A stretch of DNA of 64,000 nt from an uncultured SAR116 cluster alpha proteobacterium (GTDB taxonomy: Bacteria; Pseudomonadota; Alphaproteobacteria; Puniceispirillales; Marisalimonadaceae), in NCBI GenBank assembly GCA_902589185.1, contig CACIRZ010000001.1, positions 1 through 64,000 on the forward strand, read 5' to 3'. Every line of letters begins with the position of its first letter. Within the stretch, counting starts at the first letter, position 1. A model generated the notes under the pieces. It ran no database searches. It was not told the origin of the DNA and saw only the letters and a program-made list of their open reading frames with translations. The translations under genes and the position numbers were made by a program. Positions 1-64,000 of this stretch are shown here, in pieces.

Positions 1-184
1 CTTTGTGCCAATTGTGCATTAAAGTGTAGCAAAATTTTTAAAAAAACTTTTAAATCAAAATCTGGAAAATTTGTTTCAATTGGTTTGTTAAAATCCAGGA
101 AAGAAAGAAGTATTTTTTAATTCTATTCAAAAAAAACATTGAAAAATCTTTACCTCTAATTTTAAATTTGTTTAAATTAAGTGC

Positions 185-547
185 ATGACAAAACCAATAA
201 ATATATATTCTAAATTCAATAAATTTGATGATTACTGGTCTCCAAAAGTAATATCTGAGATGAATAATTATCAATTCAAACTAGTTAAAATAAAAGGGGA
301 ATTTATTAAACATCACCATTCAGACACAGATGAAGTTTTTATTGTAATCAAAGGTAGTATGAAAATAGAATTTGATGCAGAAATCATAGAAGTAAATGAA
401 GGTGAAATGATAGTAGTACCTAAAGGGGTGGATCACAAACCAACTGCTGAAAACGAGTGTCATGTGATGTTAGTAGAACCAAAAGGAATATTAAATACTG
501 GTAACGTAAAAGGAGATTTAACAGCTCCTAATGATGAATGGATTTAA
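185..547 (+). CDS. cupin-domain protein
   Basis: 120-aa ORF; KHHHSDTDEVFIVIKGSMKIEF...VPKGVDHKP cupin motifs. Confidence 0.85.
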   Translation: MTKPINIYSKFNKFDDYWSPKVISEMNNYQFKLVKIKGEFIKHHHSDTDEVFIVIKGSMKIEFDAEIIEVNEGEMIVVPKGVDHKPTAENECHVMLVEPKGILNTGNVKGDLTAPNDEWI

Positions 548-550
548 GCA

Positions 551-1132
551 ATGATTTCAGTTTATATAAAATTCATTTGGATGATTTTTTTTACATTCCT
601 AATCTTTTTTACAGTTCGTTCTGTTCATAGTGAGACCATGGATGATTTAATTTGGGAAAAAGGAATTTATTATAAAAAAAATACCAATATTCCTTTCAGT
701 GGAAAGATAAATGGAAACATCAAAGGTCAGTTCCAAGATGGAAAGAAAGAAGGTACGTGGTTAAGATATTATAGTAATGGACAATTATTTTCTGTATCAA
801 ATTATAAAATTGGAAGAAAAAATGGTGCCTGGATTACTTATAGCAATGAAGGTCATTTAATAGAAAAAGGTCAATACAAAAATGATCTTGAAGATGGTCA
901 CTGGATACGTCTATTTGAAAATGGTGTAATTAGCTACAAAGGTAAATTTAAGAATGGCAAAAAGTCAGGATCTTGGGTTGCTTTATATTATAATGGACAA
1001 TTGAAATATCAAGGGAATTATAAAAATGGGACCAAGGATGGTTATTGGGAGTATTTTTCTCCATCTGGTTATTTATATGAAGATTATTCTGGTTATTTCA
1101 AAAACAATAAAAAAGTTAGCAGTAAAATTTGA
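551..1132 (+). CDS. secreted MORN-like / YwqK-type repeat protein
   Basis: N-terminal signal-like segment, then about 5 repeats of ~23 aa (GxWxxYxxNGxLxxxGxYKNGxKxG). Confidence 0.8.
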   Translation: MISVYIKFIWMIFFTFLIFFTVRSVHSETMDDLIWEKGIYYKKNTNIPFSGKINGNIKGQFQDGKKEGTWLRYYSNGQLFSVSNYKIGRKNGAWITYSNEGHLIEKGQYKNDLEDGHWIRLFENGVISYKGKFKNGKKSGSWVALYYNGQLKYQGNYKNGTKDGYWEYFSPSGYLYEDYSGYFKNNKKVSSKI

Positions 1133-1152
1133 AAAAAATTACTAACTTAATT

Positions 1153-1398
1153 TTAGCCTGCAACTCCTCTTAACATTGAAATAAATGGAATTATTTTAGA
1201 GACAAAATTTTGAAATAAAGCAACAGGATTAATTCCAAATCTTGGCAAAATAAAAAATATAATTACTACAAGCAATAGTGTTAATATTATTGGAAAGATG
1301 AATTTAGCACTTCCATTCTCTCTATTAGACATAAATAAATTAAATACAAAATAAGCAATCGAAAAAATGATAACTAAAAATATTATAAGTTTTAACAT
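1153..1398 (-). CDS. small two-TM membrane protein, unknown function
   Basis: 81-aa ORF with two hydrophobic segments. Confidence 0.5.
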   Translation of the reverse strand: MLKLIIFLVIIFSIAYFVFNLFMSNRENGSAKFIFPIILTLLLVVIIFFILPRFGINPVALFQNFVSKIIPFISMLRGVAG

Positions 1399-1416
1399 TT
1401 ATTAAGTTTATGCTTT

Positions 1417-1563
1417 TTACTGTAAGTTTGGTTTTTTTGAAAAATGTTTAGTTAATATTTTTCTTATGTTGTCCTTAATTTTAGAGTAATTCCAAATACA
1501 GACAAATGAAGCTAAAGCTAATACAAAAGTAGAAAATAAACTTGTTGTAGAACCAATACACAT
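1417..1563 (-). CDS. possible 48-aa membrane microprotein
   Basis: Not in ORF track; read from sequence: MCIGSTTSLFSTFVLALASFVCIWNYSKIKDNIRKILTKHFSKKPNLQ*. Confidence 0.3.
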   Translation of the reverse strand: MCIGSTTSLFSTFVLALASFVCIWNYSKIKDNIRKILTKHFSKKPNLQ

Positions 1564-1648
1564 AAAAGATATATTAATTTAAGAATAGATACTTTTCAAG
1601 TTGTATTTAAAAAATTAAACATTTTTAATTTAATATTTTTTCCTATAT

Positions 1649-2191
1649 TTAATAAATATCTGTAAGTGATGAATTATTATTTTTTGGATTATTTACATCC
1701 ATAGAAACACGATAAAAATTTATATTATTGTTTGCATTACTATTAAAAATATCATTTCCTAAAAGAAATGACGTAATTTCAGACTCTTCTAATAAGACAG
1801 GTTGTCTGTGATGTATATGATTTATTTGATCTACGGAATTTCTTGTCAATATTAAACAACCAATCTCATTATATAGACCAGCAAAATAATTAGTTTGGCA
1901 AAAGTGATAATAAGGTATTTTTTTATTGTCTTTTCTTTGCCACTCATACCAACCGTTGTTAAAAATTATACATCTCTTTGCATTTTTAAATGATGGCTTT
2001 TCATTCATAGTTTCAGAACGACAATTAATTAGGTTCAAATCTTGTTGCCATAATGGAGAATATGACCATTTCATTAACAACGATTTTTCTTTAGTTTTTA
2101 CTGGTACTAATTGTGACGGACATACATTATACGATACTTCATATTCTAAATTGAATGCATTTTTTGACGAAATAACAAATCTTCCACACAT
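1649..2191 (-). CDS. yedK: SOS response-associated peptidase (SRAP, YedK/HMCES family)
   Basis: MCGRF N-terminus, RSET...FKNAKRCIIFNNGWYEW, HHRQPVLL motifs; start moved from 2218 to the ATG that places Cys at position 2. Confidence 0.85.
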   Translation of the reverse strand: MCGRFVISSKNAFNLEYEVSYNVCPSQLVPVKTKEKSLLMKWSYSPLWQQDLNLINCRSETMNEKPSFKNAKRCIIFNNGWYEWQRKDNKKIPYYHFCQTNYFAGLYNEIGCLILTRNSVDQINHIHHRQPVLLEESEITSFLLGNDIFNSNANNNINFYRVSMDVNNPKNNNSSLTDIY

Positions 2192-2299
2192 CTTTATAGA
2201 ATAACTTATTCCATTCAAAACTAGTAAACAAAAAAAAATTAATTAATAGTTATATTAAATATTTAAAAATTAATGTTTATGTTGTTCTAGGTTTAACAT

Positions 2300-2677
2300 T
2301 TGCTTGCTGATATTATTTTAATTTTACATTTTCTTGTTGTAATTTTTATTACTGTTGGTTTTTTATTGATACCTATTGGTTATTATTATGATTGGAGTTG
2401 GATAAAAAACTTTAAATTAAGATTATTTCATTTTGGTCTAATGTTTATAGTGACACTCGAAACTCTTGTTGGCATAACTTGTCCATTAACTTCTATTGAA
2501 AATTATCTTCGAGGAATAAATAATAGTAAATCTTTTATTTCTTTTTGGATTGAAAAGATTATTTACTGGGACTTTCCAACTAGTTTTTTTATGTTTTTAT
2601 ATTTTGTATTTTTAGGATGGACATTTTTGATGTGGAAGATTTATCCTCCAAAGTTTAAGGACAGTTATTTAAAATAA
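2300..2677 (+). CDS. DUF2784-like membrane protein
   Basis: ADIILILHFLVVIFITVGFLL...RLFHFGLMFIVTLETLVGITCPLTSIENYLR pattern. Confidence 0.75.
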   Translation: MLADIILILHFLVVIFITVGFLLIPIGYYYDWSWIKNFKLRLFHFGLMFIVTLETLVGITCPLTSIENYLRGINNSKSFISFWIEKIIYWDFPTSFFMFLYFVFLGWTFLMWKIYPPKFKDSYLK

Positions 2678-2724
2678 TTTATTATAAATATTGGATTAAA
2701 AACTTTAACAAATAAGAGATTAAT

Positions 2725-2898
2725 ATGGATTTTAAATATGCTCAAAGTTGGTTACTTGGAATTGTTTGTTTTGTATATGGAATTTATAGAGTTATAGGAG
2801 GATCGGATGAATCTTTAAATTGGGTAGACGCTGCAGCTATTTTTGGATTTTGCTATTCAATTTATTATACCCAATTCAAAAAATTAGGAGAAGATTAG
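2725..2898 (+). CDS. 57-aa two-TM microprotein
   Basis: Below ORF-track cutoff; MDFKYAQSWLLGIVCFVYGIYRVIGGSDESLNWVDAAAIFGFCYSIYYTQFKKLGED*; resembles the 5654..5839 product. Confidence 0.6.
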   Translation: MDFKYAQSWLLGIVCFVYGIYRVIGGSDESLNWVDAAAIFGFCYSIYYTQFKKLGED

Positions 2899-2966
2899 AG
2901 ATATTCAATTATGAATAAATATAAACTTTATGTAAATGTATACATAATTTTAATGAATATTATTAA

Positions 2967-3161
2967 TTAATTTTTTTTCAATAAGTTTTTAATACTATTT
3001 AAAAGTTGTTGATCATCGTCTTTATACTTAAATTTTATTAATGCAATTTTATCATCAATGTTATTAGTTTTTTCCAGATAAGAGTTAAAAAAATCACTTT
3101 TCTTGGATTTTAGTTTTGCTTCAGCTTTAAATTTATTAAGCTTATCATTTTTTTTATTCAT
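2967..3161 (-). CDS. hypothetical basic protein
   Basis: 64-aa Lys-rich ORF. Confidence 0.4.
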   Translation of the reverse strand: MNKKNDKLNKFKAEAKLKSKKSDFFNSYLEKTNNIDDKIALIKFKYKDDDQQLLNSIKNLLKKN

Positions 3162-3258
3162 AAATTATCGTACCACATATCAATTTTAAAAATAAATTAG
3201 AACTTGAAAATTTTTATTACTCTTTACGTTAAGCTATTAATCAGTTTAAGATTTATAT

Positions 3259-3591
3259 ATGATAAAAGATAAATTTTGCTTTGTATATGTAACAGTTGAA
3301 AATTTTGAGCAAGCAGAGCTAATTGCCGAACTTGCGATTAAAGACAAATTAGTTGCATGTGCAAATATTTTTCCAGAGTCTCATTCCATGTTTGAATGGA
3401 AAGGAGAAGTTAAACTGGAAAAAGAAACAGTTTTACTTTTAAAAACATTAGTTAATAAATATGATTTACTTGAAAAGTTAATAATTAAAAATCACGTATA
3501 CGAAACACCATGTATACTTAAGATAGACGTTTCTAAGGGGCATAAAGATTTTTTAAAATGGGTTGAAACGTCTGTAAGTCTATCTGATTAG
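3259..3591 (+). CDS. cutA: divalent cation tolerance protein CutA
   Basis: VYVTVENFEQAELIAELAIKDKLVACANIFP...EWKGEV...ETVLLLKT...HVYETPCIL. Confidence 0.93.
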   Translation: MIKDKFCFVYVTVENFEQAELIAELAIKDKLVACANIFPESHSMFEWKGEVKLEKETVLLLKTLVNKYDLLEKLIIKNHVYETPCILKIDVSKGHKDFLKWVETSVSLSD

Positions 3592-3592
3592 A

Positions 3593-4030
3593 ATGTATAA
3601 ATTATATATGAAAAAAATATCTACTTTTTTAATGATTTCATTTATGTCTATTTCAATGAGTTATGCTTCTGAAAAAATAATCATGGAAGACTATATAAAT
3701 TCTTTTGCATGGGAAAAAAGGATAGTCCTTTTTATTTCAAAATCAAAATACGTTTATTTCATAAATGAAACCGATAATTTTTTTAAAAAAAACAAGTGTG
3801 AGAATGATAATAGAAATTTAAAATATATTCGAATAGTAGGTGATGAAGTAAAAAAATATAATATTTCAGAAAAATTTAAAAATAAATATGGAATGTGGTT
3901 GATTGGTTATGATGGTCAAATAAAATCATATTCATCAGACATCTCATTATTAAAAGAAATTTATAATATTGTAGACAAAATGCCTTTAAGGAAAAAAGAA
4001 ATATTAGAACAAAAAATTAAATGTAACTAA
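3593..4030 (+). CDS. DUF4174-like secreted protein
   Basis: signal peptide; FAWEKRIVLFI...LIGYDGQIK...IVDKMPLRKKEI. Confidence 0.7.
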   Translation: MYKLYMKKISTFLMISFMSISMSYASEKIIMEDYINSFAWEKRIVLFISKSKYVYFINETDNFFKKNKCENDNRNLKYIRIVGDEVKKYNISEKFKNKYGMWLIGYDGQIKSYSSDISLLKEIYNIVDKMPLRKKEILEQKIKCN

Positions 4031-4118
4031 TAAATTTAGGTTGATAGTTGAATAAGATAAAAAAATTACCAAATACCTATATTATAATGAAATTAAAACT
4101 TCTGCCATACTCTACAAA

Positions 4119-4796
4119 ATGATATTTTATATAACTTTATTTCTAATACTATCAATCGCTCCAATGATATGGCTAAATTACGTATTTACTAAAAATGACA
4201 AAATTCTAGTAAACATGCCTTTTACTGGATTAGAATTTGGCAAAATTATTCTTAATGAGCTTGGCTTAAATGATGTTAAAATTGAAAAATCTTTGAGTAT
4301 AGATCATTATGATCTTAGTGAAAAAAAAGTAAAAGTTTCAGAAAACCGCCTTTCTCGGAAAAGTCTTACTGCAATATCAGTTGTCTGCCACGAAATTGGT
4401 CATGCAATGCAACATCATGAAAAATATAAACCACTTGAACAGAGGACAAGCCTTGTTAAGAATACAGCATGGATCTCACAGTTAGGTAGTGGATTATTAC
4501 TAATGGGTATACCGACAATCTTTGCAACTGGTTCTCATTCGTTAATAAAAGTTTGTCTAATATTAGTATTATTATCCCTTATAATAGGTGTAATAATTCA
4601 TTTAATAACTTTAGAAGTTGAATTAGATGCTAGTTTTAATAGAGCTTTACCAATAATTAAAAGTAAAGTTCCAGAAGAGTATCACGATGCGTGTCAATCT
4701 ATTCTAAAAGCTGCTGCTTTTACTTATGTTATTGGAGTTATAAGAAACTTTGTGTCTCTAAGATTTATTTGGTTATTACTTTCAAGAATTAGATAA
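4119..4796 (+). CDS. zinc metallopeptidase, YugP-like membrane family
   Basis: SVVCHEIGHAMQH (HExxH), downstream LEVELDASFNRAL, several TM segments. Confidence 0.85.
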   Translation: MIFYITLFLILSIAPMIWLNYVFTKNDKILVNMPFTGLEFGKIILNELGLNDVKIEKSLSIDHYDLSEKKVKVSENRLSRKSLTAISVVCHEIGHAMQHHEKYKPLEQRTSLVKNTAWISQLGSGLLLMGIPTIFATGSHSLIKVCLILVLLSLIIGVIIHLITLEVELDASFNRALPIIKSKVPEEYHDACQSILKAAAFTYVIGVIRNFVSLRFIWLLLSRIR

Positions 4797-4798
4797 TT

Positions 4799-4993
4799 AT
4801 GACTAATAAAAAACAAAAATATATTATTACGCTTTTAGTAGATAATAGAGAATGGAACAGCCAACCTATAGAGGGAGAATTGGGTAACCTTCAGAGTATA
4901 ATTGATGAAGCATTAGAACAACACAGAATTTCTAGATTTTTTACGATTAGACCAAAGCACGTAGAATTTAAAAGAGCAACGTTATTAAAATAA
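4799..4993 (+). CDS. hypothetical protein
   Basis: 64-aa ORF closely following the upstream gene. Confidence 0.5.
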   Translation: MTNKKQKYIITLLVDNREWNSQPIEGELGNLQSIIDEALEQHRISRFFTIRPKHVEFKRATLLK

Positions 4994-5004
4994 ATATATT
5001 AGAT

Positions 5005-5559
5005 TTAATCTATAAAATTAATTTCTTTAATATAAATATCTGCTGAATGATCTCTCCCAAACGCAACAACTCCTACAGATGTAATATTTTCAGGATTAAT
5101 TTGTTTAGATAAGAAAACACTAGACCTTTTAAATTCATTAATTGGTAATTTAAATATTTTGAAATCATTAACGACTTTAAAACTAATTTGATAATATTGC
5201 CACGGTAGTAAAGTTCCAGATGTTCTCAAGTGAATGAAATAATTTTGATTATTACCTTTTGCAGTTATCTCAATAAATTTTGTGCCCTTTAAACTTGATT
5301 TTTCAAGTTTTCTTCTAATCTGAATGAAACCTCCCTTGTTTTCTGTGGAAACGTTTCCTGTCAATCGTGCATATAAATTATTATTGTCATTAAAAAATTC
5401 AACTTTACCCGAAGACACGCCGCCCATTACTTGATCTGTAATGAATTGCCACTTTTTTGGATTTTCAAAATTATCTTTAAATATCGTATTACCTACAGCT
5501 TCTTGGGTTAAAATAAAGAAAAGAAAAATAAATTTAAAAATATTCATACTAAATAACAA
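5005..5559 (-). CDS. CIA30-like (NDUFAF1-type) secreted protein
   Basis: FENPKKWQFITDQVMGGVSSGKVEF...LTGNVSTENKGGFIQIR. Confidence 0.8.
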   Translation of the reverse strand: MLFSMNIFKFIFLFFILTQEAVGNTIFKDNFENPKKWQFITDQVMGGVSSGKVEFFNDNNNLYARLTGNVSTENKGGFIQIRRKLEKSSLKGTKFIEITAKGNNQNYFIHLRTSGTLLPWQYYQISFKVVNDFKIFKLPINEFKRSSVFLSKQINPENITSVGVVAFGRDHSADIYIKEINFID

Positions 5560-5653
5560 AATTACGTTTTATAATGATAATTGATTTAATTTTATTTGTA
5601 ATAAAAGTTTATCAATTTTTTGATTTAATAAAACTTAGATATATTGTGAAAAA

Positions 5654-5839
5654 ATGAAAAAACAAATTATTGGCTGGATTATTGTTGCATCTGCATTGAT
5701 ATGGGGCATATTAAGATGGATAGATTTAGTTGAACCCAATTTTGTAATAAATTTTTTTGCCATTGGTGGCTTCTGCTTCGGAGTTTACCTTACTAAAGAT
5801 CCAAATGAAGAAAATGATGAATTTAAGTCTAATAATTAG
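5654..5839 (+). CDS. 61-aa two-TM microprotein
   Basis: ORF track; hydrophobic segments with GILRWI...AIGGFCFGVYLT. Confidence 0.6.
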   Translation: MKKQIIGWIIVASALIWGILRWIDLVEPNFVINFFAIGGFCFGVYLTKDPNEENDEFKSNN

Positions 5840-5875
5840 CATTTAAAATTTAGGTAATTTAAATTCGAGACTGAA

Positions 5876-6043
5876 ATGACCAAAAGAGATTATCCAAAAG
5901 AAATCAGCCAAGATGAGTGGCTAAAAAAACAAAATTATTTTCTTGAAGAACAAAACAGAAGACTAAAAAGTGAATTAGCTGAATCTAAGGAATATATAAA
6001 TGTTCTTATTAATAAATTGAAGTTATATCAATCAAAACAGTAA
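5876..6043 (+). CDS. 55-aa coiled-coil-like protein
   Basis: Below ORF cutoff; MTKRDYPKEISQDEWLKKQNYFLEEQNRRLKSELAESKEYINVLINKLKLYQSKQ*. Confidence 0.55.
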   Translation: MTKRDYPKEISQDEWLKKQNYFLEEQNRRLKSELAESKEYINVLINKLKLYQSKQ

Positions 6044-6056
6044 ACTGGAGACAAAA

Positions 6057-6437
6057 ATGACGCTAACGAGTATTCTGATATTATCTTTTTTATTAGTCCT
6101 AATCCAAATTACCATTCCTGTACTAATAAGCTTGTTTACAAATAATGTAAAATTATCTTATTTATTCTCTTCCAGAGATAATGCAGCAAATACTTCAAAA
6201 TATATAGATAGAGCTAATAGGTCATTAAATAATTTATTTGAAACACTACCAATATTTATTGGATTAATTATTTTATCAATTATTAATGATGTAGATAACT
6301 CTTTACTAGCAATGACCTGGTTATTAGCAAGAATAATTTATGTTCCAGTATATATTATCGGAATAAATTATGTAAGGACAGGCATTTGGGCAATTGCTCT
6401 TATATGTTTAATTATGATGAGTGTCAGGTTTTTATAA
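6057..6437 (+). CDS. MAPEG family membrane protein
   Basis: 126 aa, RANRSLNNLFETLPIFIGLIILS, ARIIYVPVYIIG. Confidence 0.85.
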   Translation: MTLTSILILSFLLVLIQITIPVLISLFTNNVKLSYLFSSRDNAANTSKYIDRANRSLNNLFETLPIFIGLIILSIINDVDNSLLAMTWLLARIIYVPVYIIGINYVRTGIWAIALICLIMMSVRFL

Positions 6438-6441
6438 GAAT

Positions 6442-6738
6442 TTAAGAATTTGAATCAACTATAACCTCACCGCTATAAACAACTTCTTTGGGGGATAAAG
6501 AATTTGGTATGGAATTGTGTTTTGATAAATAAGATCTAATTTCCTTTAAATGTTTTTCATCATCATATTTCCAGATACTTGTCACTTGGTTTTTAAGTGA
6601 GATATTTTGAATCATTGTAAAATTTACTTTAAGTTTATCTTTAAGCGCATCTTCATAAATCTTTTGAGAAATAGCAATAAACATTTCTGCATGTTGTTCG
6701 TTTTGGAAGGTTCTAACTGTTATTCTCATTATTGACAT
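6442..6738 (-). CDS. hypothetical protein, possible dimeric alpha/beta-barrel fold
   Basis: 98-aa ORF. Confidence 0.45.
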   Translation of the reverse strand: MSIMRITVRTFQNEQHAEMFIAISQKIYEDALKDKLKVNFTMIQNISLKNQVTSIWKYDDEKHLKEIRSYLSKHNSIPNSLSPKEVVYSGEVIVDSNS

Positions 6739-6835
6739 AAAAATATTCTATAAACTGATTACAAGAAATTCAAATATTTTATATGATACTACTGAAGTTT
6801 GAATTTTTTTATGTAATACAAGTATTGAGGTATAA

Positions 6836-7810
6836 ATGGCCAAAGCAATAGTCTTAAGAGAACACGGTAATTCTAATGTTTTAAAATTAGAAGACATTGA
6901 AATCAAAAAACCAAAAGAAAATGAACTTCTTATAAGACAAACAGCAATAGGTGTTCATTTTCATGATGTTTATGTTAGATCAGGGCTTTACAAAACACTA
7001 GAGCTGCCTGGAATACCAGGCCTTGAAGCTGTTGGTATGATAGAAGAAATAGGAGCAGGTATAGAAGACTTTAAAAAAGGAGATAAAATTGCATACATAA
7101 CAAAAAATTATGGTGCGTATTCAAGCCACAGAATTATAGATAAAAATCTAGCTGTTAAAATTCCTAATTTTATTTCAGATGAAATGATTGCTACAAATTT
7201 CTCAAGAGCAATTACAGTACAAATGTTAATTGAAGAGGTTTCCAAATTAAATGCTTCTGATACAATTTTAATTACAGCAGCCACAGGCGGTGTTGGAAGA
7301 ATTTTTTCTCAATGGGCTAAATCAAAAGGAGCTTTTGTTATTGGTACTGTTGGAAGTAAAGAGAAAATTATTACAGCAAAATCTTATGGGTGTGACCATA
7401 CGCTTACTTATCATCAAGAAGATTTTACAGAAACAGTAATGGAACTAACAAATGGTAAAGGTATAGATAAAATTTTTGATTCAGTTGGCAAAGATACATT
7501 TGAAAATTCTTTAAAGAGCATTAAAGTCTGTGGACATTTAATAAATTTTGGTCAATCATCAGGACCTATTGAACCAATTTCAATGTCTATTTTAGCTGCA
7601 AAATCCCTTACAATTTCAAGACCAATTTTGTTTGATTATATTTCTGATTTAACCTTATACCAAAAAATGGCTGATTCAGTTTTCCAAGCATTCAAAAATA
7701 ATAAAATAACATTACCAGAATTTCAGTCTTTCAAACTTAAAGATGCTAACTTAGCTCATAATATGTTAGAATCTAGAAGAGGTGGTGGAAGTGTGTATTT
7801 GGAACCTTAA
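6836..7810 (+). CDS. NADPH:quinone oxidoreductase (zinc-independent MDR)
   Basis: MAKAIVLREHGNSNVLKLEDI, TAATGGVGRIFSQWAKSKGA. Confidence 0.92.
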   Translation: MAKAIVLREHGNSNVLKLEDIEIKKPKENELLIRQTAIGVHFHDVYVRSGLYKTLELPGIPGLEAVGMIEEIGAGIEDFKKGDKIAYITKNYGAYSSHRIIDKNLAVKIPNFISDEMIATNFSRAITVQMLIEEVSKLNASDTILITAATGGVGRIFSQWAKSKGAFVIGTVGSKEKIITAKSYGCDHTLTYHQEDFTETVMELTNGKGIDKIFDSVGKDTFENSLKSIKVCGHLINFGQSSGPIEPISMSILAAKSLTISRPILFDYISDLTLYQKMADSVFQAFKNNKITLPEFQSFKLKDANLAHNMLESRRGGGSVYLEP

Positions 7811-7843
7811 TTCAGTCTTTGTAAATATAGAAAATTAAAAATT

Positions 7844-8731
7844 ATGAAATTAGATACTTGGAAAAATCCTGAAGCAATTGTTAGCTGCGAGTGGTTAAGT
7901 CAAAATCTTAACAACTATAATATAAGGATATATGATTGTACAACTTATCTACATTACAGGGATAATGATCCTACTTTACCCTACATTGTAGAGAGTGGCA
8001 GAGAAAATTACGAACTTTGTAACATTCAGAATTCTAGTTTCTTAGATCTTCATTATGATCTTTCTGATCAAACTAGTCCGTTTAGGTTTACATTACCTAA
8101 ACTTGAAATACTCGCAGATAGTTTTAAAAAAAAGGGAATAGGAAGTGATTATCACGTAATACTCTATTCAAGAAATGGTTCACAATGGTCGGCACGTATC
8201 TGGTGGATGTTAAGAGCAGTTGGATTTGATAGAGCGAGCATATTAGATGGTGGATTTAATCAGTGGCAAAAAATGAACTTACCTACTGCAAGAAGTAACT
8301 TAACTTTTTCACAATCAGATTTTAATTTTTCACCAAGAAAAAATATTTTTATAAATAAAGACGTAGTATTAGAGGCAATAAATAATCCAAAGTTTAAAAT
8401 TTTAAATTCATTAACCGCCGATATTCATAATGGAGAAAATCCAAGGTATGGCAGACCTGGCAGAATACCAACAAGTATCAATGTGCCATTTCACGACTTA
8501 CTTGATAGTAAAACAGGTAAATTTAAAAAATTTGATGAATTGTCAAAAATTTTTCAATTAAGAGGCATTACTAAAGATAGCTGTGTTTTAAATTACTGCG
8601 GTGGTGGTATTGCCGCATCTTTAGAGGCATTTGTTCTATATCAATTAGGTTTTGAAAATATAACCATTTATGATAATTCACTTCATGAATGGGCAGCTGT
8701 TGATCAAACCTTACCAATGGAGAATAATTAA
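7844..8731 (+). CDS. sulfurtransferase (tandem rhodanese domains)
   Basis: VILYSRNGSQWSARIWWMLRAVGFDRASILDGGFNQW; active-site NYCGGGIAAS. Confidence 0.9.
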   Translation: MKLDTWKNPEAIVSCEWLSQNLNNYNIRIYDCTTYLHYRDNDPTLPYIVESGRENYELCNIQNSSFLDLHYDLSDQTSPFRFTLPKLEILADSFKKKGIGSDYHVILYSRNGSQWSARIWWMLRAVGFDRASILDGGFNQWQKMNLPTARSNLTFSQSDFNFSPRKNIFINKDVVLEAINNPKFKILNSLTADIHNGENPRYGRPGRIPTSINVPFHDLLDSKTGKFKKFDELSKIFQLRGITKDSCVLNYCGGGIAASLEAFVLYQLGFENITIYDNSLHEWAAVDQTLPMENN

Positions 8732-8786
8732 TTTTTAAACTCTTATTACTTAAAAAAATTTTTGAAATTTAGTTACAAAAAAACTT

Positions 8787-9371
8787 ATGTTAAAATGTTC
8801 TTTTATTGAAGGCCCAATATTACATAGATTAAAATACGGCAAAGGTAGAGGCCAAAACCTTGCTAAAGCTGTTGGTATGAAATTTAATAAAAATAGAAAT
8901 ATAATAGATGCAACAGCTGGGCTAGGATACGATTCTTTTATTCTTGCATCTCTTGGAGCCAAAGTCACATTAATTGAACGATCACAGAAAATACATGAAC
9001 TACTTCAAAATGGTATTGATGAAGGAATATCATTTGGTGGTGAAATTGAGAAAATTATAAATAGAATGGAATTATTATTTGGGGATTCTAAAGATATTTT
9101 ACCAAAACTTACACCTGAAGTTATTATGATCGATACAATGTATAAAGACAGAAAAAAAACAGCTCTTGTTAAAAATAATATGAGGTTAGTTAGAGAGATA
9201 GTAGGACCTGATTCTGATTATATTGAACTATTAAAAGTTGCTTTAAATTGTGCAAAAAATAGGGTGGTTCTCAAACAACCTAGATATGCCGAACCAATTA
9301 AAGAGATTAGAAAATGCTCCCACCAGATTTTAGGAAAAACTATACGCTATGACATATTTATGACCAATTAG
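8787..9371 (+). CDS. rsmJ: RsmJ-like class I SAM methyltransferase
   Basis: LKYGKGRGQNLAKAVGMK...IIDATAGLGYDSFILASLGAKVTLIERS...TALVKNNMRLVREIVGPD. Confidence 0.8.
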   Translation: MLKCSFIEGPILHRLKYGKGRGQNLAKAVGMKFNKNRNIIDATAGLGYDSFILASLGAKVTLIERSQKIHELLQNGIDEGISFGGEIEKIINRMELLFGDSKDILPKLTPEVIMIDTMYKDRKKTALVKNNMRLVREIVGPDSDYIELLKVALNCAKNRVVLKQPRYAEPIKEIRKCSHQILGKTIRYDIFMTN

Positions 9372-9476
9372 CTTTCTAATAAAAAAAAATTTTGTGGACT
9401 TTAATAATATAATTTAAATTTTTTAGAAAAATATTAAATATTCTCATTCATAAGACGTAATATAATTTAATCAATT

Positions 9477-9998
9477 TTGGAATTGTTAATAATGAAATTA
9501 TATTTTTTAATATTATTATTCATTTTTTTGTCTGGTTGTTTTCATGAAACATCACTCATAAGTAATTATGGTCAAAGTATTGTAAAAGTTCCTAACCAAA
9601 CAGAAGCAATTGATGACCTGAATACCGGCAAAAATGTTAATATGCCTAATGTTTCCAAATCAAATAAAGACAAAAAAGATACTAATAAAGTTGAAAATAT
9701 TGATTTCTCTTCTAGTAAATTTCTAAAAGGTGATCCTAGCTGTATCAATATTATGAGAGTTAGAGTGCTTGGTAGTTTAAACTATGATGAATTAATGTAT
9801 GAACTTAGAAAAAGAGCAGCTACTATGGGTGCAAATGCTATTGGAATTTATGATTTAAACGAAAATAAAGAAATCATTTACGCTAATAAAGAAATTGATG
9901 TTAAAAATAGTTTAAATGTACGCTATGAATTCATGAAACAGACTAATCTACTATCAAGTATAACTGCTGATATTTTCAGATGTAAATCAGATACATAA
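9477..9998 (+). CDS. lipoprotein, unknown function
   Basis: lipobox LSGC; conserved-looking C-terminal ELRKRAATMGANAIGI. Confidence 0.65.
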   Translation: MELLIMKLYFLILLFIFLSGCFHETSLISNYGQSIVKVPNQTEAIDDLNTGKNVNMPNVSKSNKDKKDTNKVENIDFSSSKFLKGDPSCINIMRVRVLGSLNYDELMYELRKRAATMGANAIGIYDLNENKEIIYANKEIDVKNSLNVRYEFMKQTNLLSSITADIFRCKSDT

Positions 9999-10040
9999 TC
10001 AAAAGTTTTTTTCCTCTCAAAAAAATACTATTATTACAAA

Positions 10041-10244
10041 ATGAAATTTTTCATTTTAATATTATCTTTATTACTGCCATTTACGTTAGCCTATTTGATA
10101 AAAGTAACTCAAATTAGCATTTTTGTTACTTTTATAATTATAATTTTGTTCACAATTTTAGTAGTTAGTTATCTTAATAAAAATAATAAATATGCTCAAT
10201 TTTCCTTAAAAAGTTTTTTATTTAAAACTAAGAAAAAAAATTAA
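10041..10244 (+). CDS. small two-TM membrane protein
   Basis: 67-aa hydrophobic ORF. Confidence 0.45.
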   Translation: MKFFILILSLLLPFTLAYLIKVTQISIFVTFIIIILFTILVVSYLNKNNKYAQFSLKSFLFKTKKKN

Positions 10245-10654
10245 GTCAAAGTTAATGTATTAACTAAATTCATTGCTATTGCAGTACAACTTACAGATGA
10301 GCCAATCATGATAGCTCTATCACCCCACTGCATTCCAACGTAAATCCAACCAATACAACTAACCACATACGCTATCTGTCCATAAAGAGTAAAAGAGGCA
10401 CTAATTAGGAATATACCTGCTACAGCTAAAAGCATAGCAATCCATTTTACATACCAATCACGCGTTCCAGTTGGGGTGGTGGGTTTAATTTCATCATACT
10501 CTGTCTGAAGCTCTTCTAGTTCTTGCTTAAGTCTCTTCTTCTCATGAGACAATTCCATTGCCAGCCTTCCAGCTTTTGTCATTGAACTTCCTGTAAGAGT
10601 AGTATTAGTCTCATTAGCTTGATCAGAAATTACAGTAATATTTTTATCTTCCAT
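10241..10654 (-). CDS. membrane protein with N-terminal coiled coil
   Basis: 137 aa; KKRLKQELEELQTEYDEI followed by TM segments. Confidence 0.6.
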   Translation of the reverse strand: MEDKNITVISDQANETNTTLTGSSMTKAGRLAMELSHEKKRLKQELEELQTEYDEIKPTTPTGTRDWYVKWIAMLLAVAGIFLISASFTLYGQIAYVVSCIGWIYVGMQWGDRAIMIGSSVSCTAIAMNLVNTLTLT

Positions 10655-10759
10655 AGCAGCAACCTTAAATAATAATGTGGATTACCTTGTAAATTATTTT
10701 AAAAAATTGTCAAAATTTAGTTCAAAAATTTTTTAATTAACATAATATATTTTATTTAA

Positions 10760-11272
10760 ATGTATCAGGGGAAAAGTTTTATGAAATGGGAGAGTGGAAC
10801 TTTACTACATATACATATCGCGCCTAAAGCTTCAGCTAATATGGTAGAATTAGAAGAAGCAGAATTAGTTGAAGGTAAAGGAATTGTTAATGATCGGTAT
10901 TATAACCAAACAGGTACATATTCTCCAAAACCAGACGTTAGGGATATAACTTTAATAGAAAATGAGGTTCTCGAAGCATTAGCAGATAATCAACCACCGC
11001 TTCAAGAAAAACCTATTATTTTGAAACCAATTGAACATAGAAGAAATCTTACAACTTCTGATGTCCCACTTAATTATCTAGTTGGGAAAAAGTTCAAAGT
11101 TGGTAATGCAATTTTATTTGGCGGAAGACTTAACTTTCCTTGTAAATATCTTGCTGATCTTCTTAAAAAACCACTTGTTCTGCCGTTATATAATAGATCT
11201 GGTCTTAATTGCTCTATAATTAAGGGTGGTATAATTAGAAAAGGTGACAATATAATTCAAATTGAGGATTAA
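10760..11272 (+). CDS. MOSC-domain protein
   Basis: GKGIVNDRYYN...DITLIENE...RRNLTTSDVPLNYLVGKKFKVGNAILFGGRLNFPC. Confidence 0.88.
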   Translation: MYQGKSFMKWESGTLLHIHIAPKASANMVELEEAELVEGKGIVNDRYYNQTGTYSPKPDVRDITLIENEVLEALADNQPPLQEKPIILKPIEHRRNLTTSDVPLNYLVGKKFKVGNAILFGGRLNFPCKYLADLLKKPLVLPLYNRSGLNCSIIKGGIIRKGDNIIQIED

Positions 11273-11273
11273 T

Positions 11274-12476
11274 TTAAATATATACAAGCATCCAACCACA
11301 AAATGAAATAAGAAAAACAGCCCCCCATTGTGGTATTTTAGTAAAAAATAAAATTCCAAAAGAAATTAAAATAAGAACAAAATCATAGTAACTTTTTAGA
11401 CTAGAGACAATGATGGGATTATATAATGCTGCAATCAGTAATCCTATGACACTGGCATTAACGCCTTTAAAAGCACTAATTATTAAATCAAATTTTCTTA
11501 ATTCATTCCATATAGACAAAGTACCAAGAAGTAGGAGAAATGACGGTAAGAAAATAAAAAACAAACAAAATATACTTGTAAATAAAGTATTGATTTCGCT
11601 TTTTAAAAATATTCCTAAATAGGATGAAAATGTAAACAAAGGACCTGGTATAGCTTGTGATGCACCATAACCTGCCAAGAATAAATCATTTTCAATCATA
11701 CCACTAGCAACAAACTCTTCATTTAATAATGGTAATACAACGTGACCTCCTCCAAAAACCATGGAACCAACTTTAAAGAAACTATTGGCTAAATTTAATA
11801 GATTTGAATTAAAAATTTCATTCATAATTGTTAGAATTATTAAAAAAACAAAAAATAAAATTAATGGTGAAATTTTCCAAAAATTTATTTCAATAAAGAA
11901 CTTTTTATTTTTTTCTTTTCTTTTTTGGTCTCTGTAAACAAATACTCCAATTAGACCACTTATAATTAAACATATTAATTGATTAAGTGATGATGGAAAA
12001 ATTATTAAGAATAAAGCTGTGAAAAATGTAATTATATATCCCATGTTGTCTTTTAAAAGATTTTTACTCATACCTAATATTGCCTGAAATACAATTACGA
12101 CAACAATAGCTTTCAAGCCTTTTAGAACACCTTGAGGAATAGAACTATCATAATTTAAAATTGCGTAACCAAATAACATAAGAATTATTACTGAAGGCAT
12201 AGTAAAACCTATCCACGCTAAAATAGCTCCTTTTATGCCTTTGAAATGATAGCCAATAGATATACCAACCTGACTAGAAGACGGACCTGGCAAAAAGTTA
12301 CAAAGAGAAACAAAATCAGCATAAAGTTTTTCATCTAACCATTTTTTTTGTTTTACAAAAAAGTTCCGAAAATAACCAATATGAGCTATTGGTCCTCCAA
12401 AAGAGGTTAAGCCTAGTAATAGAAAGGAGAGAAATATATCTAAATTTTCAATTTTTGTTTTATTATTTTTTTTCAC
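11274..12476 (-). CDS. chrA: chromate transporter (long CHR family)
   Basis: FLLLGLTSFGGPIAHIGYFRNFFV...NFLPGPSSSQVGISIG; duplicated halves (FKVGSMVFGGGHVVLPLL). Confidence 0.92.
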   Translation of the reverse strand: MKKNNKTKIENLDIFLSFLLLGLTSFGGPIAHIGYFRNFFVKQKKWLDEKLYADFVSLCNFLPGPSSSQVGISIGYHFKGIKGAILAWIGFTMPSVIILMLFGYAILNYDSSIPQGVLKGLKAIVVVIVFQAILGMSKNLLKDNMGYIITFFTALFLIIFPSSLNQLICLIISGLIGVFVYRDQKRKEKNKKFFIEINFWKISPLILFFVFLIILTIMNEIFNSNLLNLANSFFKVGSMVFGGGHVVLPLLNEEFVASGMIENDLFLAGYGASQAIPGPLFTFSSYLGIFLKSEINTLFTSIFCLFFIFLPSFLLLLGTLSIWNELRKFDLIISAFKGVNASVIGLLIAALYNPIIVSSLKSYYDFVLILISFGILFFTKIPQWGAVFLISFCGWMLVYI

Positions 12477-12550
12477 TATTAAGTAATCTAAATTTATTTT
12501 ATCCTATGATTTTATACTACTAAATCACTAAGCTTAATAGAGGATTAAAT

Positions 12551-13000
12551 ATGAAAATTAAAAATGTGATATTTTATATAAGCTTCTTATTAATCTCCAG
12601 CATTGTTTCTTTAACGCCTTTACTTGCTAATCAAGATGCAAAAGGAGTAGTCAAAGAAAGAATGGACAACTTTAAGATGAGCAAAAAAATGATGCAAACT
12701 ATTCATAAATCTATTCAAAATGAGGACTTTGTAACAATAGAAAAATCCGCAACTACACTTCACAATTGGAGCAAAGAAATGATAAAATATTTCCCAGAAG
12801 GAAGTGACGGAGCCCCTTCTGAAGCCTCTGCAAATATTTGGTTGGATCCAGATGGTTTTAAAAAAGCCGTAAATAATTTTGAGTTAGCTTCTTTAAAATT
12901 AATCAATAACTCTAAAGAAAAAGATTTTGATAAGACAGTAGATTCTTTCCGAAGCCTTGCTGGAACATGTAAAGGATGTCACCAAAAATTTAGAAATTAA
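12551..13000 (+). CDS. class II cytochrome c (cytochrome c'-like)
   Basis: signal peptide and C-terminal CKGCHQKF heme site. Confidence 0.9.
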   Translation: MKIKNVIFYISFLLISSIVSLTPLLANQDAKGVVKERMDNFKMSKKMMQTIHKSIQNEDFVTIEKSATTLHNWSKEMIKYFPEGSDGAPSEASANIWLDPDGFKKAVNNFELASLKLINNSKEKDFDKTVDSFRSLAGTCKGCHQKFRN

Positions 13001-13024
13001 ATTATATTAATAAGGTATAGCATT

Positions 13025-14074
13025 ATGAAAGGAATTGTATTTCTAGGAGATAAAAAATTAGAAATTCAAGATTTTGACGACCCTTCTCCAGGGCCGGATG
13101 ATATAATTATTGAGATCAAAGCTTCAGGAATGTGTGGGAGTGATCTCAAATTCTACAGAGCAAATAGTGGTCCATCATCTCTAGGACTAGGTGGAGACGA
13201 CAAGCCAGTTATTGCTGGACATGAACCATGCGGGACAATCGTTGAAATAGGCGCCAACGTTTCAAAAACTAATTTTCAAATAGATACACGTGTAATGCAG
13301 CATCATTATGAAGGCTGTGGCACTTGCTCACACTGTTCCACAGGATGGCAGCAACTTTGTGTTGAAGGAGTAAAAGCCGTATTTGGAGTTACTGGTCACG
13401 GAGCCCATGCTAAATATATGAAATGCCCTTCTAGTACATTAGTTCCTTTAAGGGATGATATATCATTTATTTCTGGTGCGGCAATATCATGTGGAACTGG
13501 AACAGCATGGGGGGCTCTAGAAAGATTAGATTTAAAAGCAAGTCAAACCATTGCAATTTTTGGAATGGGACCCGTTGGATTATCAGCTGTAATGTTAGCT
13601 AATAAAATGGGATCTAAAGTGATTGCAATAGATATAAATAAAAAAAGATTACAGAGATCTATTGAATTTGGAGCTGATATCATTTTAAATCCAGAAGAAA
13701 GTAAAGACTTATTAATTGATATTAAAGATCTAACAAAAGGTCTTGGAGTTGATGCCTCACTAGATGCATCATCTTCACCAGTAGCACGATCAATAGCAGT
13801 AAAATGCGTAAAGACCTGGGGAAAAGCATGCTTTGTAGGAGAAGGTGGAGATGTCACTTTGGATGTAAGTAATGATCTTTTAAGAAGACAGGTTACAGTA
13901 ATTGGGAGTTGGACATTTTCAAAACACGGACAAGCTGAATGCGCTGACTTTGTCGCAGATAAAAAACTAAACGTAGACAAATTATTTACTCACAGATGGT
14001 CTCTAGATCAAGCTGAAGAAGCCTACAAATTATTTGACAAACAATCAGACGGCAAAGGTGTTATCATACCTTAA
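13025..14074 (+). CDS. zinc-dependent alcohol dehydrogenase family
   Basis: GMCGSDLKFYR, AGHEPCGTIVEIG, CGTCSHC, GMGPVGLSAVMLA. Confidence 0.92.
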   Translation: MKGIVFLGDKKLEIQDFDDPSPGPDDIIIEIKASGMCGSDLKFYRANSGPSSLGLGGDDKPVIAGHEPCGTIVEIGANVSKTNFQIDTRVMQHHYEGCGTCSHCSTGWQQLCVEGVKAVFGVTGHGAHAKYMKCPSSTLVPLRDDISFISGAAISCGTGTAWGALERLDLKASQTIAIFGMGPVGLSAVMLANKMGSKVIAIDINKKRLQRSIEFGADIILNPEESKDLLIDIKDLTKGLGVDASLDASSSPVARSIAVKCVKTWGKACFVGEGGDVTLDVSNDLLRRQVTVIGSWTFSKHGQAECADFVADKKLNVDKLFTHRWSLDQAEEAYKLFDKQSDGKGVIIP

Positions 14075-14090
14075 ATCCTTCAGATTAATT

Positions 14091-15488
14091 TTATTTATAA
14101 TATAATTTCCAAGGTCCAAAGTGTAAACTTAGACTAATAAATAAGCCATAAATCATTAAACCAGATGACATTGTGAAAAACAATAAATAGGGGCTAGCTA
14201 GGTTATTGTAGAAAAAGATTAAAGTTAAGATTACTACATAAAACAATCTCAAAAATGTTCCAACCACAGGCCAAAATAAAGTATTAAATGCCTGGCAAAC
14301 AAAATAAAGACCAAGACCAAGAGCAAAAAAAGCATAAAATGGTGCAACTAAATTTAAATAAGCTTTTGCAGTAACTTTTGTCTGTAAATCACTCGTAAAA
14401 AGACCTGACCACAAATCAGGATATATTGAGAAGAACAACCCTATTACTCCTACTATTAAAACAGAGAATGAAGTACCTTTCCAAGTCATATGTATTGCTC
14501 TTTGAAATTTATTTGCACCTACATTTGCTCCCACTATTGCAATCAAAGCTCCTCCAATACCAAAAATTATTGGAATTAAAAGCAATTCCAATCTTATGGC
14601 GATCCCAAATCCAGCAGTCCAGTTGGTTCCAAACATACCAATAATTGTTGTACAAAATAATGCCAAAGCTATTGTCATTAATGACTGACAACTAGCTAAT
14701 GATCCAGATTTAATGAGATTGAAAAATCCTCTTAATTTAAATATCTCATGAAATTTGAATGAAAATGAATGATTTCCAAACAAATAAAATCCCAGAATAA
14801 AAATTATGCCTGCTAAATAACCTGATAATAATGAAATAGCTGACCATTCTAGTGACGTGAATAATAACGTCCCATTTAAAAGAGATACACTATTTGTCAA
14901 TAGAATATTTCTATCATCAAAATTAAAATTTAAAGTTGCAAATAAAATATGAAAAAATAAAACTATTAACCAACTAATTGCTGGAATGGTTGTATTTCCA
15001 GATCCTCTCGTTACAGAGATAATAATATTAAATAACCAAATTAAAAAAATACCTTTTAATAAAAGGTTTCCATATGTAATTGCTGCAAGACTAACTTGTT
15101 TATCAACTTTGTAATAAATTAAAAATTTTTCTGAAAAAGAAAAAAATAGAAGCATCATTATAATTGCTCCCAAAAAAGCAATTAAAATGGCTGACCTAAA
15201 TATACATTCAGCTTGCTTAATATTTTTGCTACCAAATGCTCTAGCAGTAGCTCCACTTATAGCTCCTCCAAATGCCCCATTAGAAAGCATACTTGTTAAC
15301 ATATAAATTGGGAAAATATATGCAACTCCTGCTAATTCAGAAATTCCAATTTTACCTATATACCAAAGATCAAATATAACTGTAGTAGCAGCAAAAAATG
15401 TTGCACAAACATTAGGAACTGCTAATTTGAAAAAAATTTTATTAAATGGTAATTCGGTTAAGCTGTCAGATAAATTTAATTTACTCAA
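14091..15488 (-). CDS. MATE family efflux transporter
   Basis: 465-aa multi-TM; NVCATFFAATTVIFDLWYIGKIGISELAGVAYIFP. Confidence 0.9.
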   Translation of the reverse strand: MSKLNLSDSLTELPFNKIFFKLAVPNVCATFFAATTVIFDLWYIGKIGISELAGVAYIFPIYMLTSMLSNGAFGGAISGATARAFGSKNIKQAECIFRSAILIAFLGAIIMMLLFFSFSEKFLIYYKVDKQVSLAAITYGNLLLKGIFLIWLFNIIISVTRGSGNTTIPAISWLIVLFFHILFATLNFNFDDRNILLTNSVSLLNGTLLFTSLEWSAISLLSGYLAGIIFILGFYLFGNHSFSFKFHEIFKLRGFFNLIKSGSLASCQSLMTIALALFCTTIIGMFGTNWTAGFGIAIRLELLLIPIIFGIGGALIAIVGANVGANKFQRAIHMTWKGTSFSVLIVGVIGLFFSIYPDLWSGLFTSDLQTKVTAKAYLNLVAPFYAFFALGLGLYFVCQAFNTLFWPVVGTFLRLFYVVILTLIFFYNNLASPYLLFFTMSSGLMIYGLFISLSLHFGPWKLYYK

Positions 15489-15504
15489 AACCCATCTTTC
15501 AAGA

Positions 15505-17262
15505 TTAATTTGTAAATTCTAATGTCTTTTCATCATCCTTAACTGACTTGACAACTGTACCTGGTCGTTCTTTGGTAAATTCTCCATTTTTATAAGTAAC
15601 TTTACCTGACACAATTGTGGTTACATAACCTTGCGTATGTTGCATTAATCTTTTTCCACCTGCAGGTAAATCTTGGGTCATAAAAGGATCAGAAGAACCT
15701 ACGTTTTCCCAGTCAATTATGTTAATGTCAGCTTTTAAACCAACTTTTAACAAACCTCTGTCATTCAACCCAGCAGCATTTGCTGTGTCAGAAGTTAATC
15801 TTCTAACTGTTTCTTCCATAGAGTATGCTTTTTTCTTAACTGACCAATATGATATAAGCCAAGTTGGATAACCTGCATCTAAAATAAAGCCAACATGAGC
15901 TCCACCGTCACCTAGTCCCATTATTGCATTTTTATCATCAAGCATTTTTTTACACACACCAAATGTATGATCTGCATAATTTACCAATGGGGCATAAATA
16001 AAGTTATTACCATCATTTTCTATTAGAATTTCATATGCTAATTTAGCTGCTGTCACTCCCTTTTCTTTTGCCATTGCTTCGATAGACTCTTCTGGCTTAG
16101 GATTATAATTGGGTGGTGAACCAAATCTATACATTTGAGTATATCCAATTCTATTTATTAGTGGGAAAGTGCTTCCCTTGATTGGATCTTCGGACAAAAT
16201 TTTATTTTTTATTTCATCTTTCCTCATTTCAACTACGCGTCTATCTAGCGGCAAATTTGAAATAGATTTATATGTATCTGTTCCAGAAAATGGATTTTGA
16301 CTTCCATTTAATCCTAATAACAAACCAATAGGTCTTGGAGTAACAACTGGTCTAATAGGTAAACCTTCTTTTTGGGCCTGCCTGGCCATTGACATAAGAT
16401 CTTCCCAAAAATGCGGCCTATCGTGTCTTTGTGTACAACTAAAGACTACTGGTCTCCCTGATTTTTTAACAATTCTCTTCAGAACTTCAAATTCTGTTTC
16501 AGGATCAGGTTCATTCCAATCTGAAACTATTTCCATAAATCCTGATCCTGCATCTGATAATCCCATTGCAATAGCTGTTAATTCATCTTCGTGCGCCCTT
16601 AAAGTTGGAGTGTATTCTCCTTTCAAACTCTTGTGACTAATTGTACGTGATGTTGAAAAACCAAAAGCTCCAGCCTCAACTGCCTCCTTTGCAAGTTTCC
16701 TCATTGTTTGCATATCTTCTTTTGTTGCAACTTCGTGCTTAATTGCCCTTTCACCCATCACATATACTCTGAGTGCTGCGTGAGGTAAAAGCGCACATAT
16801 ATCTATATCTAACTTATTTTTTTCGAGAGCCTTAATATATTCCTCAAAAGTCTCCCACTGCCAATTTAAACCTTCATGCATCACTGGAGCAGGAATATCT
16901 TCTACACCCTCCATAAGTTCTACCAATTTAACCCTATCTTCTGGTTTACAAGGTGCAAAACCTACTCCACAATTACCCATAACCACAGTAGTTACACCAT
17001 GAATTGATGAAGGTTTTAATTGACTATCCCAAATTGCTTGGCCATCATAATGAGTATGAATGTCAACAAATCCAGGGGTTACAACTAGATTAGTTGCATC
17101 AATCACTTCATTAGCTTTACCCGAAAAATTGCCAATAGCTGCAATTATACCATTTTTAATAGCTATGTTACCTAGTTTTGACTTAGATCCTGAGCCATCA
17201 ACTAGAGTACCGTTTTTAATAATTAAGTCAAAATTATTTATTTCTCTATTTAAGCCATCCAT
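15505..17262 (-). CDS. amidohydrolase, N-acyl-D-amino-acid deacylase-like
   Basis: DLIIKNGTLVDGSG, TPGFVDIHTHYDGQAIWD, VVMGNCGVGFAPC, GDGGAHVGF. Confidence 0.9.
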   Translation of the reverse strand: MDGLNREINNFDLIIKNGTLVDGSGSKSKLGNIAIKNGIIAAIGNFSGKANEVIDATNLVVTPGFVDIHTHYDGQAIWDSQLKPSSIHGVTTVVMGNCGVGFAPCKPEDRVKLVELMEGVEDIPAPVMHEGLNWQWETFEEYIKALEKNKLDIDICALLPHAALRVYVMGERAIKHEVATKEDMQTMRKLAKEAVEAGAFGFSTSRTISHKSLKGEYTPTLRAHEDELTAIAMGLSDAGSGFMEIVSDWNEPDPETEFEVLKRIVKKSGRPVVFSCTQRHDRPHFWEDLMSMARQAQKEGLPIRPVVTPRPIGLLLGLNGSQNPFSGTDTYKSISNLPLDRRVVEMRKDEIKNKILSEDPIKGSTFPLINRIGYTQMYRFGSPPNYNPKPEESIEAMAKEKGVTAAKLAYEILIENDGNNFIYAPLVNYADHTFGVCKKMLDDKNAIMGLGDGGAHVGFILDAGYPTWLISYWSVKKKAYSMEETVRRLTSDTANAAGLNDRGLLKVGLKADINIIDWENVGSSDPFMTQDLPAGGKRLMQHTQGYVTTIVSGKVTYKNGEFTKERPGTVVKSVKDDEKTLEFTN

Positions 17263-17343
17263 GAATAACTACCCCCTGATGTAAATATTTTGTTATTTAA
17301 ATTATTTGATGTCAATAAGTGATTTTAATTTAGTTATTTGTAA

Positions 17344-18528
17344 TTAATTAATAATTTTGTTTTTCCTTAGCATCTGTATCTGTTTTTCTGATATTCCAAT
17401 CTCCTTAAGTACTAAATCTGTATCACCTCCCAAAGATGGTGCAGAATGTCTTATCTTTCCAGGAGTTTTACTTAATCTTGGAAAAGCTTGATGCATTAAA
17501 ACATTTCCATATTCTTTATTATAGTAGTCAATGAGGACTTCCCTGTCTTGTATATATGGATGCTCTATGATTTCTGATATATCTAGAACAGGTCCAACTG
17601 TAATTCCTTCTTTTGAGAAGATATCTAAGACTTCTTCTCTTTTATATTTTTTAATAAATTTTGAAATAGGTTTATCCAAATCATCTTGATTATTTAGTCT
17701 GTCACTATTAGTCAAAAATCTTGGATCCTTAATCAAATCACTTGAACCTATTGTTAAGGCTAGTTTTTCCCACATTGACTGCATTGATGCAGATAAAGAA
17801 ACATATTTATTATCTTTTGTTTTATATATCCCTCTTGGTGCAGCCACATTACTTCTATTTCCTATTCTTTCTGGCACCTTACCTGAAATTTTATAACTTG
17901 CGGCCCATGGACCTAAAATTGAAAAAAAAGGCTCAAAAAGAGACAAGTCTATTACTTGACCACCAGTATTATTTTTTTTTGAAGCCAAAATAGCCATCAA
18001 AATGGCACCGAATCCTGTTAATCCAGCAACCATATCAGCAAGAGCTAGGGGAGGTAAAAGAGGAGCTTGTTTTTCTTCACCAGTCATTGCTGCAAATCCA
18101 CTCATTCCTTCTACGAGAGATCCAAAACCTGGAGCATTTTTGAAAATCCCAGTTTGTCCCCAACCAGAAATTCTTAAAATAATTAATTTTTTGTTTAACT
18201 CATTTAATTGGTCTGGACCAATTCCCCATTTCTCAAGAGTGCCAGGCACAAAGTTTTCTATAAAAACATCTGCTGATTTTACTAATTCTTTTAAAAGATC
18301 CAAACCTTCATCTTTTTTGAGATCTATAGAAATACTTCTTTTGTTTCTTGAATAAACAGCCCACCAGTGCGAGATACCATTTATTTTCCAATTTCTTAGG
18401 TCGTCTCCTTTTCCTGGTTTTTCTACCTTAACTACATCTGCTCCAAAATCAGCAAACATATGACTTACCATATTGCCAGCTGCCAAACGAGAAAGATCCA
18501 AAATTTTAATATTTTCTAATGGTAACAA
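17344..18528 (-). CDS. CaiB/BaiF family CoA transferase
   Basis: LDLSRLAAGNMVSHMFADFGADVVKVEKPGKGDDLR, SRNKRSISIDLK, FIENFVPGTLEKWG. Confidence 0.93.
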   Translation of the reverse strand: MLPLENIKILDLSRLAAGNMVSHMFADFGADVVKVEKPGKGDDLRNWKINGISHWWAVYSRNKRSISIDLKKDEGLDLLKELVKSADVFIENFVPGTLEKWGIGPDQLNELNKKLIILRISGWGQTGIFKNAPGFGSLVEGMSGFAAMTGEEKQAPLLPPLALADMVAGLTGFGAILMAILASKKNNTGGQVIDLSLFEPFFSILGPWAASYKISGKVPERIGNRSNVAAPRGIYKTKDNKYVSLSASMQSMWEKLALTIGSSDLIKDPRFLTNSDRLNNQDDLDKPISKFIKKYKREEVLDIFSKEGITVGPVLDISEIIEHPYIQDREVLIDYYNKEYGNVLMHQAFPRLSKTPGKIRHSAPSLGGDTDLVLKEIGISEKQIQMLRKNKIIN

Positions 18529-18547
18529 AATTTAAAATTCCTATTTT

Positions 18548-19480
18548 CTATGTTTCATCATTATCAATTTTTAATTTTCTAAGTTGTTTCAACAAGAAAT
18601 TTCTTTTTTTAGATCTTTTGTCTAAATCGTCTTCACTAAGAACCTTTCGTCGTTCTAACTCTAGTTTTTTACCTGCATTTTCTGACCAATCTGGTATTTT
18701 AGTTTGTGATTTAGCCATTTCAATAAACATAGAGCCATATCTAGCCATATAATCTTTGATTCCACCTGGTGCATTTAAATCAATTGTTTCAAAAGGTCCC
18801 ATAAATGCCCATCTTAGACCTAAACCGTCTTTTATAGTTGCATCAATATCTTCTGAACTAGCATATCCTTCTGAATATAATCGCATAGCCTCATTTAAAA
18901 GTGCACCTTGTAATCTATTTAATATAAAGCCATCAATTTCTTTATTAACGGTAACAATAGATGAGCCTGAGAGTTTAAAAATTTCTTTAGCTTTTTCAAT
19001 CGCTTTTGTTGATGTGTTCTCACCTGGGCAGATTTCCACACATGGTATTAGGTGCGGTGGATTAGCAGGGTGTGCTATCAGGCATCTATGTTGTCCTCTA
19101 AGGTTTTGTGTTATTTTTGAAATTGGTATCGCTGAGGAAGAAGATCCTATCACAACATTTTGAGGTGACAAGTTATCTAACTTTGCAAATAGTTCTTGTT
19201 TAACAGATAAAATTTCAGGTGCGCTTTCTTGAATATATTCAACTTGAGAACACAATTCTTCGAGTTTTACATTTTGAGAAATATTGTTTAAGCATCTATT
19301 AACATCAACTGTGTCATCTATAGCTTTTAATTCTTCGAGAAACAAAGTTACTCTTTCTTCATAACCATCAAAAACTTCAGGATATGGGTCATAAACAAAA
19401 ACATTAAAACCACTTTTAGAAAATATTGCCGCCCAACTAGAACCAATTAATCCACCACCAATTATGCCAATATTTTTCAT
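18548..19480 (-). CDS. 3-hydroxyacyl-CoA / carnitine 3-dehydrogenase-like
   Basis: IGIIGGGLIGSSWAAIFSKSGFNVFVYDP, SSSSAIPIS, HPANPPHLIPCVEI. Confidence 0.9.
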   Translation of the reverse strand: MKNIGIIGGGLIGSSWAAIFSKSGFNVFVYDPYPEVFDGYEERVTLFLEELKAIDDTVDVNRCLNNISQNVKLEELCSQVEYIQESAPEILSVKQELFAKLDNLSPQNVVIGSSSSAIPISKITQNLRGQHRCLIAHPANPPHLIPCVEICPGENTSTKAIEKAKEIFKLSGSSIVTVNKEIDGFILNRLQGALLNEAMRLYSEGYASSEDIDATIKDGLGLRWAFMGPFETIDLNAPGGIKDYMARYGSMFIEMAKSQTKIPDWSENAGKKLELERRKVLSEDDLDKRSKKRNFLLKQLRKLKIDNDET

Positions 19481-19614
19481 GTAAATTCCTTTAAGTTTAA
19501 TTTCTATTAATTCTTAAATTATTTATAATTCAACAAATGAATAACTTAAATTATTTATTTATATTTTGAAAATCATGATAGTTTATCACTAAATTTATTT
19601 TTTGGGATTAATTT

Positions 19615-20547
19615 ATGGGACAGTTGGTTAATGGTGTTTGGACAAAAGGCTCAGTTTCAAACAATCAAAAAGATGGAAGTTTTAAAAGAGTAGATAGTGT
19701 TTTCAGAAATGTAATAAGTGTTAATGACCAAGTTTATAAACCTGAAACAAATAGATATCACTTATATGTAAGTTATGCATGTCCATGGGCTCATAGAACG
19801 TTAATATTTAGATATTTAAAAAAACTTGAGAACCACATCTCTGTGGATTATGTACATCCAGATATGCTTGAAAATGGTTGGTCATTTTTAAAAAACTTTC
19901 CAAAAACGACAGGAGATAGTCTTAATAATAAAAAGTACATACATGAAATCTATCAAATTTCAGATAAAAAAGTATCTTCGAAGGCAACAGTTCCTATTTT
20001 ATGGGATAAAAAAACTAACACAATTGTAAATAATGAGTCTGCTGAAATAATTAGAATAATGAATAGTGCATTCAATGATATTACAAAAAATTATGATAAT
20101 TACTATCCATCAAATTTAAGAATTGAAATTGATAAAATTAATAAAGTAATTTACGAAAACATTAATAATGGTGTTTACAAATCTGGTTTTTCAAAAACTC
20201 AAGAAGCCTATGAGGATGCAGTAAAAAAGTTATTTTCATCATTAGAAATGATTGATGGAATCCTAGAAGATAAAGAATATTTAGTTGGGAATATACTAAC
20301 TGAAGCAGATATAAGATTAATTCCTACATTATTAAGATTTGACAGCGTTTATTATGTTCATTTCAAATGTAATTTAAAAAAAATAAGTGAATTTAAGAAT
20401 ATCAGTTCTTATGTGAAAAGAATGTTTAATAATCCAGCTATAAATACAACAACAAATTTTGATCATATCAAAAGACATTATTATTTTTCTCACGAACATA
20501 TAAATCCATATAGAATTATACCTTTAGGTCCAAACTCACCAATTTAA
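19615..20547 (+). CDS. glutathionyl-hydroquinone reductase / Xi-class GST
   Basis: YACPWAHRTLIFR; VDYVHPDMLENGWSF; LTEADIRLIPTLLRFDSVYYVHFKCN. Confidence 0.93.
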   Translation: MGQLVNGVWTKGSVSNNQKDGSFKRVDSVFRNVISVNDQVYKPETNRYHLYVSYACPWAHRTLIFRYLKKLENHISVDYVHPDMLENGWSFLKNFPKTTGDSLNNKKYIHEIYQISDKKVSSKATVPILWDKKTNTIVNNESAEIIRIMNSAFNDITKNYDNYYPSNLRIEIDKINKVIYENINNGVYKSGFSKTQEAYEDAVKKLFSSLEMIDGILEDKEYLVGNILTEADIRLIPTLLRFDSVYYVHFKCNLKKISEFKNISSYVKRMFNNPAINTTTNFDHIKRHYYFSHEHINPYRIIPLGPNSPI

Positions 20548-20556
20548 ATTATCGTA

Positions 20557-21324
20557 TTACTTTTTTTTTGAAAAAATTGAACATGCTGATCCAAACTCAT
20601 CAAACAAACATCTATTTAATTCGTTTTTTTCAGGTTCATATTCAGCATGCCACTGAACGCCTACTGCAAATGAAGGATGGTCAGGAATACTTACTGCTTC
20701 AATAATACCATCATCTGACAAAGCTTCTATTTTTAAATTATTAGCAATAATATCGATAGCCTGACCATGAAGTGAATTTACAAAACAAGAATCCTTTTTT
20801 AGTAATTTTGAAAAATAACCGTTTTTTACAAAATCAATTCTGTGTTTTAATTTAAAAATTTGCTCAACCGTTACATCATCTCCTCTAGGCATACGATGAT
20901 CATTTTTATCATCCAAGAGATGTACCCGATAATGCAATGTTCCACCATAGGCCACGTTCATTTCTTGAATACCTCTACAAATTCCAAAAATTGGAATACC
21001 TAAGCTAACACATTTAGGTATCATTTCTAAAACAATCTCGTCTCTTCCAACATCAATGGGCTCATCTGGCGGGAAAGGATCACCTCCAAAATGATGTGGC
21101 TCAACGTTTGCTCTACCCCCAGTTAAAACTATACCATCGACTTTTTTTAGGAGTAGATCTAAGTCTTTACCTTTTATATATGACGGGATTAAAATTGGTA
21201 TTGCGTTACTAAACTTAGATACAGCATTAACATACCTTAAACCGGTTGAATGAGAGACTTGCCTTCCACCAAAATTAATAATTTCATTAGTTGATATACC
21301 AATTATTGGTTTGGTTGAAGACAT
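20557..21324 (-). CDS. gamma-glutamyl-GABA hydrolase family (class I amidotransferase-like, peptidase C26)
   Basis: VLTGGRANVEPHHFGG, FGICRGIQEMNVAYGGTLH, SLHGQAID, VGVQWHAEY. Confidence 0.92.
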   Translation of the reverse strand: MSSTKPIIGISTNEIINFGGRQVSHSTGLRYVNAVSKFSNAIPILIPSYIKGKDLDLLLKKVDGIVLTGGRANVEPHHFGGDPFPPDEPIDVGRDEIVLEMIPKCVSLGIPIFGICRGIQEMNVAYGGTLHYRVHLLDDKNDHRMPRGDDVTVEQIFKLKHRIDFVKNGYFSKLLKKDSCFVNSLHGQAIDIIANNLKIEALSDDGIIEAVSIPDHPSFAVGVQWHAEYEPEKNELNRCLFDEFGSACSIFSKKK

Positions 21325-21360
21325 GATTTATTTGAAACTTCCTATTATTTTAAATTTTAA

Positions 21361-22101
21361 TTAACAACCTAATTGTTTTGCTAAGTCTTTTAAATCTCTT
21401 GAAACTATATCCCATTCTCTATTATCTTTATAATCATTAACTTCAGCAATATCAAACAACTTATCCTTGCCATACTCAAAAGGTCTATGAACATAAGCTG
21501 TTTTCATCCCTTGTTGTCTTGCTGCTCTAAGATCGTCTTCGTGTGCAGCAACCATCAAACATTCTTCTGTTTTAAAATTTAGAGCATTGCAAGCTTTTAA
21601 ATAAGCTTCTGGCTCAGGTTTGTAATGACCAGTTACTTCTGCTCCTAAAATAACATCCCAATTGAGATTTGAAAATTTTGCCATGTTAAGAATTAAAGCT
21701 ATATTTCCATTAGATTGAGTGGCTAAAATATATTTTTTCTTGAGTAGGTTGATACCTTCACTGCTATCCGGCCAACCTGGAAGTCTATGCCATGCAGTTA
21801 CTAGCAATTTAAAATCTTCATCAGAAATATTATGCAAATTAAATTTTGGGGCAATTTTTTTCAAATTTTCCATGTGTAAAATGTCAAGAATAGTAAATGA
21901 TCTTCTACCCTTCCTTATCTCCTCCATAGCTGGCTGATATTCTGCTCTCCATGAATCAGCAAAATCAAAAGGATCTAATGAAATATTGTTTTTCTTTGCA
22001 AAACTCTCTACTTCTCTTGCTATACCAGTTCTCCAATCAACAACAGTTCCAAACACATCAAATAAAAGTGCTTTAACTTTTAACATTTTGCCTCCAATCA
22101 A
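21361..22101 (-). CDS. HAD superfamily, type II haloacid dehalogenase-like
   Basis: LLFDVFGTVVDWR, LATQSNGN, YKPEPEAYL, AAHEDDLRAARQQGMKTAYV. Confidence 0.92.
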   Translation of the reverse strand: MIGGKMLKVKALLFDVFGTVVDWRTGIAREVESFAKKNNISLDPFDFADSWRAEYQPAMEEIRKGRRSFTILDILHMENLKKIAPKFNLHNISDEDFKLLVTAWHRLPGWPDSSEGINLLKKKYILATQSNGNIALILNMAKFSNLNWDVILGAEVTGHYKPEPEAYLKACNALNFKTEECLMVAAHEDDLRAARQQGMKTAYVHRPFEYGKDKLFDIAEVNDYKDNREWDIVSRDLKDLAKQLGC

Positions 22102-22207
22102 TTAATATGTTAAGTATATTTGATAAGTATTTTTATAACTCAAATTTAATCTAGTTCAAAAGTATATAAAACCTATTTAAATTTATATTATAAATCTGTT
22201 CAGTTTC

Positions 22208-23122
22208 ATGAATAAAGATAAATTGAAAAAAATAAAATCATTACCACCTGCATTTTTAGCTGTGATATTCATGGTTTTATCAGGCATTTTTGCAACAACT
22301 ATGCATTGTTTAATAAGGTTTGCTACTGAGGATAGCCATCCATTTGAAGTTGCTTTTTTTAGAACAATATTTGTCCTCCTCATTTTTTTTCCTGTGGTTA
22401 CAAAAAATGGTTTAGCATCACTAAGATCTAATAATGTAAAATTACAATCATATAGAGCAGTTGTTGGAAGCGTAGCCATGTTATGTATGTTTTATGGGCT
22501 TAGTATAACAGAGTTGGCAAAAGCAACTGCACTCATGTTTACTGTTCCTATTTTTGCAACAATACTTGCAATAATTTTTCTCAAAGAGATTGTTGGAATA
22601 AGAAGATGGCTTGCAATGTGTGTGGGATTTATAGGAGCATTAATTGTTTTAAGACCAGATATCGAGTTAGGGTTTGGGCCATTACTTATATTATGCGCTT
22701 CATTAATGTGGTCTTCTTCAATGTTAATGGCAAAAAAACTTACACAAACAGATACCACAGTAAGTATAACATTTTGGCAAGCTGCAGGTCTGATACCAGC
22801 AACATTTATACTTGCCATACAAGTTTGGGAGTGGCCTACCCTTCAACAACTAATAATGTTTTTGTTTATTGCAATAGCAGGAACGTTAGTTCACTGGTTT
22901 CTAAATGAGGCTCTAAAAAGAGCTGATATTACTGCACTTCTTCCACTAGATTATTTAAGATTAATTTGGTCAGTATCACTAGGATTTATATTTTTTAATG
23001 AAATACCTCATATTGGTCTTTGGATAGGATCTGCACTTATTTTGGGTGCTTCAACATATATTGGTATAAGACAAGCAAAAAAGAAAGAACAGATAAATAC
23101 TAGCACAAATGTTAATATATAA
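22208..23122 (+). CDS. EamA/DMT family transporter
   Basis: about 10 TM; ATALMFTVPIFATILAIIFLKE. Confidence 0.92.
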   Translation: MNKDKLKKIKSLPPAFLAVIFMVLSGIFATTMHCLIRFATEDSHPFEVAFFRTIFVLLIFFPVVTKNGLASLRSNNVKLQSYRAVVGSVAMLCMFYGLSITELAKATALMFTVPIFATILAIIFLKEIVGIRRWLAMCVGFIGALIVLRPDIELGFGPLLILCASLMWSSSMLMAKKLTQTDTTVSITFWQAAGLIPATFILAIQVWEWPTLQQLIMFLFIAIAGTLVHWFLNEALKRADITALLPLDYLRLIWSVSLGFIFFNEIPHIGLWIGSALILGASTYIGIRQAKKKEQINTSTNVNI

Positions 23123-23124
23123 AC

Positions 23125-23865
23125 TTAACGTCCTCCAGAGACAGGCACAACTGAACCTGAAATATAACTTGAGTCTTCACTTAATAACCACATTACAGTT
23201 TTTGCAACTTCTTCTGCGCCACCTATCCTTCCAAGTGGAACTGATGGCATTAATCTATCTACTCGAGAGGCGTCCCCTGCCTTGGCATGAATTTCAGTAT
23301 CAATTAAACCCGGAGCAACAGCGTTAACTCTTATTCCAAATTTTCCAAGCTCTTTTGCCATTCCATAAGTAAGGGAATGCATAGCGCCCTTAGACATTGC
23401 ATAGTGAACAAACTCTCCTCCACCACCAATATCTGCGGCTATTGAAGACATATTAACTATTGTTCCTGATTTCTGAGAAATCATAACTCTTGCTGACTCT
23501 TGAGCCACATAAAAAGCACCTAATATGTTTGTATCTATTACCATCTTCAAATCATCTGGGCTAAGATCTTGTATTGGTGAAATTGGTCCTGTTATTCCAG
23601 CGTTGTTAAAAACACCATCAATTGTTCCAGCTTTATCTAAGAAATCAGTAAACATACCTTTAACAGATTTATTATTAGCTACGTCACACTGTAATATAAT
23701 TCCATCACCACCTGAATCACGGACAAGTTTTAGACATTCTTCTGCTGCCTTTGAATTTTGATTATAGTTAATTCCTACAAACATTTGTGCTTTAGCGGCT
23801 TCAATTGCAGTAGCTTTTCCTATCCCTTGGCTTGCGCCTGTAATTAAAATATTTTTCATTTTCAT
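23125..23865 (-). CDS. SDR family oxidoreductase
   Basis: ILITGASQGIGKATAIEAA, FNNAGITGP, YAMSKGAM. Confidence 0.93.
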   Translation of the reverse strand: MKMKNILITGASQGIGKATAIEAAKAQMFVGINYNQNSKAAEECLKLVRDSGGDGIILQCDVANNKSVKGMFTDFLDKAGTIDGVFNNAGITGPISPIQDLSPDDLKMVIDTNILGAFYVAQESARVMISQKSGTIVNMSSIAADIGGGGEFVHYAMSKGAMHSLTYGMAKELGKFGIRVNAVAPGLIDTEIHAKAGDASRVDRLMPSVPLGRIGGAEEVAKTVMWLLSEDSSYISGSVVPVSGGR

Positions 23866-23888
23866 TTCCTTAATTATTTTTGTTTATT

Positions 23889-24908
23889 TTAAATTTTTTT
23901 AAATTTTTCTCGAAAAATATCTAATATAACTGGATTGACTGGCCTTAATGGATCCTTACCATCAAATATATCCAAAAGCTGTGTTGCAACAAATTCAGAC
24001 ATTTTATTGCGACTATCTCTAGTAATTCCAGCTGTGTGTGGGCTAGCTATGACATTTTCAAGTTTTAAAAGTTTATGTGTTGATGGAGGAGGTTCAAACT
24101 CCCATACATCTAAACCAGCTCCTGCTAAATGCCCTTCTGTGAGTATATCATATAAATCATCTTCATTATGGATTGATCCTCTGGATGTAGTAACAAAGTA
24201 ACTACCTTTTTTCATTTTCTTAAACCAATTTTTATTGATCATATTATTTGTTTCTTTATTTAAGGGTATATGTACAGAGACCACGTCACTTTCCGCTAAT
24301 AAAATATCTAATTCAGTTTTATTTGCATTTTTCTTCTTAAAAGAATCATCAGCCAAGTAAGGGTCATAAGCCAAAATATTACAGTTAAATGCAACCTTAC
24401 ATATTTCTGCAACCCTACCACCTGTGTTTCCAAGACCTATAATTCCAACGTTTTTATTTAAAAGATCTTTTCCCATTAAACTCACTCTTGGCTTGTTCCA
24501 ACCTCTCCTAAGAGCATGGTCACATTCACCAATTCTTTTAAATAAATTTAAAATCATTCCTACTGCGTGCTCAGCTACACCTTCAGCATTTCCGCCAGTT
24601 TGGTTAACTACTAATACACCTGCATCTGTACATGCCTCAACATCAATAGTGTCGTAGCCTGCACCAGAAGATGAGATAACAATTAAGTTAGGTACTTTAC
24701 TTAAAAATTGTTTATCAACTTGTAAATATTTTGGGACCTCATCTCTTGCTGCTCCAACTTGATATGCATCTGCTTTTTGTAAAATTGACATGCACTTTTC
24801 TTCATTATCAGAACTATTAATTTTTAATATTTCAACTTTAGATTGAGAATGTAAAATATCTAAACCATTTTGGGCAGGCAAAGTATCTAAGTAAACTATT
24901 GTAGGCAT
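23889..24908 (-). CDS. D-2-hydroxyacid dehydrogenase
   Basis: VGIIGLGNTGGRVAEICK, TTSRGSIHNEDDL, GLDVWEFEP, SPHTAGIT; likely start MPTIVYLD, internal to the 24947 ORF start. Confidence 0.9.
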   Translation of the reverse strand: MPTIVYLDTLPAQNGLDILHSQSKVEILKINSSDNEEKCMSILQKADAYQVGAARDEVPKYLQVDKQFLSKVPNLIVISSSGAGYDTIDVEACTDAGVLVVNQTGGNAEGVAEHAVGMILNLFKRIGECDHALRRGWNKPRVSLMGKDLLNKNVGIIGLGNTGGRVAEICKVAFNCNILAYDPYLADDSFKKKNANKTELDILLAESDVVSVHIPLNKETNNMINKNWFKKMKKGSYFVTTSRGSIHNEDDLYDILTEGHLAGAGLDVWEFEPPPSTHKLLKLENVIASPHTAGITRDSRNKMSEFVATQLLDIFDGKDPLRPVNPVILDIFREKFKKI

Positions 24909-25043
24909 ATTATCCTCATAATGAAAATACTCCCATATGATATTCATTTTCCAAATTCATGCAAAGTAAATGAAACTATTTTTTTAAGTATATTTTGTAA
25001 GATACTATTGTAGGATAATAATATACCGGTTTAATTTATATTT

Positions 25044-25439
25044 ATGAGGATTAAAATGATTAATAGAATATTGATTCCAGATATACTTCAGCCAGTAAGT
25101 CATTATTGTCATGTAGTTGAAGCAAATGGTGTGGTTTGGGTTTCAGGATTAGTAGGCATGAATTTTGATGAAACAATTCCAGAGAGTACTAAGGATCAGT
25201 TTGATATTGCTATGCGAGATCTAGATACTTGTCTTATTGCAGCTGGAAGTTCGTCAAATGATGTAGTTAAGGTGAGAGTCTTTTTAACTGATATTAGAGA
25301 TAGATCTATTATTAATCCAAAAAGAATTGAATATTTTGGAGAACATAAACCTGCATCTACTTTATTAGAAGTATCTGCTCTTGTAGACCCAAAAATGAAA
25401 GTTGAAATTGAAGCTGAAGCAATTGTTACAAAATCATAA
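25044..25439 (+). CDS. RidA family protein
   Basis: VWVSGLVGMNF, LIAAGSSSNDVVKVRVFLTDI, STLLEVSALVDPKMKVEIEAEAI. Confidence 0.92.
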   Translation: MRIKMINRILIPDILQPVSHYCHVVEANGVVWVSGLVGMNFDETIPESTKDQFDIAMRDLDTCLIAAGSSSNDVVKVRVFLTDIRDRSIINPKRIEYFGEHKPASTLLEVSALVDPKMKVEIEAEAIVTKS

Positions 25440-25455
25440 TAAGAGAGAAATTTAG

Positions 25456-26772
25456 ATGGACTTAATTAAACTAAGCGCTAACGAAGCATTAAAGATGATG
25501 AAAGAAGACAATCTTTCTTCTGAAGAGTATGTGAAAGCATTTTTAAAACAAATAGAATTACGAGAAAATGAAGTTGGCGCTTGGATTTTTTTAGATCCTA
25601 AACTTGTATTAGACCAAGCAAGAGAAGCTGATAAAAGATGGAAAGATAAAACTGCAGGTAAATTAAACGGCCTCCCAATTGGTATTAAAGACATCATCGA
25701 TACAAAGGATATGCCTACAGAAAATGGATCTCAATTATGTAAAGACAGAAAACCATCTAAAGATGCTCATTTAGTTAAATTACTGAGAGATGAGGGCGCT
25801 GTTATTATGGGTAAATGTGTTACAACTGAGTTTGCCTTATCAGGACCTGGTAAAACAAAAAATCCAAAAGATCTAGAATGTACCCCAGGTGGCTCTTCAT
25901 CGGGTTCTGCTGCCGCTGTATCAGACTATATGGTACCGCTAGCAATTGGTTCACAAACGGGTGGTTCTGTTTTAAGACCTGCATCATTCACAGGTATATT
26001 AGGATTTAAACCAACCTTTGGGACAATATCAAGATCTGGAATGTCGCCAATTTCTCAAAGATTAGACCACCCTGGTATTTATGCTAATTGTGTGGAAGAC
26101 ATAGACTTAGTTGCCTCAGTGATTTTATCATATGACAGTGAAGATTTAGATATGATCCAAAATTACCAATATAAAAACGATCTCAATTTAAACAAATCAC
26201 TTAAATTTGGATTTGTTAGAGGACCTGTTTGGAATTTTGGTGATGAAGATATGAAAAATGGAATTGAAGAGTTTGTAAAAAATTCACGACTTGATATTGA
26301 AGAGTTAGACCTTGGAAAAGATTTTGAAGATGCGGCTAAAGCGCACGAAATTATAATGAACGGCTCTATAGCCAATTCTCTAATTAATTATTATCAAGCT
26401 GATAAATCTATGCTTCATACATTTACCGTTAAAAGAATAGAAGCAGGAATACCAGTATCTGCAAAGGATTACGTATCAGCAATAGAAAAAGCAAAGAAAA
26501 TGGAAAAAATTTTAAGACAATTATTTCTTAAATACGATTCTATTATTACCCCTGCAGCGCCAGGACAAGCCCCTCGTGATCTAATGAATACTGGAAATGC
26601 AATTTTTAACGGATATTGGACTATGATGGGCGTTCCAGCAATCAGCCTTCCTTTTTTAAAAGGTAGAGACAATTTACCTATTGGCATTCAATTTATTGCA
26701 AATTGGAGTGAAGATTTAAAATTATTGGAAATTTGTAAGGAAGTCTTAAAAAAAGAAAAGCTTGCTGACTAG
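25456..26772 (+). CDS. amidase family protein
   Basis: PIGIKDIIDT, TPGGSSSGSAAAV, GSQTGGSVLRPA (Ser-cisSer-Lys triad). Confidence 0.93.
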   Translation: MDLIKLSANEALKMMKEDNLSSEEYVKAFLKQIELRENEVGAWIFLDPKLVLDQAREADKRWKDKTAGKLNGLPIGIKDIIDTKDMPTENGSQLCKDRKPSKDAHLVKLLRDEGAVIMGKCVTTEFALSGPGKTKNPKDLECTPGGSSSGSAAAVSDYMVPLAIGSQTGGSVLRPASFTGILGFKPTFGTISRSGMSPISQRLDHPGIYANCVEDIDLVASVILSYDSEDLDMIQNYQYKNDLNLNKSLKFGFVRGPVWNFGDEDMKNGIEEFVKNSRLDIEELDLGKDFEDAAKAHEIIMNGSIANSLINYYQADKSMLHTFTVKRIEAGIPVSAKDYVSAIEKAKKMEKILRQLFLKYDSIITPAAPGQAPRDLMNTGNAIFNGYWTMMGVPAISLPFLKGRDNLPIGIQFIANWSEDLKLLEICKEVLKKEKLAD

Positions 26773-26787
26773 AGCAGTCAGCAAGCT
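26759..26787 (-). terminator. Rho-independent terminator for minus-strand dctP
   Basis: perfect 12-bp stem AGCTTGCTGACT/AGTCAGCAAGCT, 5-nt loop; on - strand followed by TTTCTTTTTTT. Confidence 0.85.
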
Positions 26788-26802
26788 AAATTAGTTATGT
26801 TT

Positions 26803-27819
26803 TTAAAGTAAACCTATTTTCTTCATATAAGATAGATTTGACTCTAGAGCCTCTTTAGCAAGTGGGCTTTTTGAAGCAGCAGAGTTCCATGCATCAACAG
26901 CAATTTTTCTGAACTTAGCTCTCTCAGTAACAGGCCAATCGATGATTGTTAAATCACCAGCTGCCTTGTCTTTTTCAACCTGAGCTCTACCATCAAGGCC
27001 AGCATCTCTTAGTTTAGCTGTCCAAGTCATGTAGGTCCAAACTGTTAAGGCAGTTTGATGTTGTTTACTTAACTTATTAAAAACTTTCTTGTTAATAATA
27101 GTCTGTAGGTTAGCCATTGAGTGAATACCCGGATACAATGGATATTTAGCAATTTTATGGAAACCACTAGCATGGTTGTTTATGTAGACTGAAGCGTCAG
27201 CGGCATCAACAATACCTTTTTCTAATGAAGTATAAACCTCAGAGAAAGGAATTGAAGAAGGTGAAGCACCTGCTCTTCTGAAAACATCAGCAGCTAAACC
27301 TTCAGGTGATCTAATTTTCACACCTTTAAGATCTGCAACTCCATTGATTGGCACTTTTGAAACAAGAGCTTCTTTTCCATATGGACCACAGCCTAGAACA
27401 AGAATTTTACCTGGTAGAACGCTATCATATATTTTTTGTAACATTTCTTTTCCACCACCGTGCATACAATATTCTTGATATTGTTTTGGTGTGTCGTAAC
27501 CAGCAATCAAGTCACCCATAATTGCAAAAGCTGGATCTCTTCCTGCAAAATACGCAATAGCATTGAAATCGCCGTCTAGGATACCATTTGCAACTGCATC
27601 AATTGTTTCTCTGTGAGGTACAACAGACTTTGTCGGTAATCCTTCAATTTGTAATTTACCATCGGTAAGGTCTGACAATATTTTTGCCTTTTCCCCCATA
27701 TAAGTATGAGCCCAGTCACCGGCTTTAGAGCTCATCTGAAATTTTAATTTTTTTGCACTAGCGGCACCAGTAAAGGTTAGACCAGCTACTACTAAGGCAC
27801 TTATTAATATTTTTTTCAC
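26803..27819 (-). CDS. dctP: TRAP transporter substrate-binding protein DctP
   Basis: signal peptide MKKILISALVVAGLTFTGAASA; GVKIRSPEGLAADVFRRAGASPSSIPFSEVYTSLEKGIVDAADAS; GTG start with GGAGG upstream. Confidence 0.92.
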   Translation of the reverse strand: MKKILISALVVAGLTFTGAASAKKLKFQMSSKAGDWAHTYMGEKAKILSDLTDGKLQIEGLPTKSVVPHRETIDAVANGILDGDFNAIAYFAGRDPAFAIMGDLIAGYDTPKQYQEYCMHGGGKEMLQKIYDSVLPGKILVLGCGPYGKEALVSKVPINGVADLKGVKIRSPEGLAADVFRRAGASPSSIPFSEVYTSLEKGIVDAADASVYINNHASGFHKIAKYPLYPGIHSMANLQTIINKKVFNKLSKQHQTALTVWTYMTWTAKLRDAGLDGRAQVEKDKAAGDLTIIDWPVTERAKFRKIAVDAWNSAASKSPLAKEALESNLSYMKKIGLL

Positions 27820-27841
27820 TATATTCCTCCTTTTGTGAAAA

Positions 27842-27964
27842 TCAACTGAAACCATCAGCTATGTAGAACATCATCCATGTAATCAAAACCGCGAAAGCAA
27901 ATCCAGCAATCCAAGCCCAGGGACCGTAGGTATCTACATGATCGCTTCTAACAGGTTTAGCCAC
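27842..27964 (-). CDS. 40-aa single-TM microprotein upstream of dctP
   Basis: Below ORF cutoff; GTG start with AAGGAGG SD; MAKPVRSDHVDTYGPWAWIAGFAFAVLITWMMFYIADGFS*; 22 nt before dctP. Confidence 0.7.
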   Translation of the reverse strand: MAKPVRSDHVDTYGPWAWIAGFAFAVLITWMMFYIADGFS

Positions 27965-27981
27965 AATTTCCTCCTTGGTTC

Positions 27982-28012
27982 TTGACATACGAAAATATAT
28001 GTCTCTAATAAT
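27982..28012 (+). promoter_or_regulatory. candidate sigma70 promoter with GACATA-N8-TATGTC inverted repeat in the spacer
   Basis: TTGACA at 27982 and TAATAA at 28006 (18-bp spacer); inverted repeat 27984-28003. Confidence 0.5.
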
Positions 28013-28068
28013 GTTAATGTGTTAATTGTTTATAATGCAAGTATAAAATTCATATTGGGGGAAATTTA

Positions 28069-30126
28069 ATGGCAGAAACAGTCCAAAAGCAAAATTTAGA
28101 CTTGGATAATATGGAAAATTTTGAGACTGGGAAAGATAGTTTTGCCTTCTTTGACCACTTCAGTAAGTTTTCTGGGCTAGCTGTAGCACAACTTTATTTA
28201 ATATGTGCTGCTGTAACAGGATACGAAGTTATTTCCAGATATGTTTTTGACAACCCAACCCAATGGGTATTTGAAGTTGTTATGGTTTTAGCTGCTACGG
28301 CATGGATGTTATCAGCTGCATATGTAACACTTCATAAAAGACATATTGGTATCACTGTCTTTTATATAATGGCATCTGACAAGGGTAAATGGTGGCTTGA
28401 TTTCATTGCTTATGTTGTAGGTATCATAGCCTTGTGGCTACTTATAGATGACTCAGTTATTCGCGCACTTGATTCCGTAATGATGCTAGAAAAAGCAGGT
28501 AGTGCGTGGAACTCTCCACAACCAATGATATTAAAATCTATGCTCACCATCGGTGCAACAACTTACATAATTCAATTGATGATTAATCTTTATAGGCATT
28601 TTAGCTCAAATATTGCAAAAAAAATAGTTTTAGCAATTTGTGGTTTGATAATTTTGAGAATCACTTGCGTTATTATAGTACATTTTATAGGAGAAGAGAG
28701 TTTTGCTGGATACATAAATTCCATCTATGCTGCAGTTGGAAGTCATATTAATCCACAAGATTACCTTAACATGCAGGATATGAATATAGGTACTGCAAGC
28801 ATATTAATTGTTGTATTAATGCTAGTATTGATGATGACAGGTATGCCTTTGGGCGTGGTTACTTTATTTGTATCAGTTCTTAGTGCACTTTGCTATTTTG
28901 GTTATGGTGGTCTTTATTTAGTTTCTACTAATGCCTTTGGATTATTAGAAAAATATCCATTAATTGCTGTGCCATTATTTGTGTTAATGGCTTCAATTTT
29001 AGAAAGAGCTGGTGTCGCTGAAGATTTATTTGACGCTATGTCAATTTTTGCAGGTAAGTTACGTGGTGGCGTTGCCATTCAAACAATCGCTGTGGCAGTT
29101 GTTTTAGCTGCTATGTCAGGTGTTATGGGTGGAGAAATTGTTATGCTTGGCTTAGTTGCCTTACCTCAATTACTTAGATTAGGTTACGACAGAAAAATGT
29201 CAATTGGACTAATTTGTGCGTCTGGGGCATTAGCAACTCTTATTCCACCAAGTATCATAATGATTATTTATGGATTGTCTGCCCAAGTTGCCATTGGTGA
29301 TTTATTTATGGCTGGAGCTGTTCCTGGTTTAATGCTAGCTGGTCTTTATGCCATTTATGTACTTGCAAGATGTAATATAAATCCTTCAATGGCACCAACT
29401 GCAGAAGAAGTAGCAAAAGCAAGACAAAAAGAAATGAAGATGTCTAAAGATAAGCTTTATGCTGTATTTTTGAGTATCTTCTTAATTTTCTGTGTAATGG
29501 GATCAATTTATGGCGGGATTGCATCAGTAACCGAAGCTGCAGCAGTAGGTGTTTTAGGAGCTATTTTTGTTGCATGGTTTAGAAATGCTTATAGTTGGAA
29601 CCTACTACAAGTAGCTCTTGCTGGAACAATGTCTACTGTTGGAACAATTATTTGGTTAATTTTAGGGGCTGTAGCATTTGTAGGAATTTACAATCTTATA
29701 GGTGGGGCAGATTTTATGAGATCCTTATTTTCAGGATTAGGATTGCCTGCTATAGGAATAGTTTTTGTTATGATGGGGATTTTAGTTATCCTTGGAACAT
29801 TTATGGAGTGGATTGCAATAGCATTTATAACTGTTCCTGTGTTTGCTCCTGTTGTTGTTGGAATGGCACCAGAACTAGGTTTAGAACCTGAGTGGGCTGC
29901 TGTGTGGTTTGGTGTGTTATTTGTTATGAACATCCAAATTTATTTCCTATCACCACCATTTGGACCTGCATGTTTTTGGTTGAAATCCGTTGCACCAGCA
30001 GATATTACCTTACAAGAAATTTTTGTATCTGTTCTTCCATTTATAGCTCTACAAATAACAGGTATGTTATTAGTAATGTTTTATCCTGAAATTGCTCTTT
30101 GGTTTCCAAAGTGGCTTGGATCATAG
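28069..30126 (+). CDS. TRAP transporter fused small and large permease (DctQM)
   Basis: DctQ-like N-terminus (YEVISRYVFDNPTQWVFEV) then DctM (GMPLGVVTLF, AMSGVMGGEIVMLGLVALPQLLRLGYDRKMSIGLICASGALATLIPPS). Confidence 0.92.
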   Translation: MAETVQKQNLDLDNMENFETGKDSFAFFDHFSKFSGLAVAQLYLICAAVTGYEVISRYVFDNPTQWVFEVVMVLAATAWMLSAAYVTLHKRHIGITVFYIMASDKGKWWLDFIAYVVGIIALWLLIDDSVIRALDSVMMLEKAGSAWNSPQPMILKSMLTIGATTYIIQLMINLYRHFSSNIAKKIVLAICGLIILRITCVIIVHFIGEESFAGYINSIYAAVGSHINPQDYLNMQDMNIGTASILIVVLMLVLMMTGMPLGVVTLFVSVLSALCYFGYGGLYLVSTNAFGLLEKYPLIAVPLFVLMASILERAGVAEDLFDAMSIFAGKLRGGVAIQTIAVAVVLAAMSGVMGGEIVMLGLVALPQLLRLGYDRKMSIGLICASGALATLIPPSIIMIIYGLSAQVAIGDLFMAGAVPGLMLAGLYAIYVLARCNINPSMAPTAEEVAKARQKEMKMSKDKLYAVFLSIFLIFCVMGSIYGGIASVTEAAAVGVLGAIFVAWFRNAYSWNLLQVALAGTMSTVGTIIWLILGAVAFVGIYNLIGGADFMRSLFSGLGLPAIGIVFVMMGILVILGTFMEWIAIAFITVPVFAPVVVGMAPELGLEPEWAAVWFGVLFVMNIQIYFLSPPFGPACFWLKSVAPADITLQEIFVSVLPFIALQITGMLLVMFYPEIALWFPKWLGS

Positions 30127-30762
30127 ATAATCATTAATGTAAGGATAGATTTGCAACCAACCATCTAAAGTCATTTTAGATGATAGGTAAACTAAAAAAG
30201 CAAGACCTAAATATGATAGCCATTTAAACTTGGTTAACAATTTAACTATAGCGGTTGCAAATAGAGCCATAATTAAAATGGCAAAGGCAATTCCTAAGAT
30301 CAACAATGTTTTATTATCCCTGGCTATTGCGGTTATGGCTATAACATTATCAAGAGACATCGAGATATCAGCTATGATTATAGTTATAAGTGCACCTTTT
30401 AATCCTTTTCCAGATACATCTTTTTGAAGCTTTTCTTTATCTTCATCAGATGATGAGAATTCTTTTATGTCATTGTAAAATTTCCAACAAACCCAAAAAA
30501 GTAATAATCCACCTAATAAAAGTAATCCAGGAATGCTTATTAAATAAGAAGCAATAAGAGCAAATAATATTCTAAGGACCGCAGCAGCCATCAAGCCAAT
30601 AAAAATTACTTTTTTACGATTTTCTTCTGGAACTGCTGCTGCTGCCATTCCAATTATTAGAGCATTGTCCCCAGATAATACAATATCAGCAATAATTATT
30701 TGAGTTACATCTAATATCCACTCAAGCAAATTTAAATCTCCAAATTTTCGGATAAGTAACAT
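30121..30762 (-). CDS. TerC family integral membrane protein (YjbE-like)
   Basis: IIADIVLSGDNALIIGMAAA, DISMSLDNVIAI. Confidence 0.92.
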   Translation of the reverse strand: MLLIRKFGDLNLLEWILDVTQIIIADIVLSGDNALIIGMAAAAVPEENRKKVIFIGLMAAAVLRILFALIASYLISIPGLLLLGGLLLFWVCWKFYNDIKEFSSSDEDKEKLQKDVSGKGLKGALITIIIADISMSLDNVIAITAIARDNKTLLILGIAFAILIMALFATAIVKLLTKFKWLSYLGLAFLVYLSSKMTLDGWLQIYPYINDYL

Positions 30763-30875
30763 TGTTTAAATTTTTAATCAATGAAGTCCTAAATTTAATT
30801 TAACCCAATTATTATATTTAAATATTGATATGCGAATATAATTGACTAGTATCACCTGAAACAAAGGGAAAAATA

Positions 30876-32471
30876 ATGAATAAGGATTACAATTATATCA
30901 TAGTTGGAGCTGGCTCTGCTGGTTGTGCTGTTGCAAATAGGTTATCAGAAAATCCAAATAATAAAGTATTATTAATAGAAGCTGGTAGATCTTCACATCC
31001 TGTTTCAAGGCTTCCAGCAAGTTTTGCACTTTTAATTGATAATCCTAAAGCTAATTGGAGATATAGATCTGAACCTGAAGAAAATACCTCTAATAGACAA
31101 ATCCCTATACCACGTGGAAAATTACTTGGTGGCTCTAGTTCTATTAATGGGCTTGTATATGTCAGAGGCAATAAACTCGATTATGACACTTGGGCTCAAA
31201 TGGGTAATACTGGGTGGTCTTATGACGATGTCTTGCCTTTTTTTAAAAAAATTGAGAATTACCAAGGTGAATTAACAGAACTTAGAAGTTCTGAGGGTCC
31301 ATTAAAAATTTCTGAAGTAGTAGATAGAAATCCTATTTATGAAGGGTTATTCAAAGGTGCAAGTGAAATAGGTATACCAACCAATAAAGACTATAATGGC
31401 GATGAACAAGAAGGCATAAGTTATACTCAAACGACAATTTTTAAAGGCGAAAGAATGAGTGCAGAAGTAGCTTATTTAAAGCCGATTAGATCAAGAAAAA
31501 ATCTTACTATAATTACTAATTCACTTGTTACAAAATTGTTGTTTGATGGTAAGACATGTATTGGAGTAAAAGTTAAAAACAAAAATAAAGTTAATGAATT
31601 TTTTGCCCAGAACGAAGTTATTTTATGCGGTGGAGCTATAAATTCACCACAAGTATTAGAATTATCTGGAATTGGAAATCGATCTATTTTAGAAGAAAAA
31701 GGAATATCTTTAGTTCATGAATTAAAAGGAGTTGGAGAAAATTTAAGAGATCATCTAGGTCCAAGATTAGTATATAATATTACTAAGAGAGGAATATCGT
31801 ATAATGATAAGGCCAGAGGTTTAAATTTAATAAAACAAGTTCTGACTTATGCTTTTAAGAGAGAAGGTTTTTTAACTTTACCGTCAGCTCCAGTTCTTGG
31901 ATTTTTCAAAACTAGAAAAGAATTAGTTGCCCCGGACATTCAGGTACATTTTATTCCATATAAGGTTGTATTAAATAATGGAAAAAGAACCTTAGGAAAG
32001 GAACCAGGTATTACGTGCACTGTTAATCAAAACTTACCTGAAAGCAAGGGAACTATTCATATTAAATCGGACAATCCAGAAGAATATCCTAGTATAAAAT
32101 ATAATTTTCTATCTAGCGAGTTAGATAGAGACACTCTAGTTGCAGGAGTTAAATTAATAAGAAAACTAATGCAATCAGAAGCAATGAAAGAATTTTGTGA
32201 TACAGAAATTCAACCTGGGTACGATTTTTCTTCAGATGAAAACATTATGCAATTTATCAGAAACAAAGCTGAGACGCTTTATCATCCTTCAGGTACATGT
32301 AAAATGGGATTCGACCAAGAATCAGTTGTTGACAAAAATTTAAAAGTTCATGGCATTAAAGGTCTTCGTATTGCTGATGCTTCAATAATGCCAACACTAG
32401 TCTCCGGGAATACAAATGCAGTTTGTATGATGATTGGTGAACGTTGTGCTGACTTTATATTGAATAACTAA
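30876..32471 (+). CDS. GMC family oxidoreductase (choline dehydrogenase-like)
   Basis: YIIVGAGSAGCAVANRLSENPNNKVLLIEAG, GGSSSINGLVYVRG, TLYHPSGTCKMG. Confidence 0.94.
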   Translation: MNKDYNYIIVGAGSAGCAVANRLSENPNNKVLLIEAGRSSHPVSRLPASFALLIDNPKANWRYRSEPEENTSNRQIPIPRGKLLGGSSSINGLVYVRGNKLDYDTWAQMGNTGWSYDDVLPFFKKIENYQGELTELRSSEGPLKISEVVDRNPIYEGLFKGASEIGIPTNKDYNGDEQEGISYTQTTIFKGERMSAEVAYLKPIRSRKNLTIITNSLVTKLLFDGKTCIGVKVKNKNKVNEFFAQNEVILCGGAINSPQVLELSGIGNRSILEEKGISLVHELKGVGENLRDHLGPRLVYNITKRGISYNDKARGLNLIKQVLTYAFKREGFLTLPSAPVLGFFKTRKELVAPDIQVHFIPYKVVLNNGKRTLGKEPGITCTVNQNLPESKGTIHIKSDNPEEYPSIKYNFLSSELDRDTLVAGVKLIRKLMQSEAMKEFCDTEIQPGYDFSSDENIMQFIRNKAETLYHPSGTCKMGFDQESVVDKNLKVHGIKGLRIADASIMPTLVSGNTNAVCMMIGERCADFILNN

Positions 32472-32473
32472 AA

Positions 32474-33298
32474 ATGGTAAATAGATCTGATATAGAAACT
32501 TTTTGGACTCGAGGTGATATTCATTCAAGAATCCATAAAGCTATGTCAGAGGCTGGTTTAAATGATAGAAAATTAGAGATTGAAGATTTATTTCCTATTG
32601 ATCAGTATCATGCTCGAGGGATTGCAGCTACTGTAGATCTCGGGAAAAGAATGCCAATATCTGAAAATCAAAGCATCATAGATATTGGATGTGGACTTGG
32701 AGGACCTGCAAGATATTTTGCAAAACAATTTAGATGTTTCATAACAGGAATAGACATAACACCTAGCTTTATAGAAATTGGCAATAAGTTTAACAATCTT
32801 ACCTCAATGTCCAAGCAAGTATCTCTTCAAATAGGTAATGGTGAAACTCTAGATTTTGAAGATGAAACTTTTGATGGTGGATATTCGCAACATGTAACTA
32901 TGAATATCAAAAATAGAAAAGAGTTTTTTTTGGAAGCATTTAGAGTTTTAAAAAAAGGGACTTTTTTTGCTTTTTCAGAACATGGATTAGGGCCAAAAGA
33001 AAATCCAATTTTCCCATTACCATGGGCAGACACAGCGGAGATGAGTTTTTTGTTCTCTCCTGAAAATACAATAGCCTTATTAGAAGAAGTTGGATTTTAT
33101 GATATTCAAATTATAGAAACATCTGAGAAATATATTTCAGGTTATGAAAAAATGATCAATACTAAATCTAAAAAAGAAAATCCTATTCTAGGAATTCATG
33201 TAATAGGAGGAAAAACAATGAAACAAAGATCTAAAAACTCTATGCAATGTATTAAAGAAAAGCGTACGTTACCATTTGAGATTGTATGTAAAAAATAA
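32474..33298 (+). CDS. SAM-dependent methyltransferase (sarcosine/dimethylglycine N-methyltransferase-like)
   Basis: DIGCGLGGPARYFAKQFRCFITGIDITPSFIEIG; GGYSQHVTMNI. Confidence 0.85.
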   Translation: MVNRSDIETFWTRGDIHSRIHKAMSEAGLNDRKLEIEDLFPIDQYHARGIAATVDLGKRMPISENQSIIDIGCGLGGPARYFAKQFRCFITGIDITPSFIEIGNKFNNLTSMSKQVSLQIGNGETLDFEDETFDGGYSQHVTMNIKNRKEFFLEAFRVLKKGTFFAFSEHGLGPKENPIFPLPWADTAEMSFLFSPENTIALLEEVGFYDIQIIETSEKYISGYEKMINTKSKKENPILGIHVIGGKTMKQRSKNSMQCIKEKRTLPFEIVCKK

Positions 33299-33307
33299 TT
33301 TTAAAAC

Positions 33308-34000
33308 CTAAAAATTCAAAATTATTCTTTTATTCATTTTACCTTTGTTTTCTATTTTTACAGATTTAACATGATTGATCTCAGATGTTTTATTTACATG
33401 TGTTCCACCACATGGCTGAAAATCAATATCATCTCCAATTTTTATCATTCTAATTTGCCCTGATCCTCTTGGAGGTTTCACCGACATAGTTCTAACTAAT
33501 TCTGGATTTTCGTCTAACTCTTTATCTGTTATACTTGATATATAAATTGAATAGTCTTCGTCAATTAATTTATTAATTTTATCTAATACTTCTTCTTTAT
33601 CAGGCTTGCTTTCAAGATCAAAGTCTAGACGACCTCTTCCGTCACCTATAGAACCTCCTGTGACAGGAAAAGGTATAATTGAACATAACAGGTGAAGTGA
33701 AGTATGCACTTTCATATAACTATATCTTTTAATCCAATTTAAATTTAATCTAACCTTTTCATCTTTTTTTAAACCATCAATATTTTCTATCAAATGAACT
33801 AATTTATTATCAATATATCTAGTTCCAATAACGTTAATTGTTTGATTATCTATTGTGATTGAACCTTCATCTCCAGGCTGTCCTCCACCTTCAGGATAAA
33901 AAATAGTTTCATTTAGTACTAAACCTTCAGGTACAATTTCAGAGATAATTGTATTATGTTCTTTCAAATATGAATCGTTTCTGAATAACTCAATTGTCAT
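33308..34000 (-). CDS. alanyl-tRNA editing protein (AlaX-like)
   Basis: ETIFYPEGGGQPGDEG, HTSLH (HxxxH), CGGTH (CxxxH), GDGRGRLDFD. Confidence 0.9.
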   Translation of the reverse strand: MTIELFRNDSYLKEHNTIISEIVPEGLVLNETIFYPEGGGQPGDEGSITIDNQTINVIGTRYIDNKLVHLIENIDGLKKDEKVRLNLNWIKRYSYMKVHTSLHLLCSIIPFPVTGGSIGDGRGRLDFDLESKPDKEEVLDKINKLIDEDYSIYISSITDKELDENPELVRTMSVKPPRGSGQIRMIKIGDDIDFQPCGGTHVNKTSEINHVKSVKIENKGKMNKRIILNF

Positions 34001-34099
34001 TTTAATACCTTTACTATATCTTAAACTTTACTAACAAATCTCAAAGTAAAATGTTATAAAAATTTTCTGAATTATAAATAAATTTAAAGGATAAATAAA

Positions 34100-34804
34100 A
34101 TGGATATTAATGGTAAAAAGGCTATTGTTTTTGGAGGCACATCTGGGATAGGACTTTCAGCAACTCAGTTGTTGTCAGATAAAGGTGCTCATGTAATAGC
34201 ACTCAGCCGGAACCCAGAGAAATTAGGAAATGTTCCCAAAAATGTTATAACAAAAAAAATGAATGTTTTAGATAGAGATGCGTTAGAAAAGTTTTTTCAA
34301 GAAGAAGGCGAATATGATATTTTAGTTAATTCCGCTACCGGCGGCGCCAGAGCCGTTGGACCATTTTTATCCATGGATTTAGATGGTTACAAAGCCTCAT
34401 TTGATAAGTTGTGGGGATATACTAATGTAGTTAGATATGGTACTAAATTTCTTAAGGATAATGGAAACATTGTTTTAGTAAGTGGCTCTCCTGCTAGAAA
34501 ATGTAGACCTGGGCAAATTGCCATTTCATCAGTAGGCGGTGCTGTAGAAGCATTTGCAAGAGGTATAGCTCCTGAGATAGCTCCAAAAAGAATTAATATA
34601 GTTTCACCTGGAATTATTGATACCCCCATGAGTCCTCTTCAAGGTAAAGAAAGAGAAGATTATTATAAAAACACAACAAACCACAATTTAATTCCTAGAG
34701 CAGGAACTCCAGATGAAGTAGCGACTGGAATAATTTTTGCAATTGAAAACGAATTCATTACTGGAACAACAATTGATATTGATGGTGGTTGGTTAATTTC
34801 ATAG
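34100..34804 (+). CDS. SDR family oxidoreductase
   Basis: AIVFGGTSGIGLSATQLLSDKGAHVIAL; C-terminal TTIDIDGGWLIS. Confidence 0.9.
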   Translation: MDINGKKAIVFGGTSGIGLSATQLLSDKGAHVIALSRNPEKLGNVPKNVITKKMNVLDRDALEKFFQEEGEYDILVNSATGGARAVGPFLSMDLDGYKASFDKLWGYTNVVRYGTKFLKDNGNIVLVSGSPARKCRPGQIAISSVGGAVEAFARGIAPEIAPKRINIVSPGIIDTPMSPLQGKEREDYYKNTTNHNLIPRAGTPDEVATGIIFAIENEFITGTTIDIDGGWLIS

Positions 34805-34813
34805 AAAAATTAA

Positions 34814-34838
34814 AGGAGAGTATATTTTGTACTCTCCT
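34814..34838. terminator. bidirectional-type hairpin between convergent genes
   Basis: AGGAGAGTA-TATTTTG-TACTCTCCT perfect 9-bp stem; weak T tract. Confidence 0.6.
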
Positions 34839-34847
34839 ACTTGTACT

Positions 34848-35540
34848 TTACAAAATATTAAATCCTATAGGACTTAATACTAAACCTAAAAAACCACCAA
34901 AAAAGCCTCCCCAAACTACGAGCCAGCCTAAATGCTCTTTAATCATTTTTTGAATAATAATTTTTATATCTTCAGGGGATAAATCGGCTAACCTTGCGTC
35001 TAATATATTTTCAATCTTTAATAATAAAGATGCAGTAGTTTCAGAACTATTTTCATTGGAAGTATTTTCAGTCACAAAGTCTTCAATAATTATTTTTATT
35101 TTTTTAGTAAAAGGATCTTTAAGAGGATCAAGAGCTTTTCGACCACCAACCATTGCAAGCATACCACCTAATTGTGAACCCTCTATCGCTTCTACTAAAC
35201 CTAAAAAAACCTTATCAAAATCAATCTTATTAATGATTGTTTCCGAAGCACTAACTTTATTGTCTAATAAAAAATTATTTATTTGAGTTTCAGTAAATAA
35301 CTCTTGTAAAATAAGGTTCTTTATTCCTAGTTTAATATCTTCGAACTTATCTAGAATAACTCCTGATCCATAAAAAAGGGGTATTTTTTCAAACAACATA
35401 TGAATAGCTAACCAATTAGTTATGCTGCCAGATAGAGCAAATACTCCTATGATTATAATGAATGGATAGTTTTCTTGATAAATATAACCTACAATTATAA
35501 TTAATATTGATAATAAATTTGTTATTAAAGATTTATTCAT
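34848..35540 (-). CDS. DUF445 family membrane protein
   Basis: GSITNWLAIHMLFEKIPLFYGSG; C-terminal HLGWLVVWGGFFGGFLGLV. Confidence 0.85.
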   Translation of the reverse strand: MNKSLITNLLSILIIIVGYIYQENYPFIIIIGVFALSGSITNWLAIHMLFEKIPLFYGSGVILDKFEDIKLGIKNLILQELFTETQINNFLLDNKVSASETIINKIDFDKVFLGLVEAIEGSQLGGMLAMVGGRKALDPLKDPFTKKIKIIIEDFVTENTSNENSSETTASLLLKIENILDARLADLSPEDIKIIIQKMIKEHLGWLVVWGGFFGGFLGLVLSPIGFNIL

Positions 35541-35566
35541 TATTTATAAATCCTCATAAATTTAAT

Positions 35567-36424
35567 TTATAACTTTGGTGCTGCAATCACTGGGTTTTTT
35601 AAGACTCCTAATAACCCGATATCAACTTCAACAATATCCCCTGGAACCATATATACAGGTGGATTCCTTTTATCTCCAACACCACCAGGAGTGCCTGTTA
35701 CAATCACGTCTCCAGATGATAATGCAGTAAATTCTGAAATATAACTAATTAATCTTGGAATTGGAAAAATAAGATCAGCTAATGTAGCTTTCTGCATTAT
35801 ATTTCCATTTAATCTTAATTCAATTGGTAGCTTTCTATAATCACCCACTTCACTTGGTGTAACTAAAAAAGGTCCAAATCCGCCTGTACCTGGAAAAGTT
35901 TTTCCTGGGGTAAATTGAGAAGTGTGTCTTTGATAGTTTCTTACACTTCCATCATTATAACATGTATAACCAGCAATATGATCTAGTGCCTCTTCTTCAG
36001 ATATAAACCTACCACCTTTACCTATAACGATTGCCATTTCAGCTTCATAATCAAAACGGTCAGAATTGTCGGGTTTGATTAAAGGTTGCAAGTGAGCAAC
36101 TTGAGAGTCCGCAAACCTTGTGAAAATTGTTGGGTTATCAACATCAGGTCTCCCAGTTTCTTTTTTATGTTCTAAATAATTTAACCCAATGCACATAATT
36201 TTTTCTGGATTTGGAATTACAGGTAAAAAAGTAAAATCTGAAAAAGATAAATCTTTTGTTTTACCTGCAATATACTCTTCTGCTTCATTTTCCATATTAA
36301 GTGAGATTAATTCTTTAATAGAATTAATTTCTGGATCTAATTTGCCAGTAAGATCAACAATTCCATCTTTTACAACTGCTCCAAAACCTGTTTTTCCTAA
36401 TCTAGTAAAACTTAGTAATTTCAT
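35567..36424 (-). CDS. fumarylacetoacetate hydrolase family protein
   Basis: KIMCIGLNYLEHKKETG, TIFTRFADSQVAH, DYEAEMAIVIGKGGRFI, VIVTGTPGGVGDKRNPP; start MKLLSF at 36424 with upstream RBS. Confidence 0.93.
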   Translation of the reverse strand: MKLLSFTRLGKTGFGAVVKDGIVDLTGKLDPEINSIKELISLNMENEAEEYIAGKTKDLSFSDFTFLPVIPNPEKIMCIGLNYLEHKKETGRPDVDNPTIFTRFADSQVAHLQPLIKPDNSDRFDYEAEMAIVIGKGGRFISEEEALDHIAGYTCYNDGSVRNYQRHTSQFTPGKTFPGTGGFGPFLVTPSEVGDYRKLPIELRLNGNIMQKATLADLIFPIPRLISYISEFTALSSGDVIVTGTPGGVGDKRNPPVYMVPGDIVEVDIGLLGVLKNPVIAAPKL

Positions 36425-36437
36425 TTTATTTCCTCTC

Positions 36438-37280
36438 TTAAGATCTCCTAATTGCTTTTCCCCATAAATTGAGGGTTCTTTCTTCTTGAGGCCAGTTCTT
36501 TGGCGGTCGACCAATTACCGTTTCCAATTCAGCTGATATTTCTATCCAATTTCCATCAATATCTTCGATAAATACGAATAAATTATTTCCTGGACCATGT
36601 CTACCAGGACCCCACATCAATTTTACATTATTTTGAGCAAAATGATCACACCATGTTTTTATATTATTCCATTCACCAGCTTCATATGAGTGATGATCCA
36701 TTCCATTTTGTGATGATTTAAAACACGCAATTGTGTGATGTTCGTGATTAGATGTTGTAAAACAAGTTGCAAGTTCACCAGTGCTTTTTATTACTCTGTC
36801 GGTTACTTGAAACCCAAGTTTTCTTTGATAGAAGTTTTGAAACCTTTCAACGTCTTTAGATGCAAAAGTTAGATGCTGTAATGGTGCATGAATACTTTTA
36901 GTGTAAAAATTATTTTCTTTTTTTTGAACACCAAGACAAATCATATTATTATCAGGATCTTGCAATGAAAAAGATCCTGATTGATAAAATTCTGAAACAA
37001 AGTCATTGATTTCACATTTATTTATTTTTAAAAATTCTTTATACCTCTCTAAATTTTCTTCATTTTTACAAACCATTCCTGCATAGCCGAGTGTATTGTT
37101 TTTCCCTGTTTTTATTATTATTTTACGACCAGGTCCCTCACACAAAAACTTTTGATTTGTCAGCCTATTTATCTTCATATCCATTACATTTGAATAAAAT
37201 TCAGCTAATCTTTTTGGATCACGACTTTCAATTTCAAGATGATTTAATGAAATATTAGCTTGAACAGCATCTAGGGACAT
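36438..37280 (-). CDS. VOC-family / type I extradiol dioxygenase-like protein
   Basis: two VOC repeats; candidate metal ligands in LQHLTF, GMDHHSYE, NWIEIS. Confidence 0.85.
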   Translation of the reverse strand: MSLDAVQANISLNHLEIESRDPKRLAEFYSNVMDMKINRLTNQKFLCEGPGRKIIIKTGKNNTLGYAGMVCKNEENLERYKEFLKINKCEINDFVSEFYQSGSFSLQDPDNNMICLGVQKKENNFYTKSIHAPLQHLTFASKDVERFQNFYQRKLGFQVTDRVIKSTGELATCFTTSNHEHHTIACFKSSQNGMDHHSYEAGEWNNIKTWCDHFAQNNVKLMWGPGRHGPGNNLFVFIEDIDGNWIEISAELETVIGRPPKNWPQEERTLNLWGKAIRRS

Positions 37281-37284
37281 TTAT

Positions 37285-38067
37285 TTACCTCATTGAATTT
37301 GTTTCATGATGATACTTTTGAATATCGTCAAAAATTTCATTAATATATTTTTCTACTAATAAACCGTAAGTCGTAAGATTAGCATAAATTATAGGCTCAT
37401 GCTCTAAAAGAAAATCATCTAAATTAAATATTGAACTTAGAGACGCTACAATGCCCAATTTTTTATTACTGATTGAAACTGCAAAACCAATGAGACCTTT
37501 ATCTACTTGACCTTCTGTAAAACAATATCCTTTTTTTCTGTCATTTTTTAACTCTTTCAAAAAATTAGTTTTATCTTCATCTGATTTAAAATTTTCTAAA
37601 TTAATTAAATTTTCTAATCTTTTGCCTGTAATTTGCATAATTATTGCCCTGGAAGTTGCACCGTATATTAAAGGCATCAATTTACCTCTTTGATAACTTG
37701 TATTTTTTTTAAAAGTTGGACTTTTGTAATCAGCAACACACATCACATTATTTCCGTAGAGTCTTGCTAAAACGTTAACACTTGTTATAGGATTTTCATT
37801 AGCTAGTTTTTTTAAAAATGGTTGTCCTGCTCTAACCAAAGGATCAGAAAAATTAATAATTCTATTAAATTTAATGAATGCCGGACCCAATCTAAAATAA
37901 GATCCTGAAGCACTTTCAAGAAATTCTGCTGTGACCATTTCTCGCACAATTCTATATATTGTACTAGATGGTGTTTTAAGTGATTTTGAAATTTCCAAGA
38001 CAGTCCAAAAACTTCTCTCTTCAGAGAAAAGATCTAAGATTTTTTTATACCTTTGAAAACCAGACAC
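37285..38067 (-). CDS. IclR family transcriptional regulator
   Basis: RYKKILDLFSEERSFWTVLEISKSLKTPSSTIYRIVREMV HTH; GKLMPLIYGATSRAI; KKGYCFTEGQVDKGLIGFAVSI. Confidence 0.92.
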   Translation of the reverse strand: MSGFQRYKKILDLFSEERSFWTVLEISKSLKTPSSTIYRIVREMVTAEFLESASGSYFRLGPAFIKFNRIINFSDPLVRAGQPFLKKLANENPITSVNVLARLYGNNVMCVADYKSPTFKKNTSYQRGKLMPLIYGATSRAIIMQITGKRLENLINLENFKSDEDKTNFLKELKNDRKKGYCFTEGQVDKGLIGFAVSISNKKLGIVASLSSIFNLDDFLLEHEPIIYANLTTYGLLVEKYINEIFDDIQKYHHETNSMR

Positions 38068-38075
38068 CTTTATCC

Positions 38076-39542
38076 CTATGAAGAAAAAATTTGATTGAGA
38101 TAAAAGCGAGAAAAATCTTTTAAGTCATTTTTATCTGTACTAGCAAGAACAAACCGATCAGGTCGAATAATTAAGCTATTTGAATTAAATTTTTTTAAAA
38201 TTATTTCTATTTCCGGTATATCAATTGTACTGTAAGTTCTAATTTTTAATTTATTTTCACTTACCTCCTTATTTGTAATTAAGATTGGATGACATGAAAA
38301 TAAATCATCAAATTCTTTATTAAAATTAATTTTTAGATATGGAACAATTTTACCTCTATTTTTATCATCCTTATTACCTAATCCTTTTCCAAGTTTCGGC
38401 TTTATACTATTCATTTTTATTGTGCCGTCTTTTTCCTCATAAACAGTGTCTGACACCTTTGATCCACCAATTGAATTAAGTAGCTCACCCATCTTCATGG
38501 CAGTATTTATATAATCTTTCACATTTGAAGATCTCTCACTTTGATAAGTATCAAGTAATTTTTCATTATGACCTTTTTTACAACATATGTTAATTTTCCA
38601 AGCTAAATTAGATGCATCTCTAATTCCAGCACACATTCCTTGCCCCATAAATGGCGGTGTCAAATGAGCAGCATCTCCAACTAAAAATTGACGACCTATT
38701 CTCCATTTTTTTGCAATTGCTGATTGAAATGTATAGACAGTTTTTCTTTCAATCCTTGCTTCATCCTGAGACACCCATTGACTTAAAAATTTCCAAAGTG
38801 TTTTACTATCAAAAAAATTTTCTACACTTTCTTCTTCTTTTAGAGCTATTTCCCATCTTCTTCTTTTTCCTACATTTCTGCAGTATGTGGCTGGTCTTTT
38901 TGAGTTGCAATATTGTATTGTTCTATCTGGCAAATTTGTTTTTTTTGTTTTTAAAATTAAATCTATTACAGCCCAACGTTGTTCGAAACCTAGATGTTCC
39001 ATTTCACTTTTAATTTGCTTCCTTAGAAAAGAGTTAGCACCATCACAGCCAATTACATATTTAGACTTTACAGAAAAAATCTGTTTGGTTTTTAAATTTT
39101 TGTATTGAATTATTGAATAATTTTTATGACTGATAGTTTTATATACTTCAGAGTTTTGGGAAATAATTACCTTTTCAAATTTTTTTAATTTATGACGTAG
39201 GCTTCTTTCTAAATCAGGTTGATGAAACCTATAACTAGGATACCATCCATTTTCTGTAATAACTTTTGGTCTTGGCCAATCAAGAAGAAGGTTACCTTTT
39301 TCATCAACAAATTTTGTTCCTTTATTAATAATTAATTTTTTTGTTAAACTTTTAGTTATCCCAATTGTATTAAATACTCTCATAACTTCATCATCAAAAT
39401 GAACTGCTCGTGGAAGATTATATATACTTGCTTCTTTTTCTAAAACTAGAATAGATAAATTGTTCATAGCTAAAAGATTAGCTAATGTACCTCCTGCAGG
39501 ACCTAATCCAATTATAACAACATCAAAATCTTGAGTACTCAT
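38076..39542 (-). CDS. FAD-dependent aromatic hydroxylase (MhpA-like)
   Basis: VVIIGLGPAGGTLANLLAMNNLSILVLEKE; VIGCDGANSFLRKQI; FLVGDAAHLTPPFMGQGMCAGIRDASNLAWKI. Confidence 0.93.
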   Translation of the reverse strand: MSTQDFDVVIIGLGPAGGTLANLLAMNNLSILVLEKEASIYNLPRAVHFDDEVMRVFNTIGITKSLTKKLIINKGTKFVDEKGNLLLDWPRPKVITENGWYPSYRFHQPDLERSLRHKLKKFEKVIISQNSEVYKTISHKNYSIIQYKNLKTKQIFSVKSKYVIGCDGANSFLRKQIKSEMEHLGFEQRWAVIDLILKTKKTNLPDRTIQYCNSKRPATYCRNVGKRRRWEIALKEEESVENFFDSKTLWKFLSQWVSQDEARIERKTVYTFQSAIAKKWRIGRQFLVGDAAHLTPPFMGQGMCAGIRDASNLAWKINICCKKGHNEKLLDTYQSERSSNVKDYINTAMKMGELLNSIGGSKVSDTVYEEKDGTIKMNSIKPKLGKGLGNKDDKNRGKIVPYLKINFNKEFDDLFSCHPILITNKEVSENKLKIRTYSTIDIPEIEIILKKFNSNSLIIRPDRFVLASTDKNDLKDFSRFYLNQIFSS

Positions 39543-40513
39543 TTTTTACTGATATTTTGATACAACCACGGACAATCAATTATCATAGGTGATCTTTTAC
39601 CTTGCTGAGCAGTTTCAATACGTTTTATTCTAAACTTTAATCTTTCATCATCAGGTAAATATAATCTTTCATGCCCCCAAAAACTTGGACCTTCGTTTGT
39701 TTCATGAGGAACCCATGTAGTAGGATTGATAATTCTACCACCCCATCCATTTTCAATAAAAAAACCTGAAGGAGTGTGTGCATAAAAAGAAGTCATATAA
39801 TCGTTTGTGTGTCGACCCAAAGTGTAAGCTATTCCATTTTTATGGTTATATTGGAGTAAATCATATCCTTGCCCAACATCATCTAAGTTTTTATATTCTA
39901 CCATAAAATGATGAAATCCTTGTTGACCACTTCCAATTAGAGCGAAGCTATGATGGCGACCATTAACATGAAAAAAACATAATGAAATTGGATCAAAACT
40001 ATAATCACTTATTTTGAAATCTAAAATATCTCTGTAAAAAGGAATTAACATATCAACATTAGATACATGTAAAACTGCATGACCAAGTCCACAAACGTCA
40101 GTCTTAAATCCAGAAATTGGTCTTCCCGGGACAAATGGGCTATTATCAATATGAGGCCTATAAACAAGTTCAATTCTATTTCCTAACGGATCATCAAAAT
40201 ATATTAATTCATCAACAAACCGCATATCAGTAAGATTTTTATCACCTTCGAAAACTTCTATTCCAGTGTCTTCCAACTTTTTGGCATATTTTTGAAGATC
40301 TGATTTTTCTTCTACTTCCCACCCAAGGAAAGCAAGTTTGTCACCAGGTTCACCAGAGATTGTGAATCTTTGTTTTTGATCATCCATACGGAAAAACAAA
40401 GATTTTTTAGAATAATCAGTTTTTTGCATTCCTAGGTTCTTAGTCGCAAAGTCTTGCCACTCTTCGATTTTATCTGAATTAACTCCAATATAACTCAAAG
40501 CATTGATCGACAT
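39539..40513 (-). CDS. type I extradiol dioxygenase (BphC-like)
   Basis: GLGHAVLHVSNVD..., GRHHSFAL, GFHHFMVEYKNLDDVGQGYD, LGRHTNDYMTSFYAHTPSGFFIENGWGG; start MSINAL. Confidence 0.93.
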   Translation of the reverse strand: MSINALSYIGVNSDKIEEWQDFATKNLGMQKTDYSKKSLFFRMDDQKQRFTISGEPGDKLAFLGWEVEEKSDLQKYAKKLEDTGIEVFEGDKNLTDMRFVDELIYFDDPLGNRIELVYRPHIDNSPFVPGRPISGFKTDVCGLGHAVLHVSNVDMLIPFYRDILDFKISDYSFDPISLCFFHVNGRHHSFALIGSGQQGFHHFMVEYKNLDDVGQGYDLLQYNHKNGIAYTLGRHTNDYMTSFYAHTPSGFFIENGWGGRIINPTTWVPHETNEGPSFWGHERLYLPDDERLKFRIKRIETAQQGKRSPMIIDCPWLYQNISKK

Positions 40514-40548
40514 AAAATAAATCCTAATTAGAGACTTATTAAATAATA

Positions 40549-40561
40549 TATCATTTTGATA
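40549..40561. promoter_or_regulatory. candidate operator 2: TATCA-TTT-TGATA
   Basis: 13-bp palindrome in the divergent intergenic region. Confidence 0.45.
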
Positions 40562-40583
40562 AAAAAACAATAATTTTTTAAAA

Positions 40584-40604
40584 GAATTATCATATTATGA
40601 TAAT
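40584..40604. promoter_or_regulatory. candidate operator 1: perfect 21-bp palindrome
   Basis: AATTATCATA-T-TATGATAATT. Confidence 0.65.
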
Positions 40605-40710
40605 TAGTAATAATTTTTTAAAATTAGAATTTGATTTATATAAATATCTAGTTAATGATTTAATATTACATAAATTAAAATTATTTAAAATTTTATATGG
40701 AGGAATATTA

Positions 40711-41745
40711 ATGAATAAATTGATTGGCGTAGTAGCGACAACAATTATCAGCGCTGGATTATCATTTTCAGCACTAGCTGATAAAGTTACTTTAAAATTT
40801 CACACTATGGTCCCAATGCCAGCAAATTCAAATGCTAAATTTGTTAAACCATGGGCTGACAAAGTAAAAAAAGAAAGTAATGGAGAAATTATTACTGAAA
40901 TGTATCCTTCAATGCAGCTTGGAGGGAAACCACCACAGCTAGTTGATCAAGCTCGTGAAGGTGTTGTAGATATTGTTTGGACTGTTGCAGGTTATACTCC
41001 TGGAAGATTTCCAAGGTTATCAGTTTTTGAATTACCTTTCATGCCAACAAGCGCAAAAATCACAGCCCAAGCTGTTCAAGAATTTGTAGAAACCTCAGGT
41101 GCAGAAGATCTTAAGGATTATAAAATTCTTGCAGTTCACGTTCATGCCCCAGGTATGATACACACTAAAAAAACATTGATTAAATCAGTAAGCGATTTTA
41201 AAGGTCTTAAGCTACGAGGTCCAACTCGTTCAGCAACAAGTTTATTAAAAAAGTTGGGAGCCACTCCTGTTGGTATGCCAATACCAAAAGTTGCTCCTTC
41301 TTTGTCAAAAGGTGTTATAACAGGAATGGTTGTTCCATGGGAGATAATGCCATCTTTTAAACTTCAAGAGTTAACTAAATCACATACCAACGTAGCAGGT
41401 AATAGAGGGCTTTATACAACTCCATTTCTATTTGTCATGAACAAGGCAAAATACGATTCATTATCACCAGCTCATAAAAAAGTTATCGATAATAATTCTG
41501 GAATGTCCCTAGCAAGGCAAGCTGGAGTACTATGGGATGATTTTGAAGGACCTGCTCGTGAATTAGCAGTTAAAGCTGGAGGCGAATTTCATACTTTAAG
41601 TGGAGCACCTCTGGCAGAGATAAAAAAAGCAGCAGATCAAGTTATTCAAGATTGGATAAAAGATGCTAACAGTAAAGGTCTGGATGGACAAAAACTTTAC
41701 GATACTGCGAAATCTCTTATTAAAAAATACGAAAAAAAATTATAA
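40711..41745 (+). CDS. dctP: TRAP transporter substrate-binding protein DctP
   Basis: start MNKLIGVVATTIISAGLSFSALA after GGAGG; FKGLKLRGPTRSATSLLKKLGATPVGMPIPKVAPSLSKGVITGMV. Confidence 0.93.
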   Translation: MNKLIGVVATTIISAGLSFSALADKVTLKFHTMVPMPANSNAKFVKPWADKVKKESNGEIITEMYPSMQLGGKPPQLVDQAREGVVDIVWTVAGYTPGRFPRLSVFELPFMPTSAKITAQAVQEFVETSGAEDLKDYKILAVHVHAPGMIHTKKTLIKSVSDFKGLKLRGPTRSATSLLKKLGATPVGMPIPKVAPSLSKGVITGMVVPWEIMPSFKLQELTKSHTNVAGNRGLYTTPFLFVMNKAKYDSLSPAHKKVIDNNSGMSLARQAGVLWDDFEGPARELAVKAGGEFHTLSGAPLAEIKKAADQVIQDWIKDANSKGLDGQKLYDTAKSLIKKYEKKL

Positions 41746-41760
41746 TTCCATTATAATATA

Positions 41761-42291
41761 ATGTTTTTTTGGAAAAAAATTATTTCATCTAAAATACGTC
41801 CAGATAATCAATTTGGACGTATTTTAAATTTTATCTCTAGATATTTTGCAATTTTCGGTGGCTTTATTCTTTTAACAGCTGCTTTAATTAGTATTTTTTC
41901 GATTTTTGGAAGAGTAGTATTCTCATCTCCCATTTTGGGTGACTTTGAACTAGTAGAAATTGCTTGTGCAGTTGCTATTGGATCATTCTTACCATTATGT
42001 CATCTTAAAAATGGAAATGTTATTGTAGATTTCATAACTGCCAAACTTTCCAAAAATAAAATTAATTTATTAGACTCTATTAGTTCTCTAATATTTGGTG
42101 TAGTGGCTCTGTTCTTTACTTCTCGCATGATTTTAGGAGCAAGGGATATGTACGTTTATCAAGAAGAAACTATGCTTTTAGCATTTCCTATTTGGTTACC
42201 TTTTTTACCTGTAATTGCTTCTTTTTTTCTTCTAACAATTTGTTGCCTTTATACATTCATAATTAAAATTAACCTCATAATAGGAAAATAA
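41761..42291 (+). CDS. dctQ: TRAP transporter small permease DctQ
   Basis: 4-TM; SIFGRVVFSSPILGDFELVEIACAVAIGSFLPLCHLKNGNVIVDF. Confidence 0.9.
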   Translation: MFFWKKIISSKIRPDNQFGRILNFISRYFAIFGGFILLTAALISIFSIFGRVVFSSPILGDFELVEIACAVAIGSFLPLCHLKNGNVIVDFITAKLSKNKINLLDSISSLIFGVVALFFTSRMILGARDMYVYQEETMLLAFPIWLPFLPVIASFFLLTICCLYTFIIKINLIIGK

Positions 42292-42295
42292 TTTT

Positions 42296-43612
42296 ATGGA
42301 TAAATTTACATTAGGCATTATTGCTTTTCCTATTTTATTTTCTATGCTTGCACTAAGAATGCCAATCGGTTTAGCTATGCTAATAGTTGGTTGTTCAGGT
42401 ACTATTATAATAGCTGGATGGCTTCCAATTTTATCTCAAGTTAAAACTAGCGCATGGCATTTATTTTCTAATTATTCTTTATCTGTCATTCCACTATTTT
42501 TATTAATGGGAAATTTTGCTGGTAAAGCTGGTATGAGTGAAGCACTTTTTAAATTTACTGGGGCTTGTCTAGGCCATAGAAAAGGTGGAGTTGCAATGGC
42601 AGCAATTGGTGCTTGTGCAGGATTTGGAGCTATTTGTGGATCATCACTAGCAACAGCCGCTACAATGGGTAAAGTTGCACTTCCTGAACTAAGACGATTA
42701 GGATATTCTGGAGCTCTAAGCACAGGAACTCTAGCTGCTGGTGGAACTTTAGGGATATTAATTCCACCATCAGTTATATTAATAATCTATTCAATTTTAA
42801 CAGAACAAAATATTGCCAAAATGTTTTTAGCTGCCTTCATTCCTGGTATTCTCGCTGCTTTGGGATACATACTTGCAATCGCATTATATGTTAGATTTGT
42901 AAAGGAATCTGGACCAACCAAAGAAAGGGTTGGGTGGAAAGAGAGATTTTCTTTATTTAAGGATATATGGCAGATAATTCTAATTTTTTTAGTGATGATA
43001 GGAGGTATTTATTTAGGTTGGTTTACTCCCACAGAAGGTGGTGCTATCGGTGCAGGTGGAGCTGGTCTAATTGCAATTTCTAATAAAAATTTTAAATTTA
43101 AAGACTTGGTTGAAGTAATTGAGAGCACTGCAATTACTTCTGCTATGATATTTTTAGTGCTTTTAGGCGCAGAATTTTTCAACTCATTTATAGCATTAAC
43201 ACAACTTCCAAACCAATTAGGAGAGATTGCATTAAAAAACAATCTCTCACCTTATCTAATTGTAGCATGTATTCTTGTTTTATATCTGTTATTGGGCTGT
43301 TTGATGGATAGCTTGGCAATGATTTTACTTACAATACCAGTTTTCTTTCCTTTGATAATGACATTGGATTTTGGGATGTCTGCTGAGGAAACTGCAATAT
43401 GGTTTGGAATATTAACACTTATTGTCGTAGAAGTAGGATTAATTACACCTCCAGTTGGATTAAATGTTTTTATTATTAATAAGATGGCAGGTGATGTAAG
43501 TATTGCTGAAACTTTCAAAGGAGTTTTACCATTTTTATTTAGCGATATTTTAAGAGTAATATTATTGTTTTCATTTCCAGGCATCACATTATTTTTATTA
43601 AAAGTATTTTAA
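42296..43612 (+). CDS. dctM: TRAP transporter large permease DctM
   Basis: ALRMPIGLAMLIVG, AGFGAICGSSLATAATMGKVALPELRRLGYSGALSTGTLAAGGTLGILIPPS. Confidence 0.94.
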   Translation: MDKFTLGIIAFPILFSMLALRMPIGLAMLIVGCSGTIIIAGWLPILSQVKTSAWHLFSNYSLSVIPLFLLMGNFAGKAGMSEALFKFTGACLGHRKGGVAMAAIGACAGFGAICGSSLATAATMGKVALPELRRLGYSGALSTGTLAAGGTLGILIPPSVILIIYSILTEQNIAKMFLAAFIPGILAALGYILAIALYVRFVKESGPTKERVGWKERFSLFKDIWQIILIFLVMIGGIYLGWFTPTEGGAIGAGGAGLIAISNKNFKFKDLVEVIESTAITSAMIFLVLLGAEFFNSFIALTQLPNQLGEIALKNNLSPYLIVACILVLYLLLGCLMDSLAMILLTIPVFFPLIMTLDFGMSAEETAIWFGILTLIVVEVGLITPPVGLNVFIINKMAGDVSIAETFKGVLPFLFSDILRVILLFSFPGITLFLLKVF

Positions 43613-43613
43613 G

Positions 43614-43859
43614 ATGAATCAAGATAACAAAAAATATTTATGGAAGTTAATCCAACTAACTGGAGATAGTTTAATTAATAAATTACCAGATCATCCAAAT
43701 CATCCTAATGGAAGAAACCCCTATGCTCACGTTGCATTAAAAGTAAAAAACAAGTTTGGAAAAAGCTATAAAGATCTTCTTGACGAGAAAGTTCATGAGG
43801 TCATTAATTATTTAAATATATTGAAACAAACTGAGGGAGATACAAAAAACTTACATTAA
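43614..43859 (+). CDS. conserved-looking 81-aa soluble protein, unknown function
   Basis: starts 1 nt after the dctM stop; HPNHPNGRNPYAHVALKVKNKFGKSYKDLLDEKVHEVINYL. Confidence 0.75.
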   Translation: MNQDNKKYLWKLIQLTGDSLINKLPDHPNHPNGRNPYAHVALKVKNKFGKSYKDLLDEKVHEVINYLNILKQTEGDTKNLH

Positions 43860-43988
43860 TGACATCTAATTTTTTAAAAATTTCTACTAGCTAAATTTTA
43901 AATTTTTAATTTGTTAATCATTTAAATTTGACTAATCTTACTTAATAAGCTTATCTAAATTTTTAATCTATTACTTAGGGGAAAATAT

Positions 43989-45029
43989 ATGAAAAATTTA
44001 AAAAGAATGTTTGCCGTTTTCCTAATGGTTCTGATGTCAAATTTTTTGGCGAACCTTGTTCTTGCTAGTGTAGACGGCCCTAGTGTTTTTTGGAAGTATA
44101 GTCTATGGGGAAAAAGACGTGCATTTACTGAGGGTGCAGAAACTTTATCTAAAAGACTTGCAGAGGAAACTGGTGGTAAATTTAAACTAAAAATTTTCTA
44201 TGGTGGCCAATTGGCAAAATCAAGAGAAAATTGGGATGGTTTGAAAGCTAATTCTTTTGAAATGGCAACTGTTTGTAACTTTTATCATCCAAAGAAAAAC
44301 CCAGGTTTAATGGCGTTAACACTTCCATTTTTACCACTTGGACAAAGCTTTGACAGAGATGCAAAATTAAGACAAGCAGTCTACGATCATCCAATACTAA
44401 AAAAAGAAGCATCAAAATTTAATGGTATATATTTTATGACTTCAAATTTACCACAATATGAATTTATGGGTAAGGGAAAGCCACCATTAAAACTTTCTGA
44501 CTTTAAAGGATTAAGAGTTAGAGCTGGTGGTGGTGTTGGAACAGCAATGGTAAGATTAGGGGCTACAAAAATGTCAGTTCCTGCGCCAGAGACATATACA
44601 CTTATTGCTAGAGGTGCAGTTGATGCTGTATCATTTCCATTCACTTATGCTCATGCTGCTTACAAAATTGATGAAGTAGCTGATTGGTATACTGCAAACT
44701 TGTCTCCAGGGACATCAGATTGTCCATATGTAATGAATATGCAAGCCTACAATAAACTTCCAAAACAATATCAAAATTTGTTAAACAGTCTTCGCGGTGA
44801 AGCTTTAGAATCTCTTAAAGCTGCATACAAGAAAGCTGATGATAAAAATTTACCTGTTTGGAAGAAAAAATTCACAGAGATTAGATATGATAATAAAACC
44901 CTCGCTGAATTTAAAGCAAAAGTAGGTAAGCCGATTTGGGCTGAATGGGTTGCTGCTAACAAGGATCAATTTGATGCTCAAGCAGTATTAGACGTCATTC
45001 TTAACTTTAAATATTCAAATGTAAATTAA
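43989..45029 (+). CDS. dctP: TRAP transporter substrate-binding protein DctP
   Basis: signal peptide; LSDFKGLRVRAGGGVGTAMVRLGATKMSVPAPETYTLIARGAVDAVSFP. Confidence 0.93.
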   Translation: MKNLKRMFAVFLMVLMSNFLANLVLASVDGPSVFWKYSLWGKRRAFTEGAETLSKRLAEETGGKFKLKIFYGGQLAKSRENWDGLKANSFEMATVCNFYHPKKNPGLMALTLPFLPLGQSFDRDAKLRQAVYDHPILKKEASKFNGIYFMTSNLPQYEFMGKGKPPLKLSDFKGLRVRAGGGVGTAMVRLGATKMSVPAPETYTLIARGAVDAVSFPFTYAHAAYKIDEVADWYTANLSPGTSDCPYVMNMQAYNKLPKQYQNLLNSLRGEALESLKAAYKKADDKNLPVWKKKFTEIRYDNKTLAEFKAKVGKPIWAEWVAANKDQFDAQAVLDVILNFKYSNVN

Positions 45030-45040
45030 TATACAAATAG

Positions 45041-45072
45041 AAACATGTGTGTAATTCTTTACACACATGTTT
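45041..45072 (+). terminator. intercistronic hairpin downstream of dctP
   Basis: perfect 13-bp stem AAACATGTGTGTA/TACACACATGTTT, 6-nt loop ATTCTT; no strong T tract. Confidence 0.75.
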
Positions 45073-45088
45073 TATCTTAGGATTTAAA

Positions 45089-45655
45089 TTGTTAGATTTA
45101 TTTAATAAAAAACTAAGCAAAATTGAAAATTTTCTTGTTTTATTTGTTGGAATTTCGATTTTCATTGTGATGATTTTAACATCCATCCAAATTATATCTA
45201 GAGTTGTTGGCTATCCTTGGCCTGCATTTTTAGAATTATCAGAATTAGCAATTTCAATTTTTGCTTTTCTAGGAGTTGCTTTTGCTCAAAGAATGGATGC
45301 TCACATTCGTATGGAACTTCTTGTTGCAAATTTAAAAGGAAGAATTAAATGGATAATTGAGTTTATTGCTACATTTTGTGCATTCATAGTAATAGGTATC
45401 CTAATATATTATAGTAGTTTATTTGCTATAGACGCTTATGTGATTGGTGACAGTACAATGGATTACTTATTTCCTACGTGGCCAGCAAAAATTTTAGTTC
45501 CAATAGGTTTTAGCATTTGGTTTTTAAGACTGTTTTTAGAATTAATTGGCTATTTCAGATTAGCTATAAATGTTAATGCTGAACCAATGTATGTACCAAT
45601 TATTAAAACAGCAGAAGAATTAGCAAATGAAGAAATTAAATCAATAAGAGAATAA
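45089..45655 (+). CDS. dctQ: TRAP transporter small permease DctQ
   Basis: likely TTG start (MLDLFNKKLSKIENF); IQIISRVVGYPWPAFLELSELAISIFAFLGVAFAQRMDAHIRMELL. Confidence 0.88.
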   Translation: MLDLFNKKLSKIENFLVLFVGISIFIVMILTSIQIISRVVGYPWPAFLELSELAISIFAFLGVAFAQRMDAHIRMELLVANLKGRIKWIIEFIATFCAFIVIGILIYYSSLFAIDAYVIGDSTMDYLFPTWPAKILVPIGFSIWFLRLFLELIGYFRLAINVNAEPMYVPIIKTAEELANEEIKSIRE

Positions 45656-45656
45656 T

Positions 45657-47066
45657 ATGATTTTTGAAAAATTACTTCAGGGACAACCTGAAGGAATATT
45701 TGGAATTGGTTATAATGACCCTTCGACTGTTGGTATTATTTGTACAATAATTCTACTAGTCTTAGTTGTCTGCGGTGTAAGGGTTGTAATTGCGGCAAGT
45801 ATTGCAGGTATGATTGGTCTAGTTGAATTGATAGGTATCGGTCCAGCACTAGGTAATATTGGTGCAATACCATATTCAAAATCAGTTACTTTTGTACTTG
45901 GATTACTACCAATATTTATTTTAATTGGATTTTTAGCTTACCAAGCAGGTATAACTAGACAATTGTTTGAAGCGGCAAAAGCTTGGGTAGGTTTTGTTCC
46001 AGGCGGTCTTGCAGTTGCAACTGTTTTCGCTACTGCAGGTTTTGCAGCTGTTTCAGGAGCTTCCACAGCTACCGCTGCCGTTTTTTCACGAATAGCAATA
46101 CCTGAAATGTTAAAGGAAGGTTATGATAAAAAGCTTGCTGCTGGTGTTGTTGCTGCAGGTGGAACTCTAGCTTCATTAATTCCTCCATCTGCAATTTTAA
46201 TTATTTACGCTATAATTGTTGAAGAATCAGTTGGTGCCTTATTATTAGCTGGATTTTTACCAGGTGTTTTTTCAGCACTTGTTTACGCATTAATAATAAT
46301 TCTTTGGGCTAAAAAGAATCCTCAATTAGGACCACCATCTAGGAGATACACTCTTAATGAAAAATTAAGAACATTACCAGGAATAATTCCTATTGCTCTA
46401 GTCATCTCTGTTATCATTAGTGCCATATATGCCGGTTGGGCAACCCCAACTGAAGCAGGCTCCTTAGGAGCTTTTGTAGTTTTATTAATGGCTATTTATA
46501 ATAAAGTGAAAGTTTCAGCACTTAAAGCAGCTTTGATTGAAACTGCAAAATTAGTTGCGATGATTTTTTCTATAATATGGGGTGTTCTAATATTTGTAAG
46601 ATTTTTAGGATTTTCAGGACTTCCTGAGGATTTTGCCAATTGGATCATTTCATTACCATTAGATCCATATGTAACCCTTTTGCTAATTTTACTTGGATAC
46701 GTCATCCTTGGAATGTTTATTGATGCAATTGGACTATTATTACTAACACTACCTGTTGTTTATCCCGCTGTAATGTTGTTGAATGGTGGTCCAGATGTCA
46801 CCGCTGCAGAAAGTGCATTTGGAATGACTTTTAATCAGGTGAGTGTGTGGTTTGGGATAATAGTAGTTAAAATGGCAGAAGTCTGCCTGATTACGCCACC
46901 TATTGGATTGAATTGTTTTGTAGTTGCAGGTGTAAGAAAAGATATACCCGTTACTGACGTGTTTAAGGGTGTAACGTTATTTTTCATTGCAGATATTTTA
47001 ACAATATTAGGCCTTGTATTATTTCCACAAGTAATCACATGGCTTCCAGACTTAATGATGTCATAA
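45657..47066 (+). CDS. dctM: TRAP transporter large permease DctM
   Basis: FAAVSGASTATAAVFSRIAIPEMLKEGYDKKLAAGVVAAGGTLASLIPPS. Confidence 0.94.
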   Translation: MIFEKLLQGQPEGIFGIGYNDPSTVGIICTIILLVLVVCGVRVVIAASIAGMIGLVELIGIGPALGNIGAIPYSKSVTFVLGLLPIFILIGFLAYQAGITRQLFEAAKAWVGFVPGGLAVATVFATAGFAAVSGASTATAAVFSRIAIPEMLKEGYDKKLAAGVVAAGGTLASLIPPSAILIIYAIIVEESVGALLLAGFLPGVFSALVYALIIILWAKKNPQLGPPSRRYTLNEKLRTLPGIIPIALVISVIISAIYAGWATPTEAGSLGAFVVLLMAIYNKVKVSALKAALIETAKLVAMIFSIIWGVLIFVRFLGFSGLPEDFANWIISLPLDPYVTLLLILLGYVILGMFIDAIGLLLLTLPVVYPAVMLLNGGPDVTAAESAFGMTFNQVSVWFGIIVVKMAEVCLITPPIGLNCFVVAGVRKDIPVTDVFKGVTLFFIADILTILGLVLFPQVITWLPDLMMS

Positions 47067-47139
47067 AATTTGATTCGCCTATACTAATTTATTTCTATAT
47101 ATATATTTATGTTTATCCAATTAATATAAGGGGGATACA

Positions 47140-48366
47140 ATGAAGAAAAATTTACTACCAGTGGTTTTGATAGCTGGTTTAATCGTTGTAGGAATATTTC
47201 TATATATTCAAGATAGTACTAAAACCGATAAGGTGGCTGACAAAAACATCAAAATTGGAATTATACTAGGCTTCACAGGACCAATAGAATCTTTGGCTCC
47301 AGTTATGGCTAAAAGTGCTGAATTAGCAATTGATGAAGTTAATAAATCAGGTGAATTATTTGACGGATCTAGCCAAGTAACTGCTGTAAGAGCTGACTCA
47401 ACTTGTGTTGATGCTGCGGCTGCTCAGGCCGCCGCAGAAAGATTAATAACTTCCGATAAAATCAATGCCATAATGGGAGCAGATTGTTCTGGTGTTACAA
47501 CAGCTGTTCTTAAGAACGTGGCAATGCCTAATGGGGTTCTTATGATTTCTCCGTCGGCTACATCACCTGCACTTTCAACAGAACCAGATAATGACTTGTT
47601 TTTTAGAACAGCTCCTTCTGATGCTAGACAAGGTGAAGTTATTGCTGACCTACTAATGGAAAAAGGGTTCAAATCTGCAGCCCTAACTCATACCAATAAT
47701 GATTATGGTAAAGGTTTAGCTGCTAGTATTAAGAAAAATTATGAAGCTAAAGGTGGTAAAATAACAATTACTGCATCTCATGAAGACGGAAAAGGTGACT
47801 ATAGTTCTGAGGTTGCTGCTTTAGCTCAAGCTTCAGGAGATATACTAATTGTTGCTGGTTATTTAGATCAAGGTGGTAAAGGTATTATTCAAGCATCTCT
47901 TGATGCTGATGCTTTTAACAAGTTCTTCTTACCAGATGGTATGATTGGTGACTCCCTTCCTAAAGCAATTGGACCAGCTTTAAATGGTTCTATCGGATCA
48001 GTTCCTGGAACTGATAGCCCAGGTAATGCAAAATATGCTGAATTAGCTAAAGCCGCAGGTTTTGAGTCAGGACCTTATGGTCCAGAGTCATATGATGCTG
48101 CTGCTTTGATAATGCTAGCAATGCAAGCCGCAAATTCAACTGATAGTAATGTATTCAAAGATAATATTATGGATATAGCAAACGCTCCAGGAGAGAAAAT
48201 TTTTCCTGGAGAACTTGGTAAAGCTATTAAGTTGATAAAAGAAGGTAAAGATATTGACTACGTAGGTGCTACAGCTCTAGAGTTAGTAGGTTCAGGAGAA
48301 TCCGCTGGTAGTTTTGCAGAAATCTTAATTGATAACCAAAAAACTAATAAAGTAGGTTATAGATAA
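47140..48366 (+). CDS. branched-chain amino acid-type ABC transporter substrate-binding protein
   Basis: IKIGIILGFTGPIESLAPVMAKSAELAIDEVN; periplasmic binding protein type I pattern. Confidence 0.92.
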   Translation: MKKNLLPVVLIAGLIVVGIFLYIQDSTKTDKVADKNIKIGIILGFTGPIESLAPVMAKSAELAIDEVNKSGELFDGSSQVTAVRADSTCVDAAAAQAAAERLITSDKINAIMGADCSGVTTAVLKNVAMPNGVLMISPSATSPALSTEPDNDLFFRTAPSDARQGEVIADLLMEKGFKSAALTHTNNDYGKGLAASIKKNYEAKGGKITITASHEDGKGDYSSEVAALAQASGDILIVAGYLDQGGKGIIQASLDADAFNKFFLPDGMIGDSLPKAIGPALNGSIGSVPGTDSPGNAKYAELAKAAGFESGPYGPESYDAAALIMLAMQAANSTDSNVFKDNIMDIANAPGEKIFPGELGKAIKLIKEGKDIDYVGATALELVGSGESAGSFAEILIDNQKTNKVGYR

Positions 48367-48373
48367 AACTTAA

Positions 48374-48400
48374 TGGGCTTAAGGTTTAACCTTAAGCCTA
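48374..48400 (+). terminator. hairpin between substrate-binding gene and livG
   Basis: GGCTTAAGG-TTTAA-CCTTAAGCC (9-bp perfect, extendable by a G-T and T-A pair) then TTTTATT. Confidence 0.8.
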
Positions 48401-48416
48401 TTTTATTAAATCTAAG

Positions 48417-49172
48417 ATGCTTAGTATCAAAAATTTATACAAAAGTTTTGGTGGTATACAAGCCATTAATAACGTTTCTGTTGATGTAAAACAAGGATCT
48501 ATAACTGCATTAATAGGACCTAATGGTGCTGGCAAGACAACTTTATTTAATGTTATTAACGGATCAATTAAACCCGATGCCGGTGAAATAACATTAGATA
48601 ATATAAATATAACTGGTCATGAACCTCATCAACTATTTAATCTTGGAATTCTAAGAACTTTTCAAATTGCGCATGAATTTTCTTCTTTAACTGTGAAAGA
48701 TAATCTCATGATGGTCCCTCCTAACCAAAAAGGAGAGTCAATTTTGCAAACTTGGATATCTCCTCAAAAAATAAAGATAGAAGAAAATGAAATATCTAAA
48801 AAAGCAGATGAGGTGATGGATTTTTTGCAGTTAAAACATTTATCCAATGAATACGCAGGAAATTTATCAGGAGGACAAAAAAAATTATTAGAATTAGGTA
48901 GAACAATGATGGTTAAACCAAAAATTGTTTTATTAGATGAGGTAGGCGCTGGTGTTAACAGAACCTTACTAAACAACATTGCTGATGCTATTTTGAGGCT
49001 TAACAAAGAATTAAATTATACTTTTTGTATGATTGAGCATGACATAGAATTCATAAGTAAATTATGTAACCCTGTAATTGTGATGGCTGAAGGTGCAATT
49101 TTGATGGAAGACACTATTTCTAATGTTAAAGAAAATGAAAAAGTAATCGAAGTATATCTTGGTAGAAGCTAA
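48417..49172 (+). CDS. livG: ABC transporter ATP-binding protein LivG-like
   Basis: Walker A GPNGAGKTT, LSGGQKKLLELGR signature. Confidence 0.93.
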   Translation: MLSIKNLYKSFGGIQAINNVSVDVKQGSITALIGPNGAGKTTLFNVINGSIKPDAGEITLDNINITGHEPHQLFNLGILRTFQIAHEFSSLTVKDNLMMVPPNQKGESILQTWISPQKIKIEENEISKKADEVMDFLQLKHLSNEYAGNLSGGQKKLLELGRTMMVKPKIVLLDEVGAGVNRTLLNNIADAILRLNKELNYTFCMIEHDIEFISKLCNPVIVMAEGAILMEDTISNVKENEKVIEVYLGRS

Positions 49173-49187
49173 ATAAAAGGACTTTAA

Positions 49188-49892
49188 ATGTATTTATTAC
49201 ATGGGAAAAACATTACATGTGGCTATGACACTGTTGATATCTTATCAGAATGTACAGTTGGTGTTAAGAAAGGTGAGATAGCCTCTATAGTTGGCCCTAA
49301 TGGTGCAGGCAAATCAACTGCTATGAAGTCAATATTTGGATTACTCAAAATAAGGTTGGGTAAAATATTTCTAGATAATGAAGATATTACTAACCTTCTT
49401 CCTCAAGAAAGAGTGCTAAAGGGAATGGGTTATGTTCCCCAGACTAATAACATATTCCCAACATTATCAGTCCAAGAAAACTTAGAAATGGGCGCATTTA
49501 TTCAACACGAAGATTTTTCAGATATTTTAGATTATGTTTATGACCTTTTCCCTGTTTTGAAAGAAAAAAGAAATCAACAAGCTGGTGAATTATCTGGAGG
49601 ACAACGACAGCAAATTGCGGTTGGCAGAGCCTTAATGACAAAACCCAAAGTCTTGATGCTTGATGAACCATCTGCTGGAGTATCTCCTATAGTCATGGAA
49701 AGCTTATTTCAAAAAATTATAGAAATAGCACAACAAGGTACAGCTGTCCTTATGGTAGAACAAAATGCCAAACAAGCTTTAGAAATATCTGACCTAGGCT
49801 TTGTGTTAAATCAAGGTAAAAACCTCTACACTGACACTGGGAAAGCACTTCTTTCCAACAAAGAAGTAAGACAAGCTTTCCTAGGAGGGTAA
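49188..49892 (+). CDS. livF: ABC transporter ATP-binding protein LivF-like
   Basis: GPNGAGKST, ELSGGQRQQIAVGRALM, VLMVEQNAKQALEISD. Confidence 0.94.
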   Translation: MYLLHGKNITCGYDTVDILSECTVGVKKGEIASIVGPNGAGKSTAMKSIFGLLKIRLGKIFLDNEDITNLLPQERVLKGMGYVPQTNNIFPTLSVQENLEMGAFIQHEDFSDILDYVYDLFPVLKEKRNQQAGELSGGQRQQIAVGRALMTKPKVLMLDEPSAGVSPIVMESLFQKIIEIAQQGTAVLMVEQNAKQALEISDLGFVLNQGKNLYTDTGKALLSNKEVRQAFLGG

Positions 49893-49897
49893 TTTTA

Positions 49898-50911
49898 ATG
49901 GAATTTTTAAACAGTTTTATTTTAATTACTAACTATATAATCATTCCAGGTTTAACTTATGGTAGCCAATTAGCTCTTGGAGCTTTAGGAATAACAATTG
50001 TTTACACTGTTCTTAGATTCTCTAACTTTGCACATGGTGAATTTATGTCTTTTGGCACAATGAGCACTATACTCCTTACGTGGGCACTCATAGATAGTAA
50101 TATTAAATTTGGTACTTTTCCTACCGCAATAATAGTTTTGCCATTCAGTATAATTTTCACAATAATTTATTGTTTATTAGTTGATAAATTTGTTTTTAAA
50201 TTTTATCGGCAACAAAAATCCAAAAGTGTAATAGCATTAATAGTTTCAATAGGAGTCATGTTTTTTACTGGTGGCTTAATAAGATTCATTATTGGGCCAG
50301 GTGATAAAAATTTTATGGACGGAGAAAGATTTATTTTAAAAGCAAAAGATTTTAAAATGTTAACTGGTTTAGATGAAGGACTTACTATAAAATCTACACA
50401 AGGTGTAACAATAATTTTAACAATCTTATTAGTAATTATTCTCTTTTGGTTTTTAAATAAAACAAAAACAGGCAAGTCAATGAGAGCTTACTCAGACAAT
50501 CAAGAACTTGCACTTTTATCAGGTATTAATCCTGAAAGAATAGTTTTAATTACCTGGATAATTACTGGCACATTAGCCTGTGTTGCTGGAACTTTGTATG
50601 GCCTAGATAAAAGTTATAAACCATTTACTTATTTACATCTAGTGTTACCAATATTTGCAGCAGCTATAGTTGGTGGCGTTGGCAATCCTATAGGTGCAAT
50701 TATAGGGGGATTTGTAATTTCTTTTTCTGAACTACTCATTACATTTGCATATAAAAAATTCTTCTTTTACATTCTTCCAGATAATTTTTTGCCCGATGGA
50801 TTATTACAAATCCTTTCTACTGATTACAAAATTGCAGTTTCATTTATTATACTTGTATTGGTTTTGTTAATTAAGCCAACTGGTATCTATAAAGGTAAAA
50901 TTATAGAATAA
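49898..50911 (+). CDS. livH: branched-chain amino acid-type ABC permease LivH-like
   Basis: SQLALGALGITIVYTVLRFSNFAHGEFMSFG. Confidence 0.93.
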   Translation: MEFLNSFILITNYIIIPGLTYGSQLALGALGITIVYTVLRFSNFAHGEFMSFGTMSTILLTWALIDSNIKFGTFPTAIIVLPFSIIFTIIYCLLVDKFVFKFYRQQKSKSVIALIVSIGVMFFTGGLIRFIIGPGDKNFMDGERFILKAKDFKMLTGLDEGLTIKSTQGVTIILTILLVIILFWFLNKTKTGKSMRAYSDNQELALLSGINPERIVLITWIITGTLACVAGTLYGLDKSYKPFTYLHLVLPIFAAAIVGGVGNPIGAIIGGFVISFSELLITFAYKKFFFYILPDNFLPDGLLQILSTDYKIAVSFIILVLVLLIKPTGIYKGKIIE

Positions 50912-50933
50912 AAAGAAATAATAGGAAAGTCGA

Positions 50934-52247
50934 ATGCAAGATAAACAACATATTATTTTACTTTTTTTAAGTATGTTTATATTAATTGCATTTGTAGGAT
51001 TTTTTCAAAGCTGGAATCTAGCTCTTAATATTTTTAATTTATGTATAATTTCTTCCATAATGTCATTAGGAATTAACATTCAGTGGGGAAACGCAGGAAT
51101 AGTTAATTTTGGTGTGATGGGTTTTGCTGCTTTAGGAGGACTAGCAAATATTATAGTATCCATGCCGCCAACTGCTAAAGCATGGGATGCAGGTGCTATT
51201 TATATTCTTATTGGAATAATTATATTTATACTATCAATTATTTTTTCAATTTTAGTTTGGTTGAAATCTAGACTGAGCAAAAAAAAGAAATACATCATAA
51301 ATTTCTTGTTAATAATACTTGGTTATTTTTTGATGAGATATATTATTGATTCTCCAATAAAAGCAATAGAGGCTATAGAGCCAGCAAAAACTGGATATTT
51401 AGGAGGACTTGATTTACCCGTAATTATATCGTGGCCAATAGGTGGTTTGTTAGCTGCTATGATAGCATACGTCATTGGTAAAATTTCATTAGGTCTAAGA
51501 TCTGATTACCTTGCAATTGCTACCTTAGGCATTTCTGAGATTATTATATATATACTTAAAAATGAAGATTGGCTCTCAAGAGGTGTTAAGAATGTAAATG
51601 GACTGCCAAGACCAGTTCCTTATGAGATTGACCTTCAATCTGAACCACGGGTTTTAGAGTTAACAAAGTTTTTCAACATCCCTGTTTCTGAAATTTCTTC
51701 CATTATAGTAAAGCTCTCTTATTCTTGTATCTTTCTTTTGATTTTAATTGGAATTTTGCTTTTATTAGAAATTGCCCAAAAGTCTCCCTGGGGCAGAATG
51801 ATGAGGGCAATTAGAGACAATGAAGTTTCTGCTAATGCAATGGGAAAAGACATAAAAACAAGACATTTACAAGTTTTTGTAATTGGATCTGCAATTATTG
51901 GAATAGCAGGTGCAATGTTAACCACTCTAGATGGACAGTTCACACCTGTTACTTATCAACCTTTAAGATTTACTTTTTTAATATGGATAATGGTAATTAT
52001 AGGAGGTTCTGGAAATAATTTTGGTTCAATAATTGGTGGATTTTTAATTTGGTTTTTTTGGGTACAATCTGAACCACTCGGTTTGTGGTTTATATCTCAA
52101 ATTACTGCTTATATATCTGATACAAATATAATTAAGAGTCACTTATTAGAGAATGCTGCTCATATAAGGTTAATGTTCATGGGAATGATATTATTGATCA
52201 CATTAAGGTTTGCCCCTAAAGGCCTAATACCTGAGGTGAAACGTTAA
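50934..52247 (+). CDS. livM: branched-chain amino acid-type ABC permease LivM-like
   Basis: GINIQWGNAGIVNFGVMGFAALGG; SPWGRMMRAIRDNEVSANAMGKD. Confidence 0.93.
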   Translation: MQDKQHIILLFLSMFILIAFVGFFQSWNLALNIFNLCIISSIMSLGINIQWGNAGIVNFGVMGFAALGGLANIIVSMPPTAKAWDAGAIYILIGIIIFILSIIFSILVWLKSRLSKKKKYIINFLLIILGYFLMRYIIDSPIKAIEAIEPAKTGYLGGLDLPVIISWPIGGLLAAMIAYVIGKISLGLRSDYLAIATLGISEIIIYILKNEDWLSRGVKNVNGLPRPVPYEIDLQSEPRVLELTKFFNIPVSEISSIIVKLSYSCIFLLILIGILLLLEIAQKSPWGRMMRAIRDNEVSANAMGKDIKTRHLQVFVIGSAIIGIAGAMLTTLDGQFTPVTYQPLRFTFLIWIMVIIGGSGNNFGSIIGGFLIWFFWVQSEPLGLWFISQITAYISDTNIIKSHLLENAAHIRLMFMGMILLITLRFAPKGLIPEVKR

Positions 52248-52249
52248 TT

Positions 52250-53128
52250 ATGTCAAAAATTAAAAGTTTTCCTTATATGATTGAACAAGTGAATTTTAAC
52301 TTTATTAAATTGTTATTAATCTTTTTATTACTGAAAACATTTCCTTGCTTTGCAACAAATAATTTAATTATAAATATTAATGATACCAAAATCATACTTG
52401 AAGGTAATTTTGTTCAAGGTGGCCTGGTAATAGGTAAGGTCAGTAAGAATTTAGATGTAAAATTTAAAGAAAAAGTTTTAAGAAAAACGTCCGATGGAAG
52501 TTTTGTGATAGGTTTTGGAAGAGACCATCCTAAAGAAGCTGATTTATATTTTTTTATCAATCAAAATTGGATTTTGAAAAAATTAGAGATAAAACAAAGA
52601 AAATATAAAACTCAAGTTATTAATGGCCTTGAAAAAAAAATGGTGACCCCACCCAAATCTTTTTGGGATAGAATTAAAAAAGAAAATAAAGTAATTAAAG
52701 AAGTTAGAAGTTTAGATAGTGATGTAGATTTTATATTTCAAAAATTTGATTGGCCTACTAAAGGGATAATTTCTGGAGTTTTTGGAAGTCAAAGAATACT
52801 TAATGGAAAACCGAAACGTCCACATTATGGTGTTGACATAGCTGCTCCAGAGGGAACTGATATACTTGCTCCCACAGAAGCTATAGTTAGAATGGCAGAA
52901 AAAGACTTATATTATACAGGCGGAACTGTCATGTTAGATCATGGATACGGGGTAACTTCAGTATATTCTCATTTATCTTCTATTAATGTAAAAGTTGGCG
53001 ATAAAATAAATAAAGGTCAAAAAATTGGTGAAGTTGGATCAACTGGAAGATCGACAGGACCTCACTTAGATTGGAGAATCAATTGGTTTTCTGAACGCTT
53101 AGATCCAGCACTATTTATAAAAAAATAA
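52250..53128 (+). CDS. M23 family metallopeptidase (LytM-like)
   Basis: GVFGSQRILNGKPKRPHYGVDIAAPEGTDILAP...VMLDHGYGVTSVYSHLSSI...GSTGRSTGPHLDW. Confidence 0.93.
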   Translation: MSKIKSFPYMIEQVNFNFIKLLLIFLLLKTFPCFATNNLIININDTKIILEGNFVQGGLVIGKVSKNLDVKFKEKVLRKTSDGSFVIGFGRDHPKEADLYFFINQNWILKKLEIKQRKYKTQVINGLEKKMVTPPKSFWDRIKKENKVIKEVRSLDSDVDFIFQKFDWPTKGIISGVFGSQRILNGKPKRPHYGVDIAAPEGTDILAPTEAIVRMAEKDLYYTGGTVMLDHGYGVTSVYSHLSSINVKVGDKINKGQKIGEVGSTGRSTGPHLDWRINWFSERLDPALFIKK

Positions 53129-53176
53129 ATAAATAGAAAATTGTTTAATAGGATGTAATTTACATCATCTTAAAAC

Positions 53177-53204
53177 TTGACAGATTACAGTATCAAGCTA
53201 TATT
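53177..53204 (+). promoter_or_regulatory. sigma70-type promoter for rplU-rpmA
   Basis: TTGACA-16 bp-TATATT. Confidence 0.65.
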
Positions 53205-53221
53205 CCCAAGACAATTTAGAT

Positions 53222-53241
53222 ATGATTATTTTAATAATCAT
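53222..53241 (+). promoter_or_regulatory. palindromic element in rplU 5' UTR
   Basis: ATGATTATTTTAATAATCAT, perfect 20-nt palindrome. Confidence 0.45.
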
Positions 53242-53269
53242 TATATTAACTATTTATCGGATTATAAAA

Positions 53270-53809
53270 ATGTATGCAGTAGTTAAAACCGGTGGAAAAC
53301 AATATCGCGTTCAAAAAGAGGATGTGGTTTTAGTTGAAAAACTTAACGCTAACGATGGTGATCAGTTAGTGCTTGGTGATGTGTTAATGGTAGGTGATGG
53401 CAAAAAAGTAACACTAGGAACCCCGCTTGTTAATGATGCTGCAGTAATGGCTCAAGTTATTAGACAAACTCGTGGTCCAAAAATTACAATGATATATAAA
53501 CGTAGGAGAAAGAATAGTAGAAGAAAACAAGGTCATAAACAAGATCTTACACTTCTTAAAATAATTGATATAGCTGAAACTGGTGGATCTAAGTTATCTC
53601 CCAAAAAAGCTACCGTTAAGACAACTGAACAAAAGACTAAAGTTGAGGCTAAACCAAAAACTGAAACCCCGTCTAAAGTAGTTGAAGAAAAAGTTAAAAA
53701 AGAAGTTAAAGCCAAGACAACCCCAAACAAGAAAACTGATACAAAAACAAAATCAGCTTCTACAAAAACTGATACAAAAGTTAAAACAAAAAAAACTACT
53801 AAAAAATAG
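53270..53809 (+). CDS. rplU: 50S ribosomal protein L21 with Lys/Thr-rich C-terminal extension
   Basis: MYAVVKTGGKQYRVQKEDVV...IYKRRRKNSRRKQGHKQDLTLLKI; low-complexity tail; start corrected from 53177. Confidence 0.95.
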   Translation: MYAVVKTGGKQYRVQKEDVVLVEKLNANDGDQLVLGDVLMVGDGKKVTLGTPLVNDAAVMAQVIRQTRGPKITMIYKRRRKNSRRKQGHKQDLTLLKIIDIAETGGSKLSPKKATVKTTEQKTKVEAKPKTETPSKVVEEKVKKEVKAKTTPNKKTDTKTKSASTKTDTKVKTKKTTKK

Positions 53810-53823
53810 TAAAGGATTAACAA

Positions 53824-54093
53824 ATGGCACATAAAAAAGCAGGCGGTAGTTCTAGAAATGGTAGAGACTCAGCTGGAAGAAGATTAGGTGTTAAAAAGTT
53901 TGGAAGCGAAGCAGTCGTTGCTGGCAATATTATAATTAGACAACGTGGTACAAAGTATCACCCAGGTTTGAACGTTGGAATGGGAAAAGATCATACAATT
54001 TTTTCACTTATAGATGGCCATGTTAAGTTTAAAGAACATAAAGGTAAAAAAATGTTTGTTTCTGTAGAACCAATAAAACAAGCAGCTGAATAA
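53824..54093 (+). CDS. rpmA: 50S ribosomal protein L27
   Basis: [27 protein letters not shown]. Confidence 0.98.
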
Positions 54094-54117
54094 TCTAACC
54101 TTTATTTTTTGAACTTT

Positions 54118-54145
54118 GGAATAGCTTTATTAGCTATTCCTTTTT
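54118..54145 (+). terminator. Rho-independent terminator after rpmA
   Basis: GGAATAGCT-TTATT-AGCTATTCC followed by TTTTT. Confidence 0.85.
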
Positions 54146-54191
54146 CATTTAAACTCTTTTCATCTAGAATACTATATATTAGGGTTTTATT

Positions 54192-55235
54192 ATGAAGTTT
54201 TTAGATCAAGCTAAAATCTATATAGCTAGTGGGCATGGTGGACCTGGATCTATTTCTTTTAGAAGAGAAGCACATGTTCCCTTTGGTGGGCCAGATGGCG
54301 GCAATGGTGGCCGAGGGGGCGACGTAATTGCTTTGTGTTCCGATGGTCTCAATACACTTATAGATTTTCGTTATCAACAACATTTCAAAGCCAGACCTGG
54401 AGAGGGTGGCAAAGGTAGAGATAGAAGTGGAATAAGTGGCAAAGATATTATTTTAAGGCTTCCTGTTGGAACACAGATATTAGATGAAACAAATAATTTT
54501 ATATTAGCTGATATGACAAAAATTGGGCAAAAAATTATTTTAGCTAAGGGAGGTGAAGGGGGTAAAGGTAATGCTTTTTTTAAAACTTCTGTAAATCAAG
54601 CACCAAGAAAAGCACAACCTGGAGGTCCATTTGAAGAAAAATGGATTTGGCTTCGACTAAAATTAATAGCAGATATAGGCTTAATAGGACTACCAAATGC
54701 AGGTAAAAGCACTTTACTTTCTAGAATTACAGCAGCTAAACCTAAAATAGCCGACTACCCCTTTACAACACTTCATCCAAATCTTGGGGTAGTAAACCAA
54801 GATAATATGGAATTTGTAATAGCGGATATTCCTGGATTAATAGAGGGTGCTCATGAAGGATCTGGCTTAGGTCATAGATTTTTAGGTCATGTTGAACGTT
54901 GCCAAGGATTATTGCATCTAATAGACGTTACCTCTAAAGATATTAAAAAGGATTACCTTACGATTATTCGTGAAATTAAAGCATATGATAGTAATTTATC
55001 GAAGAAAAAACAAATCTTAGTTTTAACAAAATGCGATGCTGTTGAAGATAAAAAAGTTAAGTCTGCGAAAGAAATTTTAACAAAACTGAATGTAGATAAT
55101 GTTATTAATATTTCTTCAGTTTCAGGAGAAAATATTACTTACCTAATTAGAGAGTTACAAAACTTTATAGTAAAGATGAAAAATAAAGAAAACAGTAAAG
55201 ATCAAAGAAAAAAGATTATAACTTGGTCTCCATAA
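54192..55235 (+). CDS. obgE: GTPase Obg
   Basis: MKFLDQAKIYIASGHGGPGSISFRREA; GLPNAGKSTLLS; DIPGLIEGAHEGSGLGHRFLGHVER. Confidence 0.97.
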   Translation: MKFLDQAKIYIASGHGGPGSISFRREAHVPFGGPDGGNGGRGGDVIALCSDGLNTLIDFRYQQHFKARPGEGGKGRDRSGISGKDIILRLPVGTQILDETNNFILADMTKIGQKIILAKGGEGGKGNAFFKTSVNQAPRKAQPGGPFEEKWIWLRLKLIADIGLIGLPNAGKSTLLSRITAAKPKIADYPFTTLHPNLGVVNQDNMEFVIADIPGLIEGAHEGSGLGHRFLGHVERCQGLLHLIDVTSKDIKKDYLTIIREIKAYDSNLSKKKQILVLTKCDAVEDKKVKSAKEILTKLNVDNVINISSVSGENITYLIRELQNFIVKMKNKENSKDQRKKIITWSP

Positions 55236-55238
55236 AGA

Positions 55239-56375
55239 ATGTCACAAATGAAAAAAGAAAATTTAATAAAAGACTCAAAAAGAATTGTAATAAAAATAGG
55301 CTCCTCACTTTTGATAGACAAAAATGAGGATAATCTTAAAAGTGAGTGGCTAAGGTCTTTAGCTCAAGAAATAAATCAACTTATTAAACAAAAAAAAGAA
55401 ATTATAATAGTTTCCTCAGGATCAATTGCACTTGGTCAAAAACAATTGAAACTAAGAGGCAATTTATCTTTAGACGAAAAACAAGCCGCTGCTGCAACAG
55501 GTCAGGTAAGCCTAGCTCATGCTTGGAAAGAGATTATGGAAAAATTTGGCCTCAATATAGCACAAATTTTACTTGCACCTGACGATACTGAGACAAGAAG
55601 AAAACATCTAAATGCACGAGCGACGTTATTAAAACTTATTGAATTACAAGTAATTCCTGTAATTAATGAAAACGATACTGTCTCTACTGAAGAGATTAGA
55701 TTTGGAGACAATGACAGGCTGGCAGCAAGAGTTGCACAAATGTGTAGCGCAGATTTACTTATATTACTGTCAGATATAAATGGTCTTTATTCTTCTGATC
55801 CCAATAAGAATAAGGGGACAATATTTATAGAAAAAATTCCTGATATTACAGATGAAATTGAAAGAATGGCAGGCCCACCAATGACAAGCATGTCATCTGG
55901 GGGTATGGTTACCAAAATTGCTGCCGCTAAAATAGCCACCAAAGCAGGATGTCATATGATCATTTGCAATGGACACTTTAATAGTCCTTTATCAAAGTTA
56001 GAAATTGATGGAACGCAATTTAGTTGGTTTAGTGCGATCGAAAAACCATTAAACTCAAGAAAACAATGGATTTCTGGTGCATTGCAAGTTAAAGGAAAAA
56101 TAACTATAGACAAGGGTGCGGCCGAGGCTATGAAAAAAGGTTTTTCTATGTTGTCTGCTGGTATAATTAGTACAGAAGGCAACTATGAAAAAGGTGATTT
56201 GATACAAATAGTAGATGAACAACAAAACTTTGTAGGAAAAGGCTTAATACACTTTAATAATTCTGAAGTAGATTTAATTAAAGGATCAAAAAGTAATGAT
56301 ATTGAATCTATCTTAGGCTACAGAGGTAAGGACGAAGTTGTCCACAGGGATGATCTAGTACTAGAAAAAAAATAA
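55239..56375 (+). CDS. proB: glutamate 5-kinase
   Basis: RIVIKIGSSLL, VSSGSIALG, NENDTVSTEEIRFGDND, C-terminal PUA region. Confidence 0.96.
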   Translation: MSQMKKENLIKDSKRIVIKIGSSLLIDKNEDNLKSEWLRSLAQEINQLIKQKKEIIIVSSGSIALGQKQLKLRGNLSLDEKQAAAATGQVSLAHAWKEIMEKFGLNIAQILLAPDDTETRRKHLNARATLLKLIELQVIPVINENDTVSTEEIRFGDNDRLAARVAQMCSADLLILLSDINGLYSSDPNKNKGTIFIEKIPDITDEIERMAGPPMTSMSSGGMVTKIAAAKIATKAGCHMIICNGHFNSPLSKLEIDGTQFSWFSAIEKPLNSRKQWISGALQVKGKITIDKGAAEAMKKGFSMLSAGIISTEGNYEKGDLIQIVDEQQNFVGKGLIHFNNSEVDLIKGSKSNDIESILGYRGKDEVVHRDDLVLEKK

Positions 56376-56384
56376 GAGTAAAAA

Positions 56385-57650
56385 ATGAGTGATAGCAATA
56401 TTTTTGAATATATAAAAAATATAAACAGAAAATCAAAAGAAGCTTTTGATGTCATCTCTATAAGCAGTTCAAAAGATAGAAATTTAGCTATATTAAATAC
56501 ATCTAAAATTATAAAAAAAGAACAAGAGGAGATCCTTAAAGCAAATAAAATTGATATTGAAAATGCTAAAAAAAAGCAACTTAACAATGCGTTTATTGAT
56601 AGGCTTTTTCTGGACAATAAAAGAATTGATAATATTGTCGAGGGTTTAAAGCAAATTTCAGAAATGAGTGATCCAATAGGTGTTGAGATATCAAAATGGA
56701 TACAACCAAACGGTCTAAATATTTCAAGAGTTTCAGTTCCATTGGGCGTAATTGGCATTATTTACGAATCGAGACCTAATGTAACTATTGATGCTGGTAG
56801 CCTATGCATTAAATCTGGCAACACAGCAATACTTAGAAGTGGATCTGACTCGATTAATTCTTCTAAAATATTAGCTAAATGCATTCAAAAAGGCCTAGAA
56901 AGTGCCAATTTACCTGGCAACTCTGTACAATTGGTTGAAAATACCGATAGAGAGGCTGTTTCAGCGATGCTTACATCGACTGGAGAAATTGACATAATCA
57001 TACCTCGTGGAGGGAAATCTCTTGTTAAAAAAATTCAAGATGAAGCAAGAGTTCCTGTCTTCGCTCACTTGGAAGGAATATGCCATATTTATGTAGATAA
57101 AGATGCAGATATAAACAAAGCAATAAAAATCATAATAAACGCAAAAATGAGAAGAACAGGGATATGTGGTGCCTTAGAAACTTTACTTGTAGATAGAGAT
57201 ATCTCTGAAAAAGCAGTACCAATCATAGTTAAAAAGTTAATTGAATCAGGATGTCATATTAGAGGGGATATTGAGACAAAAGAAATTGTAAATGAAATTG
57301 AATTAGCATCTGAAAAAGACTGGCATACTGAATATCTTGACGCTATTTTATCCGTAAAATTAGTCGATGGTGTATCAGGAGCTATAGACCACATTAGTAA
57401 ATATTCATCAAACCATACAGAATCTATCATAACTGAAAATATAAAAGTAGCTGAGACTTTTCTTACTAATGTTGATAGCGCGATTGTTATGCATAACACT
57501 TCAACTCAATTTGCAGATGGAGGAGAATTTGGAATGGGTGCAGAAATAGGGATATCTACAGGTAGAATACATGCTAGAGGTCCAGTAGGAGCTGCTCAGT
57601 TAACTAGTTTTAAATACATCGTTAGAGGAAATGACCAAATACGTGAATAA
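56385..57650 (+). CDS. proA: glutamate-5-semialdehyde dehydrogenase
   Basis: VPLGVIGIIYESRPNVTIDAGSLCIKSGN; PRGGKSLV; RRTGICGALETLLVD. Confidence 0.97.
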   Translation: MSDSNIFEYIKNINRKSKEAFDVISISSSKDRNLAILNTSKIIKKEQEEILKANKIDIENAKKKQLNNAFIDRLFLDNKRIDNIVEGLKQISEMSDPIGVEISKWIQPNGLNISRVSVPLGVIGIIYESRPNVTIDAGSLCIKSGNTAILRSGSDSINSSKILAKCIQKGLESANLPGNSVQLVENTDREAVSAMLTSTGEIDIIIPRGGKSLVKKIQDEARVPVFAHLEGICHIYVDKDADINKAIKIIINAKMRRTGICGALETLLVDRDISEKAVPIIVKKLIESGCHIRGDIETKEIVNEIELASEKDWHTEYLDAILSVKLVDGVSGAIDHISKYSSNHTESIITENIKVAETFLTNVDSAIVMHNTSTQFADGGEFGMGAEIGISTGRIHARGPVGAAQLTSFKYIVRGNDQIRE

Positions 57651-58290
57651 AGATCTGAAAGTAAATTTTAAAAATAGTATTCCAATATGTTATTCTTACT
57701 CTAGAAAAAGAAAAATCGGTATTTTAGGCGGTTCATTTAATCCAGCACATATTGGACATATCCACATTACTAATACTGCACTTATAAATCTTGGATTAGA
57801 TGAGATCTGGTGGCTGGTCGCCCCTCAAAATAGATTAAAATCTAGTTCAGATATGGAGCATTTTGACAAAAGACTGAGTTATGCTAGGCTGATTACAAAA
57901 AATATTTCTTATATAAAAGTCTTAGACCTTGAACAAAAAAATAAGCTATATGCCACATACAGAACAGTCAATTTTTTAAATCAAAGAACACGAAAGGTAA
58001 AATTTATTTGGCTAATGGGAAGTGATATTTTAGATAATTTAAATAAATGGCTTTATCCTAATATAATAGCTCAGAATATTCATATTGCAGTTATTTCTAG
58101 ACCAGGTTTCGTAAATTCTTTTTTAAACACCTCAAAAATTCCATATCTTGGGAAAAAACTTAAATCACATAAAAGTAGAATTATATTTTATAAAAAAAAA
58201 CCTATCTGGGTTTTTTTAAAGAATAAATTATTATCTATCTCATCATCGGAGATAAGAAAAACTAAAACTTGCACTAATGGGATTATATAA
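57631..58290 (+). CDS. nadD: nicotinate-nucleotide adenylyltransferase
   Basis: IGILGGSFNPAHIGHIHI; WWLVAPQNRLK; SSSEIRK; overlaps proA 3' end. Confidence 0.93.
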   Translation: MTKYVNKDLKVNFKNSIPICYSYSRKRKIGILGGSFNPAHIGHIHITNTALINLGLDEIWWLVAPQNRLKSSSDMEHFDKRLSYARLITKNISYIKVLDLEQKNKLYATYRTVNFLNQRTRKVKFIWLMGSDILDNLNKWLYPNIIAQNIHIAVISRPGFVNSFLNTSKIPYLGKKLKSHKSRIIFYKKKPIWVFLKNKLLSISSSEIRKTKTCTNGII

Positions 58291-58664
58291 TGCAAAAAAC
58301 AAAAAGTTTATCTTCTAAAGAATTATTAAAATTTACATTAAAATCGTTGGAAAATGACAAAGGAATAAACATTGTAAGTATTGATCTGATAGGAAGAAGT
58401 AGCATTGCGGATTATATGATAGTGGTAAGTGGGAATACTGTCAGACAGGTAACTGCTATGGCAAATAACCTAATAAAAAAATATAAAGAAATAGGCCTTC
58501 GCCTATCATCTCCAGAGGGGATGTCAAATGGAGATTGGGTTTTAATTGATGCTAATGACATTTTAATTCATATTTTTCGACCAGAAGTAAGAGAATTTTA
58601 TAGTTTGGAAAAAATGTGGGAAAAAAAACAAGATAATATATCAAATGACGCTATAAAAAAATAA
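58290..58664 (+). CDS. rsfS: ribosomal silencing factor RsfS
   Basis: DKGINIVSIDLIGRSSIADYMIVVSGNTVRQV; HIFRPEVREFYSLEKMW. Confidence 0.95.
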   Translation: MQKTKSLSSKELLKFTLKSLENDKGINIVSIDLIGRSSIADYMIVVSGNTVRQVTAMANNLIKKYKEIGLRLSSPEGMSNGDWVLIDANDILIHIFRPEVREFYSLEKMWEKKQDNISNDAIKK

Positions 58665-58665
58665 A

Positions 58666-59115
58666 ATGAAATATAGAATTTCAACAGTTGGTAAAATTAA
58701 AAGTAATGATGAAGACATAATTACTAGAAAGTATCTTCAGAGAATTAAAAATATTGAATTAAAACAATATGAAGTTAAAACAAAAAATAAAGAAAAAAAA
58801 TTAGAAGAAGAAGCTGATAAGTTAATTAATTCAACACCTAAAAATGGTAAATTGATCTTGCTTGATGAAGAAGGTGAGAATATATCTAGCGCAGACCTAG
58901 CAAAATTAATATTAAATTGGAGTAATAATAACATAACAAGTGTAAATTTTGCGATTGGTGGTGCATTTGGAAATGGTATGAAAATTAAAACAACAGCTGA
59001 TAAAATTATTGCTTTTGGTAAACTTACTTGGCCACATCAAATGGTTAAAATGATGATTGCTGAACAAATTTACAGAATAGAAACTATTATTCAAGGTCAT
59101 CCTTACCATAAATAA
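58666..59115 (+). CDS. rlmH: 23S rRNA pseudouridine(1915) N3-methyltransferase RlmH
   Basis: LILLDEEGENISSADLAKLI; FAIGGAFGNG; LTWPHQMVKMMIAEQIYRIETIIQGHPYHK. Confidence 0.96.
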   Translation: MKYRISTVGKIKSNDEDIITRKYLQRIKNIELKQYEVKTKNKEKKLEEEADKLINSTPKNGKLILLDEEGENISSADLAKLILNWSNNNITSVNFAIGGAFGNGMKIKTTADKIIAFGKLTWPHQMVKMMIAEQIYRIETIIQGHPYHK

Positions 59116-59138
59116 AAATTTCTTATTGGATTTAATTG

Positions 59139-60671
59139 ATGAAAAACAGAAAAAATAAACCAATCGTTTTATGTATAATGGATGGCTGGGGAATTAACGA
59201 AAATATTGAAAATAATGCTGTAGCATTAGCAAAAACTCCAAATGTAGATTTTTTAAATAAAACATTTCCATATTCAACCCTAGATGCGTCTGGTGTAGAT
59301 GTTGGATTGCCTATAGGTCAAGTAGGAAACTCTGAGGTTGGCCATATGAACCTTGGTTCTGGAAGAGTGGTACTACAAACTCTACCAAAGATAAATAAAG
59401 CTTTTGACAACAATGAAATTGAAAAAAATAACAATTTTCAGAATTTTTTGTTAAATCATAATAAAAATAAGACTGTCCATCTGCTTGGTTTGTGTAGTGA
59501 TGGTGGAGTACATTCTCATTCAAGTCATATGATTGAAATGTCAAAACTTTTAGAAAAAAATAAATGTAAAACTTGGTTACACATTTTTTCAGATGGGCGA
59601 GATTGTTCTCCAAAACAATTAGGCCAGCATATAAAAAAATTTGAAATGTCCCTCCCAAAAAATATAAAAATAGCCTCACTTGTAGGTAGATACTACTCAA
59701 TGGATAGGGATAATAGATGGGAGAGAATAAAAAAGGCTTTTGATCTTATTGTATACGGAAAATATGACAGAAAGTTTCCTAATATATCAGAAGGATTAGA
59801 AGAAGCGTATAAAAACAACGAAACTGACGAATTTATTTCACCAACTCTGATTGGGAATTATAAAGGTTTTAAAGATGGTGATAGCTTAATTATGGTCAAC
59901 TTTCGGGCAGACCGAGTTAGAGAGTTATTAACAGCATTACTAGATCCTACATTTAGAGAATTTGAAAAAGATATTAATACACCAATTTTATCAAACAATC
60001 TTGGAATGACAGAATATTCAACAGAATTATCAAAATTTATTAATTCTATTTTTGTAAAAGAAAATATTAAGAACACACTTGGGGAGGTCATATCAAAAGC
60101 TAATTTAAAACAATTGAGACTAGCTGAAACAGAAAAATATCCTCATGTTACTTTCTTTTTTAATGGAGGCAACGAAACTGTTTACCCAGGCGAAACTAGG
60201 GTAATGATACCCTCACCCAAAATATCTACCTATGATTTACAACCTGAAATGTCCGCAAAGAAAGTAGAGACTAAATTGATATCTTCTATAAAAAATAAAA
60301 CTTATGATCTAATTGTAATTAATTTTGCAAATCCTGACATGGTTGGACATACAGGTGATTTAAAGGCAGCAATTAAAGCTGTGGAAACCGTTGATAGTGC
60401 AATTGGAAATATAAAAGATATAATAATTAAATATGATGGTCTCATGTTATTAACCGCAGACCATGGAAACTGCGAAATTATGTTTGATGAAACAATGAAC
60501 TTACCTCATACCTCGCATACGTGTAATAAAGTTCCCTTAATACTAATTTCTAAAAATAATGATTATAAGTTAAGAGATGGAAAATTAGCTGACATTGCTC
60601 CAACAATTTTAGAGCTTATTTCTATCAAAACACCCGAAAACATGAGTGGGAAATCACTTTTAGTAAAATAA
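59139..60671 (+). CDS. gpmI: 2,3-bisphosphoglycerate-independent phosphoglycerate mutase
   Basis: VLCIMDGWGI, GNSEVGHMNLGSGRVV, FSDGRDCSP, TADHGNCE; ATG at 59139. Confidence 0.96.
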   Translation: MKNRKNKPIVLCIMDGWGINENIENNAVALAKTPNVDFLNKTFPYSTLDASGVDVGLPIGQVGNSEVGHMNLGSGRVVLQTLPKINKAFDNNEIEKNNNFQNFLLNHNKNKTVHLLGLCSDGGVHSHSSHMIEMSKLLEKNKCKTWLHIFSDGRDCSPKQLGQHIKKFEMSLPKNIKIASLVGRYYSMDRDNRWERIKKAFDLIVYGKYDRKFPNISEGLEEAYKNNETDEFISPTLIGNYKGFKDGDSLIMVNFRADRVRELLTALLDPTFREFEKDINTPILSNNLGMTEYSTELSKFINSIFVKENIKNTLGEVISKANLKQLRLAETEKYPHVTFFFNGGNETVYPGETRVMIPSPKISTYDLQPEMSAKKVETKLISSIKNKTYDLIVINFANPDMVGHTGDLKAAIKAVETVDSAIGNIKDIIIKYDGLMLLTADHGNCEIMFDETMNLPHTSHTCNKVPLILISKNNDYKLRDGKLADIAPTILELISIKTPENMSGKSLLVK

Positions 60672-60722
60672 AAGTTATAATTAAATTTTTCTATAGTAGC
60701 TGTACTAAATATATTCTATATT

Positions 60723-62132
60723 ATGATTTTACGCTTTCAACTTAAATTAAGGCCTGATCAAATGATTAAAAAAATCTATATTGATAATAAGATTAATATT
60801 TTTTTAGCATTTTTTTTAGTTTTTAGTATCTGTTTGATTGAGAGCAATATAGCTAGAGCTGAAAATCGTCAAGAAACCTACAAACAGCTAAATCTTTTTG
60901 GTGATGTTTTTCAAAGAGTTCAAGAACAATACGTAGAAGAAGTTACAGACAAGAAACTTATTGAGTCTGCAATTTCAGGAATGCTTCAATCTCTTGATCC
61001 ACACTCCTCTTATTTAAGTCCAGAATCATATAAAGACATGCAGGTAAAGACCAAAGGAAAATTTGGTGGCTTAGGCATCGAAATAACTATGGAAGATGGT
61101 GTGGTAAAGGTTGTCTCACCCATAGACGAAACTCCAGCAGCTAACGCAGGTATGAAGTCGGGAGATTTAATTATTGGGATAAATGGAGAATCAATCAGAG
61201 GACTCTCGATAAATGATGCAGTTTCACAACTTCGAGGGCCTGTTGGAAGTAAGGTTGTTATAACTGTTGTTCGTGATAAAAAAGATCCTTTTGAAATTGA
61301 GATAATTAGAGACGTTATAAAAATAAGATCTGTTAGACATAACATTATTAAAAATATAGGTTATGTACGTTTAACTACCTTTTCGGATACAACAACTTCT
61401 GGTCTAGAAAACTCAGTAGATGAAATAAAAAAAGAACTTGGAAAGAAATTTCAAGGACTAATACTAGATTTAAGAAATAATCCAGGAGGCCTTTTAAACC
61501 AATCAATTTCAGTTACTGACTCTTTCTTAAACCAAGGAGAAATAGTGTCAACCCAAGGAAGAAAAGATGATGATACTTCAAGAATTTTTGCAAAAAAAGG
61601 TGATATAATTGACGGCAAACCAATGATAGTTCTCATCAATAGTGGATCAGCATCTGCTAGCGAAATTGTAGCAGGAGCACTCAAAGATCATTCAAGAGCA
61701 ATCATAGTTGGTACTCGCAGTTTTGGAAAAGGATCGGTTCAATCTATAATTCCTTTAGCAGGTAATGGTGCAATGAGACTTACAACTGCAAGATATTACA
61801 CACCTAGTGGTATATCAATACAAGCCAAAGGTATTGAACCAGATATTGTTGTAGAAGCTGGTATAACTGAGTTAACTAAACAAATGCCAGCAAATAGGAG
61901 AGAAGAAAATTTAAGAGGAGCCTTGGATAAAAAAGAACAAGATACAAAAAAAGATAGTACTGATAAACCAGAATTAACTCCAGTTGAAAAACTTTTACAA
62001 GATAATCAAATATCTAGAGCAGTTGACCTTATAAGAGGAATTAATTTGTTCAGTAATAAAAAGAAAACAACTTCTACGGCAAAAATCATAAAAAAACCTA
62101 TCAAAAATAAAGTTAGTAGTTTTATCAATTGA
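60723..62132 (+). CDS. ctpA: S41 family C-terminal processing peptidase
   Basis: LDPHSSYLSP, PDZ domain, GLILDLRNNPGGLL, NSGSASASEIVAGALKDH, GTRSFGKGSVQ; ATG at 60765 (MIKKIYIDN) is an alternative start. Confidence 0.94.
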   Translation: MILRFQLKLRPDQMIKKIYIDNKINIFLAFFLVFSICLIESNIARAENRQETYKQLNLFGDVFQRVQEQYVEEVTDKKLIESAISGMLQSLDPHSSYLSPESYKDMQVKTKGKFGGLGIEITMEDGVVKVVSPIDETPAANAGMKSGDLIIGINGESIRGLSINDAVSQLRGPVGSKVVITVVRDKKDPFEIEIIRDVIKIRSVRHNIIKNIGYVRLTTFSDTTTSGLENSVDEIKKELGKKFQGLILDLRNNPGGLLNQSISVTDSFLNQGEIVSTQGRKDDDTSRIFAKKGDIIDGKPMIVLINSGSASASEIVAGALKDHSRAIIVGTRSFGKGSVQSIIPLAGNGAMRLTTARYYTPSGISIQAKGIEPDIVVEAGITELTKQMPANRREENLRGALDKKEQDTKKDSTDKPELTPVEKLLQDNQISRAVDLIRGINLFSNKKKTTSTAKIIKKPIKNKVSSFIN

Positions 62133-62644
62133 ATATAATAAAAAATAATATTCCTCTTTCAGAAAGACCTTATCGCTCTTGTGTTGGCTTAATGGTCTTT
62201 AACAAAGAAGGAAACGTCTTTTGTGGACAAAGACTTGATAACAAAGCTGAAGCATGGCAATTACCACAAGGAGGTATTGATAAAGGGGAAATACCTATTG
62301 AAGCTGGATATCGAGAATTAAAAGAAGAGACCAGTATAATTAATGTTGAGTTCGTAAGCGAATATCCAGAATGGTTGAATTATGATATTCCTTTACCATT
62401 AGCAGACAACCTTTGGGAAGGAAAGTTTAGAGGACAAACACAAAGGTGGCTTTTATTTCATTTTATGGGTGAGGATAAAGAAATAGATATTAATACTAAC
62501 CATCCAGAATTTAAGGACTGGATTTGGCTTGATCCACAATTATTGCCTGAAAAAGCAATTTCATTTAAGAAAAATGTTTACAGAAAAATCAATGAAATCT
62601 TCATTCCCATGATCAATAACTTTAACGCGTCAAACTATAATTAA
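62129..62644 (+). CDS. rppH: RNA pyrophosphohydrolase RppH
   Basis: YRSCVGLMVFNKEGNVFCGQRLD; Nudix box GGIDKGEIPIEAGYRELKEETSI; TTG start overlapping ctpA stop. Confidence 0.94.
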   Translation: MNIIKNNIPLSERPYRSCVGLMVFNKEGNVFCGQRLDNKAEAWQLPQGGIDKGEIPIEAGYRELKEETSIINVEFVSEYPEWLNYDIPLPLADNLWEGKFRGQTQRWLLFHFMGEDKEIDINTNHPEFKDWIWLDPQLLPEKAISFKKNVYRKINEIFIPMINNFNASNYN

Positions 62645-62649
62645 TTATT

Positions 62650-63939
62650 ATGAAAAAAGATATAAACTCAAATAATGAAGAGCTTGTTGATAAAGTTTTT
62701 AAAATACTAACAAAATTTAAAAACAATCCGAAAAAAATTGAAAATATATTCACTGAGCTTTTTGAAAAAGATTTTGATGTACAGCTGAATGAAATAAGTC
62801 AACTTGAAAATGGATTATTAAAGGGATTAATAATATCTGTAAAAGATTTATTTGATGTTAAGGGGTACATTACAAGAGGGGGAACTAAGTTTCTGAAACC
62901 CGATATTTCTATAAGTGATGCAAAATGTATTTCTAATATCAGAAAAGCTGGTGGTTTACTCCTTGGTCATACCAATATGACTGAACTTGCTTACTCAGGT
63001 TTGGGTATTAATCCTCATTATGGAACTCCGGATAACCCTTTATATCCTGGTGCTGTGCCAGGTGGATCAACATCTGGTGGAGCTGTGTCAGTTGTCTTAG
63101 ATTTGTCTGACATTGCTATTGGAACAGATACTGGAGGTTCAACTAGAATACCAGCAGCGTTCACAGGAATTACAGGCTTCAAACCTACACAAGACAGTAT
63201 TTCAAGAGATGGTGTCCTTTCCCTCTCCTCTAGCTTAGATAGTGTTGGATTAATGGCCAGAAACGTTGAACTTTGTAAACTTGGCTTCCATGCCATGAGA
63301 GGAAAAATAAATGAAAAACAAGAGAAATCACAAAATAAAAACCCAAAATTAATAATTCCTTCTAATTTTGGATTTGAAAATATAGATACTGAGATTAAAG
63401 TTGCTTTTGATTTTGCTAAGAAAAAAATTTCTGAAAGTGGATTTGAAGTCATTGAAATGAATGTACCAGTTTTAGATTTATACAAAAAAGTACCAATATG
63501 GCAGTTTGCATCAGTAGAGTGTGCAACGGAGTACTTTTATTTATATGATCAAAAAAAACATTTAATTGATCCAAACGTATTAAGGCGAATAGAACGAGCA
63601 AATGAAGTTATGGCTGTTGAATATAATTTATTACAAAAAATTAGAGTAGATTTAATTGAAGAGTTTAACAAATTTTTAAAAAATAATTTTTTACTTATGC
63701 CAACTGTAACTATAAAACCGCCTTTACAAGAAAAATGTAAAAATAATGAATTTTATGATGAAGCAAATTTAATTTCGTTAAGAAATACAACTTTAGCTAA
63801 TTATATGAATGGTTGTAGTATTTCTATACCTTATTTTGAAAATAAAAAACCTATTGGGATTATGTTAAACGCAACCACAAATGAAGATGATTATCTTTTA
63901 AAAATAAGCTCTGAAATAGAAAAAGTATTGGAGAAATAA
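62650..63939 (+). CDS. amidase family protein
   Basis: ISVKDLFDVKG, GGSTSGGAVSV, GTDTGGSTRIPAAFTG. Confidence 0.93.
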   Translation: MKKDINSNNEELVDKVFKILTKFKNNPKKIENIFTELFEKDFDVQLNEISQLENGLLKGLIISVKDLFDVKGYITRGGTKFLKPDISISDAKCISNIRKAGGLLLGHTNMTELAYSGLGINPHYGTPDNPLYPGAVPGGSTSGGAVSVVLDLSDIAIGTDTGGSTRIPAAFTGITGFKPTQDSISRDGVLSLSSSLDSVGLMARNVELCKLGFHAMRGKINEKQEKSQNKNPKLIIPSNFGFENIDTEIKVAFDFAKKKISESGFEVIEMNVPVLDLYKKVPIWQFASVECATEYFYLYDQKKHLIDPNVLRRIERANEVMAVEYNLLQKIRVDLIEEFNKFLKNNFLLMPTVTIKPPLQEKCKNNEFYDEANLISLRNTTLANYMNGCSISIPYFENKKPIGIMLNATTNEDDYLLKISSEIEKVLEK

Positions 63940-63940
63940 A

Positions 63941-64000
63941 TTAACCTATCTTATCTAAGACTGCCTTAATAAAAGAAGAATTTTTGATTGCGAGTTCTGC
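63941..64000 (-). CDS. 3' end of a minus-strand gene running off the window
   Basis: open reading AELAIKNSSFIKAVLDKIG*. Confidence 0.3.
   Translation of the reverse strand, partial: AELAIKNSSFIKAVLDKIG

Follow-up and report, generated by a model that had tools for sequence, protein, structure and literature searches.

The mhp system of E. coli resembles the present locus in that its IclR regulator, MhpR, adjoins a meta-cleavage pathway and a monooxygenase of the MhpA type; the two differ in gene content, transporter and operator. For the group-1 IclR operators, the core is described as YCRYW3RYGR, and aromatic and DctPQM genes are named among the IclR regulogs (Suvorova and Gelfand 2021, PMC8222616). 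A literature search on aromatic uptake in SAR116 returned nothing on the present locus, which lies in the window (the whole stretch of 64,000 nucleotides that was analysed) from a member of the SAR116 cluster; the named relatives that carry the locus belong to this cluster as well. Here, a ring-cleavage operon that includes an IclR gene diverges from a TRAP transporter operon, and the region between them contains a palindrome, denoted site B, that is a candidate operator of the encoded regulator.

Gene content of the divergent locus

Relatives from the SAR116 cluster keep the order FAH-dioxygenase-IclR-monooxygenase-dioxygenase, divergent from dctPQM (see the table), and IclR orthologues are found in identical gene order in other members of the genus and also in a single genome from a sister genus. 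The leftward genes are tightly packed, no gap being longer than about 14 bp, and the IclR gene is the third of them, as the earlier note had placed it; when the genes of the cluster were profiled, no further regulator gene was found. The FAD monooxygenase scores 492 bits against NF004829 (cut-off 390). The ATG of the ORF track for dctP, at 40597, indeed falls within the palindrome, and the start preferred in the earlier note, 40711 with the ribosome-binding site GGAGG at 40699-40703, is borne out by the alignment of both start and ribosome site in 26 of 26 loci.

Features of the locus (positions in the window; + rightward, - leftward)
Feature	Coordinates	Strand	Comment
Fumarylacetoacetate-hydrolase-family (FAH) enzyme	35567..36424	-	
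Extradiol-dioxygenase-like protein no. 2	36438..37280	-	
IclR-family regulator, predicted site-B binder	37285..38067	-	HTH_IclR and IclR_C
FAD monooxygenase, MhpA-like 3-(3-hydroxyphenyl)propionate hydroxylase subfamily	38076..39542	-	NF004829
BphC-like extradiol dioxygenase, leftward operon gene 1	39539..40513	-	
Putative leftward promoter	40543..40570	-	-35 TTGTTT 40570-40565, 16-bp spacer, -10 TATTAT 40548-40543
Site A, TATCATTTTGATA	40549..40561	.	between -35 and -10 of the putative leftward promoter
Site B, 21-bp palindrome, probable IclR-dimer operator	40585..40605	.	core TCAT-ATT-ATGA 40590-40600
Block C, TTTGATTTATATAAATATCTAGTTAATGATTTA	40630..40662	+	top-conserved stretch of the region; putative dctP promoter
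dctP, TRAP solute-binding protein	40711..41745	+	start supported by ribosome-binding site
dctQ, TRAP small permease	41761..42291	+	
dctM, TRAP large permease	42296..43612	+	

The IclR protein contains the HTH_IclR domain (PF09339, 25.8 bits, gathering score 22) and the IclR_C effector-binding domain (PF01614, 26.7 bits, gathering score 24). The nearest NCBIfam model is that of the PcaR/PcaU/PobR subfamily, TIGR02431, which the protein fails (60.4 bits against a cut-off of 284.75); among solved structures, the closest counterpart by sequence is a regulator of the Pca regulon. In one relative (G018), the recognition helix differs (PSSTIYKIVSEM), and the contig of this genome stops short of site B.

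Several features of the wider neighborhood deserve mention in their own right. The second TRAP operon (43613-47066) is variable (the relatives concerned are L038, L054 and L057), and some relatives possess a substitute second TRAP operon with a dctP identity of only about 46%. An inverted repeat with 14-bp arms (AAACATGTGTGTAA..TTACACACATGTTT) at 45041-45072 overlaps the GTG that is listed as the start of the second dctQ, a start that is therefore probably wrong, and a perfect inverted repeat with 11-bp arms lies between livK-like and livG-like genes at 48376-48398. In the genus of G047, the cluster contains an extra gene (L103, 5023-5862) that, judged by eye from its sequence, resembles an intradiol ring-cleavage dioxygenase.

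Palindromes, conservation and genomic distribution

Site B (AATTATCATATTATGATAATT) has perfect 10+1+10 symmetry (AATTATCATA-T-TATGATAATT); the earlier note had recognized this inverted repeat and set it at 40584-40604, one base to the left of its actual position, 40585-40605. Site A (TATCATTTTGATA) lies at 40549-40561 and shares the TATCA/TGATA half-sites with site B, both as claimed, and the distance between the two centres, at 40555 and 40595, is 40 bp rather than about 39. The half-sites are separated by 3 bp in site A and by 5 bp in site B, so that the geometry of a bound dimer would differ between the two. A+T makes up 89% of the intergenic region. From dinucleotide shuffles, one expects 0.9 palindromes per 64 kb that have arms of at least 10 and a spacer of 0-3 (two are observed), and a palindrome with arms of at least 10 appears in 4-6% of shuffles of the intergenic region, which makes symmetry alone weak evidence. 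A scan for symmetry ranks site B fourth among 442 centres. The earlier note had asked whether equally good palindromes arise at chance frequency: shuffles do produce the like of the single palindrome at the frequencies given, whereas the pair of sites is unusual, TATCAN3-5TGATA being present in 0.4% of shuffles of the region. At the level of sequence, it is conservation, rather than symmetry, that decides the case for site B.

Footprinting was based on 26 intergenic regions, namely, that of the window and those of 25 relatives in which an IclR gene accompanies the same divergent arrangement. Of these regions, 12 contain the degenerate motif TTMTYAT-N3-ATRAKAA without mismatch (0.2% in shuffles) and 20 contain it with at most one mismatch (4.7% in shuffles), a scoring that is partly circular because the motif was derived from the sequences being scored. 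Mean identity is 0.82-0.84 in the half-sites compared to 0.66-0.72 in the adjoining spacers, and site B holds a fixed place in the relatives with an IclR gene; it is degenerate in one five-genome clade in which the IclR gene is intact. Changes are matched between the half-sites in L038, where TATCAT..ATGATA becomes TCTCAT..ATGAGA, and in L063, which reads TTCTTAT..ATAAGAA. Covariation measures over the eight pairs counted in site B are no higher than in column shuffles, and the true register outscores all slid registers in the same test. Upstream of dctP in L045 (G012), a deletion of about 18 bp takes the right half of site B and the IclR gene is intact. The phylogenetic footprinting that the earlier note had suggested finds site B conserved and site A, as a palindrome, not conserved.

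A natural contrast is provided by 14 loci that have the same TRAP genes but lack an IclR gene in the cluster: 13 include the divergent dioxygenase, and the other is the second copy in G031. The site-B motif is matched in these loci with 3-4 mismatches at best, as in shuffles; within one mismatch, it is found at 20/26 loci with IclR and at 0/14 without it. Block C, a 33-bp segment described below, is likewise absent from all 14 (9-12 mismatches). The co-occurrence of site B with the IclR gene, which is correlative, is the main argument for the IclR protein as the putative binder. This argument is weakened because the presence of IclR largely follows phylogeny, most of the IclR-less loci coming from other genera; in addition, the operons without IclR have diverged further overall. 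The sole contrast within a genus is between G044, with IclR, and G041, without it. In G041, the whole operon is diverged (dioxygenase identity to the window is 68%, compared to 78%), so that a joint exchange of operon, regulator and operator may have taken place.

Two of the IclR-less loci show features of their own. Upstream of dctP in G041 (L101), the operon has a different palindrome, AGGGATATTATCCCT, possibly the operator of another regulator. The second dctPQM copy of G031 (L100, G031:C71) is divergent from the FAA-hydrolase gene and comes without the ring-cleavage genes or the palindrome of site B.

Pattern searches, on which all genome-wide statements here are based, identify 8 sites of the strict motif TTMTCATWWWATGAKAA in 40 genomes of the genus, 7 of which are at the present locus and the eighth of which is inside an ABC-transporter gene; the reversed control has 0 matches in the same genomes. 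In the genome of the window, TTMTCATWWWATGAKAA is unique, and the nearest other matches are unrelated. A relaxed 19-bp motif yields 21 strand matches, the same number as its control, and 11 of its 17 distinct sites are at the present locus. When a regulon beyond the locus was sought in this way, matches with at least two mismatches were plentiful, and the two off-locus matches inspected (L163, with one mismatch, and L165, with two) are beside or inside unrelated genes. Given that TTMTCATWWWATGAKAA is nearly confined to the locus, site B appears to be a local rather than a global operator.

The strongest conserved feature of the region, which the earlier note overlooked, is block C (40630-40662). 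It is more conserved than the palindrome, with 28 of 33 columns at 96% or higher in the 26 loci; within it, TTTGATTT and AGTTAATGATTTA show little or no variation. Block C is unique in its own genome and includes two copies of TGATTTA, 24 bp apart. It is probably the dctP promoter, to judge from a putative -35 TTGATT (40631-40636), a 17-bp spacer and a putative -10 AATGAT (40654-40659), both weak hexamers, and perhaps includes a further operator. The -10 of the putative leftward promoter reads TATAAT in some relatives. A consensus promoter scan listed neither of the two putative promoters, both of which were read by eye from the sequence or alignment. A role of site A as a second operator is not supported: site A is a perfect palindrome in only 3/26 loci, its spacing does not suit the IclR core, and it overlaps the probable leftward promoter. 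The TTGATAA half of site A is widely conserved.

With respect to the described consensuses, the core of site B matches the group-1 YCRYW3RYGR in 11 of 11 positions, better than any other stretch of the region does (shuffle p 0.014); among the 25 relatives, the core is perfect at this position in 7 and has at least one mismatch in the others. Compared to WTT-11-AAW, site B fits in 15 of 17 positions, the mismatch being at the symmetric positions 3 and 15. Site B does not show the outer positions of any of the four group-1 subgroups, and the group-2 consensuses do not fit it.

Candidate roles of site B and block C

These observations make it fairly probable that the local IclR regulator has a single operator, site B, which lies upstream of both divergent promoters and couples uptake to ring cleavage. 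The earlier note had taken both palindromes for IclR operators coordinating these functions, a proposal that is supported for site B, which is conserved, linked to IclR, nearly confined to the locus and compatible with the core, and that is not supported for site A. Here, we infer the binding of IclR to site B, and likewise the ligand, the sign of regulation and where the promoters lie: the regulator dimer would read TTATCAT-N3-ATGATAA, centred near -59 of the putative leftward start and -71 of the putative dctP start, between the divergent promoters and overlapping neither core promoter. Since site B is clear of both putative core promoters, the regulator would most likely switch both operons together, presumably in response to an aromatic ligand, and the IclR gene itself would come under the same control. 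A position off both promoters suits a shared activator, and the regulator probably acts as one.

Under a variant that differs in the sign of regulation, IclR at site B would repress both operons, through looping, wrapping or contacts between a tetramer and half-sites in the promoters, and would be released by an aromatic ligand. Many IclR proteins are repressors, PheR represses both uptake and catabolism (PMC13273656), and TGAT half-sites are also present in site A and twice in block C, all in favour of this variant, a less probable one; the palindrome, however, overlaps neither putative core promoter, and conservation does not extend to site A as a full second operator. It appears rather unlikely that site B is the operator of a different regulator encoded elsewhere, with the local IclR protein acting elsewhere or on block C only. 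The clade L056-L061, which retains IclR and block C yet has a degenerate site B, and the deviation of positions 3/15 from the IclR consensus are compatible with such a regulator, but none was found in the cluster, a global one should have more sites whereas the strict motif is nearly confined to the locus, and the loci without IclR are also without site B. Still more doubtful is a combined arrangement in which block C is both promoter and direct-repeat IclR recognition element, so that a tetramer would link palindrome B to the promoter; if true, it would fall outside the two described IclR motif groups.

The remaining readings dispense with a bound protein. Chance in very A+T-rich DNA, which does yield palindromes with such arms in 4-6% of shuffles of the region, is an improbable source of a site whose position and motif are fixed across relatives and that is nearly confined to one locus in 40 genomes. 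That the palindrome acts in the dctP leader as a hairpin, of RNA or of DNA, is highly improbable: a 9-bp stem can form (-5.6 kcal/mol, z about -2), but it is weak, nearly all A-U and mismatched in many relatives, and the best promoter candidate is downstream of the palindrome. The RNA hairpin and terminator readings were rejected. Site B, read as the operator of the local IclR regulator, is a specific, testable candidate for the aromatic-degradation and TRAP-uptake locus of SAR116, and the predicted link between transporter and pathway helps to assign the TRAP substrate. Otherwise, these features suggest ordinary bacterial gene regulation, with site B as an ordinary IclR-type docking site.

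Comparison with described IclR operators and regulators

Like the group-1 WTT-11-AAW operators, site B is an odd-length palindrome with the regulator gene in the catabolic operon beside it; unlike them, it has A/T or C/G rather than T/A at positions 3 and 15, and it is single, whereas a tandem partner at 18-22 bp is common among them (PMC8222616). The locus shares with PobR, PcaU and PcaR the divergent arrangement with aromatic genes, and the model of these regulators is the closest in NCBIfam, but site B does not match the GTNCG-N5-6-CGNAC operators of that group (PMC8222616). PheR of Sphingobium differs in being a repressor with a GC-rich operator over the transcription start and in serving TonB rather than TRAP uptake; the predicted organization is nevertheless similar in that a single IclR regulator coordinates uptake and ring oxidation (PMC13273656).
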